Shown here piece by piece: positions 1 through 64,000 of a stretch of 64,000 nucleotides of DNA; positions within the stretch are counted from its first letter, which is position 1; every line of letters begins with the position of its first letter. Below the pieces are notes generated by a model, which saw nothing but the letters and a program-made list of their open reading frames with translations, was not told where the DNA came from and ran no database searches. The position numbers and the translations under genes are program-made. This DNA comes from Roseburia hominis (GTDB lineage Bacteria > Bacillota > Clostridia > Lachnospirales > Lachnospiraceae): positions 62,001-126,000 of the forward strand of contig JAETOE010000002.1 in assembly GCA_021771815.1 (NCBI GenBank), written 5' to 3'.

Positions 1-18
1 CTTGTCCTTTGCGATCAT
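1..18 (-). CDS. rpsO: Ribosomal protein S15 (first six codons only)
   Basis: Only the first six codons (MIAKDK) lie in the window; the rest runs off the left edge. The start has an AGGAGG ribosome binding site a few bases upstream. The assignment rests on gene order: in many Firmicutes rpsO follows truB and ribF. Its own promoter at 168-196 separates it from the genes upstream. The call is an inference from synteny and a plausible start. Confidence 0.6.
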
Positions 19-167
19 GTTCTGATCCTCCTTCTTGATTTCTTTTGGATGACACAGGGAATGTGCCTCCGGGTCTGCGTTATGCGCCCAACGCCCAAAA
101 ACTTCGGATACTCAGTAAAAGGTCGGAGTGTCCATCTACCGAATATGGGCTAAACTCATACTCTCGC
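19..167 (-). promoter_or_regulatory. 5' leader of rpsO, possible S15 autoregulatory leader
   Basis: This is about 150 nt of untranslated leader between the rpsO promoter and start codon. On the minus strand it holds short inverted repeats, including GCGTT/AACGC around 84-105. S15 represses its own mRNA through leader structures in several bacteria, so a structured leader is expected. I cannot match it to a specific S15-leader class by eye. Confidence 0.3.
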
Positions 168-196
168 ATTATATCACAGCAATGTATGCTTGTAAA
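168..196 (-). promoter_or_regulatory. Promoter of rpsO
   Basis: On the minus strand TTTACA (196-191) is followed after exactly 17 nt by TATAAT (173-168). This is a near-consensus vegetative promoter. It lies just past the stop codon of the NlpC/P60 gene and reads into rpsO. Confidence 0.75.
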
Positions 197-203
197 TGCC
201 TTT

Positions 204-1625
204 TTAATTATTGATAATTCTTACTACCTTTGCCGGTGTTCTGTAGTACGCATTGGAAATCTTGATGCCCGACTTCGGTGAACTTGCATGTACAACCTGT
301 CCGTTGCCGATATAGATTGCCACATGGTTGATGCCGCCGCCGTTGCTGTAGAAGAACAGATCACCCGGCTGTGCTTCCGAAGCGGAAATCGATGCACCGC
401 AGTTCGCCTGTGCACGGGAGGAATGCGGCAGGGAAATACCGTAGTTCGCAAATACGCTCAAAACAAATCCCGAGCAGTCCGCTCCTCTTGTCAGACTCGT
501 ACCTCCCCATACATATGGATTTCCGACAAACTGCGTCGCGTACTGTACCAGGGATACGCGTACATCCGAAACGCCCTGTCCGTAACGAATCTCCGTCATG
601 GTCATCGCCTTCAACAGCTCTGTGGAAATCTCCACATAATCGGTAGATACATAACCCTCGTCGCTGTCGACATTGATCTTCGCCCATCCGTCCAACACTT
701 CAAGAACTTCCAGTTCCTCGCCTTCCGGCATCATCGTGATGATCGTGCAGTCGGTGTTCGGCTGCTCTCTCACGTAAAGCGTCGTCGTCGTTACTTTCGC
801 AATCGTCTGCTTTACTTCCTCTGCACGCGCGAGCGCCACGTCGCCGCTTAAGAGATATTCTGACTTTACATAGCCCTCGACCTTGCCGGAGGAAATCTTC
901 GTCCACTCTCCCTCAACGCCTAAAATCTCGCAGCCTGCATTGTTCGGCATCTTGCCGACAACCGACGCCTCTGTACTCGGCGCCTCTCTGACATTTAAGT
1001 TGCCGTCTACATTTGCCACGCCAAGATTCGTATATCCAAACGCCTGCGCCGCACTCGCCGCCGCTGCGTCTGCTTCTGCCTGACCCGCTGTCACACTTTC
1101 GTCCGCCGCTGCAGTTCCATCCGCTGTCACGCTTCCGTCTGCCGCCGTACCATCTGTCACTGCCGTACCGTCCGCCGCTACAGTTCCATCTGTCACTGCC
1201 GTACCGTCCGCCGCTACAGTTCCGTCCGTCACGCTTCCGTCAACCGCTGCGCCGTCTGTCACGCTTCCGTCAACTGCTACGCCGTCTGTCATTGTCCCGT
1301 CCGTCACGCTTCCGTCCGCTGCCAAAGTTCCGTCCAAAGCGATATCCTGCCCTGTCGCCGTCTTCACTGCATCCAATCCGGTGACTCCGGCAACGCCCGT
1401 CGTCGCATTGCTCAGATAACCGGAAACCTCGCCCGTTACACCGGACGCCACTTTCGTGTTACCGTAGGAACCAAATTCTCCGTCAAACTCGGTGGAAACG
1501 CCTGCGCGCACATCCGCATTCGAAAGCGTCGCTTCCTTCTCCTTTGCCTGACCTGTATATGCCACTGTAAATACCAATGTACCGGTAAGTAATAATCCTG
1601 CTACTTTCATCAATCTTGTCTTCAT
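204..1625 (-). CDS. Secreted NlpC/P60 cell-wall endopeptidase with two SH3 domains
   Basis: This 473-residue protein probably cleaves peptidoglycan stem peptides outside the cell. The start at 1625 has AGGAGG and begins a clear signal peptide (MKTRLMKVAGLLLTG). Then follow a low-complexity stretch of repeated T-D-G-S-V/A-A-V units, two bacterial SH3 domains (around the NVREAP and YVREQP motifs) and a C-terminal NlpC/P60 domain. Catalytic Cys is in the GADCSGF motif and His in the INHVAIY motif. It has its own promoter at 1730-1758. Its position between ribF and rpsO is unusual and suggests an insertion into the translation operon. Confidence 0.9.
   Translation of the reverse strand: MKTRLMKVAGLLLTGTLVFTVAYTGQAKEKEATLSNADVRAGVSTEFDGEFGSYGNTKVASGVTGEVSGYLSNATTGVAGVTGLDAVKTATGQDIALDGTLAADGSVTDGTMTDGVAVDGSVTDGAAVDGSVTDGTVAADGTAVTDGTVAADGTAVTDGTAADGSVTADGTAAADESVTAGQAEADAAAASAAQAFGYTNLGVANVDGNLNVREAPSTEASVVGKMPNNAGCEILGVEGEWTKISSGKVEGYVKSEYLLSGDVALARAEEVKQTIAKVTTTTLYVREQPNTDCTIITMMPEGEELEVLEVLDGWAKINVDSDEGYVSTDYVEISTELLKAMTMTEIRYGQGVSDVRVSLVQYATQFVGNPYVWGGTSLTRGADCSGFVLSVFANYGISLPHSSRAQANCGASISASEAQPGDLFFYSNGGGINHVAIYIGNGQVVHASSPKSGIKISNAYYRTPAKVVRIINN
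1084..1330 (-). repeat. Low-complexity tandem repeats in the NlpC/P60 gene
   Basis: Imperfect tandem units encode alternating DGSVTDG and DGTAVTDG segments, probably a flexible linker between the signal peptide and the SH3 domains. Several units are nearly identical at DNA level (for example around 1150-1225), so copy number may vary between strains. Confidence 0.7.
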
Positions 1626-1729
1626 AAGACCTCCTGATCTTTTCATCCTGAAATTACTGCCAAGTATCTGTTCCATACTTCGCAGATACAACGTACTGTG
1701 CGGATTTCATTTCCGCGATTCCAGATTCC

Positions 1730-1758
1730 AGTATAGCAAGCATATTTTACGCTGTCAA
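1730..1758 (-). promoter_or_regulatory. Promoter of the NlpC/P60 gene
   Basis: TTGACA (1758-1753) and TATACT (1735-1730) are spaced by 17 nt on the minus strand, about 100 nt upstream of the start codon. This would let the hydrolase be transcribed separately from ribF. Confidence 0.75.
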
Positions 1759-1785
1759 CACAATTCTGTAATATTTATGTAATAA

Positions 1786-2712
1786 TTATTCCGCATTTTT
1801 CTCAAAATATGCTCTCCGGTAGGCAATATCATTCTGCATCTGTTCTTTCAGTGCCTCAATGGACGCAAAATGCCTCTCCTCACGCACCCGGCTTATGAAC
1901 TCCACCGTCACGACCTTATCATATACATCCCCCGCGAAATCCAGCAGATGCGTCTCCACTCCGACCGGATTCTTCCCCTCGATCGTAGGCTTGTGCCCCA
2001 CATTTGTAATTCCTCTGTATTTATGTCCGCCGATATAGACCTCCGTGACATACACGCCGTTCGGCGGCAGAAGCTTTTCCCCGGGCGGAAGCTGGTTGAT
2101 CGTCGGAATGCCGATCGTCCTGCCGATCTGATTTCCGTGTGCGACCCTGCCCGTCACAAAGTAACGGTAGCCAAGCAGCCGGTTCGCCCGCTCAATGTTT
2201 CCCGCAGCAATTTCCTCACGCACGAAGGTGCTGCTGATGTCGCGCTCCTCCTCCTTGATCTTCTTCACGACAATGACCTCATATCCATATTGTTTTGCGC
2301 ATTTCTCCAGCAGACGGTAATCCCCCGCACGGTTGTGCCCAAAATGAAAATCCTCGCCGACGGCAATACATTTCACATGAAGCTGGCGCACGATCTTATC
2401 GATAAAGTCCTCCGCTTCCATGCACATGATCTCCGGCGTAAACGGGCACTCCACAAGATAATCGACTCCGAGCTGTTCAAAAATATGCATCTTCTCCTCG
2501 TTTGTCGTAAGCACCTTCGTCTCGACGTGCTGCACATTTTTGCGCGGCGGAATGTCAAAGGTAAAGATCACGCCGCAAAGCCCATCGGCTTTCTTTTCGG
2601 CAAAATATTCAAGGAGCTTCTCATGTCCTCTGTGAATGCCGTCAAACTTTCCGATCGAAATGACCGAATTTTCCTCTATATAAAAGTCCGTTGTATTCCT
2701 GATATATTTCAT
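1786..2712 (-). CDS. ribF: Bifunctional riboflavin kinase / FAD synthetase
   Basis: The 308-residue length is normal for RibF, which converts riboflavin to FMN and FMN to FAD in the cytoplasm. The N-terminal adenylyltransferase domain shows GKFDGIHRGH and the C-terminal kinase domain shows GRTIGIPT. It starts 3 nt after truB, so the two are translationally coupled. The truB-ribF order is typical of Firmicutes. Confidence 0.95.
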   Translation of the reverse strand: MKYIRNTTDFYIEENSVISIGKFDGIHRGHEKLLEYFAEKKADGLCGVIFTFDIPPRKNVQHVETKVLTTNEEKMHIFEQLGVDYLVECPFTPEIMCMEAEDFIDKIVRQLHVKCIAVGEDFHFGHNRAGDYRLLEKCAKQYGYEVIVVKKIKEEERDISSTFVREEIAAGNIERANRLLGYRYFVTGRVAHGNQIGRTIGIPTINQLPPGEKLLPPNGVYVTEVYIGGHKYRGITNVGHKPTIEGKNPVGVETHLLDFAGDVYDKVVTVEFISRVREERHFASIEALKEQMQNDIAYRRAYFEKNAE

Positions 2713-2715
2713 GAT

Positions 2716-3645
2716 CTACATAAACACCTTTAATGGTTTATAGTCTTTCCTGTCGTCCTGATACGCATAAACGCCGATAAACTGTCCGCATGCATCATAG
2801 ACGCGGATCGGCTGCGTCTCCCACTCTTTCCGGTAATCCGAAAACATCTCCTGACGCATCCGGTTGCCGTTGTACAAAAGCTTTTCATATTCTTTCTTTA
2901 CGACCGCCTTCTCGTACTGCATAAATACCGAATCCACCGCATGAAGAAACGGAAATTCCAACGTGTCCCACATCTCCGTCGGAATATTCTCCGTCAGCCC
3001 ACGCACCGTATTCTCGATCTCACCAAGCGTCAGTGCATCCGAAAGCACAAAGTTTCCGACTCTCGTGCGAAGCAGGTCTTCCATGCAGGCGCCGCAGCCA
3101 AGCTTCTCGCCGATATCCTGACAGAGCGTGCGGATATAAGTTCCCTTCGAACACGATACGCGCATCCGCACCCGCGGCAGCTCCACCGCCAGAATCTCAA
3201 TTCCGTAAATTGTGACCGGGCGCGCCGGGCGCGCCACCGTCACACCTGCTCTCGCCAGATCACAGAGTTTTTTTCCGCCGACCTTTAAAGCGGAATACAT
3301 CGGCGGAACCTGCATATAGTCGCCGACAAAGCTTTCCACTGCGCTTCTTACCTCTTCTTCGTCACAGAGTACTTCCCTGCTCGAAAGTTTGATTCCGGTC
3401 GCATCCTGCGTGTCCGTCGTCACACCAAGCAGCATGACCGCCTCGTACTCTTTGGTCTTGTCCGTCAGCAGTTCGCAGACTTTTGTTGCTTTGCCAAGAC
3501 ACACAGGCAACACTCCCTCCGCATCCGGATCGAGTGTCCCTGTGTGCCCGATTTTCTTTGTTTTCAGAATACCCCGCAGCTTTGCCACCACATCGAACGA
3601 GGTATATCCCTTTTCTTTATATACATTGATAATTCCGTTCATCAT
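2716..3645 (-). CDS. truB: tRNA pseudouridine(55) synthase
   Basis: TruB makes pseudouridine 55 in the T loop of most tRNAs. The 309-residue protein has the family signature GHTGTLDPDAEGVLP with the catalytic Asp, and an early NVYKEKGYTSFD motif. Two adjacent ATG codons exist; the first (3645) is better placed behind an AGGA-type binding site. The gene follows nrnA by 15 nt in the translation operon. Confidence 0.95.
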   Translation of the reverse strand: MMNGIINVYKEKGYTSFDVVAKLRGILKTKKIGHTGTLDPDAEGVLPVCLGKATKVCELLTDKTKEYEAVMLLGVTTDTQDATGIKLSSREVLCDEEEVRSAVESFVGDYMQVPPMYSALKVGGKKLCDLARAGVTVARPARPVTIYGIEILAVELPRVRMRVSCSKGTYIRTLCQDIGEKLGCGACMEDLLRTRVGNFVLSDALTLGEIENTVRGLTENIPTEMWDTLEFPFLHAVDSVFMQYEKAVVKKEYEKLLYNGNRMRQEMFSDYRKEWETQPIRVYDACGQFIGVYAYQDDRKDYKPLKVFM

Positions 3646-3660
3646 GTCCGTTTTCCTGTC

Positions 3661-4620
3661 TCACAACTGTTCCGCAATATCCGCGACAACCATCCGGGCG
3701 ATCGCGTCCGCTTCACCGCTCATCGAAAATCCCGCCGCGCGGACATGACCGCCGCCGCCGTATTTCACCGCGATCTTCGCCACATCGACCGTCTCCTTCG
3801 AGCGCGTGCTCACCTTAAAGACGCCGTCGCCTGTCTCATACAAAAAGACTGCGGCCTCCACATCCTTTGTCACGCGAAGCTGGCTCACGATTCCGTCCAG
3901 ATGCCTCGGCAGCACATCGTACTCGCGCATCTCCTCCGCCGTAATGACACTGGAAATACACTTGCCGTCCAGATGCAGTTTGCTCTTAAGCAGCGCAAGC
4001 CCCATAATCCGGTTCTGGTTGTATGTCTTGGTGTAAAAAGTCTCGTCCACAATCTTCGGATAATTAATGCCGAGCTCCATCAGCGCTCCCGCCGTCTCCA
4101 TCGTCTTTCTGGAAGTGCAGGAATACTGGAACACGCCTGTATCATGCACCATTCCGGTGTAAATGCACTCCGCGATTTCCTTCGTGATGCGCTCCTTTGG
4201 AAGAAGCTCGTAAATCAATTCACAGGTCGAACTGGCATTCGGGAAAATATAATTTTCATCGGCAAAGCTCTGATTACTGATATGGTGATCGACGCAGATC
4301 GTCTTTTTCGCAGTTTCGAAAAAATGCGCCGCCTCTCCGAGCCGTCCGGCATCGCCGCAGTCCTGCGCGATAAACAGATCGTATGTCTTCTCCCCGGTGA
4401 AATCCGAAACAATCTCATCGGCATGCGCCATAAATTTAAAAATATTCGGAATCGGCTCAAGGAACACCGTCACTTTCATCTGCGGATACCATATCTTAAT
4501 ATAATTGTAAGTCGCAAGACAGGAACCCACACAGTCGCCATCGGGACGGACATGCCCGCCGATTGCGACTGTGCGCGCCTCCTTTAAATATTCATCAAAA
4601 TTTGTCATGTTAATAACCAT
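3661..4620 (-). CDS. nrnA: DHH-family oligoribonuclease / pAp phosphatase (NrnA-like)
   Basis: This cytoplasmic DHH/DHHA1 phosphoesterase degrades short oligonucleotides and pAp. Visible motifs are GHVRPDGDCVGS (metal site), the VDHH motif and the C-terminal GGGGHVRAAG of DHHA1. The start at 4620 lies just after GGAGAGG; an internal ATG at 4608 is an alternative. The protein is 319 residues, normal for NrnA. It sits between rbfA and truB, a common arrangement. Confidence 0.9.
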   Translation of the reverse strand: MVINMTNFDEYLKEARTVAIGGHVRPDGDCVGSCLATYNYIKIWYPQMKVTVFLEPIPNIFKFMAHADEIVSDFTGEKTYDLFIAQDCGDAGRLGEAAHFFETAKKTICVDHHISNQSFADENYIFPNASSTCELIYELLPKERITKEIAECIYTGMVHDTGVFQYSCTSRKTMETAGALMELGINYPKIVDETFYTKTYNQNRIMGLALLKSKLHLDGKCISSVITAEEMREYDVLPRHLDGIVSQLRVTKDVEAAVFLYETGDGVFKVSTRSKETVDVAKIAVKYGGGGHVRAAGFSMSGEADAIARMVVADIAEQL

Positions 4621-4754
4621 GCCTCTCCGATACCTGCGAACTTTGGGCCGCAGGCACAAATTTGCGTGTGAAAAATCTTCCATATATGGATTTTTCACAC
4701 TATCCTCCGTGCCGCATCCGCCGCGGCATCACAGACCATACCGGAAGCTTTGTC

Positions 4755-5159
4755 TCATTCCTGATCTTCCTCTGCTTTATCCTCCGGCTCTTCTGCCCTG
4801 TCAGGAATATTCTTTGTCACATCGTCGATCATCTTCGACATGCGCACGCCGTACTCGATCGACTGATCCAGGATAAAGGTAATTTCCGGGGTATTCCGGA
4901 GATTAATGTTCCGTGCCAGTTCCCTGCGGATATAGCCCTCCGCACTCCGAAGCCCTGCCAGCGTGCTCTTCTGGGCTTCCTCGTCCCCGAGCACACTGAT
5001 ATATGCCTTGCAGGTCTTAAGATCCGGTGCGACCTCCACAGTCACTACGCTTGTCATCGGTGCAATCCGCGGGTCTTTGATTCCTCCGCGGATAATGTTC
5101 GACAACTCGCGCAGCACTTCCCCGTTGATACGGGTATTCTTAATGCTGTTTTTTCTCAT
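4755..5159 (-). CDS. rbfA: 30S ribosome-binding factor A
   Basis: RbfA assists late maturation of the 30S subunit and 16S rRNA 5' end. The 134-residue protein shows family features: an N-terminal basic segment, DPRI near residue 30, and VSVLGDEEAQK. It lies 10 nt downstream of infB. The C terminus is acidic. Confidence 0.93.
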   Translation of the reverse strand: MRKNSIKNTRINGEVLRELSNIIRGGIKDPRIAPMTSVVTVEVAPDLKTCKAYISVLGDEEAQKSTLAGLRSAEGYIRRELARNINLRNTPEITFILDQSIEYGVRMSKMIDDVTKNIPDRAEEPEDKAEEDQE

Positions 5160-5169
5160 TCCATTCTCC

Positions 5170-8100
5170 TTAACGTGGTACCTCTACCATCGTGTAAGCC
5201 TCCACGATATCAAGTTCCGCGATATCATTAAAGCCTTCAAATACAAGACCGCACTCGTAGCCTGCCTTTACTTCCTTCACGTCGTCCTTGAAACGCTTTA
5301 AGGATGCGAGATCGCCCTCGAAGATCTGCTCGCCCTCGCGGGAGATACGAACCTTGCAGCCTCGCTGGAACACCCCGTCAAGCACATAAGAACCCGCGAT
5401 GTTTCCGACGCCGGAAGCCTTGAAAATCTGACGTACTTCTGCGTGACCGAGCGCCTTCTCCTCGAAGATCGGGTCTAACATTCCCTTCATGGCCGCTTCC
5501 ACGTCCTCGATCGCATTGTAGATGACCTTGTAAAGTCTGACGTCTACATTCTCCTTCTCGGCCGTCACCTTTGCGGTCGGGTCCGGACGCACATTGAATC
5601 CGATGATGATCGCGTTGGAGGCGGAAGCCAGACTGACGTCGGATTCGTTGATCGCACCTACGCCGCCGTGGATCACCTTTACAACGACCTCCTCGTTCGA
5701 CAGCTTCACAAGACTCTGCTTTACTGCCTCGACGGAGCCCTGTACGTCCGCCTTTACGATGATATCAAGCTCCTTTACATTTCCGGACTGAATCTGTGAG
5801 AACAGATCGTCCAACGACATCTTCGCTTTTGTATCCTCGATCAGACGATTCTTGCCCTCGGAAATATAAGTCTCTGCAAACGCTCTCGCTTCTTTTTCCG
5901 TATCCATGGCAACGAAAGTCTCGCCCGCTTCCGGAACAGAAGAGAGTCCCAAAATCTCTACCGGAGTGGACGGTCCCGCCTCCTTGACTCTTCTTCCCTG
6001 ATCGTCGATCATCGCACGTACCTTACCGTAGCAGCTTCCGCATGCCACCGGCTGACCTACCTTTAACGTACCCTTCTGCACCAGCACAGTCGCGACCGCA
6101 CCGCGTCCCTTATCAAGCTGCGCCTCGATGACAAGTCCTCTCGCGTTACGCTTCGGGTTCGCCTTCAGCTCAAGCACATCTGCCGTCAGAAGAATCATCT
6201 CAAGCAAATTCTCGATACCTTCCTTGGTGTGTGCAGATACCGGACAGAATACGGTACTTCCGCCCCAGTCCTCCGGGATCAGTTCATATTCGGAAAGCTC
6301 CTGCTTTACACGCTCAATGTTCGCGCTCGGCTTGTCGATCTTGTTGATTGCAACAATAATCTCTACGCCCGCCGCCTTTGCATGGTTGATTGCCTCGATG
6401 GTCTGCGGCATTACGCCGTCATCCGCTGCGACTACAAGAATCGCGATATCCGTAGAGTTCGCACCGCGCATACGCATCGCCGTAAACGCCTCATGTCCCG
6501 GCGTATCAAGGAACGTAATATTCTGACCGTTGATCGATACCACAGACGCACCGATGTGCTGTGTGATACCGCCTGCCTCCTTGTCTGTCACACGCGTCGA
6601 ACGGATTGCGTCCAGAAGGGACGTCTTACCGTGGTCAACGTGACCCATAACGCAGACAACCGGCGGACGGGACACCAAGGTTTCCTCCGCATCCTCTTCC
6701 TCCTTCAAAAGCTCTGCTATTACGTCAATCTTCTCCTCCGGCTCGCAGATACAGTTGAACTCAAGCGCGATCTCCTCTGCCGTATCATACTCCACTTCCT
6801 GATTTACCGTAACCATCGTTCCCTTTAAGAACAGCTTCTTCACGATCACAGACGGCTGCACCTTCATCTTATCCGCAAGCTCTTTGATCGTAAGCTTCTC
6901 GGGAAGGACTAAAGTCTTGATTACATCCTCTTCCTGCTTCGGCTGCGGCTGCTGGTTCGGCTTTTTCTTGCCGCCGTTCTTCTCAAGGTTGACAAAACGC
7001 TCCTGTTTCTTGCCGCCGAGTGCATCGAACTCACCGCGCTGTCTGCCGTTCTTGCTGCGGTCTTTCTCACGCTCTCTGGACTCTTTGCCGCGAAGTTCTT
7101 CCGAAGACGCCGCAGCTTCTTTGTTGAAACGGTCGATCTCGCGGTCGAGTCTGCCGCCAGGTTGGTTGCCGCGATACGAATTGCCTCGGCTGCCGTTTCT
7201 GTCACCCTGCGCGCCATTCTGATTCGGTCTGCCGTTCTGATAAGGTCTTTGATTTCCATTGGCTCTTCCTCCTCTGCCTCCGGCAAATCCACCGCTCTGT
7301 CCCGGTCTTCTGTCTCCGTTTGCCGGACGACGATTATCCCCTGACGGTCTTCTGTCTCCGTTTGCCGGACGACGGTTATCCCCTGCCGGTCTTCTGTCTC
7401 CGTTCGCCGGACGGCGGTTATCCCCGGTGGAACGATTATCTCCCGTGGAGCGGTTATCCGTGCTCTGCGCATAAACATTCTCGTAGACGTTCTCATAAAC
7501 GTTCTCCACGCGGCGCTGCGGCTTCTTCTCTGCCTCCTGCGGCTTCTTCTCCGCCGCTTTTGCCTTGGCCTCCTTTGCTCTCTCGGCTGCCGCGCGCTCC
7601 GCTTCCTCCGCCGCTTTTGCAGCCTCCGGATTGATCGCGCGCTCAAATGCTTTTCTCACATCGTAATCACTGGTTGGTCTGCTGCCAGCCGGACGACGGT
7701 TCTCTCCCATCGGTCTTCTCTCCCCGTTTGCCGGACGGCGGTTCTCTCCCGGTCTGCCGTTTCCAGCCGGTCTTCTCGCGCCGCCGTGTGCGCCTCCCTG
7801 TTTACTATACTGTGCATTAAATACCGCTGTTATACTGGATTTCTTCTTCGGCCGCTCTGCCCGGTTCTCTGCACCTTCCGATTTCTGCGGCTTTGCCTGC
7901 GCAGCGTCCGTCTTCGTCTGAACGCCGCCGTTCTTCGCCTGTGCAGCGTCTGTTTTCGCCTGCACACCGTCGTTCTTCACCTGTGCAGCGTCCGTCTTCG
8001 CCTGCGCGCCGCCGTTCTTCGCCTGGATAGTATCCGTCTTCGTCTGAACGCCGTCATCTTTCACCTGCGTCTTTTCTTCACTCTGCTTTGGGGCATCCGA

Positions 8101-8289
8101 TCCCGCCTGCCTGGGCTTTGCCTGCGCTTTATTCTTGCCAAATTTACCGCGGATCATCTCCTGCACGTTGTCCTCCACGCTGCTGCTGTGGGATTTAACC
8201 GCATATTCCGTTGTACTTAAAAATTCGATTATCTGCTTATTTTCTATTCCTAACTCTTTTGCAAGTTCGTGAACTCTCATTTTTGCCAT
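5170..8289 (-). CDS. infB: Translation initiation factor IF-2
   Basis: IF-2 is the GTPase that brings fMet-tRNA to the 30S subunit. The start chosen ([14 protein letters not shown]) follows GGAGG; an upstream ATG at 8307 is possible. The first ~400 residues are low complexity, with repeated [11 protein letters not shown]-type units and Arg-rich [11 protein letters not shown] repeats. The G domain shows [23 protein letters not shown] and NKID; the C-terminal domains II-IV are intact. At 1039 residues it is long, as is usual when IF-2 has an extended N terminus. Confidence 0.97.
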
Positions 8290-8306
8290 ATATTTTGTTT
8301 CCTCCA

Positions 8307-8627
8307 TTATTCAGTTGTTAACATCTGTTTCAATTTATCTTCGATCGAATGGGCCAGCCCTTCGTTTGTCACTGCAAGTGATGCCCGGAACTCTTTTCCT
8401 ATGAAGTGTCCAAGTGTCTCCTTATCTCCGTACAAATACATTGGAACCTCATAAAAATCCGTCATGTTCCGAAAGCTCTTTTTCGTGTTCTCCGACGCAT
8501 CAGCCGCCACGATGACCAAATACGCCCTGCCGTCTTTGACCGCTTTCTCCGTGGAAAACTCTCCGCTTGCAACACCACCCGCCTTGGCTGCAATGCCAAG
8601 CATCGACAATACTTTATCTGGTTTCAA
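8307..8627 (-). CDS. ylxQ: L7Ae/L30e-family RNA-binding protein (YlxQ-like)
   Basis: This 106-residue protein resembles the K-turn RNA-binding YlxQ/YbxF family, with [14 protein letters not shown] near the N terminus and [11 protein letters not shown]. It overlaps ylxR by 14 nt and precedes infB, the standard Firmicute location. The partner RNA is unknown. Confidence 0.9.
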
Positions 8628-8904
8628 ACTCCTCCATCTCCTTTGTCAGCATTTCATATACATCCCCAGGAATTGGCATTTTCAATGATCGTTCCAGACC
8701 CTTGCTCTTAATCGCCTTGCCAAGGCATTCGCTGTTCGGACACAGATAAGCGCCTCTGCCGTTCTTTCTTCCGGTCGTATCCAAAAGAATTTCACTGTCT
8801 GCGCCTTCCTCCGGCGCCGTCTTAATGACCCGTATCATATCCTTCTTGGCCTTCATCTCCCGACAGCCCACGCACTGACGCATTGGAATCTTCCTGTTTG
8901 CCAT
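8614..8904 (-). CDS. ylxR: YlxR family nucleic-acid-binding protein (DUF448)
   Basis: The 96-residue protein has the hallmark PMRQCVGCREMK near its start and GRGAYLCPNSECL in the middle. YlxR proteins bind RNA or DNA and have been reported as regulators in some Firmicutes. Location between nusA and ylxQ is conserved. Confidence 0.92.
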   Translation of the reverse strand: MANRKIPMRQCVGCREMKAKKDMIRVIKTAPEEGADSEILLDTTGRKNGRGAYLCPNSECLGKAIKSKGLERSLKMPIPGDVYEMLTKEMEEFETR

Positions 8905-8927
8905 TCTCTACTCAACTCCTAACGCTC

Positions 8928-10169
8928 TTACTCATCATCTTCCGATGCCGTTTCTTCCTCATCATAACCGCCGTTCTCTGCAGCATCGTCATACTCGCCG
9001 GACTCATCATAGCCGTCGTCTTCCGCGTACTCGCCGGATTCATCATAACCGTCCTCCGCGTACTCGCCGTCATACTCCTCGTCGTAATACTCATCATCCT
9101 CGTACTCGTCGTAATCAAAGAAATCTCCGGACTCTCTCGCCTGCGTCTCGCTCTTAATGTCGATCTTAAATCCGGTCAGGCGCGCCGCAAGACGTGCGTT
9201 CTGTCCCTCTTTGCCGATGGCAAGGGAAAGCTGGTAATCCGGTACAACAACTTTTGCTGATTTCTCCTCCGCGTCCGCGATAACCGAGATGACCTTCGCC
9301 GGGCTTAATGCGTTCTCGATCATCATTGCCGGGTTCTCATTCCATGTGATGATATCGATCTTCTCGCCGCGCAGCTCACCGACAATGGCATTCACTCTTG
9401 CGCCGTTCATACCGACACATGCGCCCACCGGATCGACGTCCGGGTCGTTGGACCACACTGCGATTTTCGTACGGCTTCCCGCCTCACGCGCGATCGCCTT
9501 GATCTCAACGATGCCTTCCTTGACTTCTGTGACCTCCGATTCAAACAAACGCTTCACTAACTCCGGATGCGTTCTTGATACCAGAACCTTCGGTCCCTTG
9601 GAAGTGGACTTGACCTCAAGGATATACACCTTGATACGCTCGGTCGGCTGGAACACCTCGCCGCGCACCTGCTCGTTCTCTGTCAGAATAGCGTCTACCT
9701 TGCCGAGATTGATGCTGACATTTCTGCCGATATAGCGCTGTACAACGCCCGTCACAACATCCTTCTCCATGCTGTAGTACTGATCGAACAGCACCTTGCG
9801 CTCCTCCTCACGGATTTTCTGCAGGATCACGTTCTTTGCATTCTGTGTTGCGATACGTCCGAACTCTTTGGACTGTACCTCAATATTTACGATATCACCC
9901 TCCTCGTACTTGGAATCGATCATCTTCGCATTGACAAGGCTGATCTCCTCCACAGGATCCTCCACCTTCTCAACAACTGTTTTCTCCTGAAATACATGAT
10001 ACTCACAAGTCTCCGGATCAATGCTTACCTTTACGTTCTCGGACTTGCCAAAATGGTTCTTGCACGCCGTCACAAGGGAATTCTCAATCGCCTCAAGCAA
10101 TGTCTCCTTACTGATGTTCTTCTCCTTTTCCAATATGTTCAATGCTTCTAATAATTCATTATTTGCCAT
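8928..10169 (-). CDS. nusA: Transcription termination/antitermination factor NusA
   Basis: NusA modulates pausing, termination and antitermination by RNA polymerase. The 413-residue protein has the N-terminal polymerase-binding domain, S1 domain and two KH domains; EAGSRTKIAVWS and VGACVGMNGARV mark the KH1 region. The final ~60 residues are an extreme Asp/Glu/Tyr tail with repeated GYDESGEY units, longer than the usual Firmicute NusA end. Confidence 0.96.
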   Translation of the reverse strand: MANNELLEALNILEKEKNISKETLLEAIENSLVTACKNHFGKSENVKVSIDPETCEYHVFQEKTVVEKVEDPVEEISLVNAKMIDSKYEEGDIVNIEVQSKEFGRIATQNAKNVILQKIREEERKVLFDQYYSMEKDVVTGVVQRYIGRNVSINLGKVDAILTENEQVRGEVFQPTERIKVYILEVKSTSKGPKVLVSRTHPELVKRLFESEVTEVKEGIVEIKAIAREAGSRTKIAVWSNDPDVDPVGACVGMNGARVNAIVGELRGEKIDIITWNENPAMMIENALSPAKVISVIADAEEKSAKVVVPDYQLSLAIGKEGQNARLAARLTGFKIDIKSETQARESGDFFDYDEYEDDEYYDEEYDGEYAEDGYDESGEYAEDDGYDESGEYDDAAENGGYDEEETASEDDE

Positions 10170-10201
10170 GGTATATCTCCTCCTTATATATTCGTCATCT
10201 A

Positions 10202-10669
10202 TTAAAAATCAAACGCCAGACGGATCAACGCAATATCCGTTTTCGCAAACTTAAGCGTGCCGCCGTCGTCAGTCTCTATCGTTACGGTTTCCTCATCGTA
10301 TGCCGATAAAATACCGTAAAATTCTTTTTCATGGTCGATCGCACGGTAAGTCCGTATCTCCACTTCCTTCCCCATGCTCCGTATATAGTCTTTTTCTTTC
10401 TTGAGCGGCCTTCCGAGTCCCGGGGAGCTGACTTCAAATACATAAGAATCCTCCACGAAATCCTCCCGGTCCAATATCTCATTCATCTCTCTGGCGACCG
10501 CCTCGCAGTCATTGACGGTAATGCCTCCCTCTTTGTCGATATATGCCCTGAGATACCATGTGCCGCCTTCCTTTACATACTCCACATCCACAAGTTCAAA
10601 TTCCATGCGCTCTATAATGGGAGTAATCAGTTCTTCGGTGCGCGTTTCATATAATTCACGCTTTGACAT
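10202..10669 (-). CDS. rimP: Ribosome maturation factor RimP
   Basis: RimP acts in 30S assembly. The 155-residue protein shows the family signature VSSPGLGRPL and DREDFVEDSYVFE. The start MSKREL (10669) follows an AAGGTG-type site; an upstream ATG at 10693 is less likely. It is the first gene of the leftward translation operon. Confidence 0.94.
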   Translation of the reverse strand: MSKRELYETRTEELITPIIERMEFELVDVEYVKEGGTWYLRAYIDKEGGITVNDCEAVAREMNEILDREDFVEDSYVFEVSSPGLGRPLKKEKDYIRSMGKEVEIRTYRAIDHEKEFYGILSAYDEETVTIETDDGGTLKFAKTDIALIRLAFDF

Positions 10670-10721
10670 CTGTACACCTTCCTCCATATTCAATTTTCGT
10701 GATAACTGCCGTTAAACATGA

Positions 10722-10750
10722 ATTGAGAGAGGACAAAGCCCTCTCTCAAT
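10722..10750. other. Hairpin in the leader of the rimP-nusA operon
   Basis: An 11-bp perfect inverted repeat (10722-10732 with 10740-10750, 7-nt loop) lies in the untranslated region upstream of rimP. There is no good U run on the minus strand, so it is not an obvious terminator. A minus-strand TATAAT lies near 10790. It may be an attenuator or mRNA stabiliser for the operon; this is inference. Confidence 0.5.
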
Positions 10751-10829
10751 CCAGTCATCGTGTTATCATAAGATAGAATAGCACTTTATTATAGGAAATG
10801 CAAGCCTTTTTCCAAACTTTACCGCCGTT

Positions 10830-11306
10830 TTACAGTCCCCCGGCGATTTTACAGACGTTGGTCCATGCAAGCGGCTTAGCGAACTGCTCCAATTCCGGAA
10901 TCGTCAGTTCGATCGCACTGTTGCCGCTGCCGCAGGCAGGGAACACCGTTTCGAACCGCTTCAACGATTCATCCAGATAGACCTCTACACCGTCTTCGAT
11001 CCCAAACGGGCAAACGCCGCCGACGGCATGTCCGATCCGACGCTCCACCTCATCCGGCGCCAGCATCTTCGCTTTCGTGTGAAAAAACGCTTTGTACTTC
11101 GTATTATCAATCTTAGTATCTCCCGCGCACACAATTAACACCGCGCGATCCTCCACCGCGAAGGACAGCGTCTTTGCAATCCGGCAGCCCTGCGTATGCA
11201 GCGCCTGCGCCGCCAGTTCGACCGTCGCAGACGACGTGTCAAATTCCTGTATGCGGTCTGAAACGCCGCACGTTTCCAAATATGCTCTTGCTCTCTCTAT
11301 TGACAT
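10830..11306 (-). CDS. YbaK/EbsC-type aminoacyl-tRNA deacylase
   Basis: The 158-residue protein belongs to the YbaK/ProRS-editing family that hydrolyses mischarged Cys- or Ala-tRNA(Pro). Visible features are AKTLSFAVEDRAVLIVCAGD, the IGHAVGGVCPFG motif and VYLDESL. The start MSIERA (11306) follows GGAG; an upstream ATG exists at 11336. It is a single gene between rimP and the tRNA-Glu genes. Confidence 0.85.
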   Translation of the reverse strand: MSIERARAYLETCGVSDRIQEFDTSSATVELAAQALHTQGCRIAKTLSFAVEDRAVLIVCAGDTKIDNTKYKAFFHTKAKMLAPDEVERRIGHAVGGVCPFGIEDGVEVYLDESLKRFETVFPACGSGNSAIELTIPELEQFAKPLAWTNVCKIAGGL

Positions 11307-11397
11307 TTTCTTCACTCTCCTATCAAGGCATATCATACTATATTTCGCATGAATTGTACACGTTTTTCAGATTTTTAAAAAAATTCTAAAAAAGGGC

Positions 11398-11425
11398 TTG
11401 CTTTTTTCCGTAAGCCTGTTATAAT
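11398..11425 (+). promoter_or_regulatory. Promoter of the tRNA-Glu pair
   Basis: TTGCTT (11398-11403) and TATAAT (11420-11425) are separated by 16 nt, 12 nt before the first tRNA. This is a strong stable-RNA-type promoter on the plus strand. Confidence 0.75.
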
Positions 11426-11436
11426 GTTTATTGTTC

Positions 11437-11508
11437 GGTTCCTTGGTCAAGCGGTTAAGACGCCGCCCTCTCACGGCGGAAACAGGGGTTCGATTCCCCT
11501 AGGAACTG
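11437..11508 (+). tRNA. tRNA-Glu (anticodon CTC), copy 1
   Basis: A 72-nt cloverleaf is visible: acceptor GGTTCCT pairs with AGGAACT (first pair G-U), the D arm is GGTCAAGCGGTTAAGAC, the anticodon loop reads CCTCTCA with anticodon CTC, and the T arm is AGGGGTTCGATTCCCCT. No CCA is encoded. Confidence 0.93.
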
Positions 11509-11539
11509 CTCAATTACATATTATTTGTTTCAACCGTAT

Positions 11540-11611
11540 GGTTCCTTGGTCAAGCGGTTAAGACGCCGCCCTCTCACGGCGGAAACAGGGGTTCGATTCC
11601 CCTAGGAACTG
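11540..11611 (+). tRNA. tRNA-Glu (anticodon CTC), copy 2
   Basis: This is an exact duplicate of the tRNA at 11437-11508, 31 nt downstream in the same transcript. Anticodon CTC reads GAG. The pair ends at the terminator at 11643. Confidence 0.93.
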
Positions 11612-11642
11612 TTTCTGTTAGTAATAACAGCCCAACCCGAAG

Positions 11643-11675
11643 ATGCTGGAAAGTTTGGTTTTCCGGCATTTTTTA
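11643..11675 (+). terminator. Intrinsic terminator after the tRNA-Glu pair
   Basis: A stem of about 10 bp (ATGCTGGAAA with TTTCCGGCAT, including G-U pairs) is followed by a run of six Ts on the plus strand. Confidence 0.8.
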
Positions 11676-11693
11676 TTGTCTCCTTTTTGCAGA

Positions 11694-11723
11694 AAAAGCC
11701 CGGGTCTGCTCACCCGGGCTTTT
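11694..11723. terminator. Bidirectional intrinsic terminator
   Basis: A perfect 12-bp stem (AAAAGCCCGGGT, 11694-11705, with 11712-11723) has a 6-nt loop and A/T runs on both sides. It would end leftward transcription from the nitronate monooxygenase gene and back up the tRNA terminator. Confidence 0.85.
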
Positions 11724-11768
11724 CGCTTGTGTTACTCTTGAATACACATTGCTTTTTCTTCCCTGTTT

Positions 11769-12836
11769 TTATTCATACATCAGATCACACACCACATCAT
11801 GCACCGTAGAAATCTCCCTGATCTTGCCGACATTGCTTCCACAGAAAATAAGCCCGTTCTCCACGTCGCCCCGCACTGCGGCGATCAGCGCTTTCGTGAT
11901 ACAGTAAGGAATCTCCGCCGGATTACAGTGCTTGATGCAGTGATAACACCGCCCGATCTGCTCCCTGCCGCTCTTCGTGCCCTTGATAAACGCGTTGGAA
12001 AGCGCACGCCCCGGCATTCCGACCGGGCTCTTGATGATCGTCGTGTCAGACTCTGCGGCATTGACATACGCCATCTTATACGCCTCCGACGCGTCGCATT
12101 CGCGCGTCGCCACAAAACGGGTCGCCGCCTGCACGCCGTCCGCCCCGAGTTCTCTCACGCGCAGAGCGTCTTTTGCGTCCCAGATGCCGCCCGCTGCAAA
12201 GACCGGAATCGGCTTCTTATATTTCTCCTCATATCCCTGCTTCTCCTCAATCACCGCGGCAAGCTCTTTGTCAAAATGCATCCCCGGGATATCGGAAAGT
12301 TCTTCCTCATGAAAACCCAGATGTCCGCCGGCCTTCGGTCCTTCCACCACGATAAAATCCGGTACGCGCCCGTATTTCTTATCCCACGCTTTTAAAATGA
12401 GCGCCGCCGCCTTCCGTGAGGAGACAATCGGCGCAATCTTCACCATACTGCCGCGCACCAACTCCGGCAGATCGACCGGAAGTCCGGCGCCGCAGATAAT
12501 AACGTCCGCACCCGCTTTCACCGCCTCGATCACATGCTCCCTGTATTGCTGCAGCGCGACCATGACGTTGACACCGACCATACCGCAGCCTCCGGCGATC
12601 TCCTTCGCACGCGCGATCTGTTTTCTGATCCCCCGCAGATTACATTCCGCCTCATGCCCGACAAATTCCGGTTCGTCAAAGCCGATCTGCGCAGTAGAGA
12701 TAATGCCGATTCCTCCCTCCTTTGCGACCGCTCCCGCAAGCCCTCCAAGGCTTACGCCTACCCCCATTCCGCCCTGAATCAGCGGCAGGGAAATATTCCA
12801 TCCGTCAAATGCCTTTCCGTCAAATATCTTTTTCAT
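11769..12836 (-). CDS. Nitronate monooxygenase / FabK-like FMN flavoprotein
   Basis: The 355-residue TIM-barrel flavoprotein has PLIQGGMGVGVS at the N terminus, EGPKAGGHLG (FMN phosphate region) and FAAGGIWDA. These are shared by nitronate monooxygenases and FabK-type enoyl reductases. A C-terminal Cys-rich segment with CYHCIKHC is seen in the clostridial nitronate monooxygenase group, so I favour that. Monocistronic, ending at the bidirectional terminator. Confidence 0.85.
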   Translation of the reverse strand: MKKIFDGKAFDGWNISLPLIQGGMGVGVSLGGLAGAVAKEGGIGIISTAQIGFDEPEFVGHEAECNLRGIRKQIARAKEIAGGCGMVGVNVMVALQQYREHVIEAVKAGADVIICGAGLPVDLPELVRGSMVKIAPIVSSRKAAALILKAWDKKYGRVPDFIVVEGPKAGGHLGFHEEELSDIPGMHFDKELAAVIEEKQGYEEKYKKPIPVFAAGGIWDAKDALRVRELGADGVQAATRFVATRECDASEAYKMAYVNAAESDTTIIKSPVGMPGRALSNAFIKGTKSGREQIGRCYHCIKHCNPAEIPYCITKALIAAVRGDVENGLIFCGSNVGKIREISTVHDVVCDLMYE

Positions 12837-12963
12837 TATACACCTCTATTACACATAGTTTTTATTACCATGTATGATAGTAACATATATACCAGTGTAT
12901 GGCAATGATTTTCCAAATTAAAAGCTGGAACATTTTTATACTCAACTTTCACAATCACACAGC

Positions 12964-14310
12964 TCACGAAAGCTGATTCATCCATATTTTTCTGCGAAAC
13001 AGCACCAGCGAAATCGCCAGCCGCACACATTCCTCCAGGGAAAGCATCAGATAGACGCCTGCAATCGGAAGCCTCAAGACAAATGCGGCAAGCAGTCCGA
13101 GCGGCACGCCGAACAGCCATGTCCCGATAATATCAATATACATCACATACTGCGTCTTTCCGCCGCTCCGCAGGATGCCGCTTCCCAGAATCATGTTTAA
13201 GACCTTCACCGGAGCGATCAGCGCATACACATACAAAATCTCGCAGGTCATAAGACGCACCTCGTCCTCGACGCGGTAAATCCGCACATAATACGGACAT
13301 AACACGACCACCAGAAGCGAGAGGATTCCCGCCCCAATTAGTCCGGTGAGAATCAGACGCTTTCCGTCCCGATAAGCCCTGTCGTTCTCTCCGCTGCCGA
13401 GCGCTTTGCCGGTGATGACGGACGCCGCCTGCGAGAGACCTGTCAGAGCGCCGATCAAAAGCCCCTGTATCGGTGAGGTCAGCGTCATCGCCGCACACGC
13501 CTGCGTTCCGACATGCCCGTAGATGGTCGCATATATATTTTCCCCGAGCACCCACAGGAATTCGCAGGCAAGCATCGGCAGCAAAATTTTCACATACTGG
13601 ATGCGCCCTTCCCTCTCAAATCTCCACACAAACGGAAGCTTCCATTGCTCCCGCCCCGCTATTCTCACATACAGAACGAACAACAGGCACATATTTGCAA
13701 ACTGCGAGACGACCGTAGCGATTGCGGCCCCCTTTGCCCCAAGCGCCGGAAACCCGAATTTTCCGAAAATCAGAACATAATTTCCAAGTGTGTTGACGAT
13801 TGCGGCGGCAATGCTCGCGGCAAGCGGAAGCTTTGCCGCCTCCCTGCACCGCAGCAGCGCCGCAAGCATCGATACGACTGCCAGCGGGACCGCCGAAATG
13901 CCTAAGATACGAAGATACGCCGCCGCTTCTTGCACCGTAGCCGCATCGGTACTGTAAAGCGACATGATCTGTTCCGGCAATAAGAGACAGCCCAGTAAAA
14001 ATAAGACGGCTGTCGCAAGCGCAAGCAATAAATTCACATAAAAGCTCTGCCCCGTGCCACGCTCCTCCCCTTTTCCGAGATACTGCGCCATCATGATCCC
14101 GGCAACGGACGCGACCGCCGCGATTATGACCGAGAGCACCGAGAAAAATTTCCCGGCAAGTCCGATCCCCGCGACGCAGGTACTTCCAAGCTGCCCCGTC
14201 ATCACCTGATCCGCCATGCTAAACGACGAACACAGAAGGCTTTGCAGCGTGACCGGAACCGCAATCCTGCGCAGCGCCTCGATGTAATTTCTTCTTTCTT
14301 CCGTATTCAT
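12964..14310 (-). CDS. MATE-family multidrug/Na+ exporter
   Basis: The 448-residue membrane protein has about 12 hydrophobic segments. Early motif MADQVMTGQLGS and a second-half internal repeat (TGLSQAASVITGKALG) are typical of MATE/NorM transporters. The start MNTEERR (14310) follows AAGGAGG. An upstream in-frame extension to 14628 translates the repeat leader and is judged non-coding. Confidence 0.88.
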   Translation of the reverse strand: MNTEERRNYIEALRRIAVPVTLQSLLCSSFSMADQVMTGQLGSTCVAGIGLAGKFFSVLSVIIAAVASVAGIMMAQYLGKGEERGTGQSFYVNLLLALATAVLFLLGCLLLPEQIMSLYSTDAATVQEAAAYLRILGISAVPLAVVSMLAALLRCREAAKLPLAASIAAAIVNTLGNYVLIFGKFGFPALGAKGAAIATVVSQFANMCLLFVLYVRIAGREQWKLPFVWRFEREGRIQYVKILLPMLACEFLWVLGENIYATIYGHVGTQACAAMTLTSPIQGLLIGALTGLSQAASVITGKALGSGENDRAYRDGKRLILTGLIGAGILSLLVVVLCPYYVRIYRVEDEVRLMTCEILYVYALIAPVKVLNMILGSGILRSGGKTQYVMYIDIIGTWLFGVPLGLLAAFVLRLPIAGVYLMLSLEECVRLAISLVLFRRKIWMNQLS

Positions 14311-14515
14311 AAAATCCTCCTTGTTTTGCGAAGCAAAATGCGACTGCCTTTGCAGGAGCAAAGGATTTCCCTCCTTGTTTTGCGAAGCAAAATGCGACTG
14401 CCTTTGCAGGAGCAGAGGATTTTCCTCCCTATTTTGCGAAGCAAAATGCCTGCCATGCCTGCATGGCGTGCGCCCTTGCAGGAGCAACGCCCGGCAAGCC
14501 GTGCATGATTTTCCT
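14311..14515 (-). repeat. Tandem repeats with embedded hairpins in the MATE gene leader
   Basis: Just upstream of the MATE gene a unit of roughly 55 nt is repeated about three times (two near-identical, one divergent). Each unit carries the palindrome TTTTGC-TTC-GCAAAA, an AGGAGG-like sequence, and a second palindrome (CCTTTGC...GCAAAGG). The last copy supplies the real ribosome binding site. It could act as a translational control region or be expanding repeat DNA. Confidence 0.75.
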
Positions 14516-14583
14516 CCTTGTCCTTCTAAGCAGATATTAATCCCAGATCTGTGATTCGTCCATAGGTTAAACGCGTAACCTAT

Positions 14584-14641
14584 TACAAAAATAAGCATGA
14601 AATTTTGTACACTCTGCCAAAATTTCATGCTTATTTTTGTA
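14584..14641. terminator. Long perfect hairpin downstream of the lacI-type gene
   Basis: Arms 14584-14606 and 14619-14641 are perfectly complementary over 23 bp with a 12-nt loop. The arms are A/T rich at the outside, with T runs on both strands. It lies between the LacI-type gene and the MATE leader and most simply terminates galE-lacI transcription. Such a long perfect stem is unusual. Confidence 0.7.
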
Positions 14642-14664
14642 TGCCAAATGCTGCCGGCGCACTC

Positions 14665-15687
14665 TCAGGCACCGCTCTTACACTCTGGTACCGCTCCTAC
14701 GCTCCCCCGTTCCACCAATGCAACAGGCAGAACACAGGTCTGTCCTTCTTCCTTCTGCTCCTTCAATTCACCGAGGAGACGCATCGCAAGCCCGGCGCGT
14801 GCGGCGGCGTCCTGCCGCACCGTCGTAAGCCCTTTTCCGAACCACGCCGCTGCCGGACTGTCGTCAAAGCCTGCCACGGAAATATCCTCCGGCACACGGA
14901 TTCCATGCTCCTGCAAAAAGAAGATCAGTTCGATCGCATGCGCGTCCGACACCGCGAAGACCGCCGTATAGGAACATATTTCGGCGAGCTTTTCCTCATA
15001 AAAGCGGCGGCGTTCCCCCCGCACCATCGGCACGATCATGAGCCTTGGCTCCTCTCCCGGGAACGCCGCGCACAAACCCTGATAGCGTTCCAGATCGACA
15101 CAGATGTCATTGTCCGAAATGCAGAGAACACGCCTGTGCCCCATGCGCTTTAAGTAATTTCCCATCTGAAAGCCGCCGTTCCGGTTGTCGACCGTGATAT
15201 TGGAAATCCGCTTTGCACCGCACAGATAACCGTCATACACAACGAACGGAATGTGCATATTCTCCCGGAGCTTCCGGTAATCCGAATCGCAGAAGCCGAT
15301 GAGCACCAGCCCGTTCATATTCCACATCGACGCGAACCGCGTGATCTCCTCCCAACGGTCTGTCACCTTTACCATCATAAAATAGCCGGACCTTTGGATT
15401 TCCGTCTCCAACGCACTTAAGGAGGACGAGATGAACCCGTCCTCCAATGCGTGACCTTCATATTTCTCATGGTTATTGACGACAACGCCGATGATCCGGG
15501 AGTCGTTCTGCGCCAGAAGAATCCCCGCCATACTCGGGATGTACTGCCGTTCTTCCAGCAGCTCCTGCACGCGCCGCACCGTCTCGTTCGAAATCTTCTT
15601 TGTCTTGCCGTGTATCACATTGGAGACGGTCGCAGTGCTAAGTCCAAGCTCCTCCGCGATATCGGCGATCCTCACCCGTTCTGCCAT
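14665..15687 (-). CDS. LacI-family transcriptional regulator
   Basis: The 340-residue protein starts with a LacI-type HTH (RIADIAEELGLSTATVSNVIHGK) followed by a periplasmic-binding-like effector domain with SVAGFDDSPAAAWF. The start ATG overlaps the galE stop at 15687, so the two are coupled. Its partnership with galE suggests control of galactose or UDP-sugar genes; the ligand is unknown. Confidence 0.92.
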   Translation of the reverse strand: MAERVRIADIAEELGLSTATVSNVIHGKTKKISNETVRRVQELLEERQYIPSMAGILLAQNDSRIIGVVVNNHEKYEGHALEDGFISSSLSALETEIQRSGYFMMVKVTDRWEEITRFASMWNMNGLVLIGFCDSDYRKLRENMHIPFVVYDGYLCGAKRISNITVDNRNGGFQMGNYLKRMGHRRVLCISDNDICVDLERYQGLCAAFPGEEPRLMIVPMVRGERRRFYEEKLAEICSYTAVFAVSDAHAIELIFFLQEHGIRVPEDISVAGFDDSPAAAWFGKGLTTVRQDAAARAGLAMRLLGELKEQKEEGQTCVLPVALVERGSVGAVPECKSGA

Positions 15688-16703
15688 TAACCTTCATATC
15701 CGTTCGGATTGTTCTTCTGCCATCTCCAGGAGTCCTCGCACATCTCGCGGATGCCGTACTGTGCCTCCCAGCCAAGCTCACGCTTCGCCTTGGACGGGTC
15801 GCAGTAGCAGGTCGCGATATCGCCCGCTCTTCTGTCCTTGATGACATACGGAATCTTCACACCGTTCGCCTCCTCGAAATTCTTCACGATATCGAGCACG
15901 CTGTAGCCATGGCCTGTTCCGAGATTGTAGATGCAAAGCCCCGCCTTCTCCTCAATCTTCTTAAGCGCCTTGACATGACCGACCGCCAGGTCAACAACAT
16001 GGATGTAATCTCTCACACCTGTTCCGTCCGGCGTATCGTAATCGTTGCCGAATACGCCAAGTTCCTTTAATTTGCCGACCGCGACCTGCGTCACATACGG
16101 CATCAGGTTATTCGGAATGCCGTTCGGATTCTCGCCCATCGTGCCGCTCTTATGCGCGCCGATCGGATTGAAGTAGCGAAGCAGGATCACATTCCACTCC
16201 GGGTCTGCTTTCTGGATATCCGTCAATACCTGCTCCAACATTGACTTTGTCCACCCGTAAGGGTTCGTGCACTGTCCCTTCGGGCAGTTCTCCGTGATCG
16301 GAATCTCCGCGGGATCGCCGTATACCGTAGCGGAGGAAGAGAAAATAATGTTCTTACATCCGTTCTGGCGCATCACGTCCACCAGCGTCAGCGTACCAGC
16401 GATATTGTTGTTGTAATATTCCCAGGGCTTCGCAACGGACTCGCCGACCGCTTTGAGTCCCGCAAAATGAATACAACTGTCGATTTTCTCCTCCGCAAAA
16501 ACCTTGTTCAAAATGTCTCTGTCTAAAATATCGCCTTTATAAAACTTTACAGGCTTTCCGGTAATTGCTGTCACGCGCTCTAAGGACTTCTCGGAAGCGT
16601 TGCTTAAATTGTCAAGCACCACCACCTCATAGCCTGCATTCTGTAATTCCACACATGTATGGCTGCCGATATATCCGGCGCCGCCTGTTACTAAAATCGC
16701 CAT
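15687..16703 (-). CDS. galE: UDP-glucose 4-epimerase
   Basis: GalE interconverts UDP-glucose and UDP-galactose using NAD. The 338-residue short-chain dehydrogenase has [10 protein letters not shown] for NAD binding, SSSATVYG and the catalytic YxxxK as YGWTKSM. It starts the leftward pair with the LacI-type regulator. A small GAAG-loop palindrome (TGTACC/GGTACA) lies in the leader near 16723-16740. Confidence 0.96.
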
Positions 16704-16938
16704 AATTCATTCTCCTTTCCTGTGTACCCTTCGGTACATGTGTCTGTCCACCATTTTCACAGACATCTTTTCTACGAGATTTATATTAACCTATCCCATC
16801 CAAAAAGTATAGCCATAAATGTATAAAATATATGTAAGAATGTTGCATCTTGTCAGTTTCATCCTTATAATGGACACAGACGGTTTTTCATTCCCGGACA
16901 GCTTTTTGCCGGGATTCATCCATAAAAAGGAGCTTCAT
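16704..16938. promoter_or_regulatory. Divergent intergenic region galE / araC-type regulator
   Basis: The region holds the galE leader with the TGTACC-GAAG-GGTACA palindrome. Further right is A/T-rich DNA with several -10-like hexamers (for example TATACT on the minus strand near 16810). I could not settle on a single promoter for either gene. Confidence 0.4.
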
Positions 16939-17775
16939 ATGGCTAAGAATTATAAAAATTCCTACAAAGTCACCGAAAAAGAGCTTGTCTCCCTCTCGGT
17001 CTACAACGTCGGTTTCCAGAAATGCGACGCGCTCTACCAGTGGGGGCCTGGAATCCGCGACCACTATCTGATTCACTACATCATTTCCGGGAGCGGATGC
17101 TATAAGGTACACGGGCAGACATTTCTCCTGCACGCCGGAGACACCTTTCTCGTCTATCCCAACACCGAGGTGCTCTACTTTGCCGATGAATCGGACCCCT
17201 GGGAATACGCCTGGGTCGGATTTACCGGAAGCGATGCCTCCATGATCTTAAAAGCGACGGATTTCACACCGGAAGCCCCTTTTATCCGAAACACGCCGCT
17301 CGGCAGCGACATTCACAGGCAGCTTCTGCACATTTATGACGCGCGCGGCAACGAGTTCGAACACGCCGTAGAGATGACCGGACGCCTGTATACGATGCTC
17401 GCGCTCTTTCTGCACGGCGCGAGCCGCCCGGACAGCCGCAATTCGACGAACAGCTATGTGCAGAAGGGAATCGAGTTCATTTCCTCGAATTATTCCTATG
17501 CGATCACCGTGGAGGATATCGCGGATTACGTCGGTGTCAGCAGGAGCCACCTGTTCCGCTCTTTCGAGACGGTCTTAGGACAGTCCCCGAAGAAATATCT
17601 GACGGATTTCCGCATGAAGCAGGCGTGCTATCTCTTAGAGCACTCCGACCTGTCGATCACCGCGATCGCGAACTCCCTCGGCTTTGACAACAGCCTTTAC
17701 TTTTCCAAGACCTTCCACAAGCAGAAGGGAATGTCGCCGAAGGAATACCGAAACGCTTTCCTCCAAAAGCTTTGA
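16939..17775 (+). CDS. AraC-family regulator with cupin sensor domain
   Basis: The 278-residue protein begins at MAKNYKN behind AAGGAG. The N-terminal half is an AraC-type cupin with HYIISGSGCYKVHGQ and LLHAGDTFLVYP. The C-terminal half has two HTH motifs (VEDIADYVGVSRSHLFRSF and ITAIANSLGFDNSLYFSK) ending KGMSPKEYR. The type resembles regulators of glycoside metabolism. The last 141 nt overlap the convergent PurA-like gene. Confidence 0.9.
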   Translation: MAKNYKNSYKVTEKELVSLSVYNVGFQKCDALYQWGPGIRDHYLIHYIISGSGCYKVHGQTFLLHAGDTFLVYPNTEVLYFADESDPWEYAWVGFTGSDASMILKATDFTPEAPFIRNTPLGSDIHRQLLHIYDARGNEFEHAVEMTGRLYTMLALFLHGASRPDSRNSTNSYVQKGIEFISSNYSYAITVEDIADYVGVSRSHLFRSFETVLGQSPKKYLTDFRMKQACYLLEHSDLSITAIANSLGFDNSLYFSKTFHKQKGMSPKEYRNAFLQKL

Positions 17776-18975
17776 AACCTCCGAAATCGTTCTCTCCTTA
17801 TCCGCAAACAACATCTTTCCTCCGGTTTCATTCGCATGTGTCACCAGAAGTGTGCACCGCACAGGACATGCGATCCCCTTTAGCTGCCGCAGATCCTCTT
17901 CCATATATCGGACAAATTCCGCCCCTGCGGGATGTCTGGCATAGCGCAGACAATCCTGCCACGGATTGGGGACATTCGTGAGATCTGTCATGCCGGGGTT
18001 AATCTCTTCCTTCCCGCATTCGAAATCCAGTCTCCCCGCTCCATGTCTTGTCACATAGGTTCGGGTCACATAAAAGATTTCCAGATCGGGCTGCCCCGTT
18101 TCCGCTTTCTGCTCCTTCTGCGCGCCCTCCTGCGCTCTGTCTCCACGAAGCAGCTCTGCCACATTGAAAAGCCCGGTATGGGAAGGCGTCAGATGTGGAA
18201 AATATTCCCGGTTGTCCTCGTCCAGCATCAGCCCCTGTGCATTTTCAAAGACGACCGTCTCATACCTTTCCGAAATCTCCTGCCAGTCCGCCAGCGAAAC
18301 ATATCGGTTGAAATTTGCGCACATTTCCGCCGCCGCATTCCGACACAGGTTTTCATCCCAGAGCAGCGCAAGCCACTCCTGAATCTCTTCCCGCAAAAAT
18401 TCGTCCGGGTATTCTACCGAAAGCTTTTCGACCCTCGGGCGGACGTAACCCTCCCGGATTGCCCGCAGGCGCTCTGCAATCTGCGTCTCCCCGGCACAAA
18501 GAAAATCCCGCAGCCGTAAAGAAAATCGTTCTTCTCCGGTACGCAGAACCGTTTCATAAATTCCCATTCCGCAGGAACCATGCTTCTTTTTTCCTCTAAG
18601 CTGCTCCGTCAGGCTGTTTAACAGCACATCGTAAACCGTGACACAGGCGCAGCCGCCGTGCGCATAGATGCTTCCCGTGAAGCGGGTTCCCGTTTTCTCC
18701 CACAGTTCCCGCCGGAGTGCCTCCACCTCCTCGCCGAGCTTTAACAGATCCGGCAAAAAAGTCTCGCTCCAGTAGGTCGGGCAGTTCCATCGGCTGCCGC
18801 TCCCCAACTGGTGAAATACAAAACGGAATGCTCCGTCCTCCACGGTATGTCCCGCCTGCGCCCCGCCGTTATGACGCACCACAACGGCGTCTTTCCCCCG
18901 GCAGAGACACGACACGGTCTGTCCCTTTCCCTCGTCTCCAAAGTTTTTTCCGATTACAACTTTTCCTTCTCTCAT
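17635..18975 (-). CDS. Adenylosuccinate synthetase-like protein (PurA paralogue)
   Basis: The 446-residue protein has the PurA nucleotide-binding and catalytic motifs NFGDEGKGQ and HNGGAQAGHTV, then SCGMGIYETV, FENAQGLMLD and TYVTRHGAG in PurA order. Overall it is divergent from housekeeping PurA. It starts directly after the VWA gene (1-nt spacing), so it is part of the same cassette. The C-terminal ~45 residues are encoded antisense to the AraC HTH, so the natural C terminus may have been lost. It may ligate Asp to a nucleotide other than IMP; function is inference. Confidence 0.8.
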   Translation of the reverse strand: MREGKVVIGKNFGDEGKGQTVSCLCRGKDAVVVRHNGGAQAGHTVEDGAFRFVFHQLGSGSRWNCPTYWSETFLPDLLKLGEEVEALRRELWEKTGTRFTGSIYAHGGCACVTVYDVLLNSLTEQLRGKKKHGSCGMGIYETVLRTGEERFSLRLRDFLCAGETQIAERLRAIREGYVRPRVEKLSVEYPDEFLREEIQEWLALLWDENLCRNAAAEMCANFNRYVSLADWQEISERYETVVFENAQGLMLDEDNREYFPHLTPSHTGLFNVAELLRGDRAQEGAQKEQKAETGQPDLEIFYVTRTYVTRHGAGRLDFECGKEEINPGMTDLTNVPNPWQDCLRYARHPAGAEFVRYMEEDLRQLKGIACPVRCTLLVTHANETGGKMLFADKERTISEVSKLLEESVSVFLRRHSLLLVEGLGKVKAVVKAEGVRDRGDRQVGVL

Positions 18976-19890
18976 TTAAAAAATTAAAAACCTCTTTTTC
19001 TTTCCAAGCTGTGTGGTCTTTAAGATACCCGCCACGACATCTCTTGCCTTTCCCTGCCATTGTGCCACGATTTCTTCTCTCTTCATTCCCTTTACCGCCT
19101 GCATCAGACTGACGAAAATCTCCGGGAGCACATCCAGATCATCCGGCGACAGTTCGATTGCCCTGTCTCCGATCAGCCTATTCCAGTCCTCTCCGCTCTT
19201 CTGGTAAACATAAGCCCCCGCCTTCATGACGATGTGGAAAATCTCATATTTCTTAGAAGCCTCGTTGTACAATTCCATTGCGCTGTAGTTTTGCCCGGCA
19301 TCCTCGCCGAACACGCGGCTGATTTCTACACGTGTCAGTTCCTTATGCGTGCATTCGTCCCCTATCGTAAAGAGAAATCCCTTTTCCTTCCGTTTTTCAT
19401 AGCAGTCAATTTTCGTGTGCCTTGCCGCGAAATACCAGGAAAGCAGATAGGACTCCCCGCCGTTTCCGCCGCCTCTGCCTTCAAAATACACGTCCAATAG
19501 CTGCTCCGCAATACGAATATCCGCCTCGAACTGCGTGGTCTGCAAAGGCGCCTCGTCGCTCTTCGAATCCCCGATTGCCTGAAACATAATATGCGGGTTG
19601 GTGACCGGGTTCTTCTCGTAGATTTCAAGCATCGTGCGGTTCAGCGCGCCCTTGGCGATCTCCTCCGACAGATACCCCATAGATCCTGTCACATCCAGAC
19701 CGAAAATAATCGCCGTCGACGCCGGATTATCCTGCGAATCGCAGGATTCCCGGTACGCGACTCCATAGGGATTGAGCGATTCCTTCATCCTTCTGGACTG
19801 ATACAGCTCATTCACCGTTGACGACGCGTTGATGCCGCGCGCACTCTTTAATTTCTCCCAATCCCTGCTCTGATAACTTCCATGTCCCAT
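18976..19890 (-). CDS. VWA-domain protein
   Basis: The 304-residue soluble protein contains a von Willebrand A fold with a MIDAS-type motif FGLDVTGSM (D-x-T-G-S) near residue 65. No signal peptide or membrane segment is seen, so it should be cytoplasmic. It sits between a zinc-ribbon protein and a PurA paralogue. VWA proteins often scaffold multi-protein complexes; its partner is unknown. Confidence 0.75.
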   Translation of the reverse strand: MGHGSYQSRDWEKLKSARGINASSTVNELYQSRRMKESLNPYGVAYRESCDSQDNPASTAIIFGLDVTGSMGYLSEEIAKGALNRTMLEIYEKNPVTNPHIMFQAIGDSKSDEAPLQTTQFEADIRIAEQLLDVYFEGRGGGNGGESYLLSWYFAARHTKIDCYEKRKEKGFLFTIGDECTHKELTRVEISRVFGEDAGQNYSAMELYNEASKKYEIFHIVMKAGAYVYQKSGEDWNRLIGDRAIELSPDDLDVLPEIFVSLMQAVKGMKREEIVAQWQGKARDVVAGILKTTQLGKKKRFLIF

Positions 19891-20004
19891 CTTCTTTTCC
19901 TCCTCTTTCTCCTCTTTTTCTTCCTGATTTCTATCCTTTTACGGAGAAGCGCAGTCTCCCATTTACTCCGTTCCCCGTTAAAAGCTGCCCGTATATCACG
20001 TTTC

Positions 20005-21012
20005 TTAGTCCTTTCTGGAAAATATCTCCGCCTCGGTCATAGACAGCGGAATGAATTTCCGCTCGCCATAGGAGCGTTCCAGCACGCGGTCCCATTTGGA
20101 AAAATCCGCCCCTGCCGTAGTCTCCGGTCTATCTGATAAAAATTCAAAAAACGGCTTGGGCAGCAATGCATACTCCTTTAAGCTTTCAATGTCCGGGCAG
20201 CCCAAAAGCCTTGCCGCCGCCAGACGCAGGCTCATAAGATCGGTGCTTCCGTGGTTTCTGCATTCTCCCCACCTGTTCTGCTTTAAATACGGCTTTACCT
20301 CGGCGGAGCAGCCATGATTTTCTGCGCCCTCATAGCCCGAGAACCACCATCCGCCATAGAGATATAGCTGATGATTTACAGGATCGACAAACAAATTATC
20401 CACGGTCAGGGCATTTGACACCATATCGTTATATTCCAACAGACAGCAGAGGTTTTCCATCCGGCTTACCACCCACGCCACATGACGATCCAACAGGATT
20501 CCGAGCATTCCCAACGGATATACCCCTTCCTGCTTGGCAATCGCAAGGAAAATCCTTCCGTCCATCAGGCGGCATTCCGTGACGATCTTGGGGATATAGT
20601 TTTCCAGCTCCCGCTTCATAGCGGGATTGGGGTATTTGAGTTCCCGCACCATTTGCTGATACTGTGCGGCGTATGCTTCATGCTCTTTTTCAAAAATGTA
20701 TATGACGTGCTTTTTTGCCACATACATCGTGCATATATCCGCTTTCCGCTTCGCAAGATAAGTAATCTCGATCTGTTCGCCGTCCTCCCGCAGCAATTCC
20801 TCCGTGCTCGCCTCCACCCAGAAGCCTTCCTCCGGCGCCGTCCCGCTCTGCTGGTTTAGCAGCGTGCGAAACATGCCCTGGAATTGTTCAAACAGCTTTT
20901 TGTCCTGCTCGAACACGGTGGAGGTGCTTCCGCAGTACGGGCAGACCGCCAGATTCTTTGCGCTGTCATATTCCATAGTGCCGCCGCACATCTTACACTT
21001 TAATATCGCCAT
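20005..21012 (-). CDS. Zinc-ribbon protein with an unrecognised (possibly kinase-like) domain
   Basis: The 335-residue protein starts with a zinc ribbon: CKMCGG and CPYCGS. The rest I do not recognise with certainty. It has a Lys-containing strand-like segment (MYVAKKHVIYIF) and a later LTVDNLFVDPVNHQLYL that recalls the catalytic loop and DFG region of a degenerate protein kinase, but key residues are not clear. It is cotranscribed with the NUDIX regulator (17-nt gap) and the VWA gene. Confidence 0.6.
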   Translation of the reverse strand: MAILKCKMCGGTMEYDSAKNLAVCPYCGSTSTVFEQDKKLFEQFQGMFRTLLNQQSGTAPEEGFWVEASTEELLREDGEQIEITYLAKRKADICTMYVAKKHVIYIFEKEHEAYAAQYQQMVRELKYPNPAMKRELENYIPKIVTECRLMDGRIFLAIAKQEGVYPLGMLGILLDRHVAWVVSRMENLCCLLEYNDMVSNALTVDNLFVDPVNHQLYLYGGWWFSGYEGAENHGCSAEVKPYLKQNRWGECRNHGSTDLMSLRLAAARLLGCPDIESLKEYALLPKPFFEFLSDRPETTAGADFSKWDRVLERSYGERKFIPLSMTEAEIFSRKD

Positions 21013-21029
21013 AATCTCTCCTTTGTCTT

Positions 21030-21803
21030 CTATCCCAGTAATTTATAATAGCTGCTTGGTTTTTTGGAATATGCGGAGCACTTTTCCTCCAGCTTTACCG
21101 CTCTTTTCGTGTCAATAAACTTCTTTTTAAAGGAACGCCTGAAATTTGCGGCGTCCAGCTTTTCCCCTGCAAGAGCTTCATAGATTCTCTGCAGTTCATA
21201 GATGGAGAATTTCTCTTTATCCGCCAGCAGTTCCAACGCGATATCCGAATATTTTACTTTTCCCTTTAACCGTTCCAAAGCGGTTCTTATGATTTCACCG
21301 TGGTCGAATGCCAGATCGTCCTCCGTAAGGATACAGTTCTTTTCCTTCGAGGAAAGCGTAAATCCCTGTTCCTTTTGTTCCAGCGTAAACAGGCAGGCAT
21401 CGGCAGCATCATCCCCCGACCGGATCGCAAGCCTGTTTGCGGGTACTAACGCCAGATAAGCAACAGAGATTACCCGCATCCGAACATCCCGCTCCACTGC
21501 TCCAAAAGTGTAGAGCTGTTCCAGATAGATTCCGGTAAGCCCCGTCTCCTCAAGGAGCTCTCTTGCAGCTCCTTCCTCCAAGGATTCCTTCATACATACA
21601 AAGCCTCCGGGAATCGCCCACTTCCCGAGATAGGGATGCTTCCCTCTCTGTATCAGCAGTAATTGCAGTTGCTGCTCCCGGTTCACGGTAAAGACCAGAA
21701 TGTCCACCGTAACGGAAGGCTTCTCGTATCGCTCCGGTCTGTATTGCTTTAGGAACTCCTCTTCTGTCATATTTTCTGTCGTTCTGTTTTCTGTGCGCTG
21801 CAT
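21030..21803 (-). CDS. NUDIX-HTH transcriptional regulator (NrtR-like)
   Basis: The 257-residue protein joins an N-terminal NUDIX domain (GGFVCMKESLEEGAARELLEE, close to the Nudix box) to a C-terminal winged-helix region (YELQRIYEALAGEKL...FRRSFKKKF). This is the NrtR architecture, in which the NUDIX domain senses ADP-ribose or related NAD metabolites and the winged helix binds DNA. It heads the four-gene leftward cassette and faces two palindromes at 21871-21910, likely its operators. Confidence 0.82.
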   Translation of the reverse strand: MQRTENRTTENMTEEEFLKQYRPERYEKPSVTVDILVFTVNREQQLQLLLIQRGKHPYLGKWAIPGGFVCMKESLEEGAARELLEETGLTGIYLEQLYTFGAVERDVRMRVISVAYLALVPANRLAIRSGDDAADACLFTLEQKEQGFTLSSKEKNCILTEDDLAFDHGEIIRTALERLKGKVKYSDIALELLADKEKFSIYELQRIYEALAGEKLDAANFRRSFKKKFIDTKRAVKLEEKCSAYSKKPSSYYKLLG

Positions 21804-21870
21804 CTCTCTGCTCCTGTCCTTCTTTCCAAATATTCTTTCATAATCCGGTACGTGATTCTTGCTTTTTAAT

Positions 21871-21910
21871 AGTCATTTTGACTGTTTTTATTATAATAGT
21901 CCATCTGACT
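21871..21910. promoter_or_regulatory. Two AGTC-N5-GACT palindromes, likely operators of the NUDIX regulator
   Basis: AGTC-ATTTT-GACT (21871-21883) and AGTC-CATCT-GACT (21898-21910) share AAT on the left and GTT on the right of each. Their centres are 27 bp apart. Between them is ATTATAAT, a self-complementary -10 element usable in either direction. A regulator bound here could control both the cassette and the divergent methyltransferase gene. Confidence 0.75.
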
Positions 21911-22025
21911 GTTATTGTCAAGCGTTTTTATAATTTTTATTTACCGGGCATCAAAATGAATATCCGCTGCGGCTCTCTTATGTTATACTTTTTTCATTAT
22001 GAAAAACATGGAGGATTAATTACAT

Positions 22026-24008
22026 ATGAAGGATCTGCTTCTTACAAACGGAAAATGGAACCCTGCTATTTTGAAAAAGGAACGTTGGCTTTACTATCTT
22101 TGCATCACGGAGCATAATGCAGCGAACGTGGAGCGGATCGATTCCATCCAAAGCATTACCGGAAGGGAAACCTTAGACTACGTGTTTCGAACCCTTGACA
22201 TTTTAGAACAGAATCGAAATCATCTGTCCCCTGCCAATTATGAGCGGTTAAAAAAGGTTTTGCAGTGGTCGGAAGTTGCCAAGGGAGGCTCTACGCTCCA
22301 GCGGGAGCGCTGGGTGAAACAGGGACTTCCCATTGCGATTCACAATCTCGCCTCCGCCGAAATATATTTGGAGGAATCCACGGATTTAGAATCCGAAAAA
22401 AGTATCATCTATCCTCTGATTAAGACCCACGGCATTCTCGGACAAAATCTCCGGGGAGAAGTTTCCGTTGCCAAAAACGAACCGCTTCTCGCTCTCAAAG
22501 ACAGGCTTTCCCCCACGGATTTTTACGAGCTGCTCTATTATCTGAATCAATGCGTTATCGGAGCTGTCGACATGTCCTTATGGAATTCCGTCTCAGAACA
22601 GGTTACAAAGCTGATCCAGCAGATACTTGACGGAAATCTGACCGAGCTTGCAGACGCCCTGCGCGCCCATTCCCTGTGTAGAAGTTTTGCGGATATTTCC
22701 ACGGAGGATATTCAGTTTCTCGCAGATGAAATATTTCCCCGTTACGAACTGTGGTATTTCGATGCGGCACTCTCCGATTTCTCTGCGGAGCAGATAAAGA
22801 TCATTCTGCGAAAGCTTCTGCAGTGTGCGGACGCCGGGGAGGCAACCCACATCACGTTTAAGCCGTTAGCGGATTCTCTGTACTATGATTATGAAGGGAA
22901 AAAGCATATTAATATCTATAAGAAAAGGGTAATTGAAAAGTACCTGCGGGATGATTCCATCGAGAATGTCCGCCTGCATACGGAGTTCCACAATCAAACC
23001 CTGTCCGTGGATTTTTATTTTTCTCCTGCCTGCGAAAAGCTCATTGACTTCTGTGTCGAGGCGGAACGCTCAGGACTTTTAACCTATGAAAAAAGTATTA
23101 CGATCCTTTTTGATATGTTTGGCTTTCGCAAGGATGAATTTGACCGTCTCAACAACGAAGATAAGTATCTTAAGACCATGAACGATTCCGCAGACAGCAC
23201 GAAATCCTCCATTGCGGATTATGTCACGGGCCACACCCTTGTGGACGTCGGTTCCGGCGGCGGTATTATGCTCGATCTCCTTGAGGAAAAATATAAAGAC
23301 CGCCACATCATCGGCACAGATATATCTACAAACGTCATAGAGACATTGGAAAAGAAAAAGCGGGAGGAACACCACCGTTGGGATGTCAGAAAACATAATT
23401 TTGTGGACGGACCCTTTACGGAGCAAAACGCCGATACCGTCATTTTCTCTTCCATCTTACATGAGATTTATTCCTACACGGATACGGACCTTGGCAAATT
23501 CAATCTTGCATCCGTAAAAACCGCGCTGAAAAATGCCTATGCTTCCATCCCCTCCGGCGGCAGGATCGTCATCCGGGACGGCGTAAAGACTCCCGGGGAC
23601 GATCTGCTTTCGGTTCATTTTCTGTCGGAGGAAGGCTTCGCCTTTTTCTTAAACTATCAAAAAGATTTTAAAGGACTGCCGGATATCACAGAAAACCGCC
23701 CGCACTCCATTGACCGAAAAAACCTCACCGTCACCGGTGACGTCAATTTCATGCGGGAATTTCTCTACACCTATACCTGGGGAAATGAATCCTACAGCCA
23801 TGAGGTACAGGAACAATTCGGTTATTTTACACTGGAAGAATTTGTTGCCTTTTTCCGCTCCCTTGGGGCGCGTATCGTCGAGGCACGGCAGTTCTTAGAG
23901 CCGGGCTATGAAGAACATCTTGGGAAACTCGTGCGGTTGTCCAACGCCAGCGGCGCACCTGCGGCTTTTCCATATTCCAACTGCATTGTGGTGGCAGAAA
24001 AAAATTGA
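22026..24008 (+). CDS. Large SAM-dependent methyltransferase with novel N-terminal region
   Basis: The 660-residue protein ends in a class I methyltransferase domain: LVDVGSGGGIMLDLLE (SAM site), then IIGTDIS and ADTVIFSSILHEI, around residues 395-540. The first ~380 residues match no domain I recognise and are rich in charged helices. It is divergent from the NUDIX/zinc-ribbon/VWA/PurA-like cassette across shared operator-like sites. Substrate unknown. Confidence 0.75.
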   Translation: MKDLLLTNGKWNPAILKKERWLYYLCITEHNAANVERIDSIQSITGRETLDYVFRTLDILEQNRNHLSPANYERLKKVLQWSEVAKGGSTLQRERWVKQGLPIAIHNLASAEIYLEESTDLESEKSIIYPLIKTHGILGQNLRGEVSVAKNEPLLALKDRLSPTDFYELLYYLNQCVIGAVDMSLWNSVSEQVTKLIQQILDGNLTELADALRAHSLCRSFADISTEDIQFLADEIFPRYELWYFDAALSDFSAEQIKIILRKLLQCADAGEATHITFKPLADSLYYDYEGKKHINIYKKRVIEKYLRDDSIENVRLHTEFHNQTLSVDFYFSPACEKLIDFCVEAERSGLLTYEKSITILFDMFGFRKDEFDRLNNEDKYLKTMNDSADSTKSSIADYVTGHTLVDVGSGGGIMLDLLEEKYKDRHIIGTDISTNVIETLEKKKREEHHRWDVRKHNFVDGPFTEQNADTVIFSSILHEIYSYTDTDLGKFNLASVKTALKNAYASIPSGGRIVIRDGVKTPGDDLLSVHFLSEEGFAFFLNYQKDFKGLPDITENRPHSIDRKNLTVTGDVNFMREFLYTYTWGNESYSHEVQEQFGYFTLEEFVAFFRSLGARIVEARQFLEPGYEEHLGKLVRLSNASGAPAAFPYSNCIVVAEKN

Positions 24009-24092
24009 CCAAAAGCCCCTTCTTTGTTACACTATAAGAAGTTACCACCCGTATATATAGGTGGAAAAATGCTTGAAAGAGGTGTGTTAGTC

Positions 24093-24839
24093 TTGCAGAT
24101 TGCCTTGTGTGATGATGAAAAAACATGCCACGAATCAATAAAAGAACTTATCCGGCAATATAAGCAGGCAAATCCTGACCGCTCCTTTTCCCTGTCCTCT
24201 TTTTCCTCCGGAACAGAGCTTTTAAATCATATCGACGAATGTGGAGGATTTGACCTCTATATTCTGGATTGTATCATGCCGGAGATAAACGGCATAGAGC
24301 TCGGGAATGCCCTGCGCGAACGTAACGACGCAGGCATCCTGCTCTACCTTACCACATCCCCTGACTTTGCACTGGACTCTTACCGGGTAGATGCTTTTGA
24401 TTATCTGTTAAAGCCTGTGGACAAAAACCTGTTTTTCCAATGCCTTGATAAGGCTTACCGCTCTTTTTTACAGACCATGCAGGAAGTGATTTCCGTGAAG
24501 ACCGCAGACAGCATCCGCATAATTCCTGTTGCCGACATACGGTACGCGGAACGCATTGAGAAACAGATTTATTACTACCTGACAGATAATACCGTCATAT
24601 CCAGCGTCACATTCAACGGTTCCTTTCAAAACACTGTGGCTGATCTGTTGACACATAAAGGAATGCTTCTTGTAGGTTCATCCTATGTGGTAAATTTATA
24701 CCATGTCACGGAAGTCACAAAGTCGGACCTAATCCTGACCGGGAATCTACATGTCATGGTTCCCCGCCGCATGTATCAATCTGTCAAAAAAGAATGGGCC
24801 AATTTCTGGCTGAACGGAGGCAGATACCATGCTTTTTGA
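24093..24839 (+). CDS. LytTR-family response regulator
   Basis: The start is probably TTG at 24093 behind GAGGTG, giving MQIALCDDEK; ATG at 24069 is the alternative. The 248-residue protein has a receiver domain (acidic pocket DDE at 7-9, phospho-acceptor Asp59, conserved Lys107) and a C-terminal LytTR DNA-binding domain (VPRRMYQSVK near the end). It resembles AgrA/VirR regulators. It overlaps the first sensor kinase gene by 11 nt. Confidence 0.9.
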   Translation: MQIALCDDEKTCHESIKELIRQYKQANPDRSFSLSSFSSGTELLNHIDECGGFDLYILDCIMPEINGIELGNALRERNDAGILLYLTTSPDFALDSYRVDAFDYLLKPVDKNLFFQCLDKAYRSFLQTMQEVISVKTADSIRIIPVADIRYAERIEKQIYYYLTDNTVISSVTFNGSFQNTVADLLTHKGMLLVGSSYVVNLYHVTEVTKSDLILTGNLHVMVPRRMYQSVKKEWANFWLNGGRYHAF

Positions 24840-26121
24840 GGATAATATTATCTTTTTGATCGTAAAAGTCCTGATTACCTTCGCAGGTACGATAGGCATG
24901 ATGATTTCCACGACGGATTTCAGATTTGCCAAAAGAAAGTTCTTAAGTGTTGCGATTCTGGGAGTTTATACTCTTTATGTCATACTTTCCAGTTACGCCA
25001 TTATTTATTTTCTGGATTATGAATATTTTTTGCGGGTATTTATCATCACCATATCCTGTCCCGCAGTTTTTCTGCTTCATAATATTTCTGATGAACCGCT
25101 TCCGCGGCTTGTATTCACCCGTGCAACGCATATACTGGTTTCCCTGTATATCGCCGCTACCATCACGCTGCTGAATACCGCCCTGCATGGAACGGAGCTT
25201 TCGGATATTTTAATGCGCCTGCTTGTCTATCTGCTGATCATCCTGCTGGATTTCCACTTTGTACGGCGCATCTATCTCGATTTTATCAGCACAATCCAAA
25301 AGGGCTGGGGCATTCTCTCCCTGATTCCCTGCTCGCTTATCCTTCTCGCCGTAACGATCGCTTTTTATCCTGAGCATTATACCAAAAGACCGTCAAGCAT
25401 TATGCTGATCTATCTGCTGGGCGCTGTCATTATCATTCTTTACTGCGCGATCGGCGGCTATCTGTCCATGCAATATCACAGGCTTTCAGCGGAAGAGAAC
25501 AGAGAAATTCTGGAATTGCAGATTCAGAACATACGAAGAGAAGCCGCCGATATGGAAGCCATGGCTGAACAGACAAAGATCATCCGGCACGACACCCGCC
25601 ACATACTTTCGACCATTGCCTCCCTTGCAGAAAACGGAGATATGCAGGAAATACTTGACTTTATAAAAACCACCGAGAAATTCTCTGATATCCCGGAACC
25701 TCTCCATTACTGCGATGACCCCGTTCTTGATGCCACACTTTCCAGCTATCTCAAGTCTGCCAAGGAAGCCGGTATTTCGCTTGAAGCTTCGCTTTCCATT
25801 CCGGATGTACTTCCGGTTGACTCTGCCGAGCTTGCTATCTGTTTCGCTAACGCTCTCGACAATGCTATAAAAACCTGCGAAAAGCTACCGGAGAGTAAAA
25901 GAAAAATGATTGTGAAATGTATCTGCCAGCCAAAGCTGATGTTTGAGATCGCCCATCCTTATCAAGGTAAAATTATATTTGACAAAAATAATCTTCCAAA
26001 ATCGACAGAAAGCAGTCTGAAAATCAGTGTTCGTTCCGTTACAGCGTTCTGTGAAAAGCATAATGCCATTTATGCATTCACGGCAGAAAACGGCTGGTTT
26101 CAGATTACGGTTGCATTATAG
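24829..26121 (+). CDS. AgrC-like sensor histidine kinase A (intact His, degenerate ATP lid)
   Basis: The 430-residue protein has about six N-terminal membrane segments (residues 1-215), a coiled-coil linker, an H-box IIRHDTRHIL with His254, and a GHKL ATPase domain with N-box NALDNAI (341-347). The G-box, GHGIGTRS in its paralogue, reads SLKISVRS here, so the glycines are lost. It likely accepts phosphate on His254 but may bind ATP poorly. No agrB or agrD peptide gene is adjacent. Confidence 0.87.
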   Translation: MLFEDNIIFLIVKVLITFAGTIGMMISTTDFRFAKRKFLSVAILGVYTLYVILSSYAIIYFLDYEYFLRVFIITISCPAVFLLHNISDEPLPRLVFTRATHILVSLYIAATITLLNTALHGTELSDILMRLLVYLLIILLDFHFVRRIYLDFISTIQKGWGILSLIPCSLILLAVTIAFYPEHYTKRPSSIMLIYLLGAVIIILYCAIGGYLSMQYHRLSAEENREILELQIQNIRREAADMEAMAEQTKIIRHDTRHILSTIASLAENGDMQEILDFIKTTEKFSDIPEPLHYCDDPVLDATLSSYLKSAKEAGISLEASLSIPDVLPVDSAELAICFANALDNAIKTCEKLPESKRKMIVKCICQPKLMFEIAHPYQGKIIFDKNNLPKSTESSLKISVRSVTAFCEKHNAIYAFTAENGWFQITVAL

Positions 26122-26137
26122 AAAAGAAGGAAAAGCT

Positions 26138-27424
26138 ATGATTTTTGATAATAATACGGCATACCAGACTTATAGAATACTTGTCGCCATATTCGGCACC
26201 CTGGGTATGCTTACCTCCACTACCCTGATAAAAAAATCTTATAAAAGAAATCTGCTTCTTTTCGGCGGATATGCTGTTTACGCCATTGTCTTCTCTTTTA
26301 TTTTCATACGTTTTGAAGGATTCTTATTTTTTTTACGGGGCGCCGTATTTACCATTTCCCTCCCCGGTGTAATTGTGAGTTACCTGATTGCAGATACCTC
26401 CTTAGCAAGGCATGTCTTTTGCGCGCTCTCTCAGCTTTTGCTCTCTCTCTATCTGATTATAAGCGTGACAATCCTCAATATATTTTGGGGCGGTACCGTG
26501 TCGTCAGGCGCTATATTACTCCTGCCTACTTACCTTATTGTGATTTTTCTGGAATTTTTCTTCTTAAGAAAACCTTTCTTAAAGATTGCAGACACAATTA
26601 CCAAAGGCTGGGGGATCCTCTCTTCCATCCCCAGTTCCTTTTTCATTCTTTCCATGGCGGTCATACTTTATCCGGCGCATTATACGCAAAACCCGTCATC
26701 CCTCTTGTTATTTTATCTGCTATGCGTCGTCATCCTCATTATTTACTACGCAATCTTTCAATACCTATGGACACAGTATAAATACCGGATAGAAGAACAG
26801 AACCGGGAAATTCTGGATTTACAGATACAGAATATAAGAAATCATGCGAAAGAGACAAAAAGAAAAGCGGAGGAGGTCAGAAAGATCTCACAAGACATGC
26901 ATCATATGCTGTCCGCTATCGCCATATTTGCAAGAGAAGGAAATGCCGAGGCTATTCTCGCTTATGTCGCCGAAGCCTCTGCCAAAAACGATATAGCCTG
27001 CCCCGCCCGTTACTGCAGCGATCCCATTTTAAATGCTACGCTTACCACTTATCTGAACCGGGCGAAAAATTCCGATATAACAACAGAACTCTATCTTGCT
27101 ATCCCGGAATCGCTCCCCGTCGATTCCGCCGAACTTAGCATCTGCTTTGCAAATGCTTTGGAAAATGCCATAAAAGCCAATGAAAAACTTCCGAAAAATG
27201 AAAGAAAAATGATTGTCAAATGCATCCATAAACCGACATTCATGTTTGAAATTGAAAATCCTTATACGGGGCGGATTTCCTTTGATAAAAACGGGCTTCC
27301 GCAAGCTTTAAAAACCGGTCACGGAATCGGCACACGCTCCATTATGGCTTTCTGCGAAAGACATAATGCCTTTTTCACTTTTACCGCCGACGGTAGCTGG
27401 TTTAAGCTTGTGGTTACCCTATGA
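26138..27424 (+). CDS. AgrC-like sensor histidine kinase B (intact ATP lid, no phospho-acceptor His)
   Basis: The 428-residue paralogue of the preceding gene has the same layout of about six membrane segments, linker and GHKL domain. Start MIFDNN (26138) follows GAAGGA. The G-box GHGIGTRS (394-401) and N-box NALENAI are intact, but the H-box reads ISQDMHHML, with Gln252 where kinase A has His254. It probably cannot self-phosphorylate and may phosphorylate kinase A in a heterodimer. Confidence 0.87.
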   Translation: MIFDNNTAYQTYRILVAIFGTLGMLTSTTLIKKSYKRNLLLFGGYAVYAIVFSFIFIRFEGFLFFLRGAVFTISLPGVIVSYLIADTSLARHVFCALSQLLLSLYLIISVTILNIFWGGTVSSGAILLLPTYLIVIFLEFFFLRKPFLKIADTITKGWGILSSIPSSFFILSMAVILYPAHYTQNPSSLLLFYLLCVVILIIYYAIFQYLWTQYKYRIEEQNREILDLQIQNIRNHAKETKRKAEEVRKISQDMHHMLSAIAIFAREGNAEAILAYVAEASAKNDIACPARYCSDPILNATLTTYLNRAKNSDITTELYLAIPESLPVDSAELSICFANALENAIKANEKLPKNERKMIVKCIHKPTFMFEIENPYTGRISFDKNGLPQALKTGHGIGTRSIMAFCERHNAFFTFTADGSWFKLVVTL

Positions 27425-27463
27425 GTTTTTATGCACCATCTTACCCCGCCACAGGAAAATTCG

Positions 27464-29464
27464 CTATATCCGGAACGATGCCACGGTTTGGTTCAAAAGC
27501 TCACTGAGCCGGAACAGTTCTTCCATCTGGCTTCTGACTGTACCGGAATTTTCACTCGAATTTTCCGCAGACTCATTCACATTCTGCATCGTTTCCGCTA
27601 TTTCTCCCACAAGCTCTGTAATCGACGCAATCGACGCATTGATTTCCGTCATGCCTGCGCTCATTTCCTGCGAGGAGGCACCCAGATCAGCGGAAATATT
27701 ACTATAAAATACTGCATCTTCCTGATACATTCCGGCAAGCTCTGTCATTTTCCTGTAGTCCTCCATAACTTTACCAGTCATAAACTCCAGCAATCTTCTC
27801 GAACTTTCGGACAAGAACGCAACATTTTCTACTATGCCCTCTGTCACCTGACGTATCTTATCCACTGCCTGCCTTGAGTTGTCCGCCAGACTTCTTATTT
27901 CCTCTGCTACAACAGCAAATCCTCTGCCTGCCTCTCCGGCTCTTGCCGCCTCTATCGAGGCATTCAATGCCAGAAGGTTGGTCTGCGAACTGATGGAGAG
28001 TATTTCTTCTGTCAAGGCATTGATTTCACCTACCCGTTCGCTGTCCTTAATCGCCTGCTCCATCTCCCCTTCTGTTTTCTTATATATAAGGAGAACCTCA
28101 TCCGCAGACTGTTTGAAGGCATCATACTGCTCTCCTGCCCGCACCATGATACCGCTTGACTGCTCTGCCGCTTCTCCTGCTTTCGATGCCACACTCTCAA
28201 TGGCATTTCCAAGCTCCTGACCGTTGTTTTTAATATTTTCCGACAGCTCTCTTGCCCTCACCGTCTGTTCCATCACCAGACTGGCAGAATCCGTAACGCC
28301 AAAAATATCCTTATCTAATATTTCCATCCTTGCAGAGGCGCCTTTGGCGATGGCGCCAATATGCTCCGCCTCATTCTTTGTATTTAAAATAATTTCACGA
28401 ATCTGCTGCCTTACCTCCACGGTCGCCTTGCTGATCTGTTCCGTCTCATTCTTATATTCCACTGGAATTGACTTTTCAACGAATGTGTTTTCGGAAAAAT
28501 CACCCGATGCAAACTGCTTGAGCATCTGTATCGGTGCAAGCATTTTTCCGATCAGACCCGTCATAAAGACTGCCACAAACACAATTACAATAAGCGCAAT
28601 CACGACCGTAATCATAATCATTGTCACAAGAGAATGCGTAACATTTGCTGCAGGCACCACAACACCCAGAGTCCAGTTACAGCCCTCTATTTTTGCGAGC
28701 GCAAAATAGCATGTGCTGCCGTCATAGTCGGCAAACTTTATCACCTCACTCTGCGCTCTCCCAATCAGTTCACCCAGCTTTGGCAAAACGTCCGCCGCGC
28801 CGACAGTTGTCTCCTCCTTCGGTTCATATTCCTTGTTCTGATGTACTACATACTGACCGCCGCTGTCCACAAGAAAGCCATATACGCCATCCTCGTAATT
28901 AATGCTGTCTGTCAACTCTGTCACCGTTTCAAGCGTAACATCCAGACCGATCACCCCTACCAGTTCATTCTCTATGTATACAGGTGCGGCAATCGTTGTA
29001 CACATCTGCCCCGTCAACGCATCACAGTAAGGATCCGTCACGATAATGCTTCCTTCATTCGCCGCCTGCTGATACCAGCCCCGCTGCACCGGATCATAGC
29101 CCTCCGGCATCTCTATCTCCCTGTTCGACCAGATAAATCTGCTGTCACTCGTTCCGCAGTATAAATTCAAAAGTTCATCACGTCCTGCCGCATGGGTGTC
29201 TACCACTGACTGAATAAAATCCGTATCCGTATTTCCTCCGGCCGAAATACTTTCCGCCACCCCGTTCGAAAGCATTTTTTCACTTTCAATCCATGTGTTG
29301 ATTTCCTCCGCATACTTGTCCGCATTCAACTGCAGCACCTGCGTCTGATCCTTGATCGTATTCTTTCCCGCTACTACAATAATTCCCACTGTGGTCAAAA
29401 GGACGCTTGTCACAACAATAAGAATCATACTGACCGTGAGTCTGCCTTTAATTGTCTTTAACAT
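27464..29464 (-). CDS. Methyl-accepting chemotaxis protein
   Basis: The 666-residue receptor has an N-terminal transmembrane helix (about 10-30), a dCache-type extracellular sensor (motifs [18 protein letters not shown]), a second transmembrane helix (about 280-305), HAMP and a cytoplasmic signalling domain. The hairpin tip [20 protein letters not shown] and [14 protein letters not shown] are fully conserved. It should signal to CheA/CheW. It is convergent with kinase B, 40 nt away. Confidence 0.94.
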
Positions 29465-29650
29465 CTTTTTGTTTCTCCTTCCCGCATATTATAATCCACC
29501 GCATTATAGGGATCTCACACCCGGAAATTTCACGCTGGTCTTATTTTCATAATATTTACATTTTATCAATTACTTTTATTACTTGTATATTTTTTGCGGA
29601 TTTGACATTATTTTTTGCGGATTTGGCAAAAATCGGGCGCGAAAAAGTTC

Positions 29651-29696
29651 AAAAAAAGAGGACAGACCGCTTCGAACTATGATACGGTCTGTCCTC
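29651..29696 (-). terminator. Strong intrinsic terminator at the host side of the prophage edge
   Basis: A perfect 12-bp stem (29658-29669 with 29685-29696, 15-nt loop) is followed on the minus strand by a run of seven Ts. It lies just downstream of the displaced C-terminal coding fragment at 29739, so it was probably that host gene's terminator. Confidence 0.88.
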
Positions 29697-29738
29697 AGAA
29701 ATGAAAGTCTTTTTATTCTTTTATTGAAGTGCAGTTTC

Positions 29739-29858
29739 TTAGAACTTGCCAGCCTTATGAGCTTCCTCGATGGAAACAGTAAACAGCGGTTTTTCAGGCT
29801 CCGCAGCCGCCTTTGTATATTGCGCGTGTTGTACTCGCGCGTTTTTACACGTTTTCAT
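29739..29858 (-). pseudogene. C-terminal fragment of an unidentified host gene at the prophage boundary
   Basis: A 39-codon minus-strand frame ends in EKPLFTVSIEEAHKAGKF and a TAA, then the strong terminator. The end reads like a host protein C terminus, while the first ~16 codons look arbitrary. The simplest explanation is that the prophage integrated into the 3' end of a host gene and left this tail at the left edge. I cannot identify the gene. The att core should lie within about 29760-29880. Confidence 0.5.
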
Positions 29859-29881
29859 AGAACTTTTCTTTGTCCATTATA

Positions 29882-31174
29882 TCATAATGTGTGGATCACT
29901 TCAACCAGATCAGAACGCTTCGTCAGATACCAGCCGGACTTTAATTTGTAGAAGTCGCCGCTTTCCCCGACGATTGTGAAGATCTCCCCGTATTTTGCCA
30001 CGCCTGCTGCCGCTGCATTGTAGTCGGGAACTGATCTATAATTCACGCCGTCGCTTCCCTTGTATATGATCTTCGCATATCCAGAAAGTGCCTTTTCTTC
30101 GCTTGTATTCTGGTTCCCTTCGCCTGCTCCCTGCTCTCCGATAATCGCTGCAAGGTTTTTCAGAATAGCTGCACCATAATTTGCGCCAGCCGCCCAGCCT
30201 TTGCCGTTCGGATTTTCTTTTTGTCCCAGCCATTCAACATATTCTGCACAACCTCTTTGAACATACTTGAAGCGCGGATCTACGCAGGCATTTTTCAGTG
30301 CTTCTGTGGATCCATAGGCTTTCAAGTGCTGGATCTGTGCGCGGATTCCTTCGCGCATAGTTGCGAAGCTGTTGCCCTTCATGCCGTTCGACGTCACGCC
30401 CATTCCGCAGAAATTGTTCTGATTCAACGTCACTGCACTTCCTTCGAATTTCAAGTGTCCCGTTTCAACGGAAGTCTGGGCTGCTGCCACGTCACCGCGA
30501 ACGCCCTCTGCGTCGCCTTCTTCAATGAACAGTCGTGCCATATCCAGTGCAAAAGAAGCAGTGTCTGGATTGTTCTTGATGTAATATTCTGCAATCTGTT
30601 CGGCAGACGCTACGGAACGCCCCATGATTCTTGTGAAGCCTTCTGTTGTGCCTTTCTGTGCGATTGCTGCCTTGAATTCCTGCCATGTTTCTTCCGTTAC
30701 ATTGTAGACATACGGATTCGGGCAAATTTTCCCCGTGACGTCATAATGGCGAATGACATGATCTGCGGGAATATTGTACTTCTTCATAAGCTGCCGCGTC
30801 AACTCTGCTGCTGCCGCGACTGTTTCTTTTGTGAAATACCAGTCTTTGTCAGTAGCGGAAAGCGTTGCCGTGTTTCTCTTTTTGACTGCCATTTCGATTC
30901 CGATTGAATTCGAATTGCGGCACTCTTTATGCGTGTATGAATTTGCGCCACAGTGCCAAGCCACGTCGTCGTCGTCAACGATCTGGAAGACTTCGCCTGC
31001 ATGTCCTACCGCGTAATGTGCCGACGCGCCTGCGTACTCTCTCGCCCAGTATTGCGCCAGATTCTGTGCGGTTGCAAGTCCACCGAAATAATGGATCACT
31101 ATGTATTTGATTCTTGCTGTGCTGTTTTTATCCGTGAAGTTGATCTTCGTCAAATAATTTCTGTTGATATTCAT
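29882..31174 (-). CDS. Phage endolysin: amidase plus glucosaminidase plus SH3-like end
   Basis: The 430-residue lysin has an N-terminal Amidase_2 domain (YIVIHYFGG, HYAVGHAGEVFQ, HYDVTGKICPNP), which cleaves MurNAc-L-Ala. A middle region (about 185-345) shows ETGHLKFEGSAVTLNQNNF and GMKGNSFATMREGI, typical of mannosyl-glycoprotein endo-beta-N-acetylglucosaminidase domains. The C terminus (about 365-430) resembles an SH3 wall-binding domain. It overlaps the preceding 51-residue frame (ATGA) and is the last phage gene. Confidence 0.9.
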   Translation of the reverse strand: MNINRNYLTKINFTDKNSTARIKYIVIHYFGGLATAQNLAQYWAREYAGASAHYAVGHAGEVFQIVDDDDVAWHCGANSYTHKECRNSNSIGIEMAVKKRNTATLSATDKDWYFTKETVAAAAELTRQLMKKYNIPADHVIRHYDVTGKICPNPYVYNVTEETWQEFKAAIAQKGTTEGFTRIMGRSVASAEQIAEYYIKNNPDTASFALDMARLFIEEGDAEGVRGDVAAAQTSVETGHLKFEGSAVTLNQNNFCGMGVTSNGMKGNSFATMREGIRAQIQHLKAYGSTEALKNACVDPRFKYVQRGCAEYVEWLGQKENPNGKGWAAGANYGAAILKNLAAIIGEQGAGEGNQNTSEEKALSGYAKIIYKGSDGVNYRSVPDYNAAAAGVAKYGEIFTIVGESGDFYKLKSGWYLTKRSDLVEVIHTL

Positions 31175-31326
31175 TCGACGTCACCTTCTTCCCCGCTGAA
31201 TCCCATGTCGTCGGGATCGAAGCTGTTTCTGAATTTCGCCAGTTCTTCTTCCGTCATGCTTTCAACGCTTTTCCGCAGTTCTTTGATTTCTGCGTCGCTC
31301 ATATTCTTTGTATGTTCGCTTTTCAT
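31171..31326 (-). CDS. Small acidic phage protein (51 aa) upstream of endolysin
   Basis: This frame starts MKSEHTKNMSDAEI and ends EEGDVE, with its stop overlapping the endolysin start (ATGA), which argues for real translational coupling. It is helical and acidic. Function unknown; similar tiny frames often lie between holin and lysin genes. Confidence 0.65.
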   Translation of the reverse strand: MKSEHTKNMSDAEIKELRKSVESMTEEELAKFRNSFDPDDMGFSGEEGDVE

Positions 31327-31377
31327 TCTGCTTTCCCCTTTCTTTGGGATTGCCCCGCCAGCTGCGGGGCTTTCTTT

Positions 31378-31878
31378 TTATTCTTCGGCGTCAGCTGTGT
31401 CTTCTTCGTCTTCTGTGCCGATTCTCTTGTTCAAAAGCTTCTGTGCCACTGCCAGCCCCTTGATCAAAAATTCTGGTACGTTGTAGCCGCATTCCACAAG
31501 GTTTTCAAGAATGCTGCGTGCTTCATTTACAAGCAGCATTGCCAGTGTGAACCAGCCAATCATTGAAAGGAAGGAAAGATCCACGCCCAGAAGATCTGTT
31601 CCTAAGTGCGTGAAAACATAGCTGATCATAAATGCCACAAGAATGATCGCCCAGTACCCAAGCTTTTTCGCTGCTCCCTTGATTCCCACTTTGCTTGATT
31701 CTTCGCCGCGTCTTCTGGACTTGTACCAGCCCGTCAACCAGTCCGCAATGTTCAAAACAAGATAAGCCGCGAAAATGTACCAATAGATCCCGAAAATTGC
31801 TGTCAGTCCCGCCACAATCGCGCCAGCGATTGCGTTGTATTTGTCAACCAGTGCTTCTGAAAAATTATGTGTTGTCAT
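31378..31878 (-). CDS. Phage holin
   Basis: The 166-residue protein starts MTTHNFSEALVDK behind GGAGG. It has three hydrophobic segments (around residues 17-42, 72-95 and 103-120) and a highly acidic C terminus, matching the toxin-secretion/phage-lysis holin family. It lies just before the lysin. Holins form membrane lesions that release the endolysin. Confidence 0.85.
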   Translation of the reverse strand: MTTHNFSEALVDKYNAIAGAIVAGLTAIFGIYWYIFAAYLVLNIADWLTGWYKSRRRGEESSKVGIKGAAKKLGYWAIILVAFMISYVFTHLGTDLLGVDLSFLSMIGWFTLAMLLVNEARSILENLVECGYNVPEFLIKGLAVAQKLLNKRIGTEDEEDTADAEE

Positions 31879-31883
31879 TTCTT

Positions 31884-32474
31884 CTACCTCCGAACATGTT
31901 TGCAGTTTTTGCAAGGTTTCTGATCCGCTGGGAACATGTAATTCTTGCATTCTCCGCATTTGTTTCTTGATTTACAGTATCTGTATTCGCACTTTTCCAG
32001 ATAACGCTTGCAGATCCCGTTCATTCCCAGCGCAGCACATTCGAAGTTGTCCTTCTGGAATGTGAATTGATAGCGCGGCTTTTCTTCTGAAAAGAATTTC
32101 CAGCGAATAAAATCGTCAAGTGTTATTGCTGGCAAAGCCAGTGCGAACCATGCTGCGAAGAATTGCGGACATATCTGCCCCATGACATTGAATTTCATGT
32201 TCGAATAGTCCCACATATCCAGATTCAGCCATACATTCAAAATAAGTCCCGCAACGAATTCGATCGCTGTGATTATGATTGCACATATCAGCATTTGAAT
32301 TTGAAGCGGCGTCTTCCAGTCCATGAATTCATTGACAAGACCGCATAATATAAAGCATATCCCGCCGACGAACGCCATTGCCTTGAATGTGTACCCGCGA
32401 AACGCCAGTTCACAAAGCGCGTATATTGCGCCGCCTACCAGAAACAGAACAATATACTTCACAATTTGTTTCAT
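31884..32474 (-). CDS. Membrane protein with Cys-rich tail (putative ABC-transporter-permease-like family)
   Basis: The 196-residue protein has four or five membrane helices in the first 120 residues. It ends in a cysteine-rich segment (CEYRYCKSRNKCGECKNY...CKNCKHVRR) suggesting a zinc-binding tail. The membrane part recalls the small permease-like family common in clostridial phages; this is an impression. It lies in the lysis module between a fibre-region gene and the holin. Confidence 0.55.
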   Translation of the reverse strand: MKQIVKYIVLFLVGGAIYALCELAFRGYTFKAMAFVGGICFILCGLVNEFMDWKTPLQIQMLICAIIITAIEFVAGLILNVWLNLDMWDYSNMKFNVMGQICPQFFAAWFALALPAITLDDFIRWKFFSEEKPRYQFTFQKDNFECAALGMNGICKRYLEKCEYRYCKSRNKCGECKNYMFPADQKPCKNCKHVRR

Positions 32475-32478
32475 GCGA

Positions 32479-33150
32479 TCACGCTTTCTGTGCTGCTTCG
32501 TAGTCTTTCAGCACTTCCGACTTGTATTTGTCCGGAATCTGTGCGCCATAGTAAATGCCGCTTAACTCTTCGACATTCTCTGCGCCCTTGATCCATGCGT
32601 TCAAGCTGTTGCAATAGGTTGTGTGATATGACACAAACTGCATTGCGGCTGTGATGATCGCCGTCATGTCTTCGGCAGAATAGTATTTGCAAAGCTGCCC
32701 GTCTTCATGGTATTCAAGCTTTGCCACTCCTGCCGCAAGCTGGCTTTGTTTGCCGAACAAATTGATCTGATCTTTTTCTGTCAGACTGATGTGTTCTGTC
32801 GTGCCGTCTGAAAGTGTAACGTCAACGCCTGCAAAAATCGTGCTTTCACAGCGGTTTGACACTTCCGCAAGCTTCGCAGTTCTGATCTGTTCTGCGTCCG
32901 GCTGCTGTTCTTCCTGCTCCGCATAGATTGTGCCGTCGTTTGAATAGATTGTCGCGTCTTCAAGCGTCCTATATACAGTGGCATAACCTTCATATTTCGC
33001 CACTGTGCGCCCGTCGTCAGATACAATTTCAATCACAGACGCGTCTTTCCCTTTAATGCTCCGATCCGCCTGCACAAGCAACATATTTTGTGCGACTTTC
33101 TTGACAGATCCTTCGAATATTGTTTCGCTTCCTTTGAATTTGAATTTCAT
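32479..33150 (-). CDS. Phage protein of unknown function (DUF4376-like C terminus)
   Basis: The 223-residue protein has a small beta-rich N-terminal part and a C-terminal region (about 95-223) with LSDGTTEHISLTEKDQINLF that resembles the DUF4376 fold seen in phage tail-fibre neighbours. Its start lies 98 nt inside the 3' end of the reverse transcriptase gene; an internal Met at 33084 would shorten the overlap. Function unknown. Confidence 0.65.
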   Translation of the reverse strand: MKFKFKGSETIFEGSVKKVAQNMLLVQADRSIKGKDASVIEIVSDDGRTVAKYEGYATVYRTLEDATIYSNDGTIYAEQEEQQPDAEQIRTAKLAEVSNRCESTIFAGVDVTLSDGTTEHISLTEKDQINLFGKQSQLAAGVAKLEYHEDGQLCKYYSAEDMTAIITAAMQFVSYHTTYCNSLNAWIKGAENVEELSGIYYGAQIPDKYKSEVLKDYEAAQKA

Positions 33151-34291
33151 GCGCTTCTTCCTTTCCTTTCCAGTTTTCTATAAACAGTTCATTGAAAAGC
33201 CTGTCCATGTTCTGCACTGTACGCCATGACATTTTGTGTTTCATGTAGCCTTTCCACGATTGATATTGCTGCCGTACTTCTTCAAATGTGATTCTGCCTT
33301 CGTCAAGTTTCTTTTTCAGCTTTTTCAGCTTCCTTCTTTCGCGCGTTACTGCCTGCCGACAAGGGCGCATGATCACTTTTCCGCTGTCTGTCAGTCTGAA
33401 TTGTGTTTTCAGAAACGTGAAGCCGTGTTTCATTGATACTTTCCGCGTTTTCCTCTTATTCACAACAATTCCTATTCTTTCATAGATTGCGAATAGTGCT
33501 TCGATTGCCGCGTCTGCTTCTTCTTTTGTCCGAAATGCCATGAATGTGTCGTCCATGTATCGGATATACGCGCGGATCTGCAACACTTCCTTTGCGAAAT
33601 GGTCTGCTTCATTCGGGTATATCGTGCCGACTATCTGTGAAATTTGACTTCCCAGACCGCAGCCGACTTCCCCAAAGGCTTCCACAAATAGCATTATGAA
33701 TTCAACCACTTCTTTGTCGGTAAAATGCTTTTGCAAAATCGTTCGAATGTACCAGTGTTGCATATTCCCGAAGAAGTTCGTGAAATCAATTAAGACAATC
33801 ACGCCTTCATTGCTGCCCGTCTTTCTGTAATACTCCCGCAGGAAGAAGGCGACGCGATCAATCGTCGCATGTGTTCCCCTTCCTTTAATGCAAGCCATAT
33901 TGTCTGAAATAATTGTTCTTGTCAGTATCGGCACAAGAACATTGTCGCAGGCTGATCTTTGAACCACTCTTTCTGATATGTGAACGCTGCTAATGTCCCG
34001 CAGCTTTCCGCGTTCCATAATCGTGAAATTATGAAAGCCGCGTCTTATGTCTTCGCCTGCAAGAAGCTTCATGTGTGTTTCGTATGTCTTCCGAAGAAGG
34101 CTTGCTTCATATCTCTGTACGCTGCACTTCCAGCGCACACCCTTCTTCGCTACGTCAAACGCATTCAGTAGATTTCCATAATCGAAAATCGCTTCCAGTT
34201 TTCCGTGTTCGTCGTTGACTTTCTGCTTCTTCCGCCTTCTTGCTTCTTCTCTTCGAAGCCGTCTGGCGGCTCTTCTTTCTTCACTTGTCAT
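33053..34291 (-). CDS. DGR reverse transcriptase
   Basis: The 412-residue protein is a group-II-like reverse transcriptase of the diversity-generating retroelement type. Catalytic motifs are IDFTNFF (Asp169) and YMDD (245-248). Between them is GSQISQ (214-219), the GxxxSQ form characteristic of DGR enzymes. The start at 34291 follows GGGGTG; in-frame upstream codons to 34372 are possible. It should copy the template RNA at 34494-34623 with errors opposite adenines. It lies downstream of target gene, Avd and template in the standard order. Confidence 0.95.
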   Translation of the reverse strand: MTSEERRAARRLRREEARRRKKQKVNDEHGKLEAIFDYGNLLNAFDVAKKGVRWKCSVQRYEASLLRKTYETHMKLLAGEDIRRGFHNFTIMERGKLRDISSVHISERVVQRSACDNVLVPILTRTIISDNMACIKGRGTHATIDRVAFFLREYYRKTGSNEGVIVLIDFTNFFGNMQHWYIRTILQKHFTDKEVVEFIMLFVEAFGEVGCGLGSQISQIVGTIYPNEADHFAKEVLQIRAYIRYMDDTFMAFRTKEEADAAIEALFAIYERIGIVVNKRKTRKVSMKHGFTFLKTQFRLTDSGKVIMRPCRQAVTRERRKLKKLKKKLDEGRITFEEVRQQYQSWKGYMKHKMSWRTVQNMDRLFNELFIENWKGKEEAHEIQIQRKRNNIRRICQESRTKYVACAGGSEH

Positions 34292-34493
34292 AAAACACCC
34301 CGCATACATAAATTTTGCGCCGCTATGTACATAAACAGCTGACATGAAACAAGGCTGCGCGATCCTTGCCATGCAAGCAGCGTCCGTCAGCTGTTGTCGG
34401 TGTGTAAATTTACCCTTTCGGGACGGTCAAGCATTCCTTATTTTCTTTGTGCCACTGCTTTCGTTTCCTACTCGGACGGGGCATTGAAATAAT
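34292..34493 (-). ncRNA. Non-coding spacer between DGR template repeat and reverse transcriptase
   Basis: About 200 nt without a gene separates the template repeat from the RT start. In the well-studied Bordetella phage DGR, the equivalent segment of template RNA is needed for cDNA priming, so this stretch is probably part of the functional template RNA. By sequence alone I see no further feature. Confidence 0.6.
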
Positions 34494-34623
34494 CAGAGGG
34501 GGACGCCAAGCGGCGTCGAAGCATTGTTGTTGTTGGGATTACCATTGTTGTTGACATTACAAAAGTTCGTCGTGTTCGACGCGTTCGGGGACTCACACCA
34601 CCAGTTGGAACGTGAACCCTGCT
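34494..34623 (-). repeat. DGR template repeat (TR)
   Basis: This 130-nt non-coding repeat matches the variable repeat of the adjacent target gene except at 13 positions, and 107 nt of the distant target except at 14. Every difference is at a T on the plus strand, that is an A on the coding strand. Read in the target frame it would encode 13 Asn (AAC/AAT) codons, the usual DGR design that lets adenine mutation reach many residues. A GACGCC-AAGC-GGCGTC palindrome is at 34502-34517. Confidence 0.96.
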
Positions 34624-34652
34624 TTCAATACTTAACCGATAATATTGCGATC

Positions 34653-35096
34653 CTACTGCTTTTCAGCTGCCGGATTGCTTGCTTTCTTCATTTCCTTGTA
34701 TCTTTGATTGTCTGATTTTCTCCATGCTGTGATATATCCTTTTTCAGAAATAATCATGCCGACAATCTCTTTCAGCTGTGCGCTGTCTATCCCTCGCACG
34801 CTACGCAGGCTTTGAAGCTTTTGCAGAAGCTTTTCGCAGTCCCCGCTTGCGCGTTGCTGGTATCTCCGTCGATCAATCGCGTCTTCGTTGCTCTTCACAT
34901 AGATCGTGTTCGCGTCCACCACGTTATCGACCAGCTGTTGTGCCGTCGCTATGATCGGCATAGCATACACAAATCGGTATTTCTTCGGAATAACTTCTTC
35001 TTTCATGCAAAATTCGATCAGCTTGTCTTGAATGTCAACTGCCGTCTGAAAGAACTGCATTTCTGATTGTTCGCGCCTGCTTTTCAATACACTCAT
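34653..35096 (-). CDS. avd: Avd-type DGR accessory protein (four-helix bundle)
   Basis: The 147-residue, helix-rich, mostly basic protein lies between target gene and TR, exactly where accessory variability determinant genes occur. Avd proteins form barrel-shaped pentamers of four-helix bundles that bind the RT and template RNA. I assign it by location, length and predicted helicity; I see no diagnostic short motif. Confidence 0.8.
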   Translation of the reverse strand: MSVLKSRREQSEMQFFQTAVDIQDKLIEFCMKEEVIPKKYRFVYAMPIIATAQQLVDNVVDANTIYVKSNEDAIDRRRYQQRASGDCEKLLQKLQSLRSVRGIDSAQLKEIVGMIISEKGYITAWRKSDNQRYKEMKKASNPAAEKQ

Positions 35097-35124
35097 ATCT
35101 TTTCACACCTTCCGTCTTTGGTTT

Positions 35125-35149
35125 ATCACGCCGCACGCGGCGGCGTGAT
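35125..35149. other. DGR hairpin/cruciform downstream of VR1
   Basis: A perfect 10-bp inverted repeat (35125-35134 with 35140-35149, 5-nt loop) lies about 32 nt beyond the VR1 end, after the target stop codon. It has no U run on the coding strand. The equivalent place after the second target also has a GC-rich hairpin, and both share GTGATTCAAGATTA next to the repeat; TR has neither. This matches the cruciform used for target recognition in known DGRs. Confidence 0.8.
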
Positions 35150-35168
35150 TTTTTCGCGTGATTCAAGA

Positions 35169-36095
35169 TTATGTATCAAAGCAGAGGGGGACGCCAAGCG
35201 GCGTCGAAGCATAGTTGTGGCCGGGACGACCATTGTTGTAGACACTACAAAAGTACGTCGTGTTCGACGCGGCCGGGGACTCACACCACCAGCCGGAACG
35301 TGAACCCTGCTCCGCTTTCCCGAAGCCCAGTCCTTTGTTGATATGAGCAAGGGATCCGCGGAAGATCTCAAACTGAACAGCATTTCCGTTTCCATAGCCA
35401 ACTTCTGACCAGCTGTTGAACCCCCAGACTTCTACTTCGGAAGGAAGCCACAACTTCTGATCTTCCTGCCAATCCCATGATCCTTTTTTGCTGCACAGAC
35501 GTTTGTTCGTTTTGATAACCGCTTTCACATCAGCTGGCAGCATATTGTAAATTGTTGTATTCAGCGTCGTTTTCAGTGCGCTTGCAGGGAACCCGCCCGT
35601 GTTTGTGTTGGTTTCATTCATTTTGTATGTGGTTGCAAGACAATCGCGACTGATCCAGTGAATGCAGTTGTTATTGTTTGTCGCATAGCCTTTTCTTGTG
35701 TTGATTCCTGCGACTTCCATTCGAACTTTTTCACCGTTCGTCAGCATAATATCTTTATAATCTCCGACATTGATTCCCGAAAAGTCGCCCGCAGTTTCTT
35801 TTTCGTCGATTTCCGCCCATGCGAACGGCAATTCTTTTCCGAAATACCCATAGGAAGCGCGGATTTGTGCCTGCTTGTCTTCCAGTGCCGCAGCCACAAG
35901 ATAACCTTCTGGAATGTAGCCTTTTTCCGTGATGTCAAGCGTGTCAACTACTCCCAGCGAAGTTTTAACAGCTTTCATCAATTCAGAATATTTGATTGTC
36001 TTTGTGCCGTTTGACGTTTCCACGATCAGAATGTCGTCGGCTGTGATTTCTGTTGTCTGTGCGATCTGATTGATCGTTTTTTCTGGTAAACTCAT
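35169..36095 (-). CDS. DGR target protein 1, probable receptor-binding tail protein (DUF6273-like)
   Basis: The 308-residue protein follows the tail-fibre gene, so it is the likely adhesin at the phage tip. The N-terminal part (MSLPEKTINQIAQ...) resembles tail-associated proteins; the C-terminal ~170 residues form a DUF6273/C-type-lectin-like module (LWLPSEVEVWG) ending in the variable region (about 262-305). Diversified residues sit at template Asn codons, for example in WWCESP-x-AS and NNGRPGHNY. Diversification would change host-receptor binding. Confidence 0.92.
   Translation of the reverse strand: MSLPEKTINQIAQTTEITADDILIVETSNGTKTIKYSELMKAVKTSLGVVDTLDITEKGYIPEGYLVAAALEDKQAQIRASYGYFGKELPFAWAEIDEKETAGDFSGINVGDYKDIMLTNGEKVRMEVAGINTRKGYATNNNNCIHWISRDCLATTYKMNETNTNTGGFPASALKTTLNTTIYNMLPADVKAVIKTNKRLCSKKGSWDWQEDQKLWLPSEVEVWGFNSWSEVGYGNGNAVQFEIFRGSLAHINKGLGFGKAEQGSRSGWWCESPAASNTTYFCSVYNNGRPGHNYASTPLGVPLCFDT
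35182..35311 (-). repeat. DGR variable repeat 1 (VR1)
   Basis: It aligns over 130 nt with TR. All 13 differences are at coding-strand adenines of TR (nine are A to G, with A to T and A to C also present). The 3' coding end, with the palindrome GACGCC-AAGC-GGCGTC, is invariant and probably the initiation of mutagenic homology. Confidence 0.96.
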
Positions 36096-36110
36096 TTTTT
36101 CAGTCCTTTC

Positions 36111-37046
36111 TTATAAAGTCGCAAAGATTTTCCTTGCGCCGATTCTCTCCCCGTCGTCCGTGATCAGAATATATTCGTCGCTTGTTGTGATAGTCTGCAC
36201 AACTTCATTTGTAACAGCAACTGTTTCCAGTATGTCAACGCGGCTTTGAAGGTCTTGAATCAAAAGCAAAAGATTTCCTGCCGTTTCGTCGTCCAGAATT
36301 CCTTTGATTTGTTCCACCCATGCTTCGAATTCTCCCTGCTGCTGGCTTGTGTAATTCTGCAAATACTGTTTGAAGTTTTCCAGAAATTCGTCTGCTGCCG
36401 TTTTGTCTGCGTCCACATTGCCTTTGTACTGCTGCAAATATGCTGTCGCGTCTTCCTTCTTTTCGTCAATGTCGTCTTCAAAGCCTTCCACGTCGAAAGC
36501 GATCCTTGCTTTCTGCTCTGCAAAATACGTTGTGAATTGTTCGTATATTTGCGAAAAGTCAATCTGTGTTACAGCACCAGCAACCCAGCCGCATTTTGAT
36601 TCGTCCATTCTTGTGTCTGTGATCATTGACTGCGTGATCGCTGTTGTTCCTGCTGGTATGTTGATTTCTGCAATCGTGACTTCGTACACCGTTTCACTTC
36701 GCACGTTTGTCGGACACGTCGGCGTTGTTGCGTTTCCGCCTTTGTCTGCATACGCTTTGATTGTCCTTGCAGAAAGATCAAGCTTGATTTTAATTGCGTC
36801 ATATCTGTTCAGATTTCCGCTGGCGACTTCCAGATCAATTTCAAGCGGTTCCGTGTTCTGGTAGCCGTAGCCTTCAAGCCACGCATAACCAGTCGCCACC
36901 GTCACAGACATTTTCCCGTTTGCAGTGACTTTCAGATCTCCGTTGAATACTCCGCTGCGGAACAATGGCTTGAAATAGTTCGCCCAGTGCGAAGCATTGT
37001 ATTTCCGATCGCCGCCCTTTGAATTGAAGAATGTTGCAATTTCCAC
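36111..37046 (-). CDS. Tail fibre / baseplate protein
   Basis: The 311-residue protein starts MEIATFFNSKGGDRKYNASHW, a form common in phage baseplate upper or fibre proteins of Gram-positive siphophages. The middle holds a helical coiled-coil region (about 195-270) and the C-terminal end a small beta-rich part. It lies immediately upstream of DGR target 1 and probably connects it to the baseplate. Confidence 0.7.
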   Translation of the reverse strand: MEIATFFNSKGGDRKYNASHWANYFKPLFRSGVFNGDLKVTANGKMSVTVATGYAWLEGYGYQNTEPLEIDLEVASGNLNRYDAIKIKLDLSARTIKAYADKGGNATTPTCPTNVRSETVYEVTIAEINIPAGTTAITQSMITDTRMDESKCGWVAGAVTQIDFSQIYEQFTTYFAEQKARIAFDVEGFEDDIDEKKEDATAYLQQYKGNVDADKTAADEFLENFKQYLQNYTSQQQGEFEAWVEQIKGILDDETAGNLLLLIQDLQSRVDILETVAVTNEVVQTITTSDEYILITDDGERIGARKIFATL

Positions 37047-37061
37047 TTGTTCACCTTCTTT

Positions 37062-38150
37062 CTAATCGTCCAGATCTACTTTTTCGGGAAGTGGATCCCC
37101 GAACGTGGGTACAATGTCGAACCCGCCGTCTTCAAAGATTTCTTGAATCTCTGTGATCCGCTTGTCCATTTCGATTCCCCACATAATCTTTTTCACTGTC
37201 ACAATGTCGCCCAGATCGTAATGTTCACGATATACGAAGTTCACGAAAGGCTTCGTCTGCGCTTCCATAGCTTCTACAACTCCATATTCAGCAAGCTTTT
37301 CATTTCCCTTCTGTTTCAATGTTTCTGTGTATTCTGCCGTTGTCATGTCGCCCTTCTGAACGTCCCTTGCGTCAACAATTACTTCGCGCAGATCCCAGCC
37401 ACTGCCGCCGCCTACCGTCACAAGCGTTCTGGCGGTTCCTTCTCCTTCGCCTGCTACGATTGCACATGTCTTCGTGTTCTGGTTACTGAATACATAAGAC
37501 ACGCCGTTCAGATTCTTGTGAACCTCTGAAAAGATCACCTGACTTCGTTCGTGCTGGTTTTCTGTTTTGTCCTGCCCTTTGTACGTTTCGAAAAAGAACT
37601 TCTTTGCCTTGAAATCCGCCCGTATGTTGAACCCTATGTCGCTATATCGCGATAATTTGCACATATATGTGTATAGTTCCTTGTATGACACTTGAAATCT
37701 GACTTTTTCAGTAAATCCGTTCAATGCTCCCAGTGTCACAAAAGGCATGGGCGTCACAATCTGCACCAGCTTCCGCATTCCTGCTTCTGTCGTTCCGTTG
37801 AAGTTCACAACGGTCTTGATCGCCCGTCTATCCATGAGCGACGAAAGGAACCTTCCTTTTGCTGTGATCTCGTTCACTGTGTCGTCAATCGCTATATACT
37901 CAACGATTCCGCTTTCTTTGCTCTGTGTCTTTTCGATCTGTCCGTTCTTCGATCTGTACTCGCGTTTTGACAGAATATTGTTTTCCGCCAGCAGCTGCAA
38001 ATTTCGCGCATTCAGCGGCGCATGTATTTCAAATGTTCCGCATTCGTAATATTTGCGCGTCCAGATCAAGCTTCTGAATACGTCAATCACTCCAAGGCGG
38101 TTCAGATTTTTGTCATACGAAACGACTGTGGCTTTGTTTTGTGTTGACAT
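37062..38150 (-). CDS. Phage tail-associated baseplate protein (Gp37/Tal-like)
   Basis: The 362-residue protein (start MSTQNKA, 38150) lies after Dit, where tail-lysin/Tal or Gp37-like proteins are encoded. It has RKYYECGTFEIHAP near the N terminus and the C-terminal YDLGDIVTV, typical of siphophage Gp37-like baseplate hub proteins. No peptidase motif is seen. Role: baseplate hub. Confidence 0.75.
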   Translation of the reverse strand: MSTQNKATVVSYDKNLNRLGVIDVFRSLIWTRKYYECGTFEIHAPLNARNLQLLAENNILSKREYRSKNGQIEKTQSKESGIVEYIAIDDTVNEITAKGRFLSSLMDRRAIKTVVNFNGTTEAGMRKLVQIVTPMPFVTLGALNGFTEKVRFQVSYKELYTYMCKLSRYSDIGFNIRADFKAKKFFFETYKGQDKTENQHERSQVIFSEVHKNLNGVSYVFSNQNTKTCAIVAGEGEGTARTLVTVGGGSGWDLREVIVDARDVQKGDMTTAEYTETLKQKGNEKLAEYGVVEAMEAQTKPFVNFVYREHYDLGDIVTVKKIMWGIEMDKRITEIQEIFEDGGFDIVPTFGDPLPEKVDLDD

Positions 38151-38163
38151 TCCGTTTTCCCCC

Positions 38164-39033
38164 TTATGCGAATATGTACTGATTTTTGTATTCAAATTTT
38201 ACGTTCAGATATTCCACGCCTTCGTCTGCGTCGTATTTGATCACGTTTGTTCCCATGATAAGCTGAATATATCCGTCGTTGTCTTCGTCTACAGTGTAGT
38301 TGTAGTCGCTTGTGATTCCGTCCCGTAGAAGTTCGACAGTGATGTTTCCTTCTATGGTCTTGATTGTGATTCTATCGTTCGGCTGCATTGTACAAAGCAG
38401 CTTCAACGTTTCATTCGTCGTCTGATTGTATATAATCGGATTGACCACAATGTCGTCTGCTTCCAGCGTGATTGTGATTCCGACGTCTTTCGTGCTTTCG
38501 TTGTCCACTTGCTTGATCGTGTCCGTTTCCCTGTGTCCGAATTCCATGCCTTCTTCTGGAATTTCGCATTCCCATTCCCAGTCGTCATACCACTGCGACA
38601 TTTCGATTCGAATGTCTTCGCCGTCTGTGAAGTAGGGATCACAGCAGATCAGCGAAATAACTGCCGATCTGATGATCCCTTTTTCAGCGACGCCAATGTC
38701 TTCTACTCTGTATTTGATTTCCCTGCTGTCCCCGTCTTCTTCGTGAATGAATGTGCCTTCCGAATGAATCTTGAATACTTTTGAAAGGAATTCGCGATTC
38801 TGTCTGTAATTTCTGATCATGTTTACCGTCAGAACAATGTTTCTTTGTTCCAACCCTTCGCCGCTGTACGTTGTGCCGTCAGTCGTTGCGTTTTTTGATG
38901 TCTTGATCGCATTTTTTATGCTGTAGATACCGTCGCAGCTTACAAGAAAGAATTCGTGTTCGTCGTGTTCATATGTGAATTCGACTTCCATGCCACTGTC
39001 ATTCCTGCATGTAATTTTTTTCATTTTCTTCAC
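38164..39033 (-). CDS. Distal tail protein (Dit)
   Basis: The 289-residue protein directly follows the tape measure gene with an ATGA overlap. Features such as EGLEQRNIVLTV near the middle of the first half and the later beta-galectin-like region are consistent with Dit, the hexameric hub that joins tail tube and baseplate. Confidence 0.82.
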   Translation of the reverse strand: MKKMKKITCRNDSGMEVEFTYEHDEHEFFLVSCDGIYSIKNAIKTSKNATTDGTTYSGEGLEQRNIVLTVNMIRNYRQNREFLSKVFKIHSEGTFIHEEDGDSREIKYRVEDIGVAEKGIIRSAVISLICCDPYFTDGEDIRIEMSQWYDDWEWECEIPEEGMEFGHRETDTIKQVDNESTKDVGITITLEADDIVVNPIIYNQTTNETLKLLCTMQPNDRITIKTIEGNITVELLRDGITSDYNYTVDEDNDGYIQLIMGTNVIKYDADEGVEYLNVKFEYKNQYIFA

Positions 39034-41762
39034 CCTTTCTTGTTCATATTCAGCACGATTTGTCTTGTCTGGTTCCTTGTCTGTCGTGCCACCTCTGACG
39101 GCGATAATTCCTTCGGACTGTTGATTGTGATGTTCTGCGTGAATCCGCCGCCTGCTGCCGCTGCTGCCATTTCCACCGAACCACCTTTTGCGTTGATATA
39201 ACTGTCAATAGTTGTCGGGACGCCTTTTCGCATTGCTTCTTGAATCCGCGCTTCTTCTTCGTCCATTCCCTCTTCAACGCCCTCTGCCATACCAGCCGGA
39301 AGCATTTTTCCGACTTGATCGCGCATTACCGTTGACGGCGAATGAATCCCGAAGAAATCTTTCACGGCGTCCAGTGCTGACGAAGCAAGATCTTTGAACA
39401 CATTGATCAGACTGCTTGCTGCGTTCTTTACGCCTTGAATTACTCCGTCTATGATGTTTTTTCCTAATTGCAGCCAGTTTGTATTCATAATCGTGTCCCA
39501 GATTGCAGATATAATCTGCGGGACGGCTGCGATCAGCGACGGGATTGCCTGCACAAGTCCACTGATCAAAGATCCGATCAGCTGGATTCCCATTTGAATG
39601 ATTTTAGGCAAATTCGTCGTCAGCGTTGTGACGATTGACTGTATAATCTGTGGAACGGCTGCGATCAGCTGGGGAATCGCTTGAATGATTCCGCTGATCA
39701 GCGAAGTCAAAATCGTGATTCCGGCTTGAATGATTCGCGGCAGCATTCCAGTCAATGTCGAAACGATCGTCGTGATGATTGTCGGAAGCATTGCGATCAG
39801 CTGGGGGATTGCCTGCACAATTCCGTTGACCAGTGAGATCAGCAATTCAAGTCCGGCTTGTACGATTTTTGGTAAATTCTCCGCAATAGAATTCAAAATC
39901 ACGGGGAATAAATCAATAATTGCTTGAATAAGTGTGGGGATCGTTTGCGTGATTCCGTTGATCAAGCTGATAAGAATATCAATTCCAGAAGCTATGATCT
40001 GCGGAAGATTTGCTGAAAGCGTCGCTGTCACTTGATTGATCATGTCTGGCAGCATTGCCAGAAGAAGCGGGATTGTCTGTTGTAGTCCCGATAATATCCC
40101 AGTGAAAAGCGTCATTGCCGCATTGAGAAGCTGCGGCAGAAGTGTCGGAAGTGTGTTGATCGCTGTTTGAATCAGCGTGAAAAATGCTTGTAGTAGCGGC
40201 GGCAGTAGCGATTGAATCAGCGTTCCTGCCTGCGTCGCAAGTTCATTTGCTACAGTTGAAAGGCTTTCCGCCAGCTGTGGCACTGCTTCCACGATTCGCG
40301 GTACGGTTTCCAGAATGCGCGGAACAATATTGTCAATTACCGTCAGAACGGAATTCGCCAAGTCGTCGATCAGTGAATCCAGATCCGCGTCGCCGTCTGC
40401 AAGCCCAGTCAATAAATTCTGGTATGCCCCTTTCATGGAACTGATTGAACCAGTGATTGTCGTGCTTGCTTCTTTTGCCGTCGTTCCCGTGATTCCCATT
40501 TCAGTTTGTACGACATGGATCGCGTCAACTATGTCTGAATAGCTTGAAATGTCATATTCTACGCCAGAAAGCTTCGTTGCGTCGTCCAGAAGCCTTTGCA
40601 TTTCTTCTTTCGTGCCGCCATATCCCAGCTTTAAGTTGTCAAGCATTGTATAATTCTGCTTTGCAAAGCCTTGATATGCGTTCTGTATGGATTCCATGCT
40701 TGAACCCATTTTATTTGCGTTGTCAGACATGTCAACGATTGCCATGTCTGCTTTTTTCGCGGCTGCTTCTGTGTCGCCGCCCATGCTTTGAAGCAGCGAC
40801 GCAGAAAAGCTTGTTACAGTCTGCATGTACTCATTTGCAGACATTCCAGCCGTCTTGTATGCGTTATCGGCGTATTTTTGCACTGCTTCCGAAGATTCGC
40901 CGAACAGTGTATCAACGCCGCCGACAAGCTGTTCGTACTCTGCGTATGAATCGACAGCCGCTTTTCCAACTGCTACGCCTGCCGTGACAGCTGCTGTTGA
41001 AAACGCCGCGAACGCTTTGACCGTTCCGCCAACAACACCCGTCAAAACCGTGAATCCGCCCTTTGCCGCTGCTGCTGCCGCGTCGCCAGTGGCTTTCAGT
41101 GCTGTTGACACAGACGGAAGTTTAGCTTTCACGTCCTCTGCCGTTGTCTTTACTTTCCCGAACGCGTCCGCCACCTTCTGCACGGCTGGGTGCGCGTTCT
41201 TGAAGTCTTCCGCTTTCTGTTTTGCCCCTTCTATCGCAGAAGAAATCTTTTTGATTCCTTCGGACTGTTTCACTGTGTCCGTGATCTTCGATTTTACAGA
41301 AACAAAGCCGTCTGCAAGCTTATTCACGACGGGAATATGGCTTGCGAACTTCCCGATCTTCTGCCCAAGTGTTTCTGATTCTTTTGCCGTTTTCTTCTGC
41401 TGCTCTTCAACGGCTTTCAGTTCTGTCTTAAATTCAGTCAGCTTCGAACGTGCAAGTACGATTTCACGCTGTAGATCTCTGTAGCCGTCGTCGTTTATGT
41501 CTTTTCCTGCTGCCGACATTTCCTTTTCAGCTTGTGTCAGAAGTTTCAACTTCTCTTCTGTTTCGGAAACAGCGTTTTTCAAAATTATTTGCTTTTGTGC
41601 GATCAATTCTGTGTTTTTCGGATCTAACTTCAAAAGAGAATTGACGCCCTTTAATTCAGATTGTAGGCTTTTTGCATTAGTGTTGACCGACGACAATGCT
41701 TTGTTCAATGGCGTCGGATTTCCGTCGATCGTGACTGTAATGCCCTTCAAGCCTTTCGCCAT
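39030..41762 (-). CDS. Tail tape measure protein
   Basis: The 910-residue protein is the longest phage gene. It is rich in helices with a coiled-coil start (about 60-130), a TMP motif region (around 230-400) and a long run of hydrophobic repeats of the type IPQLIAxxPxII (about 500-760). Tape measure proteins set tail length and are injected with DNA. It follows the frameshifted chaperone pair. Confidence 0.93.
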   Translation of the reverse strand: MAKGLKGITVTIDGNPTPLNKALSSVNTNAKSLQSELKGVNSLLKLDPKNTELIAQKQIILKNAVSETEEKLKLLTQAEKEMSAAGKDINDDGYRDLQREIVLARSKLTEFKTELKAVEEQQKKTAKESETLGQKIGKFASHIPVVNKLADGFVSVKSKITDTVKQSEGIKKISSAIEGAKQKAEDFKNAHPAVQKVADAFGKVKTTAEDVKAKLPSVSTALKATGDAAAAAAKGGFTVLTGVVGGTVKAFAAFSTAAVTAGVAVGKAAVDSYAEYEQLVGGVDTLFGESSEAVQKYADNAYKTAGMSANEYMQTVTSFSASLLQSMGGDTEAAAKKADMAIVDMSDNANKMGSSMESIQNAYQGFAKQNYTMLDNLKLGYGGTKEEMQRLLDDATKLSGVEYDISSYSDIVDAIHVVQTEMGITGTTAKEASTTITGSISSMKGAYQNLLTGLADGDADLDSLIDDLANSVLTVIDNIVPRILETVPRIVEAVPQLAESLSTVANELATQAGTLIQSLLPPLLQAFFTLIQTAINTLPTLLPQLLNAAMTLFTGILSGLQQTIPLLLAMLPDMINQVTATLSANLPQIIASGIDILISLINGITQTIPTLIQAIIDLFPVILNSIAENLPKIVQAGLELLISLVNGIVQAIPQLIAMLPTIITTIVSTLTGMLPRIIQAGITILTSLISGIIQAIPQLIAAVPQIIQSIVTTLTTNLPKIIQMGIQLIGSLISGLVQAIPSLIAAVPQIISAIWDTIMNTNWLQLGKNIIDGVIQGVKNAASSLINVFKDLASSALDAVKDFFGIHSPSTVMRDQVGKMLPAGMAEGVEEGMDEEEARIQEAMRKGVPTTIDSYINAKGGSVEMAAAAAGGGFTQNITINSPKELSPSEVARQTRNQTRQIVLNMNKKG

Positions 41763-41766
41763 GCTT

Positions 41767-42036
41767 TCACCCTTTCTTTCCGAAAAGTGATCGCAGCTTG
41801 ATTCTGTCTGGCTTAGTCTGTGTCAGTGTGTATGCGTTTTCCAGATATTCCCGCCCTTCCTCTGTCTTGTTCATTTCGTGAATGAAAGCGTCGCGTCTAT
41901 ATTGCAAATAGTCTATATATTCCAGTTCTTCAATTTCATTCACATTCAACCCCGTGTATTCATGCACTAAGTGTTCATAATACGTCGGTATGTCGAAGCA
42001 GTCTTCGTCGTCAAGCGGATAGAACGGGATCGTTAA
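41767..42036 (-). CDS. Tail assembly chaperone extension (gpT-like), made by -1 frameshift
   Basis: This frame has no good start of its own (an internal GTG at 41967 is the only candidate), yet stays open upstream exactly to the slippery sequence at the end of the preceding gene. It adds 89 residues to it, including PFYPLDDEDCF and YLQYRRDAF. The gpG-gpGT arrangement before a tape measure gene is conserved in many siphophages. Confidence 0.85.
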   Translation of the reverse strand, partial: LTIPFYPLDDEDCFDIPTYYEHLVHEYTGLNVNEIEELEYIDYLQYRRDAFIHEMNKTEEGREYLENAYTLTQTKPDRIKLRSLFGKKG

Positions 42037-42410
42037 TTTGGGGCAGCTGCTTCCCCTTTGCAGAATCGCACATACATTGCAAGAAATTCTTTCATTTCTC
42101 CGAATTCCATTTGTTCGCTAACCCAGTCAACCGTTATTTTTTCACCAGCCATATTGTTTGACAGAATCACGCTGACAAGTTCATACACTTCATCAATGAT
42201 CTGTCTGTTTCTCTGCGACTTCTCCTTTTCGTCCTCTGGTTCGCCATTCAATTTGATTGTGTCTTGCAGATCCATAAGCATGTCGAAGATCTTCTTCTTC
42301 GGCATACCTACCAGAATTGTTTTTTCGATCTGTTTGCCGTCTTCAACGTCGTCAAAGGTCAAAACCATGTAATTTCTTTTCGCTTTTTGAAAATTTACTT
42401 TGTAATTCAT
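42033..42410 (-). CDS. Tail assembly chaperone (gpG-like)
   Basis: The 125-residue protein lies between the major tail protein and the tape measure protein and has the size and acidic-helical make-up of gpG chaperones. Its last codons GCC CCA AAT TAA contain the slippery site, so a fraction of ribosomes make a 214-residue fusion. It should bind tape measure protein during tail assembly. Confidence 0.85.
   Translation of the reverse strand: MNYKVNFQKAKRNYMVLTFDDVEDGKQIEKTILVGMPKKKIFDMLMDLQDTIKLNGEPEDEKEKSQRNRQIIDEVYELVSVILSNNMAGEKITVDWVSEQMEFGEMKEFLAMYVRFCKGEAAAPN
42036..42042 (-). promoter_or_regulatory. -1 programmed frameshift heptamer
   Basis: On the minus strand the sequence is C-CCA-AAT directly before the TAA stop of the chaperone gene. 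It fits X-XXY-YYZ. A -1 shift places ribosomes in the CCC-AAA-TTA frame, open to 41767. Confidence 0.85.
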
Positions 42411-42436
42411 GCACTTTCCTTCCTTTCGTCTGTTCT

Positions 42437-42456
42437 GGGGCTGGTTCCCCAGCCCC
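42437..42456. other. Hairpin between major tail protein and tail chaperone
   Basis: A perfect 8-bp GC-rich stem (GGGGCTGG/CCAGCCCC) with a 4-nt loop sits just after the major tail protein stop. There is no U run on the minus strand. It may stabilise the upstream message or reduce expression of the chaperone. Confidence 0.45.
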
Positions 42457-42463
42457 TTTTCAT

Positions 42464-43174
42464 TTACTGCTGCTTTGCTGCTTCCTGTGCTGCAAGAAAT
42501 TCTGCGATAATTTCTGCTTTTACGGTCTTTGTGATTGTATATCCCTTCGCTGTCGCAATCAGTTTGATCTGTTCAATCGTCAGCACGTTCAATTCCTCTT
42601 CTGTGTACTCTTCCTTGTACTCTTCGTCGATTTCTTCAACGAACTGGATCAGCGTGCCTTCGTCGTCCTGCGGCTTGCAGCCGAATTCTGCGTCAATAAC
42701 CGTCGCGGAATCTGTCGCCCATGTGATCGTGAATCCGGCTGAATTTCTGCCGACAATAACAAGATAGCAATTTCCTTCCACTGGATCTTTATGCACAAAC
42801 AGAATGACGTACTGCTTGCCGTCGTCGTTGGAAGTTCCGCCCACTTTCAAGATTCTGTACTTTCCCGCTGTTTCCAGTCTTGCCGTAGAACACAGCTTCT
42901 GCAATGTTTCTGCGTTCCATGTGAAAAGCCCCGTCTTGAATGTTGCTTCTTCGTCAGTCAGCACTTCTTTCACGATATGCCCCAGATCGTCTTTTTCTGT
43001 GGTCATTGTCGGCTTGTATTCGATCGACGCGCCGCCCTTGATCCAGCCTGCACGCTTTTCGTCGGTCATCATGGTTTCGATCAAGGTTGCGAATTCTGGA
43101 AGCTGCCCGTTGAATTCATCAATGAACACTTCACCGCTTCCCATTGTGACTTTTTCTTTTGATCCTTTTTTCAT
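42464..43174 (-). CDS. Major tail (tube) protein with C-terminal HeH-like domain
   Basis: The 236-residue protein lies between the tail completion gene and the chaperones, where the tube protein is expected, and shows a beta-rich N-terminal region (SGEVFIDEFNGQLP). The last ~47 residues (EEELNVLTIEQIKLIATAKGY...) form a small helical domain that is nearly identical to the C terminus of the major capsid protein. Confidence 0.85.
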   Translation of the reverse strand: MKKGSKEKVTMGSGEVFIDEFNGQLPEFATLIETMMTDEKRAGWIKGGASIEYKPTMTTEKDDLGHIVKEVLTDEEATFKTGLFTWNAETLQKLCSTARLETAGKYRILKVGGTSNDDGKQYVILFVHKDPVEGNCYLVIVGRNSAGFTITWATDSATVIDAEFGCKPQDDEGTLIQFVEEIDEEYKEEYTEEELNVLTIEQIKLIATAKGYTITKTVKAEIIAEFLAAQEAAKQQ

Positions 43175-43177
43175 TTT

Positions 43178-43498
43178 TTACACCCTTTCTGTATAGTTGA
43201 TCAGATATATTGTTTCGAAGCACTTTTCGTCCGTCAGCCATGTTCTTTCCCTCTTCCAGTTCCAGAACTGTTTGTCGAAGAATGCTTCCAGCTTCTTTTC
43301 GTTTGCTCTGTCGATCCGTTCGGCGTAAAATTCAACCGCAAGATCGTTGTGAAGAACGATTCTGTGTTTGAAGTCGTCGCCGTCGCTTTCAACCGTATTC
43401 AGAACAGCCGTGAACGGCAGCTTCTGTGGCTTTGTGAAAGCCGTGTCTGCCGTTGGAATCTTTGTTTCGTCTTCAAGTGCTTTCACAATGTCTTCCAT
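43178..43498 (-). CDS. Tail terminator / minor tail protein
   Basis: The 106-residue protein occupies the position of a tail terminator between the gp10-like gene and the major tail protein, with 3-nt spacing to the latter. It has LPFTAVLNTVESDGDDFKH and WNWKRERTW. Family assignment is by position and size. Confidence 0.65.
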   Translation of the reverse strand: MEDIVKALEDETKIPTADTAFTKPQKLPFTAVLNTVESDGDDFKHRIVLHNDLAVEFYAERIDRANEKKLEAFFDKQFWNWKRERTWLTDEKCFETIYLINYTERV

Positions 43499-43502
43499 TT
43501 TC

Positions 43503-43910
43503 TCACCCCTGCCACATGTCTTTCATTCTCTCTTCAAGAACTTGTTCTGCTATTCGTCGCCCGTGTGCAATATGCTTCACTGGCTTTGTTCTTCCGCCGT
43601 TTCTCTTTGCGTGTCCGTTTTCAAGCAAATGCGTCAAGCGGTATTCTGGGGCTTCAACGTACCATGTCGCCTGCTTATGGTGCTTTGTCAGCATTTCTTT
43701 TTCAATCGCGAAATGTCCTATGTATTCCCCCGTTGAAATGCCGTGTCCTTTCGAAAGATACGACTTCGCTGTTTCATTGCACTTTTCCGCAGCTTCGTCG
43801 ATCGCGTCAAAAAACTTTGCTTCTTCCGTGTTGTACCAGTCTTCCAGAACACTTGCCAATTCTCCCGCAAATTGTTCCGGCTTGATCGCATTTCCAGCAT
43901 TTACTTTCAC
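43503..43910 (-). CDS. HK97 gp10-like tail completion protein
   Basis: The 135-residue protein shows YVEAPEYRLTHLLENGHAKRNGG, closely resembling HK97 gp10-family proteins, which complete the head-tail interface. It overlaps the upstream connector gene by 4 nt. Confidence 0.82.
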   Translation of the reverse strand: MKVNAGNAIKPEQFAGELASVLEDWYNTEEAKFFDAIDEAAEKCNETAKSYLSKGHGISTGEYIGHFAIEKEMLTKHHKQATWYVEAPEYRLTHLLENGHAKRNGGRTKPVKHIAHGRRIAEQVLEERMKDMWQG

Positions 43911-44242
43911 GCAAATTCCTTCTTTCTGTGCTTTTCAAGCTTGATCAGCGTCAGTTTTGAGATCGGCGGAAAGTTCTTCTTCAAATTGTCCACTTTTTCT
44001 ACGTCAAACTGTTCTTCTTCAATGACAATCACGTCATGCGCTTCGAATATCGGCGAATATAACACATGTATCATGCGATCCACTTGCTGATCTGCCGACT
44101 GCGCTGCATAATGCCTTTGAATGCTGACGTTTTCTTCTCCGAAACGGATTTCTTCTTTCATTTTCGGAACCAGTTTTTCGTCGTCATTCACAGAATAAAG
44201 CCTTGCAATTCCGTCGTTGAACTCTTCGAATTTGCTTTTCAT
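43907..44242 (-). CDS. Head-tail joining (stopper) protein
   Basis: The 111-residue protein lies between the gp6-like connector and the gp10-like protein, overlapping both neighbours by 4 nt. Location and size fit a head closure protein. No strong motif is seen. Confidence 0.65.
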   Translation of the reverse strand: MKSKFEEFNDGIARLYSVNDDEKLVPKMKEEIRFGEENVSIQRHYAAQSADQQVDRMIHVLYSPIFEAHDVIVIEEEQFDVEKVDNLKKNFPPISKLTLIKLEKHRKKEFA

Positions 44243-44550
44243 TGCGTTCCCCCGCTTTCTGCGCTCTTTAATGCTCCGCGAAGCGCAAGTGCTGTCAATT
44301 CTGTCTGAAAATCATGCCGAAACTGTTCGATCGCATTTGATCTTCCATATCTGCAATATGACACAAGCAATTCCATTGCGATTCCGTCTTCTGCAAAATT
44401 GATTTCGGATCCGAATTTGTCATTCAGATACGCTTTGCCACGCTTTATGATCCCATTGATTTTCTTTTCAAACGCTTCGTCGTGAAATGTGTGATCAAGT
44501 TCATTCAGAATTTGTTCCAGAAGTTCGTCTTTGTTGGTTATGTTCTCCAT
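44239..44550 (-). CDS. Head-tail connector (gp6-like)
   Basis: The 103-residue helical protein follows the capsid gene. Length and place match the gp6-like adaptor that docks on the portal. Features include IAMELLVSYCRYGRSNA. Confidence 0.7.
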   Translation of the reverse strand: MENITNKDELLEQILNELDHTFHDEAFEKKINGIIKRGKAYLNDKFGSEINFAEDGIAMELLVSYCRYGRSNAIEQFRHDFQTELTALALRGALKSAESGGTQ

Positions 44551-44605
44551 ACTTCACCGCCTTCGACAATGGCAGCAAAGCTTTTCAGCCCTGCTGCCGT
44601 CCTTT

Positions 44606-45949
44606 TTATTCCTGCTCTGCTGCTTCCTGCGCTGCAAGGAACTCTGCGATCACTTCCGCCTTCACAGTCTTTGTGATCTCATATCCCTTGTACGCTGCAA
44701 GACCTTTGATCTTGTCCACTGTCAGCACGTTCAGTTCTTCTTCTGTCCATGCAGTCTTCTCGACCACAACTTCTTTTGTGCCAGTTTCTACGACATAGAC
44801 CATAGGTTCAAGCGCGGAAATGTCAAGCACAGTGAATGCGTTGTTGTCAAGCGGCTTTCCGTTGCCGTATAAGAAAGCTGCATACACTCTTTCGCGCTGT
44901 AAAAACTTGTAGCTGTCGTCATATTCGATCACGCCGTCTTTGCTTGTTCCCATTCCCATGAAGTATTTGTCAGCAATTCCGACCACGGCTTTTCCTGCCG
45001 GAACTTCTTCGCACTGAATCACGGTTGTCGGGTACGGCAGCACATCATTTGCAAACGTACCGTCTGGGCGCTGAACAGTTGTTGCAGGCATTACTTTTGC
45101 GAAATAGTCAACTGGATTGACTACCATGATCACCCCTGCCACTTTTCGCGGACGGTTGTTTCTGGAAAGTGCAAGCTTCGCAATGACTCCGCCGTACTGC
45201 TGCGCGTCGAATCGGGTGATCTTTACGGCTGCTTTGTCTGGGTACGGATCTTCTTCTGTTTTGCTTGCGGAAAGATCCTTCATCATTCCGATCGGCATAT
45301 CAATTCCAGTACCAGCCACAATCGCTTCTTCAAGTCCGCAGTAGATCGCGTCTTTTAATACCTCGCGAACGTAGCTGTCAAGCCACTGTGCGCCCAGATC
45401 CAGCATAGACTTCGCAACCGGCAGCCATGCAGTCAGGGAATTCAAAGTCATGTTCATTTTTTCGAATTCGCCTTCCAGTTCCTTTGTTACCTCTGCCGTA
45501 ATTGCTCCCCATTTTGCTTTCTGTTTTCCGTTTTTGCTCAAGATCCACTCTGTCACATAGGTTGTGTTCTGGAAGTTGATCGCTGCAAGAAGCGGGTGTT
45601 CTCTTCTTAAATCTTCGAACACGTCTTCAATGATTGTTTCCGGCATTGTCACTTCTAAAGAACTAAGTGCCTGCTTTGGATTGTCGGATTTCATTGCTTC
45701 AATCAGCTTTTCATAATACTTCTTTTCGCTGGAAGTCAGCTGACGAAGCCCTCTGGAAGATAACGCCTGCGCGTCAAGCTGTTCAATGTTTGCCACAGAC
45801 TGCGCCCTTTCCATGATCTCGTTCTGGATCCCCTCTGCCATGTCTGCCATTGCCTGCGCTACCCGTTCGGGATCGTTTGTCTTCAATGCTTCATTGAACT
45901 TCTGTGCAAGTTCTTCTCTGGTTAATGCCTTTACGTCTTTACTTTTCAT
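44606..45949 (-). CDS. HK97-fold major capsid protein with C-terminal HeH-like domain
   Basis: The 447-residue protein has a helical N-terminal scaffold-like region (about 1-100), then the HK97 fold (SSLEVTMPETIIEDVFEDL, IVAGTGIDMPIG, VVNPVDYF). The last ~47 residues (EEELNVLTVDKIKGLAAYKGY...) are an added helical domain shared with the tail tube protein. It directly follows the ClpP-like maturation protease. Confidence 0.93.
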   Translation of the reverse strand: MKSKDVKALTREELAQKFNEALKTNDPERVAQAMADMAEGIQNEIMERAQSVANIEQLDAQALSSRGLRQLTSSEKKYYEKLIEAMKSDNPKQALSSLEVTMPETIIEDVFEDLRREHPLLAAINFQNTTYVTEWILSKNGKQKAKWGAITAEVTKELEGEFEKMNMTLNSLTAWLPVAKSMLDLGAQWLDSYVREVLKDAIYCGLEEAIVAGTGIDMPIGMMKDLSASKTEEDPYPDKAAVKITRFDAQQYGGVIAKLALSRNNRPRKVAGVIMVVNPVDYFAKVMPATTVQRPDGTFANDVLPYPTTVIQCEEVPAGKAVVGIADKYFMGMGTSKDGVIEYDDSYKFLQRERVYAAFLYGNGKPLDNNAFTVLDISALEPMVYVVETGTKEVVVEKTAWTEEELNVLTVDKIKGLAAYKGYEITKTVKAEVIAEFLAAQEAAEQE

Positions 45950-45959
45950 TTTTTCTACC

Positions 45960-46847
45960 TCACTTTGAAAGATTTGTTTTCGCCGCCTGCGCTAATAAGG
46001 CAGCAAGGTTTTTTGACTGTTTCTTGTCGTCCTTTTTGTTTTTGTCGTCTTCTTCGTCGTCTTCGTCGTCTGTGTCATTCTCTTCGTCAGAATCGTCGTT
46101 CTGATCTTCGTTTTTCTTTTGTGCTGCGCCTTTGCAGAATGCAAGCAGTTCTGTTCTGAATGACTTCTGCTCTGCCATTGTTCTTCGAAGCTGCTGCAAC
46201 TGCTGCTGCACTGCTGCAAGCGCGTCTTCTGGATCTGCTTCCGTTTCTTTGTCCACTTCGTCAGCAAAGCCCATTTCCACTGCCTTGTCTGGTGTCAAAT
46301 AGGTTTCGTTGTTCATCATTTCGATCAACTCTTCTTCGCTGATTGTGGCGCGTTCAAGATAGATCTGTCGGTTTGATTCCATAAGAACGTCAAGATCGTC
46401 TGCTGCCTTCCGCAGATCTTCTGCGTTTCCGGCAATCGAAAGCCACATGTTGTGAATCAAAAGGCTTGTCCCCAGTCCCATGATCCTTCTGTCTGCCGCC
46501 TGCAAAATAACGGAAGCAATCGAATATGCGAAGCCGTCAACATATGCAATGATTTCTTTGCATTTTTTCCGCTTCAACATGTTATAGATCGCAATGCCTT
46601 CTTTCACTGATCCGCCATATGAATTGATATGAAGTTCGATTGTGTCAGTTTCCGACACTTCTTCAAGTGCTTTTTTGAAGAACTTTGCGGAAGTTTCGCT
46701 TTCGTCATATGACCATGTTGACCAGTTGAAATTCCCGTATTCCGAAACGTCGTCGTATATGTACAGCTTGACAATATTGCTTCCCGCCTGCTGCCGGAAA
46801 CAATAATGCGCCTGCGCTTGTGTCTGTCCTTTTTCTGCTGTCTTCAC
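45960..46847 (-). CDS. ClpP-like head maturation protease
   Basis: The start is probably GTG at 46847, right after the portal stop and behind AAAGGGG; a TTG at 46871 is the alternative. The 295-residue protein has the ClpP-like pattern INSYGGSVKEGIAIYN, DGFAYSIASVI (Ser109) and IHNMW (His132). It should cut the capsid N-terminal scaffold. The C terminus is a long acidic/basic run (DSDEENDTDDEDDEEDDK), possibly scaffold-like. Confidence 0.9.
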   Translation of the reverse strand: MKTAEKGQTQAQAHYCFRQQAGSNIVKLYIYDDVSEYGNFNWSTWSYDESETSAKFFKKALEEVSETDTIELHINSYGGSVKEGIAIYNMLKRKKCKEIIAYVDGFAYSIASVILQAADRRIMGLGTSLLIHNMWLSIAGNAEDLRKAADDLDVLMESNRQIYLERATISEEELIEMMNNETYLTPDKAVEMGFADEVDKETEADPEDALAAVQQQLQQLRRTMAEQKSFRTELLAFCKGAAQKKNEDQNDDSDEENDTDDEDDEEDDKNKKDDKKQSKNLAALLAQAAKTNLSK

Positions 46848-46848
46848 C

Positions 46849-47997
46849 TTATTCACCCCTTTCTTGTCCAAGATGATCCATTTGTTCTGCTTCTGTGTAG
46901 TTTTTAGTTATATAGTGCTTTTGTGACCAGTCAGTCTTCAAAGCTGTGTCACCCAGTTTGGTTCGAAGTTCGTCTATACAATACAGACCACTTCGAAGAA
47001 GTCCTTCCGCATTCGTTGACTGTTCGAACACGTCAATGTGCTGAATGCAGTTCGTGTTTATGTCTATGTAGTTGCCTTTTGCAAACTGCTTTGCGCCGTA
47101 ACGCTTGCGCGTGATCTCTTCTCCGAATTTTTCAGTGACTGGATCAATGGCAAACGTCAGAAAATTCTTTGTGATTTTCTCCACGTCAGAAACGTCGCCC
47201 AGCATTAAGGCTTTCGGGATTTTGAACGCCCTGCCTGCAAGTTCGAATTCATAATTGATTCGTTCGTTCAGATCTGCTGGCGTCGGTGTCGCAGTGCTTT
47301 TTGTAACGTCTGTGTATTTGTAGCCAGACGTCAGCGGCAGGACGGCTTGCGCTGATTCGAAGAACGGCTTGAATCTGTTGTTGATCAACTCTTGCAGTTT
47401 TTCCGTGAAGTCTTTCTGTGCCGACGTCTGTGCGTCTATGTCCAGAATGCCTTTCTGTCCATTCGCTCTGATCAGACTGCGGATTGCTTTTGCGACTGTT
47501 TGACCGTAACTTGTGTACGATCCTTCCAGCCGCTGCTTCACGTCAATGTTATTCAGCTGCATGTATATGACGTCGCTTGCCGGAAAGCTTTTTTGAAGTG
47601 TCATGTTCCCGATTGTCACATTGCTGAATACGTCTTCATACAGCGCATATTCCCTTCGGGTGAAAGAATCTGCAACATACAGTTTCCCGCCGACTTCAAC
47701 AATCAAAGCTTCGTTGTCATAACATAAATTCGTAATGAATTTCTGAATCATGTCGCTGCTGTTTTCGTTCTGGTTCGGCTCATAGTTCCACAGAAAATAT
47801 TCTTCTTTTCTCTGCGGTTCGTTTTTTATGAATGTTCGGACTTCACACTTTGCAATGGTGCTGGCAATCATATTCACGGCGCACGCCGTCGCCAGTTCTT
47901 TGAAGAAAACTTCTGTGATTTCCTCTTCAACTTGCATTTTCAATGTGATTTGCTGCTTTTTTCCGAATGCTCTTGCAAAAAAATCTGCTGCTTTCAT
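46849..47997 (-). CDS. Phage portal protein (HK97 family)
   Basis: The 382-residue protein lies between large terminase and protease. It shows LWNYEPNQNENS, a stretch common in Firmicute phage portals, and LEGSYTSYG with later IPKALMLGDVSDVEK. Twelve copies form the DNA channel at the head vertex. Confidence 0.9.
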   Translation of the reverse strand: MKAADFFARAFGKKQQITLKMQVEEEITEVFFKELATACAVNMIASTIAKCEVRTFIKNEPQRKEEYFLWNYEPNQNENSSDMIQKFITNLCYDNEALIVEVGGKLYVADSFTRREYALYEDVFSNVTIGNMTLQKSFPASDVIYMQLNNIDVKQRLEGSYTSYGQTVAKAIRSLIRANGQKGILDIDAQTSAQKDFTEKLQELINNRFKPFFESAQAVLPLTSGYKYTDVTKSTATPTPADLNERINYEFELAGRAFKIPKALMLGDVSDVEKITKNFLTFAIDPVTEKFGEEITRKRYGAKQFAKGNYIDINTNCIQHIDVFEQSTNAEGLLRSGLYCIDELRTKLGDTALKTDWSQKHYITKNYTEAEQMDHLGQERGE

Positions 47998-48014
47998 TTT
48001 TTCTTTTCACCCCC

Positions 48015-49682
48015 TTACATGATAAATACTGGCAGAATGTCGCTTCCTTGCTGCTCTTCGGGAATCTTTTCGTGTTCAGTCATTGCGCCCACGAACGCGA
48101 AAAAGCCGTCTGTCTTCCTGCTCTTCGCTTCAATCTTTTGGTATTCGTAATTTCCATACTTTTTCGACTTCACTTTTTTTGTGTTGTTTGTGTACCAGCG
48201 CATGATCGAAGAATCGCCATAGACGATATTGTGGTTTCTGAATGCGCTGTCAATTATCGGTTCAACTTTTATTTTGTCGGAAGGTCTGATCAGCTTGATA
48301 TTCTTGTTTTCATAGCTGATCCCCAGCCTTTCAAGTGCTGTTTTCATCAGTGCATATCTGTAATCGTCAAGCGTTGTCATTTGTATGGAATATGTTTGCA
48401 TTTGTTCTTCGATCCAGTCTGCGATCAAGCTTGTGTCGATTTCGGGGGCGTCAACAAATTCAAGTTCGCCCGCTTCTTCTGCTTCGTGCAATGGGTATTT
48501 TATACGCGGCAGATCTGCGCTGTTTTTACATACCCACGTTTTTTGCTTCCAGACGAATTTTGCGCCGCGTTTGGTCAATACTCCCGCAGAAGCAAAGTCA
48601 TTGATCTTTGTATAATCAATGCCAATGACTGCCATTTCGCCTTGAATCGGTGCTTCAACTTCCTGCTTTGTTGCAAGAATGTTTTCCCAGCTTGTCAATT
48701 CGACTTCGCTGTTTCCTTGACGCCAGTTCATGCGCTTCGTCATAAAGTCGCTGCTGGAAGATCTGTTTTCCAGCCATTCAGCATATTCTTTGCGCGTTTC
48801 TTCTAAAAGGTTCGGAAGATACTGCAAGGACGGATTTGCTTTGTACCAGTTTTCTTCGTCGTGAACCTCTTCTTTGTCGTCGATCGCGCAAATGAACGGA
48901 AGAAAGCCATTGTCCTTGATCTCCCCGTCAAGAATTTTCTGTGATTTCTCGATCAGATCGTCCAGAACTCCGTCGCATACGTCGCCGTTTGTCGTGACAT
49001 ATGTGCGGCGCGGGTGTGGTTTTTTCCCCAGTGCCGTTGTGAAAACCTTGATATTATCGTAATTTTCATACGCGTGAACTTCGTCGAAATCAACTTTCCC
49101 AGATCGCAAGCCGTCTTTTGACTTTGCATTGTTCGTTCTGTACTTGATTTTTGACTTGTTCTTTCTTCCGGTTATCACTTCTTTGTTCCAGTAGAAGAAT
49201 CTTTTCATTTTTTTCGTATGTGCTGGATTTTCAAGAATGTTGTAGATGTCGTCGAATGATGTGCGTGCCTGCTCTTCTGCTGTGGCACATATATCAATGT
49301 CATACTGCTTTATTTCGCAATATGGACTGATCAAACAGAAATCTTCAAACGCCAGATAGCCGTTTTTTCCTGCTCCCCTCGATACCATAACAAAAAGATC
49401 TGGAAAGCGCGGCAGTCCGTCTTGTCTGAATGTGCAAATGTGCAATGTGAATATAAATTTTTCCCATTCAAAAAGCTGGAAGTCGAAATATTTTTGCAAC
49501 GATAAATATTTCGAAAGTTGGTCTGTTTTTATGATTAAATCTTCATTTTCGAATACTTTTTTGACGAATTTGACAAGTTTTTTCTGCCATTTTGACACCC
49601 TTTTGAAGCCTTTTTTGCCCCCATTTTCGACCATTGAAAAGTATTCTTGCAGTTCTGGAATGTCCCTATAATTCGTCGCCAT
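48015..49682 (-). CDS. Terminase large subunit
   Basis: The ATPase/nuclease packages DNA into the head. The ~555-residue protein has a Walker-A-like VSRGAGKN (about 100-107), Walker B within KVDFDEVHAY, and a nuclease domain with AVIGIDYTKINDFAS and a later LDDYRYA. The start is MATNYRD (49682) or the in-frame MVAS at 49694; both overlap the small subunit gene. Confidence 0.93.
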   Translation of the reverse strand: MATNYRDIPELQEYFSMVENGGKKGFKRVSKWQKKLVKFVKKVFENEDLIIKTDQLSKYLSLQKYFDFQLFEWEKFIFTLHICTFRQDGLPRFPDLFVMVSRGAGKNGYLAFEDFCLISPYCEIKQYDIDICATAEEQARTSFDDIYNILENPAHTKKMKRFFYWNKEVITGRKNKSKIKYRTNNAKSKDGLRSGKVDFDEVHAYENYDNIKVFTTALGKKPHPRRTYVTTNGDVCDGVLDDLIEKSQKILDGEIKDNGFLPFICAIDDKEEVHDEENWYKANPSLQYLPNLLEETRKEYAEWLENRSSSSDFMTKRMNWRQGNSEVELTSWENILATKQEVEAPIQGEMAVIGIDYTKINDFASAGVLTKRGAKFVWKQKTWVCKNSADLPRIKYPLHEAEEAGELEFVDAPEIDTSLIADWIEEQMQTYSIQMTTLDDYRYALMKTALERLGISYENKNIKLIRPSDKIKVEPIIDSAFRNHNIVYGDSSIMRWYTNNTKKVKSKKYGNYEYQKIEAKSRKTDGFFAFVGAMTEHEKIPEEQQGSDILPVFIM

Positions 49683-50031
49683 ACTCGCCACCACCTATCG
49701 CGGCACTGGCTTTCAGTCCCAATTCCGACAGAAGCTTCAACATTTGCGCGTTTGTCTTATTGAACATGTCCACAGCTTCATTTTTCTTGAAGCCAGACTG
49801 CCCGCCGCCGTTGTTATAAGGCACGATTGTTCCGCGTTTCTGAATGTCTTCTATCAACAAAGTTTTCGTGACGTACATTGCCATGTAGTCGTCGATCATG
49901 TCTTCAAAGAACTTCCCGAAAGTGCCGTTCGCTTCCAGCTGATCCCGAAGATCCGCTTCGATCTCTTTATACTTTTTTGTCCTTGTGATCCGCTTCACGT
50001 CACCGCTTCTGTTGTCTGTTGCTTTTGCCAT
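49666..50031 (-). CDS. Terminase small subunit (P27-like)
   Basis: The 121-residue protein resembles P27-family small terminases: YKEIEADLRDQLEANGTFGKFFEDMIDDYMAMY and a later FKKNEAVDMFNKTNAQMLKLL split over two helices. It binds the packaging site. The start MAKATDN is 50031; an upstream ATG at 50052 is possible. Confidence 0.85.
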   Translation of the reverse strand: MAKATDNRSGDVKRITRTKKYKEIEADLRDQLEANGTFGKFFEDMIDDYMAMYVTKTLLIEDIQKRGTIVPYNNGGGQSGFKKNEAVDMFNKTNAQMLKLLSELGLKASAAIGGGEYGDEL

Positions 50032-50137
50032 ATAGACCACCCCCTTACGCACGCGCGATTTTCCGTTTTGTCAACCCCCTGCCCCGATTCCCCTTGCAAA
50101 TTGAAAATCCGATTCTTTTTGGGCGGGGGGTATAGTG

Positions 50138-50500
50138 TCACCAGCGTTCTTCGTTCACAAAATGTTCTTTTTTTGATTCTGTCTTCACTCGCTTGTCTGG
50201 GTGCTGCTCATTGTGGCAGCTTTCGCAAAGCGGGATCAAGTTCTGATATACCTTGCCGTTGAATTCATATGTCCTTGACATAGCAAGGCGCGGGTGCTTT
50301 CTTACCCACTGCACATGATGAACGCTTCGTGCTGGTGTATGAATGCCGCGCTTCTTGCACAGCTGGCATTCGTTGTTGTTCTCTTTCTTGATCTGCTCTG
50401 ATAGTTCGCGCCATTCGCGCCACTTATAGAACTTTTCAAGCTTGTCTTCTTTTATCAGCTGAAGGATCCACGCTTCCAGCTGGTCTTCTGTCATAGTCAT
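50138..50500 (-). CDS. HNH endonuclease
   Basis: The 120-residue protein has a CxxC/HNH zinc nuclease: CQLCKKRG, SVHHVQWVRKHP, and LIPLCESCHNEQHP. HNH proteins beside terminase assist genome cutting during packaging in many HK97-type phages. It is the first gene after the strong terminator at 50570. Confidence 0.9.
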   Translation of the reverse strand: MTMTEDQLEAWILQLIKEDKLEKFYKWREWRELSEQIKKENNNECQLCKKRGIHTPARSVHHVQWVRKHPRLAMSRTYEFNGKVYQNLIPLCESCHNEQHPDKRVKTESKKEHFVNEERW

Positions 50501-50560
50501 AGAATCGCGCCTTTGAATGCCAGTGCCGCCGAAGCGACACTGGACGAAGGAAAGTTTTGC

Positions 50561-50608
50561 AAACAAAAAGACACACACAACAAACATTCGTCGTCTGTTG
50601 TGTGTGTC
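50561..50608 (-). terminator. Terminator between early and late phage regions
   Basis: A perfect 13-bp stem (50570-50582 with 50596-50608, 13-nt loop) is followed on the minus strand by CTTTTTG. It lies between SSB and the HNH-terminase genes and likely separates early and late transcription. An antitermination or late promoter should exist downstream, but I found none clearly. Confidence 0.75.
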
Positions 50609-50712
50609 GCTTGTTCACGCCTTAATGATAGCACATGTTGAATATTTCTTCAATGATTTCTTTTCGGTGCTTCCTGCGGCTTCTGGCGCGTCTGTGCGTT
50701 GCCTTTTGCGTA

Positions 50713-51129
50713 TTAGTCAAACGGCAGCTGATCTTCGATTCCGTCTGGTATGTTCATAAAACCGTCGCCGTTGTCTGGCTGCTCCGCTTATGCCTGCTGC
50801 CCTGCTGCCGCTTTGCTTTCTGCGAACTCCCATTCTTCGATCACAACGTCTGTCGTGTTCACCCTCTGCCCGCCTTCGTTTGTATAGCTTCCCGTCTGGA
50901 TCCTTCCAGACACTGCAATCTTCGAACCTTTGTGCAAATACTTTTCTGCGCTCTCCGCAGATTTCCCGAATATTACACAAGAAACAAAGTCTGCGCCTGC
51001 GTCCCTTCCCCTTCTGTCTACTGCCAGACTGAAACGAACAATGCACAACTGTTCTTGTGAATTTTTCTTTTGTCCCCAGCGCACTTCTGGATCCCTTGTC
51101 AATCTCCCTAAAAGTATGACTTTGTTCAT
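50713..51129 (-). pseudogene. ssb: Single-stranded DNA-binding protein, interrupted by an in-frame TAA before the acidic tip
   Basis: The first 113 residues (MNKVILLGRLTRDPEVRW... to AGQQA) are a full SSB OB fold. After the TAA at 50788-50790 the same frame continues for 24 codons to IEDQLPFD and stop at 50713, which is the classic SSB C-terminal acidic tip that binds partner proteins. The gene is therefore full length apart from one stop codon (one base from CAA, GAA or AAA). The OB fold can still be made, but without the tip unless read-through occurs. Confidence 0.85.
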
Positions 51130-51145
51130 GTCTGTTGCCCTCTGC

Positions 51146-51238
51146 TTACTTCTTTTTTCTGTTGCCTATTATTGACAGCGCAACGATTGTCGCGCAAATA
51201 ATAGCTGTGATGATAACTGCTGTCAAATTGATTGCCAT
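51146..51238 (-). CDS. Very small membrane peptide (30 aa)
   Basis: A 30-codon frame (MAINLTAVIITAIICA...NRKKK) has an AAAGGAAG binding site at good spacing, one hydrophobic helix and a basic end. It sits in the run of tiny membrane proteins before SSB. Function unknown. Confidence 0.5.
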   Translation of the reverse strand: MAINLTAVIITAIICATIVALSIIGNRKKK

Positions 51239-51242
51239 GTTT

Positions 51243-51458
51243 TCACTTCCTTTCTGCTGCTTTGTACGCCGCCATTATTGCAAACGTGACTGGGAAGAAA
51301 ACCCCTGCTGCCACGCTGTACACCAGAATTATTTTTCTGTCGTTTCTGGCTTCTGTCTTGCCTGCTGCCTTCAAGTACATGAACACTGCTGCGAATATTG
51401 CCAGTTCCACATAAATGAAGGCTGCTACCGATAGAAGCACAACTGCTGCCACATTCAT
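51243..51458 (-). CDS. Small membrane protein (71 aa), two helices
   Basis: Two hydrophobic segments (about 5-30 and 46-64) flank a charged loop. Overlaps the upstream small gene by 4 nt. Function unknown; such pairs of tiny membrane proteins may affect lysis or superinfection, which is speculation. Confidence 0.55.
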   Translation of the reverse strand: MNVAAVVLLSVAAFIYVELAIFAAVFMYLKAAGKTEARNDRKIILVYSVAAGVFFPVTFAIMAAYKAAERK

Positions 51459-51634
51459 TCTTCATGCCCTTCTTTCTTTGTCTTGTTATCTCCTGCCGTC
51501 CCGTCCCTTGTATGCCGCATGATGTTTCCGGCTTCCTTGACTGCTGCCACTGAACAAATAAAGACCACTAAGGCTGCCACCGCTACCGTTGCAATTATTG
51601 CTTTCACTGTCCGCGCTCCCTTCTTGCTTGACAT
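51455..51634 (-). CDS. Small membrane protein (59 aa)
   Basis: Start MSSKKGARTVKA is followed by one hydrophobic helix (IIATVAVAALVVFICSVAAV) and a charged tail. The ribosome site is weak. It is the first of three consecutive tiny membrane proteins. Unknown function. Confidence 0.5.
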   Translation of the reverse strand: MSSKKGARTVKAIIATVAVAALVVFICSVAAVKEAGNIMRHTRDGTAGDNKTKKEGHEE

Positions 51635-51849
51635 TTCTGCACAAGAAGTTTCAAGCTGATCAATTCTGGTTCTGTCAGATATTCGCAACAATCTGCCAGA
51701 TCGGAAGCGGCTTCATATCTGTCCGCTTCTTCCTGCGTCAGCTGCAATTCCTCTGCGTCTTCTACCTCTGCCGCTTCGTCCTTCTTGTCCGTTCCGAATT
51801 CCAGTTTCTTTTCTTCTCCGTCGATTTTCAATGACAATTCTATCTTCAT
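51604..51849 (-). CDS. Small acidic phage protein (81 aa)
   Basis: MKIELSLKIDGEEKKLEFG leads into an acidic helical region. Overlaps the parB stop by 4 nt, indicating coupling. No family recognised; the short beta start resembles many small phage early proteins. Confidence 0.6.
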   Translation of the reverse strand: MKIELSLKIDGEEKKLEFGTDKKDEAAEVEDAEELQLTQEEADRYEAASDLADCCEYLTEPELISLKLLVQKCQARRERGQ

Positions 51850-52784
51850 ACTGTTTCCCCCACGTCTTCAAGACCATATTCACGCTTTCTTCTCTTGCAG
51901 TCTTCCAGCATAGCTTCCAGAATCCGCACTTCTTCTTCGTTCATGTAGATATAATATTTTTCAAGCATTTTCAGTGCATGAAGGCGGCGGGCGTTTTCCT
52001 TCTCTTCTTCCGTTGTGTCGGTATCTGACACATGCGGCTGCAACTGCTCCTGCGTTGCCTTGTTCTGCTTGTCTTCTTTCTTTCCCTCTGCCATTTCGCG
52101 GATCTGTTCGCTTTTTACGTCTTCGCCTGCTGCCGCAGCTTCCGCAATGGTGTTCTGATCTTCTTCTGGAAGTCGGCTTGCTTCCGCAGCTGACGTCATG
52201 TTCAAATTGCCTTCTTTCAGCTGTTCTTTCACGCTGTCCGTGGCGTTGTTGTTGATCCTCTCCAACTCTCCCACCGTAGCAGAAGAAACGCCCAGAATCT
52301 GTGCCACATATTCGCGTGTTCTGGTTCCTTTTTCCGGCTTGAATGTTCCTTCCTTCTTTGCCTGCTGCAAAACTTCCTTCCACTCTGCCGCCTGCGTCAT
52401 TCTGTCATAGTCAGTCATTTTCCGATTGAACGTATTGCCGATCAGCAGCTGGATTCTGAATTCAACTTCCGTCATGTCCTTATAACGGCAGTTTACCATT
52501 GCGAACTGTTCTTCGCCCTCTCTGACCAGAAGATCTGTTGCTTCGATTCTTCTGTGTCCAGATACAAGCCAGTATTCGCCATTCACGCGCCCCAGAACAA
52601 GCGGCTGCTGCAACTCTCCTGCCATTTGAATTCCCGCTGCCAGTTCTTCGATTTCGTCCATGCTGTATTTGTTGTGCTTCGTTACGATAATGTCTTTGTA
52701 ATTCAGTTTGATTTCTTCGAACTGTTCCACGTTCGCGGATCCTGCCGTCTTGCTGTTTAATATGTCCATGATATTGAATGCCAT
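51846..52784 (-). CDS. parB: ParB-like partition / nuclease-fold DNA-binding protein
   Basis: The 312-residue protein starts MAFNIMDIL after GGGAAAGG. It has the ParB N-terminal motif WLVSGHRRIEAT, a helix-turn-helix middle (TREYVAQILGVSSATVGELERI) and a charged C terminus. Directly follows parA by 5 nt. It should bind centromere-like sites; none was found with certainty. Confidence 0.87.
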   Translation of the reverse strand: MAFNIMDILNSKTAGSANVEQFEEIKLNYKDIIVTKHNKYSMDEIEELAAGIQMAGELQQPLVLGRVNGEYWLVSGHRRIEATDLLVREGEEQFAMVNCRYKDMTEVEFRIQLLIGNTFNRKMTDYDRMTQAAEWKEVLQQAKKEGTFKPEKGTRTREYVAQILGVSSATVGELERINNNATDSVKEQLKEGNLNMTSAAEASRLPEEDQNTIAEAAAAGEDVKSEQIREMAEGKKEDKQNKATQEQLQPHVSDTDTTEEEKENARRLHALKMLEKYYIYMNEEEVRILEAMLEDCKRRKREYGLEDVGETV

Positions 52785-52789
52785 GTCGT

Positions 52790-53536
52790 CTATTCCTTTC
52801 CCAGATATTCTTTGATCATTTTTCTGTAGTCCACCGCGGCAGCACACATCAACGAATAACCGTCAAGCGGCTGCTTGTAATATGTCGCGCTGTCCACCTT
52901 CTTCGAAAATCTGATTTTGGTTTTGAATACCTCTGCCGAACAATTTTCCCGAAGCCATTCTTCCGCAGCTTCGCTTTCCGGCGTCTTTATGAAGTCCGTG
53001 ATCAGCACTGAAATTTTCTTCAAGTCCTTATTCAGTGCTTTCAGCTGCCCGATTGTTTCTGTGATCATTTCCGTTCCGTCTAAAGCCCAGTTGTCAAGCT
53101 TCACTGGAACGATCACTTCGTCAGAAGCACACAGCGCATTGATCACGCACATTCCCACGGCTGGCGGATTGTCAATGATACAGAAGTCATATTCCTGCAT
53201 TTTCTTTTGCAGAAACATCTTCATTCTGTTGTCTTGTCTGTCATTGCTTTTCAGCAATTCATTTTCTGCCGTTTCCAGTGTCATGTTTGCATTGATCACG
53301 TCAAGCCCTTGATTTGTCACCCATATCACCGGATCCCCGCCTTCCAGAATTCTTGCCGCCCCGCATGTGGCGTCTTTTATGTACTTCCCGAAAAACTGGC
53401 TTGTGTTCCCCTGCTTGTCGTTGTCAATCAAAAGCACGCGCTTCCCCCAGCGATTCGCCAGCAATGCTGCCATGTTGATTGCGGTTGTTGTCTTTCCGAC
53501 ACCGCCTTTCAGATTGATCACTGATATTATTTTCAT
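52790..53536 (-). CDS. parA: ParA-family partition ATPase
   Basis: The 248-residue protein has the deviant Walker A KGGVGKTTTAIN (about 10-21) and IIDNPPAVG as switch/Walker B, typical of ParA/Soj. With ParB it would segregate a plasmid-like form or organise phage DNA. Start at 53536 chosen by the standard MKIISVINLKGG onset; a longer frame upstream is spurious. Confidence 0.92.
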   Translation of the reverse strand: MKIISVINLKGGVGKTTTAINMAALLANRWGKRVLLIDNDKQGNTSQFFGKYIKDATCGAARILEGGDPVIWVTNQGLDVINANMTLETAENELLKSNDRQDNRMKMFLQKKMQEYDFCIIDNPPAVGMCVINALCASDEVIVPVKLDNWALDGTEMITETIGQLKALNKDLKKISVLITDFIKTPESEAAEEWLRENCSAEVFKTKIRFSKKVDSATYYKQPLDGYSLMCAAAVDYRKMIKEYLGKE

Positions 53537-53723
53537 TTTCCCTTTTCCTTTCCTTCGTTTGCTTTCGTTCTGCTGCCTTCTTCGATATTCCTTTTCTGTC
53601 CGCCCATTCGCATGTGTACGCTTCTTTCTTTGTCCGAAATTTCTTTCCACACACATTGCACATGTACGGAACCTTTCTGGATCTTCCTTTCCAGTCAATG
53701 ATCGGCTTCGGCATGTTCGCCAC
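53424..53723 (-). CDS. Small zinc-finger phage protein
   Basis: The first ~40 residues hold CNVCGKKFRTKKEAYTC, a C2-type zinc finger, followed by a basic helix. The frame runs 113 nt into parA, so the real end is unclear but no earlier stop exists. Possibly a DNA-binding early protein. Confidence 0.55.
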   Translation of the reverse strand: MANMPKPIIDWKGRSRKVPYMCNVCGKKFRTKKEAYTCEWADRKGISKKAAERKQTKERKRENENNISDQSERRCRKDNNRNQHGSIAGESLGEARAFD

Positions 53724-53730
53724 CGCCTTT

Positions 53731-54129
53731 CTATTTCCCGCCTGCTGCCAGAATTGTTCTTTCCTGCTGCAAATATTCTTCCAGAATCTGCGTTGCAGCC
53801 GCTCCGCCCCAGCATACTTCTACTTTGTAGCCTTCGCTTTTCAGAAAGCGGATCCATTCGTTCTGATTGTCCGTTGTCTTGTTCTTGCCGTATTTCATTT
53901 CGATATACAGCCCAGCAAAGCCGCCGCGCGGACACGGAAGGCACAGATCCGGCACGCCTGCTTTCACTCCCATAGCTTTGAATCGTGCTGCTTCCGCCGC
54001 ATTCCTTTTCCCGCCGTTCGGCACATGGAAAAGCATTTTCAGTTCGGGGAATCTTCCAGTGTTCCAGTTCGCCCAGTCAATGACGCCCATTTGTTCTGTG
54101 TCTTCCCCGCGTTTCAAATTACCGTACAT
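53731..54129 (-). CDS. VRR-NUC nuclease
   Basis: The 132-residue protein has the VRR-NUC/PD-(D/E)XK pattern: VPNGGKRN, GVPDLCLPCPRGG (catalytic Asp) and LYIEMKYGKN (Glu-x-Lys), then TDNQNEWI. These nucleases are common in phage replication modules and may process branched DNA. Confidence 0.88.
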   Translation of the reverse strand: MYGNLKRGEDTEQMGVIDWANWNTGRFPELKMLFHVPNGGKRNAAEAARFKAMGVKAGVPDLCLPCPRGGFAGLYIEMKYGKNKTTDNQNEWIRFLKSEGYKVEVCWGGAAATQILEEYLQQERTILAAGGK

Positions 54130-54400
54130 TTGCGCTGCTTCCTTTCACTCTTTTTTGCCAGCGTATGAACCTATAGAAGACGCGCCATTCTTCCTTCGTG
54201 GTCAAACGCCTATAATTCAAATACTTTCTGACGTTCAGTGTGTATGCCTTGACGTCTTCGTCGCCTTCAACATTCGCTTTTAACATTTTACTGGGTGAAA
54301 TAATACCCAGCAGCCCTTTGAACCCGCTTGCGCGAATTCTCTTCGGGGCTTTCGGTCTTTTGCTGGTTTCCCAGTCTTCATTGATTTTTCTGTTTTTCAT
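54119..54400 (-). CDS. Small basic phage protein (93 aa)
   Basis: Start MKNRKINEDWE (54400) lies 21 nt before the stop of the upstream gene; a longer frame to 54475 exists. Lys/Arg-rich, helical, no family recognised. Confidence 0.5.
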   Translation of the reverse strand: MKNRKINEDWETSKRPKAPKRIRASGFKGLLGIISPSKMLKANVEGDEDVKAYTLNVRKYLNYRRLTTKEEWRVFYRFIRWQKRVKGSSANVR

Positions 54401-54803
54401 AGCTGCCTTCGCTTTCTTCGGTGTAGGCTGGTTCCCCGTGTTGGTATTCGCCCACCAGCCAGCCGCCGCACTCAATTTGTATCTGGTGTCCGTCCGTTCC
54501 GTCGTTTAGAATCTCAATTTCCCCGAAATAGCCATAAGTCCCGCCGTCCGGCGTGTATATTGTGATACTGCCTTCCGTTTCCGGCTTTGGTATTTCGATA
54601 GACAACGGCTTCCCCCGCTCTCGTTCAATCTGTGCTGCCAGTTCTTCGTCAGTACGCGGCGGCTGTGCCTGCGCTCTATACCAGATAAACAGCATAAACA
54701 GCAACAGCCCCGCAAGACTCAACGCAATAATCGCCGCGATCTGCGTCAGTGCCTTCAATACCTTGTTTTCTCTCCGTCTTTGTTCTTTTGTCGTTCTTTT
54801 CAT
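54378..54803 (-). CDS. Membrane-anchored phage protein (141 aa)
   Basis: A basic N terminus precedes one hydrophobic helix (about 20-45), then a long outward-facing acidic domain with repeated TYGYFGEIEIL and HQIQIECGG. The second half is beta-rich. Function unknown; could be a surface or superinfection-exclusion factor, which is speculation. Confidence 0.6.
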   Translation of the reverse strand: MKRTTKEQRRRENKVLKALTQIAAIIALSLAGLLLFMLFIWYRAQAQPPRTDEELAAQIERERGKPLSIEIPKPETEGSITIYTPDGGTYGYFGEIEILNDGTDGHQIQIECGGWLVGEYQHGEPAYTEESEGSYEKQKNQ

Positions 54804-55376
54804 GTCCTTTCTTCTGTTTCACTCCCTTCTTGCAACGGTTTTTCATATTCTTTCAGCTGTTCGACGATCAGATCCTTCGGCAAAATGCCCTTGCAGAAGT
54901 AAACCGTCGCGAAGCTTGCGCCACGCTTGTATTTGTCCATACTGTCGGGACTATGGAATGCGATTCTTTTGTCGAATGACAGCAGCTGAATTCCCTGCTT
55001 AAAATATTCATACCGTGACACGCCTTGCAGCGAATTCAACGGCAGCAATATTGCGAACGGCTTCCCCAGTTCGCACAGACGCTTCAAAACTTCGTCTTTC
55101 TTCGTGAACGGCGGATTTGAAACAATAATGTCATAGCCGCCTTCTGGCTCATATTCGAAGAAGTCCTGCCCGTCTTCTATGCTGCTTCTGACCACTTGCC
55201 ACCCCCCCCCGCTTGAATGTCTGGAAGAACGCCGACCAGTCACGATCGAACGGACACCAGATCTTCATGTCTTTGGGTATGTATTTCGCAATAGGATCCA
55301 CCGCATAGAACGGCGTGTATTGTTCATTGCTTCCAGCGTCCCTTTTCGCCTTCAAATATCCTTTGTTCAATCCCAT
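54800..55376 (-). pseudogene. Methyltransferase-like protein split by a frameshift in a G9 tract
   Basis: Two overlapping frames together make one ~190-residue protein. The first (55376) has MGLNKGYLKAKRDAGSNEQY and IWCPFDRDWSAFF; the second has DIIVSNPPFTKKDEV (class I methyltransferase NPPF motif) and ILLPLNSLQG. The break is at 55202-55210, nine Gs on the coding strand; eight would restore a single frame with KRGGWQVV. It may be phase-variable, decayed, or a sequencing error. NPPF suggests modification of an amino group on a nucleic acid base. Confidence 0.8.
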
Positions 55377-55381
55377 GTCTT

Positions 55382-56200
55382 TTATTTCCTTTCTGCCTGC
55401 TTGTTTTCTGTGATTTCGATTTCGCCCGTTTCCAGATTCAGCTTGTATGTATCGCGCTGCTTCTTTCTGCGCCTGCTGCCGTCGAAAATCAATGTGTATG
55501 TGAAGTACATGAAGCCCGTGAATTCATGCCATGCTTCCTTCACGCTTTCTTTGTCCAGATACCAGCCGGAAGGGATCGTGATTGTGTGATTATATGCGTT
55601 CCTGCTTCGCACCGTCTTTCGTTCCGGCTCTGGGATCACAAGGTTCTTGCTGCTGTTGTACCTCTTGCCCCCGAAGCCCTCTGCCGTCTTCATGGTCTTT
55701 TCAGAATACTTCACGAAGTATGCTGCAAGCTTTGAATACTGCCCGCTGTCGTCCATAGGTTTTATTGTGATCCAGCCCTTTTTCCACAGCTTCTTCAACG
55801 CCTGCGTGTCAACATGGTTTATGCACATATGAATGTGCGCTGCTCCGCGCTGCCCCACTTCTGGAACCCAGACATATTTCGCAACCGTTCCTGCCTTCTT
55901 CTGCTCTCTTCTCAATCCACGAAGCAGCTTGTCAACGTCCGACCGAAGATCTTCTGGTGCTTCTGGTCTGTTATCTTTCGAATAACTGAATGTTATATAC
56001 TGGCACGTTCCGTCGAAGTTCTCATTCAAGATCCACGTCAGCTTTTTGATTGCCTGCCTGCTGTTCACTTTCTTCTGCGCTTCGCTGGTCTTATTCTCTT
56101 TCTGTCTTCTGGATCCTTCCTTCATGTCAGCACGAATGCTGTAATAAAACGTGAATTGCTTCGTTTTTCCTGCTTTGCATATCTCTCTCTTATATGGCAT
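55382..56200 (-). CDS. HUH replication-initiator-like protein (Rep)
   Basis: The 272-residue protein has the HUH-type metal motif AAHIHMCIN (His122, His124) and a downstream YFVKYSEK (Tyr161/165), as in rolling-circle Rep proteins and their phage relatives. It could nick the phage origin and start replication. An origin is not obvious. It sits upstream of the split methyltransferase gene. Confidence 0.78.
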   Translation of the reverse strand: MPYKREICKAGKTKQFTFYYSIRADMKEGSRRQKENKTSEAQKKVNSRQAIKKLTWILNENFDGTCQYITFSYSKDNRPEAPEDLRSDVDKLLRGLRREQKKAGTVAKYVWVPEVGQRGAAHIHMCINHVDTQALKKLWKKGWITIKPMDDSGQYSKLAAYFVKYSEKTMKTAEGFGGKRYNSSKNLVIPEPERKTVRSRNAYNHTITIPSGWYLDKESVKEAWHEFTGFMYFTYTLIFDGSRRRKKQRDTYKLNLETGEIEITENKQAERK

Positions 56201-56417
56201 GTGTCACAACCCCTTTTGTCGGTAAAATAATAAACTTAACAAGTCACCCACGCGGGCTTTTTCCCGCATATTTGTTGACTTTTCGGCACACATGCTATAT
56301 AATATTTTTAACGGTTTTATTATTTATGTGTACCGCTTAGAAGTATTTGAATTCCCGTTCAAATGCTTCTTTTTTTGTTCAGTTTTTTTCGTCGGTTGTG
56401 ATTTTCTTCGCATGTGC
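56201..56417. promoter_or_regulatory. Intergenic region upstream of the Rep-like gene
   Basis: No gene is seen. It contains a GCGGG-type hairpin (GCGGGCTTTTTCCCGC, about 56253-56268) and A/T-rich DNA with -10-like elements. It could hold the early promoter or replication origin for the HUH protein, but no clear nick site was identified. Confidence 0.35.
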
Positions 56418-56807
56418 TTACTGTTCGAACGAATTCGTGTCAGATACTTCGCGCACGACTTTGATTTTGTCTTTTGCCATTTGCATGATCCGGCACTTCA
56501 AGCCCGTTCTGATAGTGATTGTCATATTCTTTGCCCGCTTATCGCAGACAAGATCAATCACGCCTTTGATCGTGCTGATCACCGCTTCCGGCTGTGAATA
56601 ATTCCCCGCGCCTTCCCCGAATAATTCATCAACACGCTGCTTTGCCTTTTCTCTCCGCTGCGCTGCTTCTTGATACACCTTCGCTTCATCACATTCACAG
56701 TGAAGCGTCGCGCACTCTTCCAGCTGCGGATCTGTCATTTCTTCGCTGTTTTCGATCATGTGCTGCTGCCCGCAGAATCTACATGCCCCAGTTTTTGCCA
56801 TTTTCAT
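56418..56807 (-). CDS. Small zinc-ribbon phage protein (129 aa)
   Basis: The N terminus has CRFCGQQHMI and a second pair CATLHCECDE, likely a zinc-binding domain. The rest is helical and basic. Overlaps the HAD gene by 29 nt. Start is MKMAKTG or MAKTG. Unknown function. Confidence 0.6.
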   Translation of the reverse strand: MKMAKTGACRFCGQQHMIENSEEMTDPQLEECATLHCECDEAKVYQEAAQRREKAKQRVDELFGEGAGNYSQPEAVISTIKGVIDLVCDKRAKNMTITIRTGLKCRIMQMAKDKIKVVREVSDTNSFEQ

Positions 56808-57219
56808 TCGCTCCTTTCTTCATTCTCTTCAACCTTTCCTTCAAGAATCTGTGGTTTATCCGTCGAATTGCCCTTCTGTACAGTCTGGAAGCGTCACGCA
56901 TAGCTTTCGGCGACCAAGCTTTGTCGTCTATGTATTCATGTGCGAATATCTTCCGGCTGTCATTTCCGAACTTTTCAACATTTTCCGGCACGTTCTCATT
57001 GATATAGTCAAATTCAAGTCCATGCTTCTTGCAGAATTCCACCGCTGCTGTCAAGTCTTCACCGCAACGGCACGTCCACAGAATCAGAATATCGCCGCGT
57101 GCCTTGATCATTTTACAAGTGAAGAACATTGACCAGTTTGGCTTGATTATCTCTGGGAACTTTGTTTCTGCCAGCGTCCCGTCGAAGTCTACAGCATAGA
57201 TCTTTTTGTATGCCCTCAC
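56779..57219 (-). CDS. HAD-like hydrolase
   Basis: The 146-residue protein begins with the HAD catalytic motif YAVDFDGTL (nucleophile Asp and general acid Asp), has LILWTCRCGE (motif II) and later FAHEYIDDKA (motif IV). Probably a phage phosphatase of the nucleotidase-like group. Overlaps neighbouring genes by 4 and 29 nt. Confidence 0.78.
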   Translation of the reverse strand: MRAYKKIYAVDFDGTLAETKFPEIIKPNWSMFFTCKMIKARGDILILWTCRCGEDLTAAVEFCKKHGLEFDYINENVPENVEKFGNDSRKIFAHEYIDDKAWSPKAMRDASRLYRRAIRRINHRFLKERLKRMKKGANENGKNWGM

Positions 57220-57569
57220 TGTGCCACCGCCCTTCGGAAATGGCGCATGATTGCTTGCAGATTGATCTTGTCCACTTTCTTGATCGTATCTTCGCCCATT
57301 GTCCCCAACATATCCACAAGATCTTGAAGTTCCCTTGCGTCAATCAGATCGTGCATGAACATTGCATTCGCATAACCGACCGCGATCGCCGTCTTGACCA
57401 GAACTTCGTCGTGTTCGTCTGCTAACAAAATGCCGCGTGCCTGCTGCATAATGATTTCCATGTCTTTTGCCTGCCTTTGGGTGCTTCCCCGCCGCGCTTT
57501 GATAAAAACCGTCTTGATCTTCGCTTTGCCTTCTATGTCTTTCGTGTCCTTACTTGTAAAACCCTTCAT
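57216..57569 (-). CDS. Phage protein of unknown function (117 aa)
   Basis: Helical protein in the replication module; it overlaps the HAD gene by 4 nt. Includes MQQARGILLADEHDEVLVKTA and DARELQDLVDMLG. No family recognised. Confidence 0.6.
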   Translation of the reverse strand: MKGFTSKDTKDIEGKAKIKTVFIKARRGSTQRQAKDMEIIMQQARGILLADEHDEVLVKTAIAVGYANAMFMHDLIDARELQDLVDMLGTMGEDTIKKVDKINLQAIMRHFRRAVAQ

Positions 57570-57598
57570 TTTGTGCTTTCCTTCCTTTCTGTGCTGAA

Positions 57599-58291
57599 TT
57601 AGTTTGCTTCTGCGGCTGGATCCTCTGTTTCCGCTCCGGCTTCCTCTGCCGCTGCCGTGTCGTCGCCAAAATCAACGCCCAGCTGTACAACAGAAACTTC
57701 ATACGCAGTCATTAAATACGGCGTTGCGCCTTCGATCTGCTTCTGATAATCTCTTGACTGGAAACGCCCTTCTACTTCGACATAAGTGCCTTTTTTTATG
57801 TTCTCCATTGCGTCCGCCACATTCTGCCAGCAAATGCAGGGAATGAAGCTGACGCTTCCGCGCCTTCCTTTGACCGAAACCATAATGTCGGCAATGTGTG
57901 TCCCCTTTGCAGTCTGGCGCACGCGCGGTTCCTTGCAAATGTGACCACACAACTTCACTTCGTTCAGCTTGCTTTCAACCTTTTCCAGCAGCTGCATTTT
58001 CTCTGCTGCAATAAAGATCTTCACAGTCGGCGCAGTTGGTACGATTTCTTTTTCATTCTCTGTTCTGATTTCCCCGCGCAGTCTGATTGCTGATCCGTCG
58101 TCCAGCTTTTCAAAGTCTTCCTGCGCGATTGCAGATCCTTCGAACTGCAAGATCAGAATGTCTTCCGTTCCGCTCTTTCTTTCTGCCACAATCTTTGTTT
58201 CGAATTTTCGACGTTCAAATTCTGACGCGTCAAGAATCATCTGCGGCTTTCCTTTGATCACTCCTGCGATCTTGATTTTGTTGTTTCTCAT
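57599..58291 (-). CDS. Tandem OB-fold protein, SSB-like
   Basis: The 230-residue protein has two OB-like halves. The second (about 115-205) shows LCGHICKEPRVRQTAKG, VKGRRGSVSFIPCICW and GTYVEVEGRFQSRDY, the pattern of SSB folds. The acidic C terminus is rich in Ala/Glu. It is distinct from the SSB at 51129 and could serve recombination. Confidence 0.8.
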   Translation of the reverse strand: MRNNKIKIAGVIKGKPQMILDASEFERRKFETKIVAERKSGTEDILILQFEGSAIAQEDFEKLDDGSAIRLRGEIRTENEKEIVPTAPTVKIFIAAEKMQLLEKVESKLNEVKLCGHICKEPRVRQTAKGTHIADIMVSVKGRRGSVSFIPCICWQNVADAMENIKKGTYVEVEGRFQSRDYQKQIEGATPYLMTAYEVSVVQLGVDFGDDTAAAEEAGAETEDPAAEAN

Positions 58292-58363
58292 TTCTTTTTC
58301 TGTCCTTTCGATTTTATTTTGAATTTGCCGTCGATCGTGATTCCCTTCGTCTGCTTCTTTCCG

Positions 58364-58648
58364 TCAAATATGTATTGTGTAGTACAGCGACATTTGAAGA
58401 TCGCTGAAACTATACTGCGCCGTTTCTTCTGGCTGGATCGGGGGGCGAAGCCCCTTCCCTTTCCATTGTTTGTGCGTTATTTCTGGAACCGCACGAAATT
58501 TTTTCACTTCTTCTGCGCCCGTCAATTCAGCGTTGTCTTGTTTGAAGTTCCCCAAATATCCGACATACTTCGTTTCGCCGCCCTTTACAATCCGCAGACG
58601 GTCTGAATTATTCAGAAGACGCAGAAAATCATTCAATGTTATTTGCAT
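58364..58648 (-). CDS. Phage protein of unknown function (94 aa)
   Basis: Start MQITLNDFL (58648) follows AAAGGGAG; the longer frame is not used. Overlaps the DNA glycosylase gene by 10 nt. Contains ETKYVGYLGNFKQDNAE and an end QYSFSDLQMSLYY. Function unknown. Confidence 0.6.
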   Translation of the reverse strand: MQITLNDFLRLLNNSDRLRIVKGGETKYVGYLGNFKQDNAELTGAEEVKKFRAVPEITHKQWKGKGLRPPIQPEETAQYSFSDLQMSLYYTIHI

Positions 58649-59478
58649 GTATTCTCCCTTTCTGGAAGTCCATGCCGTCTGACGTATGCAAACAAATACT
58701 GCTGGACTATGCCTGCATAATCGGGAAAATTTTCTTGTATATAGCCTTGTCCGAAATAGTCTTCGATTTTCTGAACCCATGTGTCGATCGGATAGCTTTC
58801 ATATTGTCCCAGACCGAAAAGGCAAATACATTCCGCCACTTTGTCGCCCGCTCCGCAAAAATTCTTCAAAACCAGCTTCGCTGTGTCGTGATCCAGTCGT
58901 GCCAGCTTGTGAAGGCTTACTGCTCCACTGGCTACAACCCGCGCCGCCGTTATGATCTGCTTGTCCCGATAACCGAAGCCCAGCGCACGCAAGTCTTCCG
59001 GCGTTGCGGTTGCAAGTGCTTCCGGCGTTGGAAATTCCGTGAATTCTACCCCTTCTGTCTGTTTCCGGCAGCCGTACTTTTCGCACAGCCTTTCGATCAG
59101 CGTCGTTGCTCTTGCTATGCTGATATTTTGTGCGGTCAAGAATGTGATCAGCATTTCCCATGCTGTCTGCCGAAGAATCCGAATTCCCGCGCCCTCTGCC
59201 ACTGCGTCTGCAATTATTCCGCCTTTTTCGGCTGCGGCTGCCTTTATGCCCTCATAGTCTGCGCCGCCGTCAATGTCAAAGTAATTCGCCCATAATGTTA
59301 TGAAATCGAACTGTGTGCATGACAGTTCGAAGCAGTTTTCTTCGATTTCTTCAATTTGCAAATATTCCCCGTATGCTACGATAGAATATTTCTTTCCGCT
59401 TTCGTCAAGCTGCTTCCAGCGAAAGCACTGACCGCTTTCGGCGATCTGCTTCAAATTCATGTTGATTCTTTCAATCAT
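58639..59478 (-). CDS. DNA glycosylase, OGG1/AlkA (HhH-GPD) type
   Basis: The 279-residue protein has the OGG1-type N-terminal GQCFRWKQLDES motif, a helix-hairpin-helix FCGAGDKVAECICLFGLG with Lys213, and the catalytic PIDTW (Asp232). These two residues act in excision of oxidised guanine. It is unusual in a prophage. The start at 59478 shares its A with the upstream TGA stop. A short upstream ATG variant is judged spurious. Confidence 0.9.
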   Translation of the reverse strand: MIERINMNLKQIAESGQCFRWKQLDESGKKYSIVAYGEYLQIEEIEENCFELSCTQFDFITLWANYFDIDGGADYEGIKAAAAEKGGIIADAVAEGAGIRILRQTAWEMLITFLTAQNISIARATTLIERLCEKYGCRKQTEGVEFTEFPTPEALATATPEDLRALGFGYRDKQIITAARVVASGAVSLHKLARLDHDTAKLVLKNFCGAGDKVAECICLFGLGQYESYPIDTWVQKIEDYFGQGYIQENFPDYAGIVQQYLFAYVRRHGLPERENTCK

Positions 59479-59702
59479 CACGCCACCGCCTTTCCGCGGA
59501 TCCGCGCCAGTTCCGCTGCTACGTCTGCCCCGCTGTACTGCGCCAGAAGTCCTGCGCTGATCTGGTACGTCCATTTTGAAGACATTTTCAACGCGGTTCC
59601 GATCGGCAGCTGCTTTTGCTGCATTCCGATTCTGACAAACTGCTGTGACACATGAAGAATTGCTGCTGCTTCCTGCACTGTGATTTTTCCGATCATTTTC
59701 AC
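59478..59702 (-). CDS. Small HTH / excisionase-like protein
   Basis: The 74-residue protein has a helix-turn-helix of the excisionase/MerR-like type: ITVQEAAAILHVSQQFVRIGMQQKQLPIG. It precedes the glycosylase gene with coupled start. It lies away from the integrase, so a regulatory role is as likely as excision. Confidence 0.72.
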   Translation of the reverse strand: MKMIGKITVQEAAAILHVSQQFVRIGMQQKQLPIGTALKMSSKWTYQISAGLLAQYSGADVAAELARIRGKAVA

Positions 59703-59726
59703 TCTTCCTTTCGTCGTTTGTGATTT

Positions 59727-59747
59727 CCCGCCGCACTACGCGGCGGG
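59727..59747. other. DGR hairpin/cruciform downstream of VR2
   Basis: A perfect 8-bp stem CCCGCCGC/GCGGCGGG with a 5-nt loop (59727-59747) lies 29 nt beyond the VR2 end. It matches in place and GC-rich form the hairpin after VR1, and both share GTGATTCAAGATTA nearby. There is no U run on the coding strand. Confidence 0.8.
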
Positions 59748-59763
59748 ATTCTGTGATTCAAGA

Positions 59764-60411
59764 TTAAATTTCGAAGCAGAGGGGGACGCCAAGCGGCGTC
59801 GAAGCACTGATGTGGCCGGGATAACCAACGTTGCCGACAAAACAAAAGTCCGTCGTGTTCGACGCGTGCGGGGACTCACACCAAAACCAATCCGTGTCCG
59901 TTCCTTCTTCGCCGATCTTCTTCATTCTGTTTCTTCTGTCCTTAAAGAACGGGAACTGCTCTTCCCCTTCAATGTGCCTTGCGAAGATCTCCCGTCCGTG
60001 GATCTCATATTCAGACGGCAGCCACAGCTTGTCTTCACACTCCACAACTTCTTCGTATTCCTTCACATACTGTCTGCGAAGTGCTGGCTTGATAACTGCT
60101 GCCAGATCGTCGGGAAGAAGCGCGAATATCTCTGTGTTCAGCTTCTCCCGCAAGTCTGAATTCTTCCAGCCACAGTCATTCGTTCTTTTCTTGTTCATAG
60201 GCATTTCTTCTGAAAGACATTCCTTTGAAACGAACGCTGTGCGCTTTCCATTGCCCGCAGTCCTTACGACCTGCGCCGTGATCTTCTCCCCCGTTTTCAA
60301 TTCGAACTTTACTTCGTCGCCCAGATTCAGCTTGATCTTTCCTTCTTCAATCCCTGCTGCCAGTGCGCCCCAGTCTGTCTGCTGCTCCTGCTTTGTGATT
60401 AAAATTGCCAT
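59764..60411 (-). CDS. DGR target protein 2 (DUF6273-like), remote from the retroelement
   Basis: The 215-residue protein shares the DUF6273/C-lectin-like C terminus with target 1: KLWLPSEYEIHG and CESPHASNTT then ASTPLGVPLCFEI. It lacks the tail N-terminal part and instead starts MAILITKQEQQTDWGALAAG. Variable region is residues 177-212. It lies in the early replication region, so it may be a secreted or cytoplasmic binding protein rather than a tail protein. Confidence 0.9.
   Translation of the reverse strand: MAILITKQEQQTDWGALAAGIEEGKIKLNLGDEVKFELKTGEKITAQVVRTAGNGKRTAFVSKECLSEEMPMNKKRTNDCGWKNSDLREKLNTEIFALLPDDLAAVIKPALRRQYVKEYEEVVECEDKLWLPSEYEIHGREIFARHIEGEEQFPFFKDRRNRMKKIGEEGTDTDWFWCESPHASNTTDFCFVGNVGYPGHISASTPLGVPLCFEI
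59777..59883 (-). repeat. DGR variable repeat 2 (VR2)
   Basis: It matches 107 nt of TR (34494-34600) with 14 differences, all at TR coding-strand adenines. Beyond 59883 the sequence diverges at other bases, so the homology ends there. Only two of twelve template Asn codons remain Asn. Confidence 0.95.
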
Positions 60412-60447
60412 TGTGTTTCCTTCCTTTCCTTCGTTTTGATTTATGGA

Positions 60448-60747
60448 TCATGCCTTCTGGCTTGTTCCCGCTTCTCGCTCTGATTTCGTGCGGAATTCCT
60501 CTTTGTTGAAGAACTCTTCGTCACTGATCAAGTGCTGCCGCCACTGCTCCTGCTTGATTTTCTCGCTGATCGTGTACTTGCTGCCGATCTCCATAATTGT
60601 TTGAAACACGTTTTCGACCGTGTAATCTTTGAACGGGAACGAACCGTCTTCCCCTTTGTACTGCTGCCACTGCACTTTCAGTTCTTCCAGTGCTTCCAGT
60701 TCCCTTTCGCCGACCATGAATTCGACTTTTATTTTCTGATATTTCAT
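60448..60747 (-). CDS. Phage protein of unknown function (99 aa)
   Basis: Helical protein with KVEFMVGERELEALEELKVQW and YTVENVFQTIMEIGSKY. It lies immediately upstream of DGR target 2. No family recognised. Confidence 0.6.
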   Translation of the reverse strand: MKYQKIKVEFMVGERELEALEELKVQWQQYKGEDGSFPFKDYTVENVFQTIMEIGSKYTISEKIKQEQWRQHLISDEEFFNKEEFRTKSEREAGTSQKA

Positions 60748-60806
60748 TCCGCAACCCCTTTCGTCGTATGTGTAAATATTTTCTTTATTTTTTTATTGCT
60801 TTCTGA

Positions 60807-60812
60807 TATAAT
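60807..60812 (+). promoter_or_regulatory. -10 element (TATAAT) upstream of a small membrane protein
   Basis: A perfect TATAAT on the plus strand lies 40 nt before the small + strand gene. The -35 is weak. Direction opposes the early phage operon. Confidence 0.45.
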
Positions 60813-60852
60813 AGAAACGTGCTTTTCACGGGACGCAGAAAAGAAGGTCAAT

Positions 60853-61002
60853 ATGACTGTATTTTTGATTGTTGCAGCCGTTGTTGAACTGCTTCCGATT
60901 TTAATTTCAGCACTTTCGACGACAAAGCTTGAACTGCAATTCAAGCTTCACTTCCGACGAATATTCACTATTTCGACGAAAATTTCTGTAACTCAAAAAT
61001 AA
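60853..61002 (+). CDS. Small hydrophobic protein (49 aa), antisense orientation
   Basis: Start MTVFLIVAAVVELLPILISALST follows AAGAAGG at good spacing. It has one membrane helix and a basic tail (RRIFTISTK). Alone on the plus strand within the early region, with its own TATAAT. Size and layout recall type I toxin peptides, but no antisense RNA promoter was proven. Confidence 0.55.
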   Translation: MTVFLIVAAVVELLPILISALSTTKLELQFKLHFRRIFTISTKISVTQK

Positions 61003-61086
61003 TTCACACCCGCGCCCCGTTGTGGCACTCGGCGGCACTGTTCACAGCAGTGTCGCCATTCTATCTGATCGCGTTTCCAGCGCGTT

Positions 61087-62073
61087 TCAGAACATTTCCG
61101 CAGTCGGCATGTTTCCAGCATGTCGGCTGTTTTTGAATCGCACGTCTTCTTCCCCGTACTCTTCGAATATATTTCCGTATTCGTCCATTCGCATTTGACC
61201 GTCGCAATTAGTGTCCTGCATCCACCACTTGAACACTTTTTCGCCCGACGTCCATTTCATTTTGTTTTCAAGACCTCTTTTTTCTCTTTCAATCAGCATT
61301 TTTTCAAATGCCTTTATATATGCAGCCCTATATTTCGGGTATTTTTCAAATTCAGCCCAGCGTCTGTCGCCCGCCATAGGGCAACCGATACAGCCGACGC
61401 GTGTCTGTCCGCAGCCGTAAAGTGGATTGATACATATATTTTCTTTTTTGATATACCACCATAAGAATTCGTCGTCCCAGTCTATCAGCGGATTGATCAA
61501 GACTTTGCTTGTTCTGTAACAATGTTCCACAATTCTTCTGCTGTCCGCGTTGTCTAAGTTAAAAAGTATCACGCCGCCTTTGTCGGTCAACGCAAAGTTT
61601 TCGTTATTCTTTGTCTTTTCTTTCAATTCCTTCTTCGGGCGTGGGAATGTGACGACGCCTTGATTCTTTTCGCGGTTTCTGCTTTCTGCTTTCCGAACTC
61701 CCGTGACCAGCTTTTCGCCATGTCCGCTGTATTCTTTCAGATCTGAACAGCAGTATCGCATTAAGCGCGTCGGCGGCGTGCAATGCTGAACGATCAGCTG
61801 CCACATGGTCTTCTGCGGATAAAGAATATTAAAGGCTATTCCCATAGCTTCGTATTTTCTTTTTTCTTCTCTCACGAAGTAGACTGTTTCCGGCGCGTCA
61901 ACGGTTGTGTGATTGTGCTGTATTGAAAAATTCAGATTGTATTTTTCTTTGCACTTCAACGCAATATGCTTCAAGACGCTGCTGTCTTTCCCGCCGCTAT
62001 CTGATATTACGCAACCGCTATTCCCGCATAGCAGATTCAGAATTTCGATTGCGTTTTCTTCTAATCTCTCCAT
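61087..62073 (-). CDS. PAPS-reductase/ATP-pyrophosphatase-fold protein
   Basis: The 328-residue protein has the P-loop SDSGGKDSS (26-32), then RYCCSDLKEY (108-114) and CGQTRVGCIGCP (Cys221, 228, 231), which may bind zinc or iron-sulfur. This is the PAPS-reductase-like family often found in phages and related to DndC of DNA phosphorothioation. No dnd genes are nearby. Function in the phage is unknown; nucleic-acid thiolation is possible but unproven. Confidence 0.82.
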   Translation of the reverse strand: MERLEENAIEILNLLCGNSGCVISDSGGKDSSVLKHIALKCKEKYNLNFSIQHNHTTVDAPETVYFVREEKRKYEAMGIAFNILYPQKTMWQLIVQHCTPPTRLMRYCCSDLKEYSGHGEKLVTGVRKAESRNREKNQGVVTFPRPKKELKEKTKNNENFALTDKGGVILFNLDNADSRRIVEHCYRTSKVLINPLIDWDDEFLWWYIKKENICINPLYGCGQTRVGCIGCPMAGDRRWAEFEKYPKYRAAYIKAFEKMLIEREKRGLENKMKWTSGEKVFKWWMQDTNCDGQMRMDEYGNIFEEYGEEDVRFKNSRHAGNMPTAEMF

Positions 62074-62084
62074 GTGCGTTCCCT

Positions 62085-62315
62085 CTACTGTACTTCAACG
62101 AAATAATTTTCTTCGGTCTGATTATCTTTGAAGAATGCGTATCTGTTGCCGTTGTAATCTTCCAAGATTCCACAGAATGCGATCTGTGCGTCCCAGCGTC
62201 CGCGCTGCTCCACTTCTTCATTGATGTTTTCAAGCGTTGTATGTGTTCCCCAGACGCTGCCGACCTTTATATCGTTTACGCAGTCCAGATTATATCTTTC
62301 CTTTGATTTCAGCAT
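62085..62315 (-). CDS. Small phage protein (76 aa)
   Basis: Start MLKSKERYNLDC (62315) follows GGGAG; a longer frame exists. Contains GSVWGTHTTLENI and NRYAFFKDNQT. Unknown function. Confidence 0.55.
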   Translation of the reverse strand: MLKSKERYNLDCVNDIKVGSVWGTHTTLENINEEVEQRGRWDAQIAFCGILEDYNGNRYAFFKDNQTEENYFVEVQ

Positions 62316-62343
62316 TGTGTTCGCTCCCTTCGTCGTATGTGAT

Positions 62344-62574
62344 TTATGCAGACGCTGTTTCTTCTTCCATTTTGTAGATTCCAGCATTCACCGCCATTTG
62401 TGTCGGATCCGCGTCTATAGCAGAACATATCCCGTAAAATTCAGTCACTTCAATTTTCCGCTGTTCGTTAAGCATTGCGCCCAGAATCTGCGGCGATATT
62501 CCCACTTTATCTGCAACATAGCTTTGCTTGATTCCTTTTTCTTTCATGTATGCTTTCAAGTATGCGCCTATCAT
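62344..62574 (-). CDS. Cro-like HTH repressor
   Basis: Start MIGAYLKAYMKEKG (62574) follows AAAGGA. The 76-residue protein has an XRE-type HTH: IKQSYVADKVGISPQILGAMLNEQRK. Divergent from the CI-like gene, it is the first gene of the leftward early operon, so it is the Cro counterpart. Confidence 0.85.
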   Translation of the reverse strand: MIGAYLKAYMKEKGIKQSYVADKVGISPQILGAMLNEQRKIEVTEFYGICSAIDADPTQMAVNAGIYKMEEETASA

Positions 62575-62605
62575 TTTCACCCGTCCTTTCTTCTGTTTTT
62601 CAATG

Positions 62606-62679
62606 TACTGCATTTCTGTATATTTGAATCATAATACTGCAAAACAGTTTTGTCAATGCTTTTTTACTGCTTTTCTGTA
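62606..62679. promoter_or_regulatory. Three phage repressor operators
   Basis: Three related sites of 15 nt share TACTGC at the left: TACTGCATTTCTGTA (62606-62620), TACTGCAAAACAGTT (62635-62649) and TACTGCTTTTCTGTA (62665-62679). Centres lie 29 and 30 bp apart, about three helical turns. They overlap the cro promoter and flank the cI promoter. This is a lambda-like operator set. Confidence 0.8.
62628..62656 (-). promoter_or_regulatory. Promoter of the cro-like gene (early operon)
   Basis: TTGACA (62656-62651) and TATGAT (62633-62628) with 17-nt spacing on the minus strand. Operator 2 (62635-62649) lies between them. Confidence 0.78.
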
Positions 62680-62687
62680 TTTTTTTA

Positions 62688-62716
62688 TTGAAAGTATGAA
62701 AATGCTGTGGTAATAT
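62688..62716 (+). promoter_or_regulatory. Promoter of the CI-like gene
   Basis: TTGAAA (62688-62693) and TAATAT (62711-62716) with 17-nt spacing on the plus strand, about 30 nt before the repressor start. Confidence 0.72.
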
Positions 62717-62744
62717 ACAAATAAGAAAGGACGGCGAACACAAA

Positions 62745-63122
62745 ATGACAATCCAAACAGAAAAGAAGTTAAAAGAAAATGTACAAAAAAATTTGATTTT
62801 TTATAGAAAAATGCGGAAAGTGACACAGAAGCAGCTTGCCGACTTTCTTGAAATCGGTGTATCAACCGTTTCTGGCTGGGAACGCGGCGCATATACACCA
62901 GACATTGACACTTTATTTTTAATTTGCAATTTCCTTCAAGTCACTTTGAATGATATGTGTGGAATTTTCAACGATAATGAACAGCTGTCAGAAGCAGAAA
63001 GCAAGCTATTGAATACATATAGATCTTTGAATCAGAGTGGAAAAGACAAGCTGCTGGAACGCGCGGAAGAACTTCGTGATCTCGGATATGTGGCAAAAGG
63101 GGACGCAGCAAAAATGGCATAA
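62745..63122 (+). CDS. CI-like XRE-family repressor
   Basis: The 125-residue protein has an N-terminal HTH (KVTQKQLADFLEIGVSTVSGWERGAYTP split about 28-55) and a C-terminal helix (LLERAEELRDLG). It lacks a peptidase domain, so induction is not by RecA-type self-cleavage. It should bind the three operators at 62606-62679. Confidence 0.88.
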   Translation: MTIQTEKKLKENVQKNLIFYRKMRKVTQKQLADFLEIGVSTVSGWERGAYTPDIDTLFLICNFLQVTLNDMCGIFNDNEQLSEAESKLLNTYRSLNQSGKDKLLERAEELRDLGYVAKGDAAKMA

Positions 63123-63181
63123 AATACCAAAAGCGCGGGAATGTAGTTCATGTTGATTTTTGAAGGAAGGGGGCATTGATT

Positions 63182-63334
63182 ATGACGAAGAAGAAAGCTG
63201 TGAAAGGTCTTTCGTTCAGTGTAAACAAGGCAATCGGAATCACTGACGCAAAGAAGAAGATCGCAAAAGCCACGGGCATTCCGACGACGAAATCTGGACG
63301 CCGCGCAAAGGCTGGCAAGCTACTCGGCTTGTAA
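63182..63334 (+). CDS. Small basic protein (50 aa) before integrase
   Basis: Frame MTKKKAVKGLSF...AGKLLGL starts behind AAGGAAGG. It is very basic (Lys/Arg-rich). It sits between repressor and integrase, where excision or DNA-binding helpers often lie. Function unknown. Confidence 0.65.
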   Translation: MTKKKAVKGLSFSVNKAIGITDAKKKIAKATGIPTTKSGRRAKAGKLLGL

Positions 63335-63357
63335 TTTCTAAAGAAATAAAAAGAAAA

Positions 63358-63390
63358 ACCGCCCTGCGCTGGTAACGCAAGGCGGTTGCA
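63358..63390. other. Hairpin downstream of the small basic gene
   Basis: AACCGCCCTGCG pairs with CGCAAGGCGGTT (one mismatch) around a short loop. There is no good T run, so terminator function is uncertain. Confidence 0.4.
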
Positions 63391-63520
63391 AACTCCGTTT
63401 TGAACGGGCTGCTGTAATATTCTTCGCAAAAATATTATAGCACAAGCCCTTCAAATAAACAATCAGAAAAAACGGGGGCTTGTTTTTTTGCGCCCATTTT
63501 TCGGAAAGAAGGTGCTATAT

Positions 63521-64000
63521 ATGGCAATGAAACGTGCAAACGGCGACGGCTCCGTCTATAAGATAGGCGGAAAACGTCGCAAGCCCTTCGGGGCAAGGGT
63601 GACGATCGGCTGGCAGCTGGATCCCGAAACGGGGCGATCAAAACAGATATACCAGTCGATCGGCACATTCGCAACCCGCGTGGAAGCAGAAACGGCTTTG
63701 AACAACTATCTTCAAAACCCCTATGACATTGAAGCGCACAAAATTACATTCGCTGGTGTGTATGATCGCTGGTCTGCTGAATACTTTGAAACTTTGAAAA
63801 ATCCTTCCTCTGCCCGCAGCTACAAAGCCGCCTATGCCTATTGTGAACCGCTGTATAATATTCGAATGCGCGACATTCGTGTGGAACACATGCAGGGCGT
63901 GATCAAAGACGCGGAAGTCGGGGACGCCACAAAAGGGCGAATGAAGTCGCTTTTCAATCTGATGTATAAATGGTGTATGATCCATGAAGTCGTTGAAAAG
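63521..64000 (+). CDS. int: Tyrosine integrase, N-terminal part (cut by window edge)
   Basis: The visible 160 residues start MAMKRANGDGSVYKIGG behind AAGAAGG. They contain the arm-binding (AP2-like) region and a core-binding SAM-like region (TFAGVYDRWSAEYF, MRDIRVEHMQGVIKDA). The catalytic domain lies beyond 64000. It would integrate the phage, likely at the 29.7-29.9 kb boundary. Confidence 0.9.
   Translation, partial: MAMKRANGDGSVYKIGGKRRKPFGARVTIGWQLDPETGRSKQIYQSIGTFATRVEAETALNNYLQNPYDIEAHKITFAGVYDRWSAEYFETLKNPSSARSYKAAYAYCEPLYNIRMRDIRVEHMQGVIKDAEVGDATKGRMKSLFNLMYKWCMIHEVVEK

Follow-up and report, generated by a model that had tools for sequence, protein, structure and literature searches.

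The best-known targets of phage diversity-generating retroelements (DGRs) are tail adhesins. In the DGR of Bordetella phage BPP-1 (mtd, avd, TR, brt) the target gene, avd, the template repeat (TR) and the reverse transcriptase (RT) gene stand in the same order as at the locus described here, and adenine-specific rewriting, a rewritten copy (VR) at the C-terminal end of the target and a GC hairpin after the VR are likewise shared. In phage DGRs these hairpins are described with a 4-nt GRNA loop (PMC3240598). Second DGR targets at a remote site have been reported before, for Quimbyvirus, Roseburia phage Shimadzu and four gut prophage species. Shimadzu is reported to have two DGR targets (Cornuault 2020, as cited in PMC11792537), and the second target of Quimbyvirus is described, in a likeness to our locus, as lying near methyltransferase/counter-defence genes and away from the structural module (PMC8008677), the same non-structural setting that is given for the distal second VR of the four gut prophage species (PMC12629997).

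Here we analyse a 64,000-nucleotide stretch of Roseburia hominis (hereafter the window; GenBank assembly GCA_021771815.1, contig JAETOE010000002.1), whose prophage carries a real and complete DGR with target gene and VR1, avd, TR and RT all on the minus strand (Table 1). An earlier note, made from the letters alone, had described this order correctly. It had also placed a complete element at 33053..36095; the cassette is indeed complete, but these limits are too narrow because a second VR, VR2, lies at the 3' end of target gene 2, approximately 25,000 bases from the cassette in the same prophage. We consider it probable that this is one complete DGR in which a single TR serves two targets, with VR1 predicted to act on tail binding and VR2 on the ligand of an intracellular early protein.

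Table 1 Features of the prophage DGR and its surroundings (positions in the window)
Feature	Position	Strand	Basis or remark
DGR RT, probable start 34291; longest ORF to 34372	33053..34291	-	YMDD, GSQISQ, profile match, tree
TR, 129 bp	34494..34622	-	Repeat with VR1; identical in relative, 129/129
avd, 147 aa	34653..35096	-	PHROG 3206 'Avd protein of DGR', E 7.3e-14
GC hairpin 3' of VR1, stem 10 bp, loop 5 nt	35125..35149	-	Hairpin scan
VR1, 129 bp	35182..35310	-	Repeat with TR
Target gene 1, 308 aa, C-terminal DUF6273, VR1 at 3' end	35169..36095	-	Pfam PF19789, E 3.4e-9
SSB-like gene 3' of target gene 2, marks early module	57599..58291	-	Pfam/PHROG
GC hairpin 3' of VR2, stem 9 bp, loop 5 nt	59726..59748	-	Hairpin scan
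Target gene 2, 215 aa, DUF6273/C-type-lectin, early module	59764..60411	-	Pfam E 1.2e-12, AlphaFold2, fold matches
VR2, 107 bp, matches TR columns 23-129	59777..59883	-	Repeat with TR
PAPS-reductase-family gene 5' of target gene 2	61087..62073	-	Pfam/PHROG
Promoter-like site, head of minus-strand early gene run	62628..62656	-	Consensus match alone, 11/12 bases
CI-like repressor (HTH_3)	62745..63122	+	Pfam
Tyrosine integrase, runs past window end	63488..64000	+	Phage_integrase on part beyond window

Adenines make up 32 of the 129 bases of TR, 16, 15 and 1 of them at codon positions 1, 2 and 3. Over the ungapped 129-bp repeat VR1 has 13 mismatches to TR, all 13 at TR adenines (chance of approximately 1.5e-9), and for VR2 the count is 14 of 14 at template adenines. 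When 60 random 129-bp pseudo-templates drawn from the prophage were put through the same kind of scan of the window, no VR-like partner came up. These pseudo-templates are also the control for VRs scanned in other phages, whose adenine bias is partly by construction because the scan tolerates up to 2 non-A mismatches per 50 bp.

Both VRs are rewritten beside an unchanged TR in a prophage of Faecalicatena faecalis that is 98% identical to that of the window. Counted on colinear pieces only of this one prophage pair, TR differs at 0 of 129 positions, VR1 at 18 of 129 and VR2 at 18 of 107, with 36 of 36 VR differences at TR-adenine columns, against a background of 580 differences in 32,330 positions (1.8%) outside the repeats. 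The comparison across relatives that the earlier note had proposed thus gave a constant TR and two varied VRs. It is improbable that the diversification lies in the past and that a now silent element has VR differences inherited by recombination: TR is unchanged, the RT and avd frames are open and hairpins are present in the window, and both VRs differ at template-adenine columns only, between flanks that are approximately 98% identical. The signs of silence are that a Faecalibacterium study reports the Lelie VRs without read variation peaks (PMC11792537), and that codon 14 of the long RT ORF is a stop in the F. faecalis relative, although this lies upstream of the likely start codon. Because of this stop, and because the Shimadzu and Dulem virus 34 RTs have their first residues (MTSEERR and MTSEQRR) at the corresponding point, the RT of the window probably starts at 34291 (MTSEERR...) rather than at 34372.

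The RT ORF contains both YMDD and GSQISQ, as the earlier note had read. GxxxSQ, which we take to be the DGR-type RT motif, is consistent in this meaning with BPP-1 Brt (GSLTSQ) and with the GGNLSP RTs of our tree. A PDB profile search gave 8ub7 as the best match (E 1.6e-41; group II intron RT, E 7.5e-21), and in the tree, where the deep forks are weak, the RT stands apart from the GGNLSP RTs and groups with RTs from other TR/VR-bearing phages instead of intron-type RTs. The NCBIfam group II maturase model scored 83.1 bits (cut-off 300) and the retron_St85 model 27.9 bits (cut-off 235). An origin of the RT in a group II intron or retron was rejected on the NCBIfam scores, the PDB profile and the tree. 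That such an RT should merely sit beside a coincidental repeat has the weak maturase match on its side and a negligible probability, given GxxxSQ rather than GxxxSP, the profile match, the distance from the GGNLSP RTs and the adenine-only TR/VR pattern, which refutes it. On both points at which the earlier note had exposed its DGR to refutation, an RT among introns or retrons and an invariant VR, the outcome went against refutation.

Target gene 1 comes after the tape measure, Dit and Gp37-like genes in the tail gene run, a position from which its product is likely the tail tip. The middle ORF proved to be of Avd type, as had been proposed, through PHROGs only; Avd had no match in Pfam, NCBIfam or a PDB sequence search. 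Rewriting in the tail region, the other main proposal, is well supported because the RT is of DGR type, the substitutions are at adenines only and VR1 has varied beside an unchanged TR. As an account of what the DGR hypermutates it was incomplete, because that TR also supplies another target, overlooked in the note and coded in the early module.

This second adenine-specific VR lies far from the RT cassette and outside the structural genes, 'non-structural' being used by gene position. Promoter-like sites number 7 in the region versus 5.4 expected from shuffles, and comparison of two prophage ends gave no exact repeat above 13 bp. The early gene position is compatible with virion entry of the VR2 protein and does not prove an intracellular role.

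AlphaFold2 modelled the target gene 2 product with a pLDDT of 85.7 and a pTM of 0.85, and a fold search with this model gave a C-type-lectin-like fold; the model of the VR1 protein was too weak to use. PDB sequence search with the VR2 family gave weak matches only (SusD, E ~0.007; SiaP, E ~0.8), and by hydropathy no signal peptide or membrane segment was seen in the product. The 39% identity of the two target proteins over 202 columns would suit a VR2 protein that is a second virion adhesin, coded early and packaged on the tail or capsid, with both targets serving adsorption. An Mtd-like binding role has been proposed for the DUF6273-only targets of phages nd4 and nd12 (Baykov et al., PMC10743442), and viral targets in three DGR clades are described as mostly annotated tail proteins (Roux et al., PMC8144416). 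Nevertheless, we regard a second adhesin as rather unlikely. No tail-type domain is seen among 11 VR2-type proteins, because Pfam gave DUF6273 alone, plus DUF3310 in nd12, a fusion that indicates the cell interior; 14 VR2-type proteins have no export signal by hydropathy; and the neighbours are of early type, both in the window and in most of the 11 IMG/VR loci examined, 8 of which have next to the VR2 gene one for replication, partition, methylation, a PAPS reductase or an anti-repressor. In the other three (L050, L051 and L084) a replication-type neighbour was not found, and the VR2 gene of L050 follows an endolysin.

The same two-target layout is found in Shimadzu, Dulem virus 34, Lelie, Fontainebleau and a second prophage of this genome, as well as in 13 of 17 IMG/VR records pre-chosen for a VR2-type protein plus an RT. 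The TR search had no match in L037 (25900-26400) or L038 (36200-36800 and 34450-34800). A viral-contig search with a single VR2 protein gave no match, whereas the family alignment as query did. Among the carriers are uncultured phages and phages from three host genera, Roseburia, Faecalibacterium and Acutalibacter. VR2 is not essential, because 6 of 8 DGR records taken from RT matches have a single VR; the other 2 have a remote VR, and one of these, nd12, had been described with two targets before.

GC hairpins follow VR1 in 15, VR2 in 13 and TR in 1 of 17 sets (background, 85 of 1,800 scanned segments); the TR of the window has none downstream. The homology of the two target proteins and the 3' flanking sequence that the VR1 and VR2 genes have in common could mean that VR2 arose as a passive side effect: a DUF6273 gene was duplicated, retained its recognition hairpin and is therefore rewritten without selection. 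This is improbable, since the layout recurs in phages with RTs 27–50% identical to that of the window, and in the 12 loci examined the VR2 genes have open frames preceded by ribosome-site-like sequence. Moreover, a DR(R/K)NR motif is kept in at least 14 of 22 members of the VR2 class, a lower bound because G087 and G115 were counted in another frame though their VR2 proteins carry it, versus 0 of 22 VR1 genes, several of them cut by locus ends.

By analogy with BPP-1, RT and Avd would copy TR RNA into adenine-mutated cDNA, which would replace the VR beside the GC hairpin, so that each target would present a new ligand-binding face on its C-type-lectin fold. VR1 variants would bind differently at the cell surface and VR2 variants would alter what is bound by an intracellular protein that is soluble and expressed early; the most likely consequences, both predicted, are altered host adsorption and an altered intracellular ligand. 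That ligand would most likely be a factor of the host or of a rival element that the phage encounters once inside the cell, which would suggest a role in counter-defence or exclusion. More tentatively, and with the balance somewhat against it, small early DUF6273 proteins may form a recurrent, antibody-like, DGR-diversified intracellular class directed at changing host or rival factors, the latter being defence proteins or products of superinfecting phages. If so, one mutation machine would meet entry and post-entry barriers together. The window and F. faecalis prophages make a clean natural pair in which an early-module protein is diversified as strongly as a tail protein, and what a phage would gain by randomising the former can be put to the test in cultured lysogens, among them the Shimadzu carrier.

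Among described systems, Shimadzu has an RT 50% identical to that of the window and likewise pairs a tail target with a small early one of DUF6273 type, both bearing an adenine-specific VR, but it has an annotated tail sheath, whereas no sheath family match was seen among the structural ORFs searched in the window. One TR feeding two DUF6273 or C-lectin targets is also described for Faecalibacterium phages Lelie and CP11 (PMC11792537) and for phages nd4 and nd12 (PMC10743442), and our TR/VR scan located the remote VR in Lelie and nd12. The small target of Lelie is divergent (17% identity), and the remote target of nd12 is fused to DUF3310, a domain that has been linked to the nucleotide kinase activity of T7 gp1.7 and described from predicted early lytic regions (PMC10700055); the fusion is a hint of an intracellular place for the remote target. 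Compared with BPP-1, the window prophage has a remote second target, and hairpin loops here are mostly 5 nt instead of the four reported for phage DGRs. Quimbyvirus, as described, lysogenizes Bacteroides and has its second target on the opposite strand, whereas in the window the gene for the second target, a DUF6273 protein, shares the strand of the DGR.

The prophage carries a diversity-generating retroelement (DGR) with two targets, one beside the tail genes and one approximately 25 kb from the reverse transcriptase (RT). The minus-strand order of target, Avd, template repeat (TR) and RT claimed in the earlier note is confirmed by the gene layout and by the pairing of the variable repeat VR1 with TR, and the RT contains the reported motifs YMDD and GSQISQ. 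VR1 and TR align without gaps over 129 bp with 13 mismatches, all 13 at template adenines. The TR adenines occupy codon positions 1, 2 and 3 in 16, 15 and 1 cases, in a reading frame that is the same in VR1 and VR2, as expected of a template that alters residues while stops remain rare.

Features of the two-target DGR and its surroundings in the window
Feature	Position	Strand	Remark
Tape-measure, Dit and Gp37-like tail genes, then structural gene		-	upstream of target gene 1; structural gene 311 aa
Target gene 1	35169-36095	-	308 aa, DUF6273
VR1	35182-35310	-	in target gene 1
Hairpin after VR1	35125-35149		
avd		-	after target gene 1
TR	34494-34622	-	after avd
RT	33053-34291	-	after TR; longest ORF to 34372
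DUF4376 tail-fibre-like gene	32479-33150	-	after RT
RT/DUF4376 overlap	33053-33150		98 bp; RT 3' end and DUF4376 ORF start
Holin, amidase		-	after DUF4376 gene, in this order
Target gene 2	59764-60411	-	215-aa ORF, DUF6273
VR2	59777-59883	-	3' end of target gene 2; C85:121777-121883
Hairpin after VR2	59726-59748		
PAPS-reductase-family gene	61087-62073		near VR2

Queried with TR, the window's own genome returned TR itself, VR1, a third match (VR2), a weaker one on contig C56 (E 1e-4) and chance-level hits. Over 107 bp VR2 differs from TR at 14 positions, all 14 at adenines, which has a chance of ~3e-10 given that 28/107 template bases are A. A scan of both strands of the whole window gave exactly two partners of TR, VR1 and VR2, and a control scan with 60 random pseudo-templates found no VR-like partners. 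The complete cassette described earlier stands, but a second target gene had been missed. It sits in this prophage's early module, surrounded by PAPS-reductase, OGG-like, SSB, Rep, methyltransferase and ParA/ParB genes, with a promoter-like site ~2.2 kb upstream that adjoins a CI-like repressor, the integrase lying beyond. A PAPS-reductase-family gene is also found close to VR2 in an IMG/VR phage (locus L058, 7508-8971). The VR2 protein would be expressed early and bind an intracellular ligand, and variation of the tail target may permit the receptor switching proposed in the earlier note.

Faecalicatena faecalis AGMB00832 turned up in a genome scan as the host of a near-identical prophage. 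Outside TR and the VRs, colinear alignment of this one pair covers 32,330 bases, of which 580 differ. TR is unchanged (0/129), whereas VR1 and VR2 differ at 18/129 and 18/107 positions, all 36 in template-A columns. The corresponding figures are 9/444 for avd, 26/1,320 for the RT, and 17/785 and 14/506 for the remainders of target genes 1 and 2. Judged from this alignment, natural variation affects both targets. At the right end, which starts at 63334, runs past the integrase and takes in what is presumed to be host DNA, identity is 87.8% across 3,234 columns, so the two hosts are related and we claim no wide host jump. Two divergence hot spots that are not VRs lie at 43050-43100 and 29950-30000 (11 and 9 differences per 50 bp). 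Separately, the 3' ends of the genes for an Ig-domain protein (42463-42604) and the major head protein (44605-44746) are about 77-79% alike, and the proteins perhaps have a C-terminal domain in common.

A profile built from six related RTs matched PDB chain 8ub7 best (328 aa; E 1.6e-41), with group II intron RTs far below (E 7.5e-21). We take 8ub7 to be Brt, the RT of the Bordetella phage BPP-1 DGR, whose length it equals. In a 19-row tree with weak deep forks, the window RT clusters with the RT of Roseburia phage Shimadzu and one IMG/VR RT (support 98/98), and three RTs with the motif GGNLSP stand apart (99/100). One same-genus genome has an RT with a 466-aa open frame at 11 places, and the single copy inspected carries GGNLSP. 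A stop near the beginning of the long RT ORF in the F. faecalis relative, together with the RTs of other phages and genomes, argues for a true start at 34291.

The two-target layout recurs. In four phages chosen through a VR2-like match or a paper, both VRs are A-specific, with mismatches at adenines for VR1 and VR2 of 16/17 and 14/14 (Shimadzu), 13/13 and 15/15 (Dulem virus 34), 17/17 and 15/16 (Faecalibacterium phage Lelie, 50,000 of 53,400 bases scanned) and 16/18 and 15/15 (Acutalibacter phage Fontainebleau). One same-genus genome has the layout as well (11/12 and 11/12), and another contains Shimadzu itself, 100% identical. Among 39 IMG/VR records selected for a VR2-like protein, 17 also have a DGR RT. 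When the places of the VRs were compared by hand, 13 of these 17 had a second VR in that protein, distinct from the RT-adjacent one (210/213 mismatches at A), although some records are close relatives and the 13 should not be read as independent events. In three (G106, G108, G117) the VR2-like protein holds the first VR itself, and no TR was found in one (G112, partial RT match). Eight records taken by RT (7 of 81 matches plus G040; several of them fragmentary, and three, MT835491, Pioen and G040, scanned in part) had a remote second VR in two cases, MT835491 and nd12, the latter with two targets already known, and none in six. In nd12, a DUF3310 (T7 gp1.7-like) domain is fused to the DGR-diversified DUF6273 domain (L145 31285-32178).

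The window's own genome has another DGR on C56 (locus L031), with TR at 10135-10213 and a tail VR at 11290-11368 (13/13 A). Its remote VR (8/8 A) is on another contig, C85, within an early-type DUF6273 gene of 185 aa (2806-3363; L048 1474-2031). The two contigs probably hold parts of one prophage that the assembly left divided by a gap; alternatively, one prophage may target another.

By analogy, the steps of the mechanism would be those of BPP-1, which requires such a hairpin after VR; the loops in phage DGRs are described as 4-nt GRNA (PMC3240598). In 17 of 19 two-target sets (G097 and G115 omitted), GC hairpins of 7 bp or more occur after VR1 in 15, VR2 in 13 and TR in 1, compared with 85/1,800 random 90-nt windows. 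In contrast to the published tetraloop, these hairpins mostly have 5-nt, often CTTGT-like, loops (10/15 after VR1, 9/13 after VR2). A GRNA tetraloop was called only at VR1 of Dulem virus 34 and G089, whose VR2s have a shorter GAAA hairpin by eye. For Lelie and G109, no 7-bp hairpin was found after VR1 or VR2.

Among the papers listed in literature searches, mostly outside subscription journals, none treats these small early DUF6273 targets as one class in its title or the opening of its abstract. Second DGR targets that lie far off and are apparently non-structural have been described for Quimbyvirus (PMC8008677), four prophage species (PMC12629997), and Shimadzu and Lelie/CP11 (PMC11792537). 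Remote second targets are therefore already known and the window DGR joins this kind, to which it adds an unusually clean parallel rewriting of a tail gene and an early gene.
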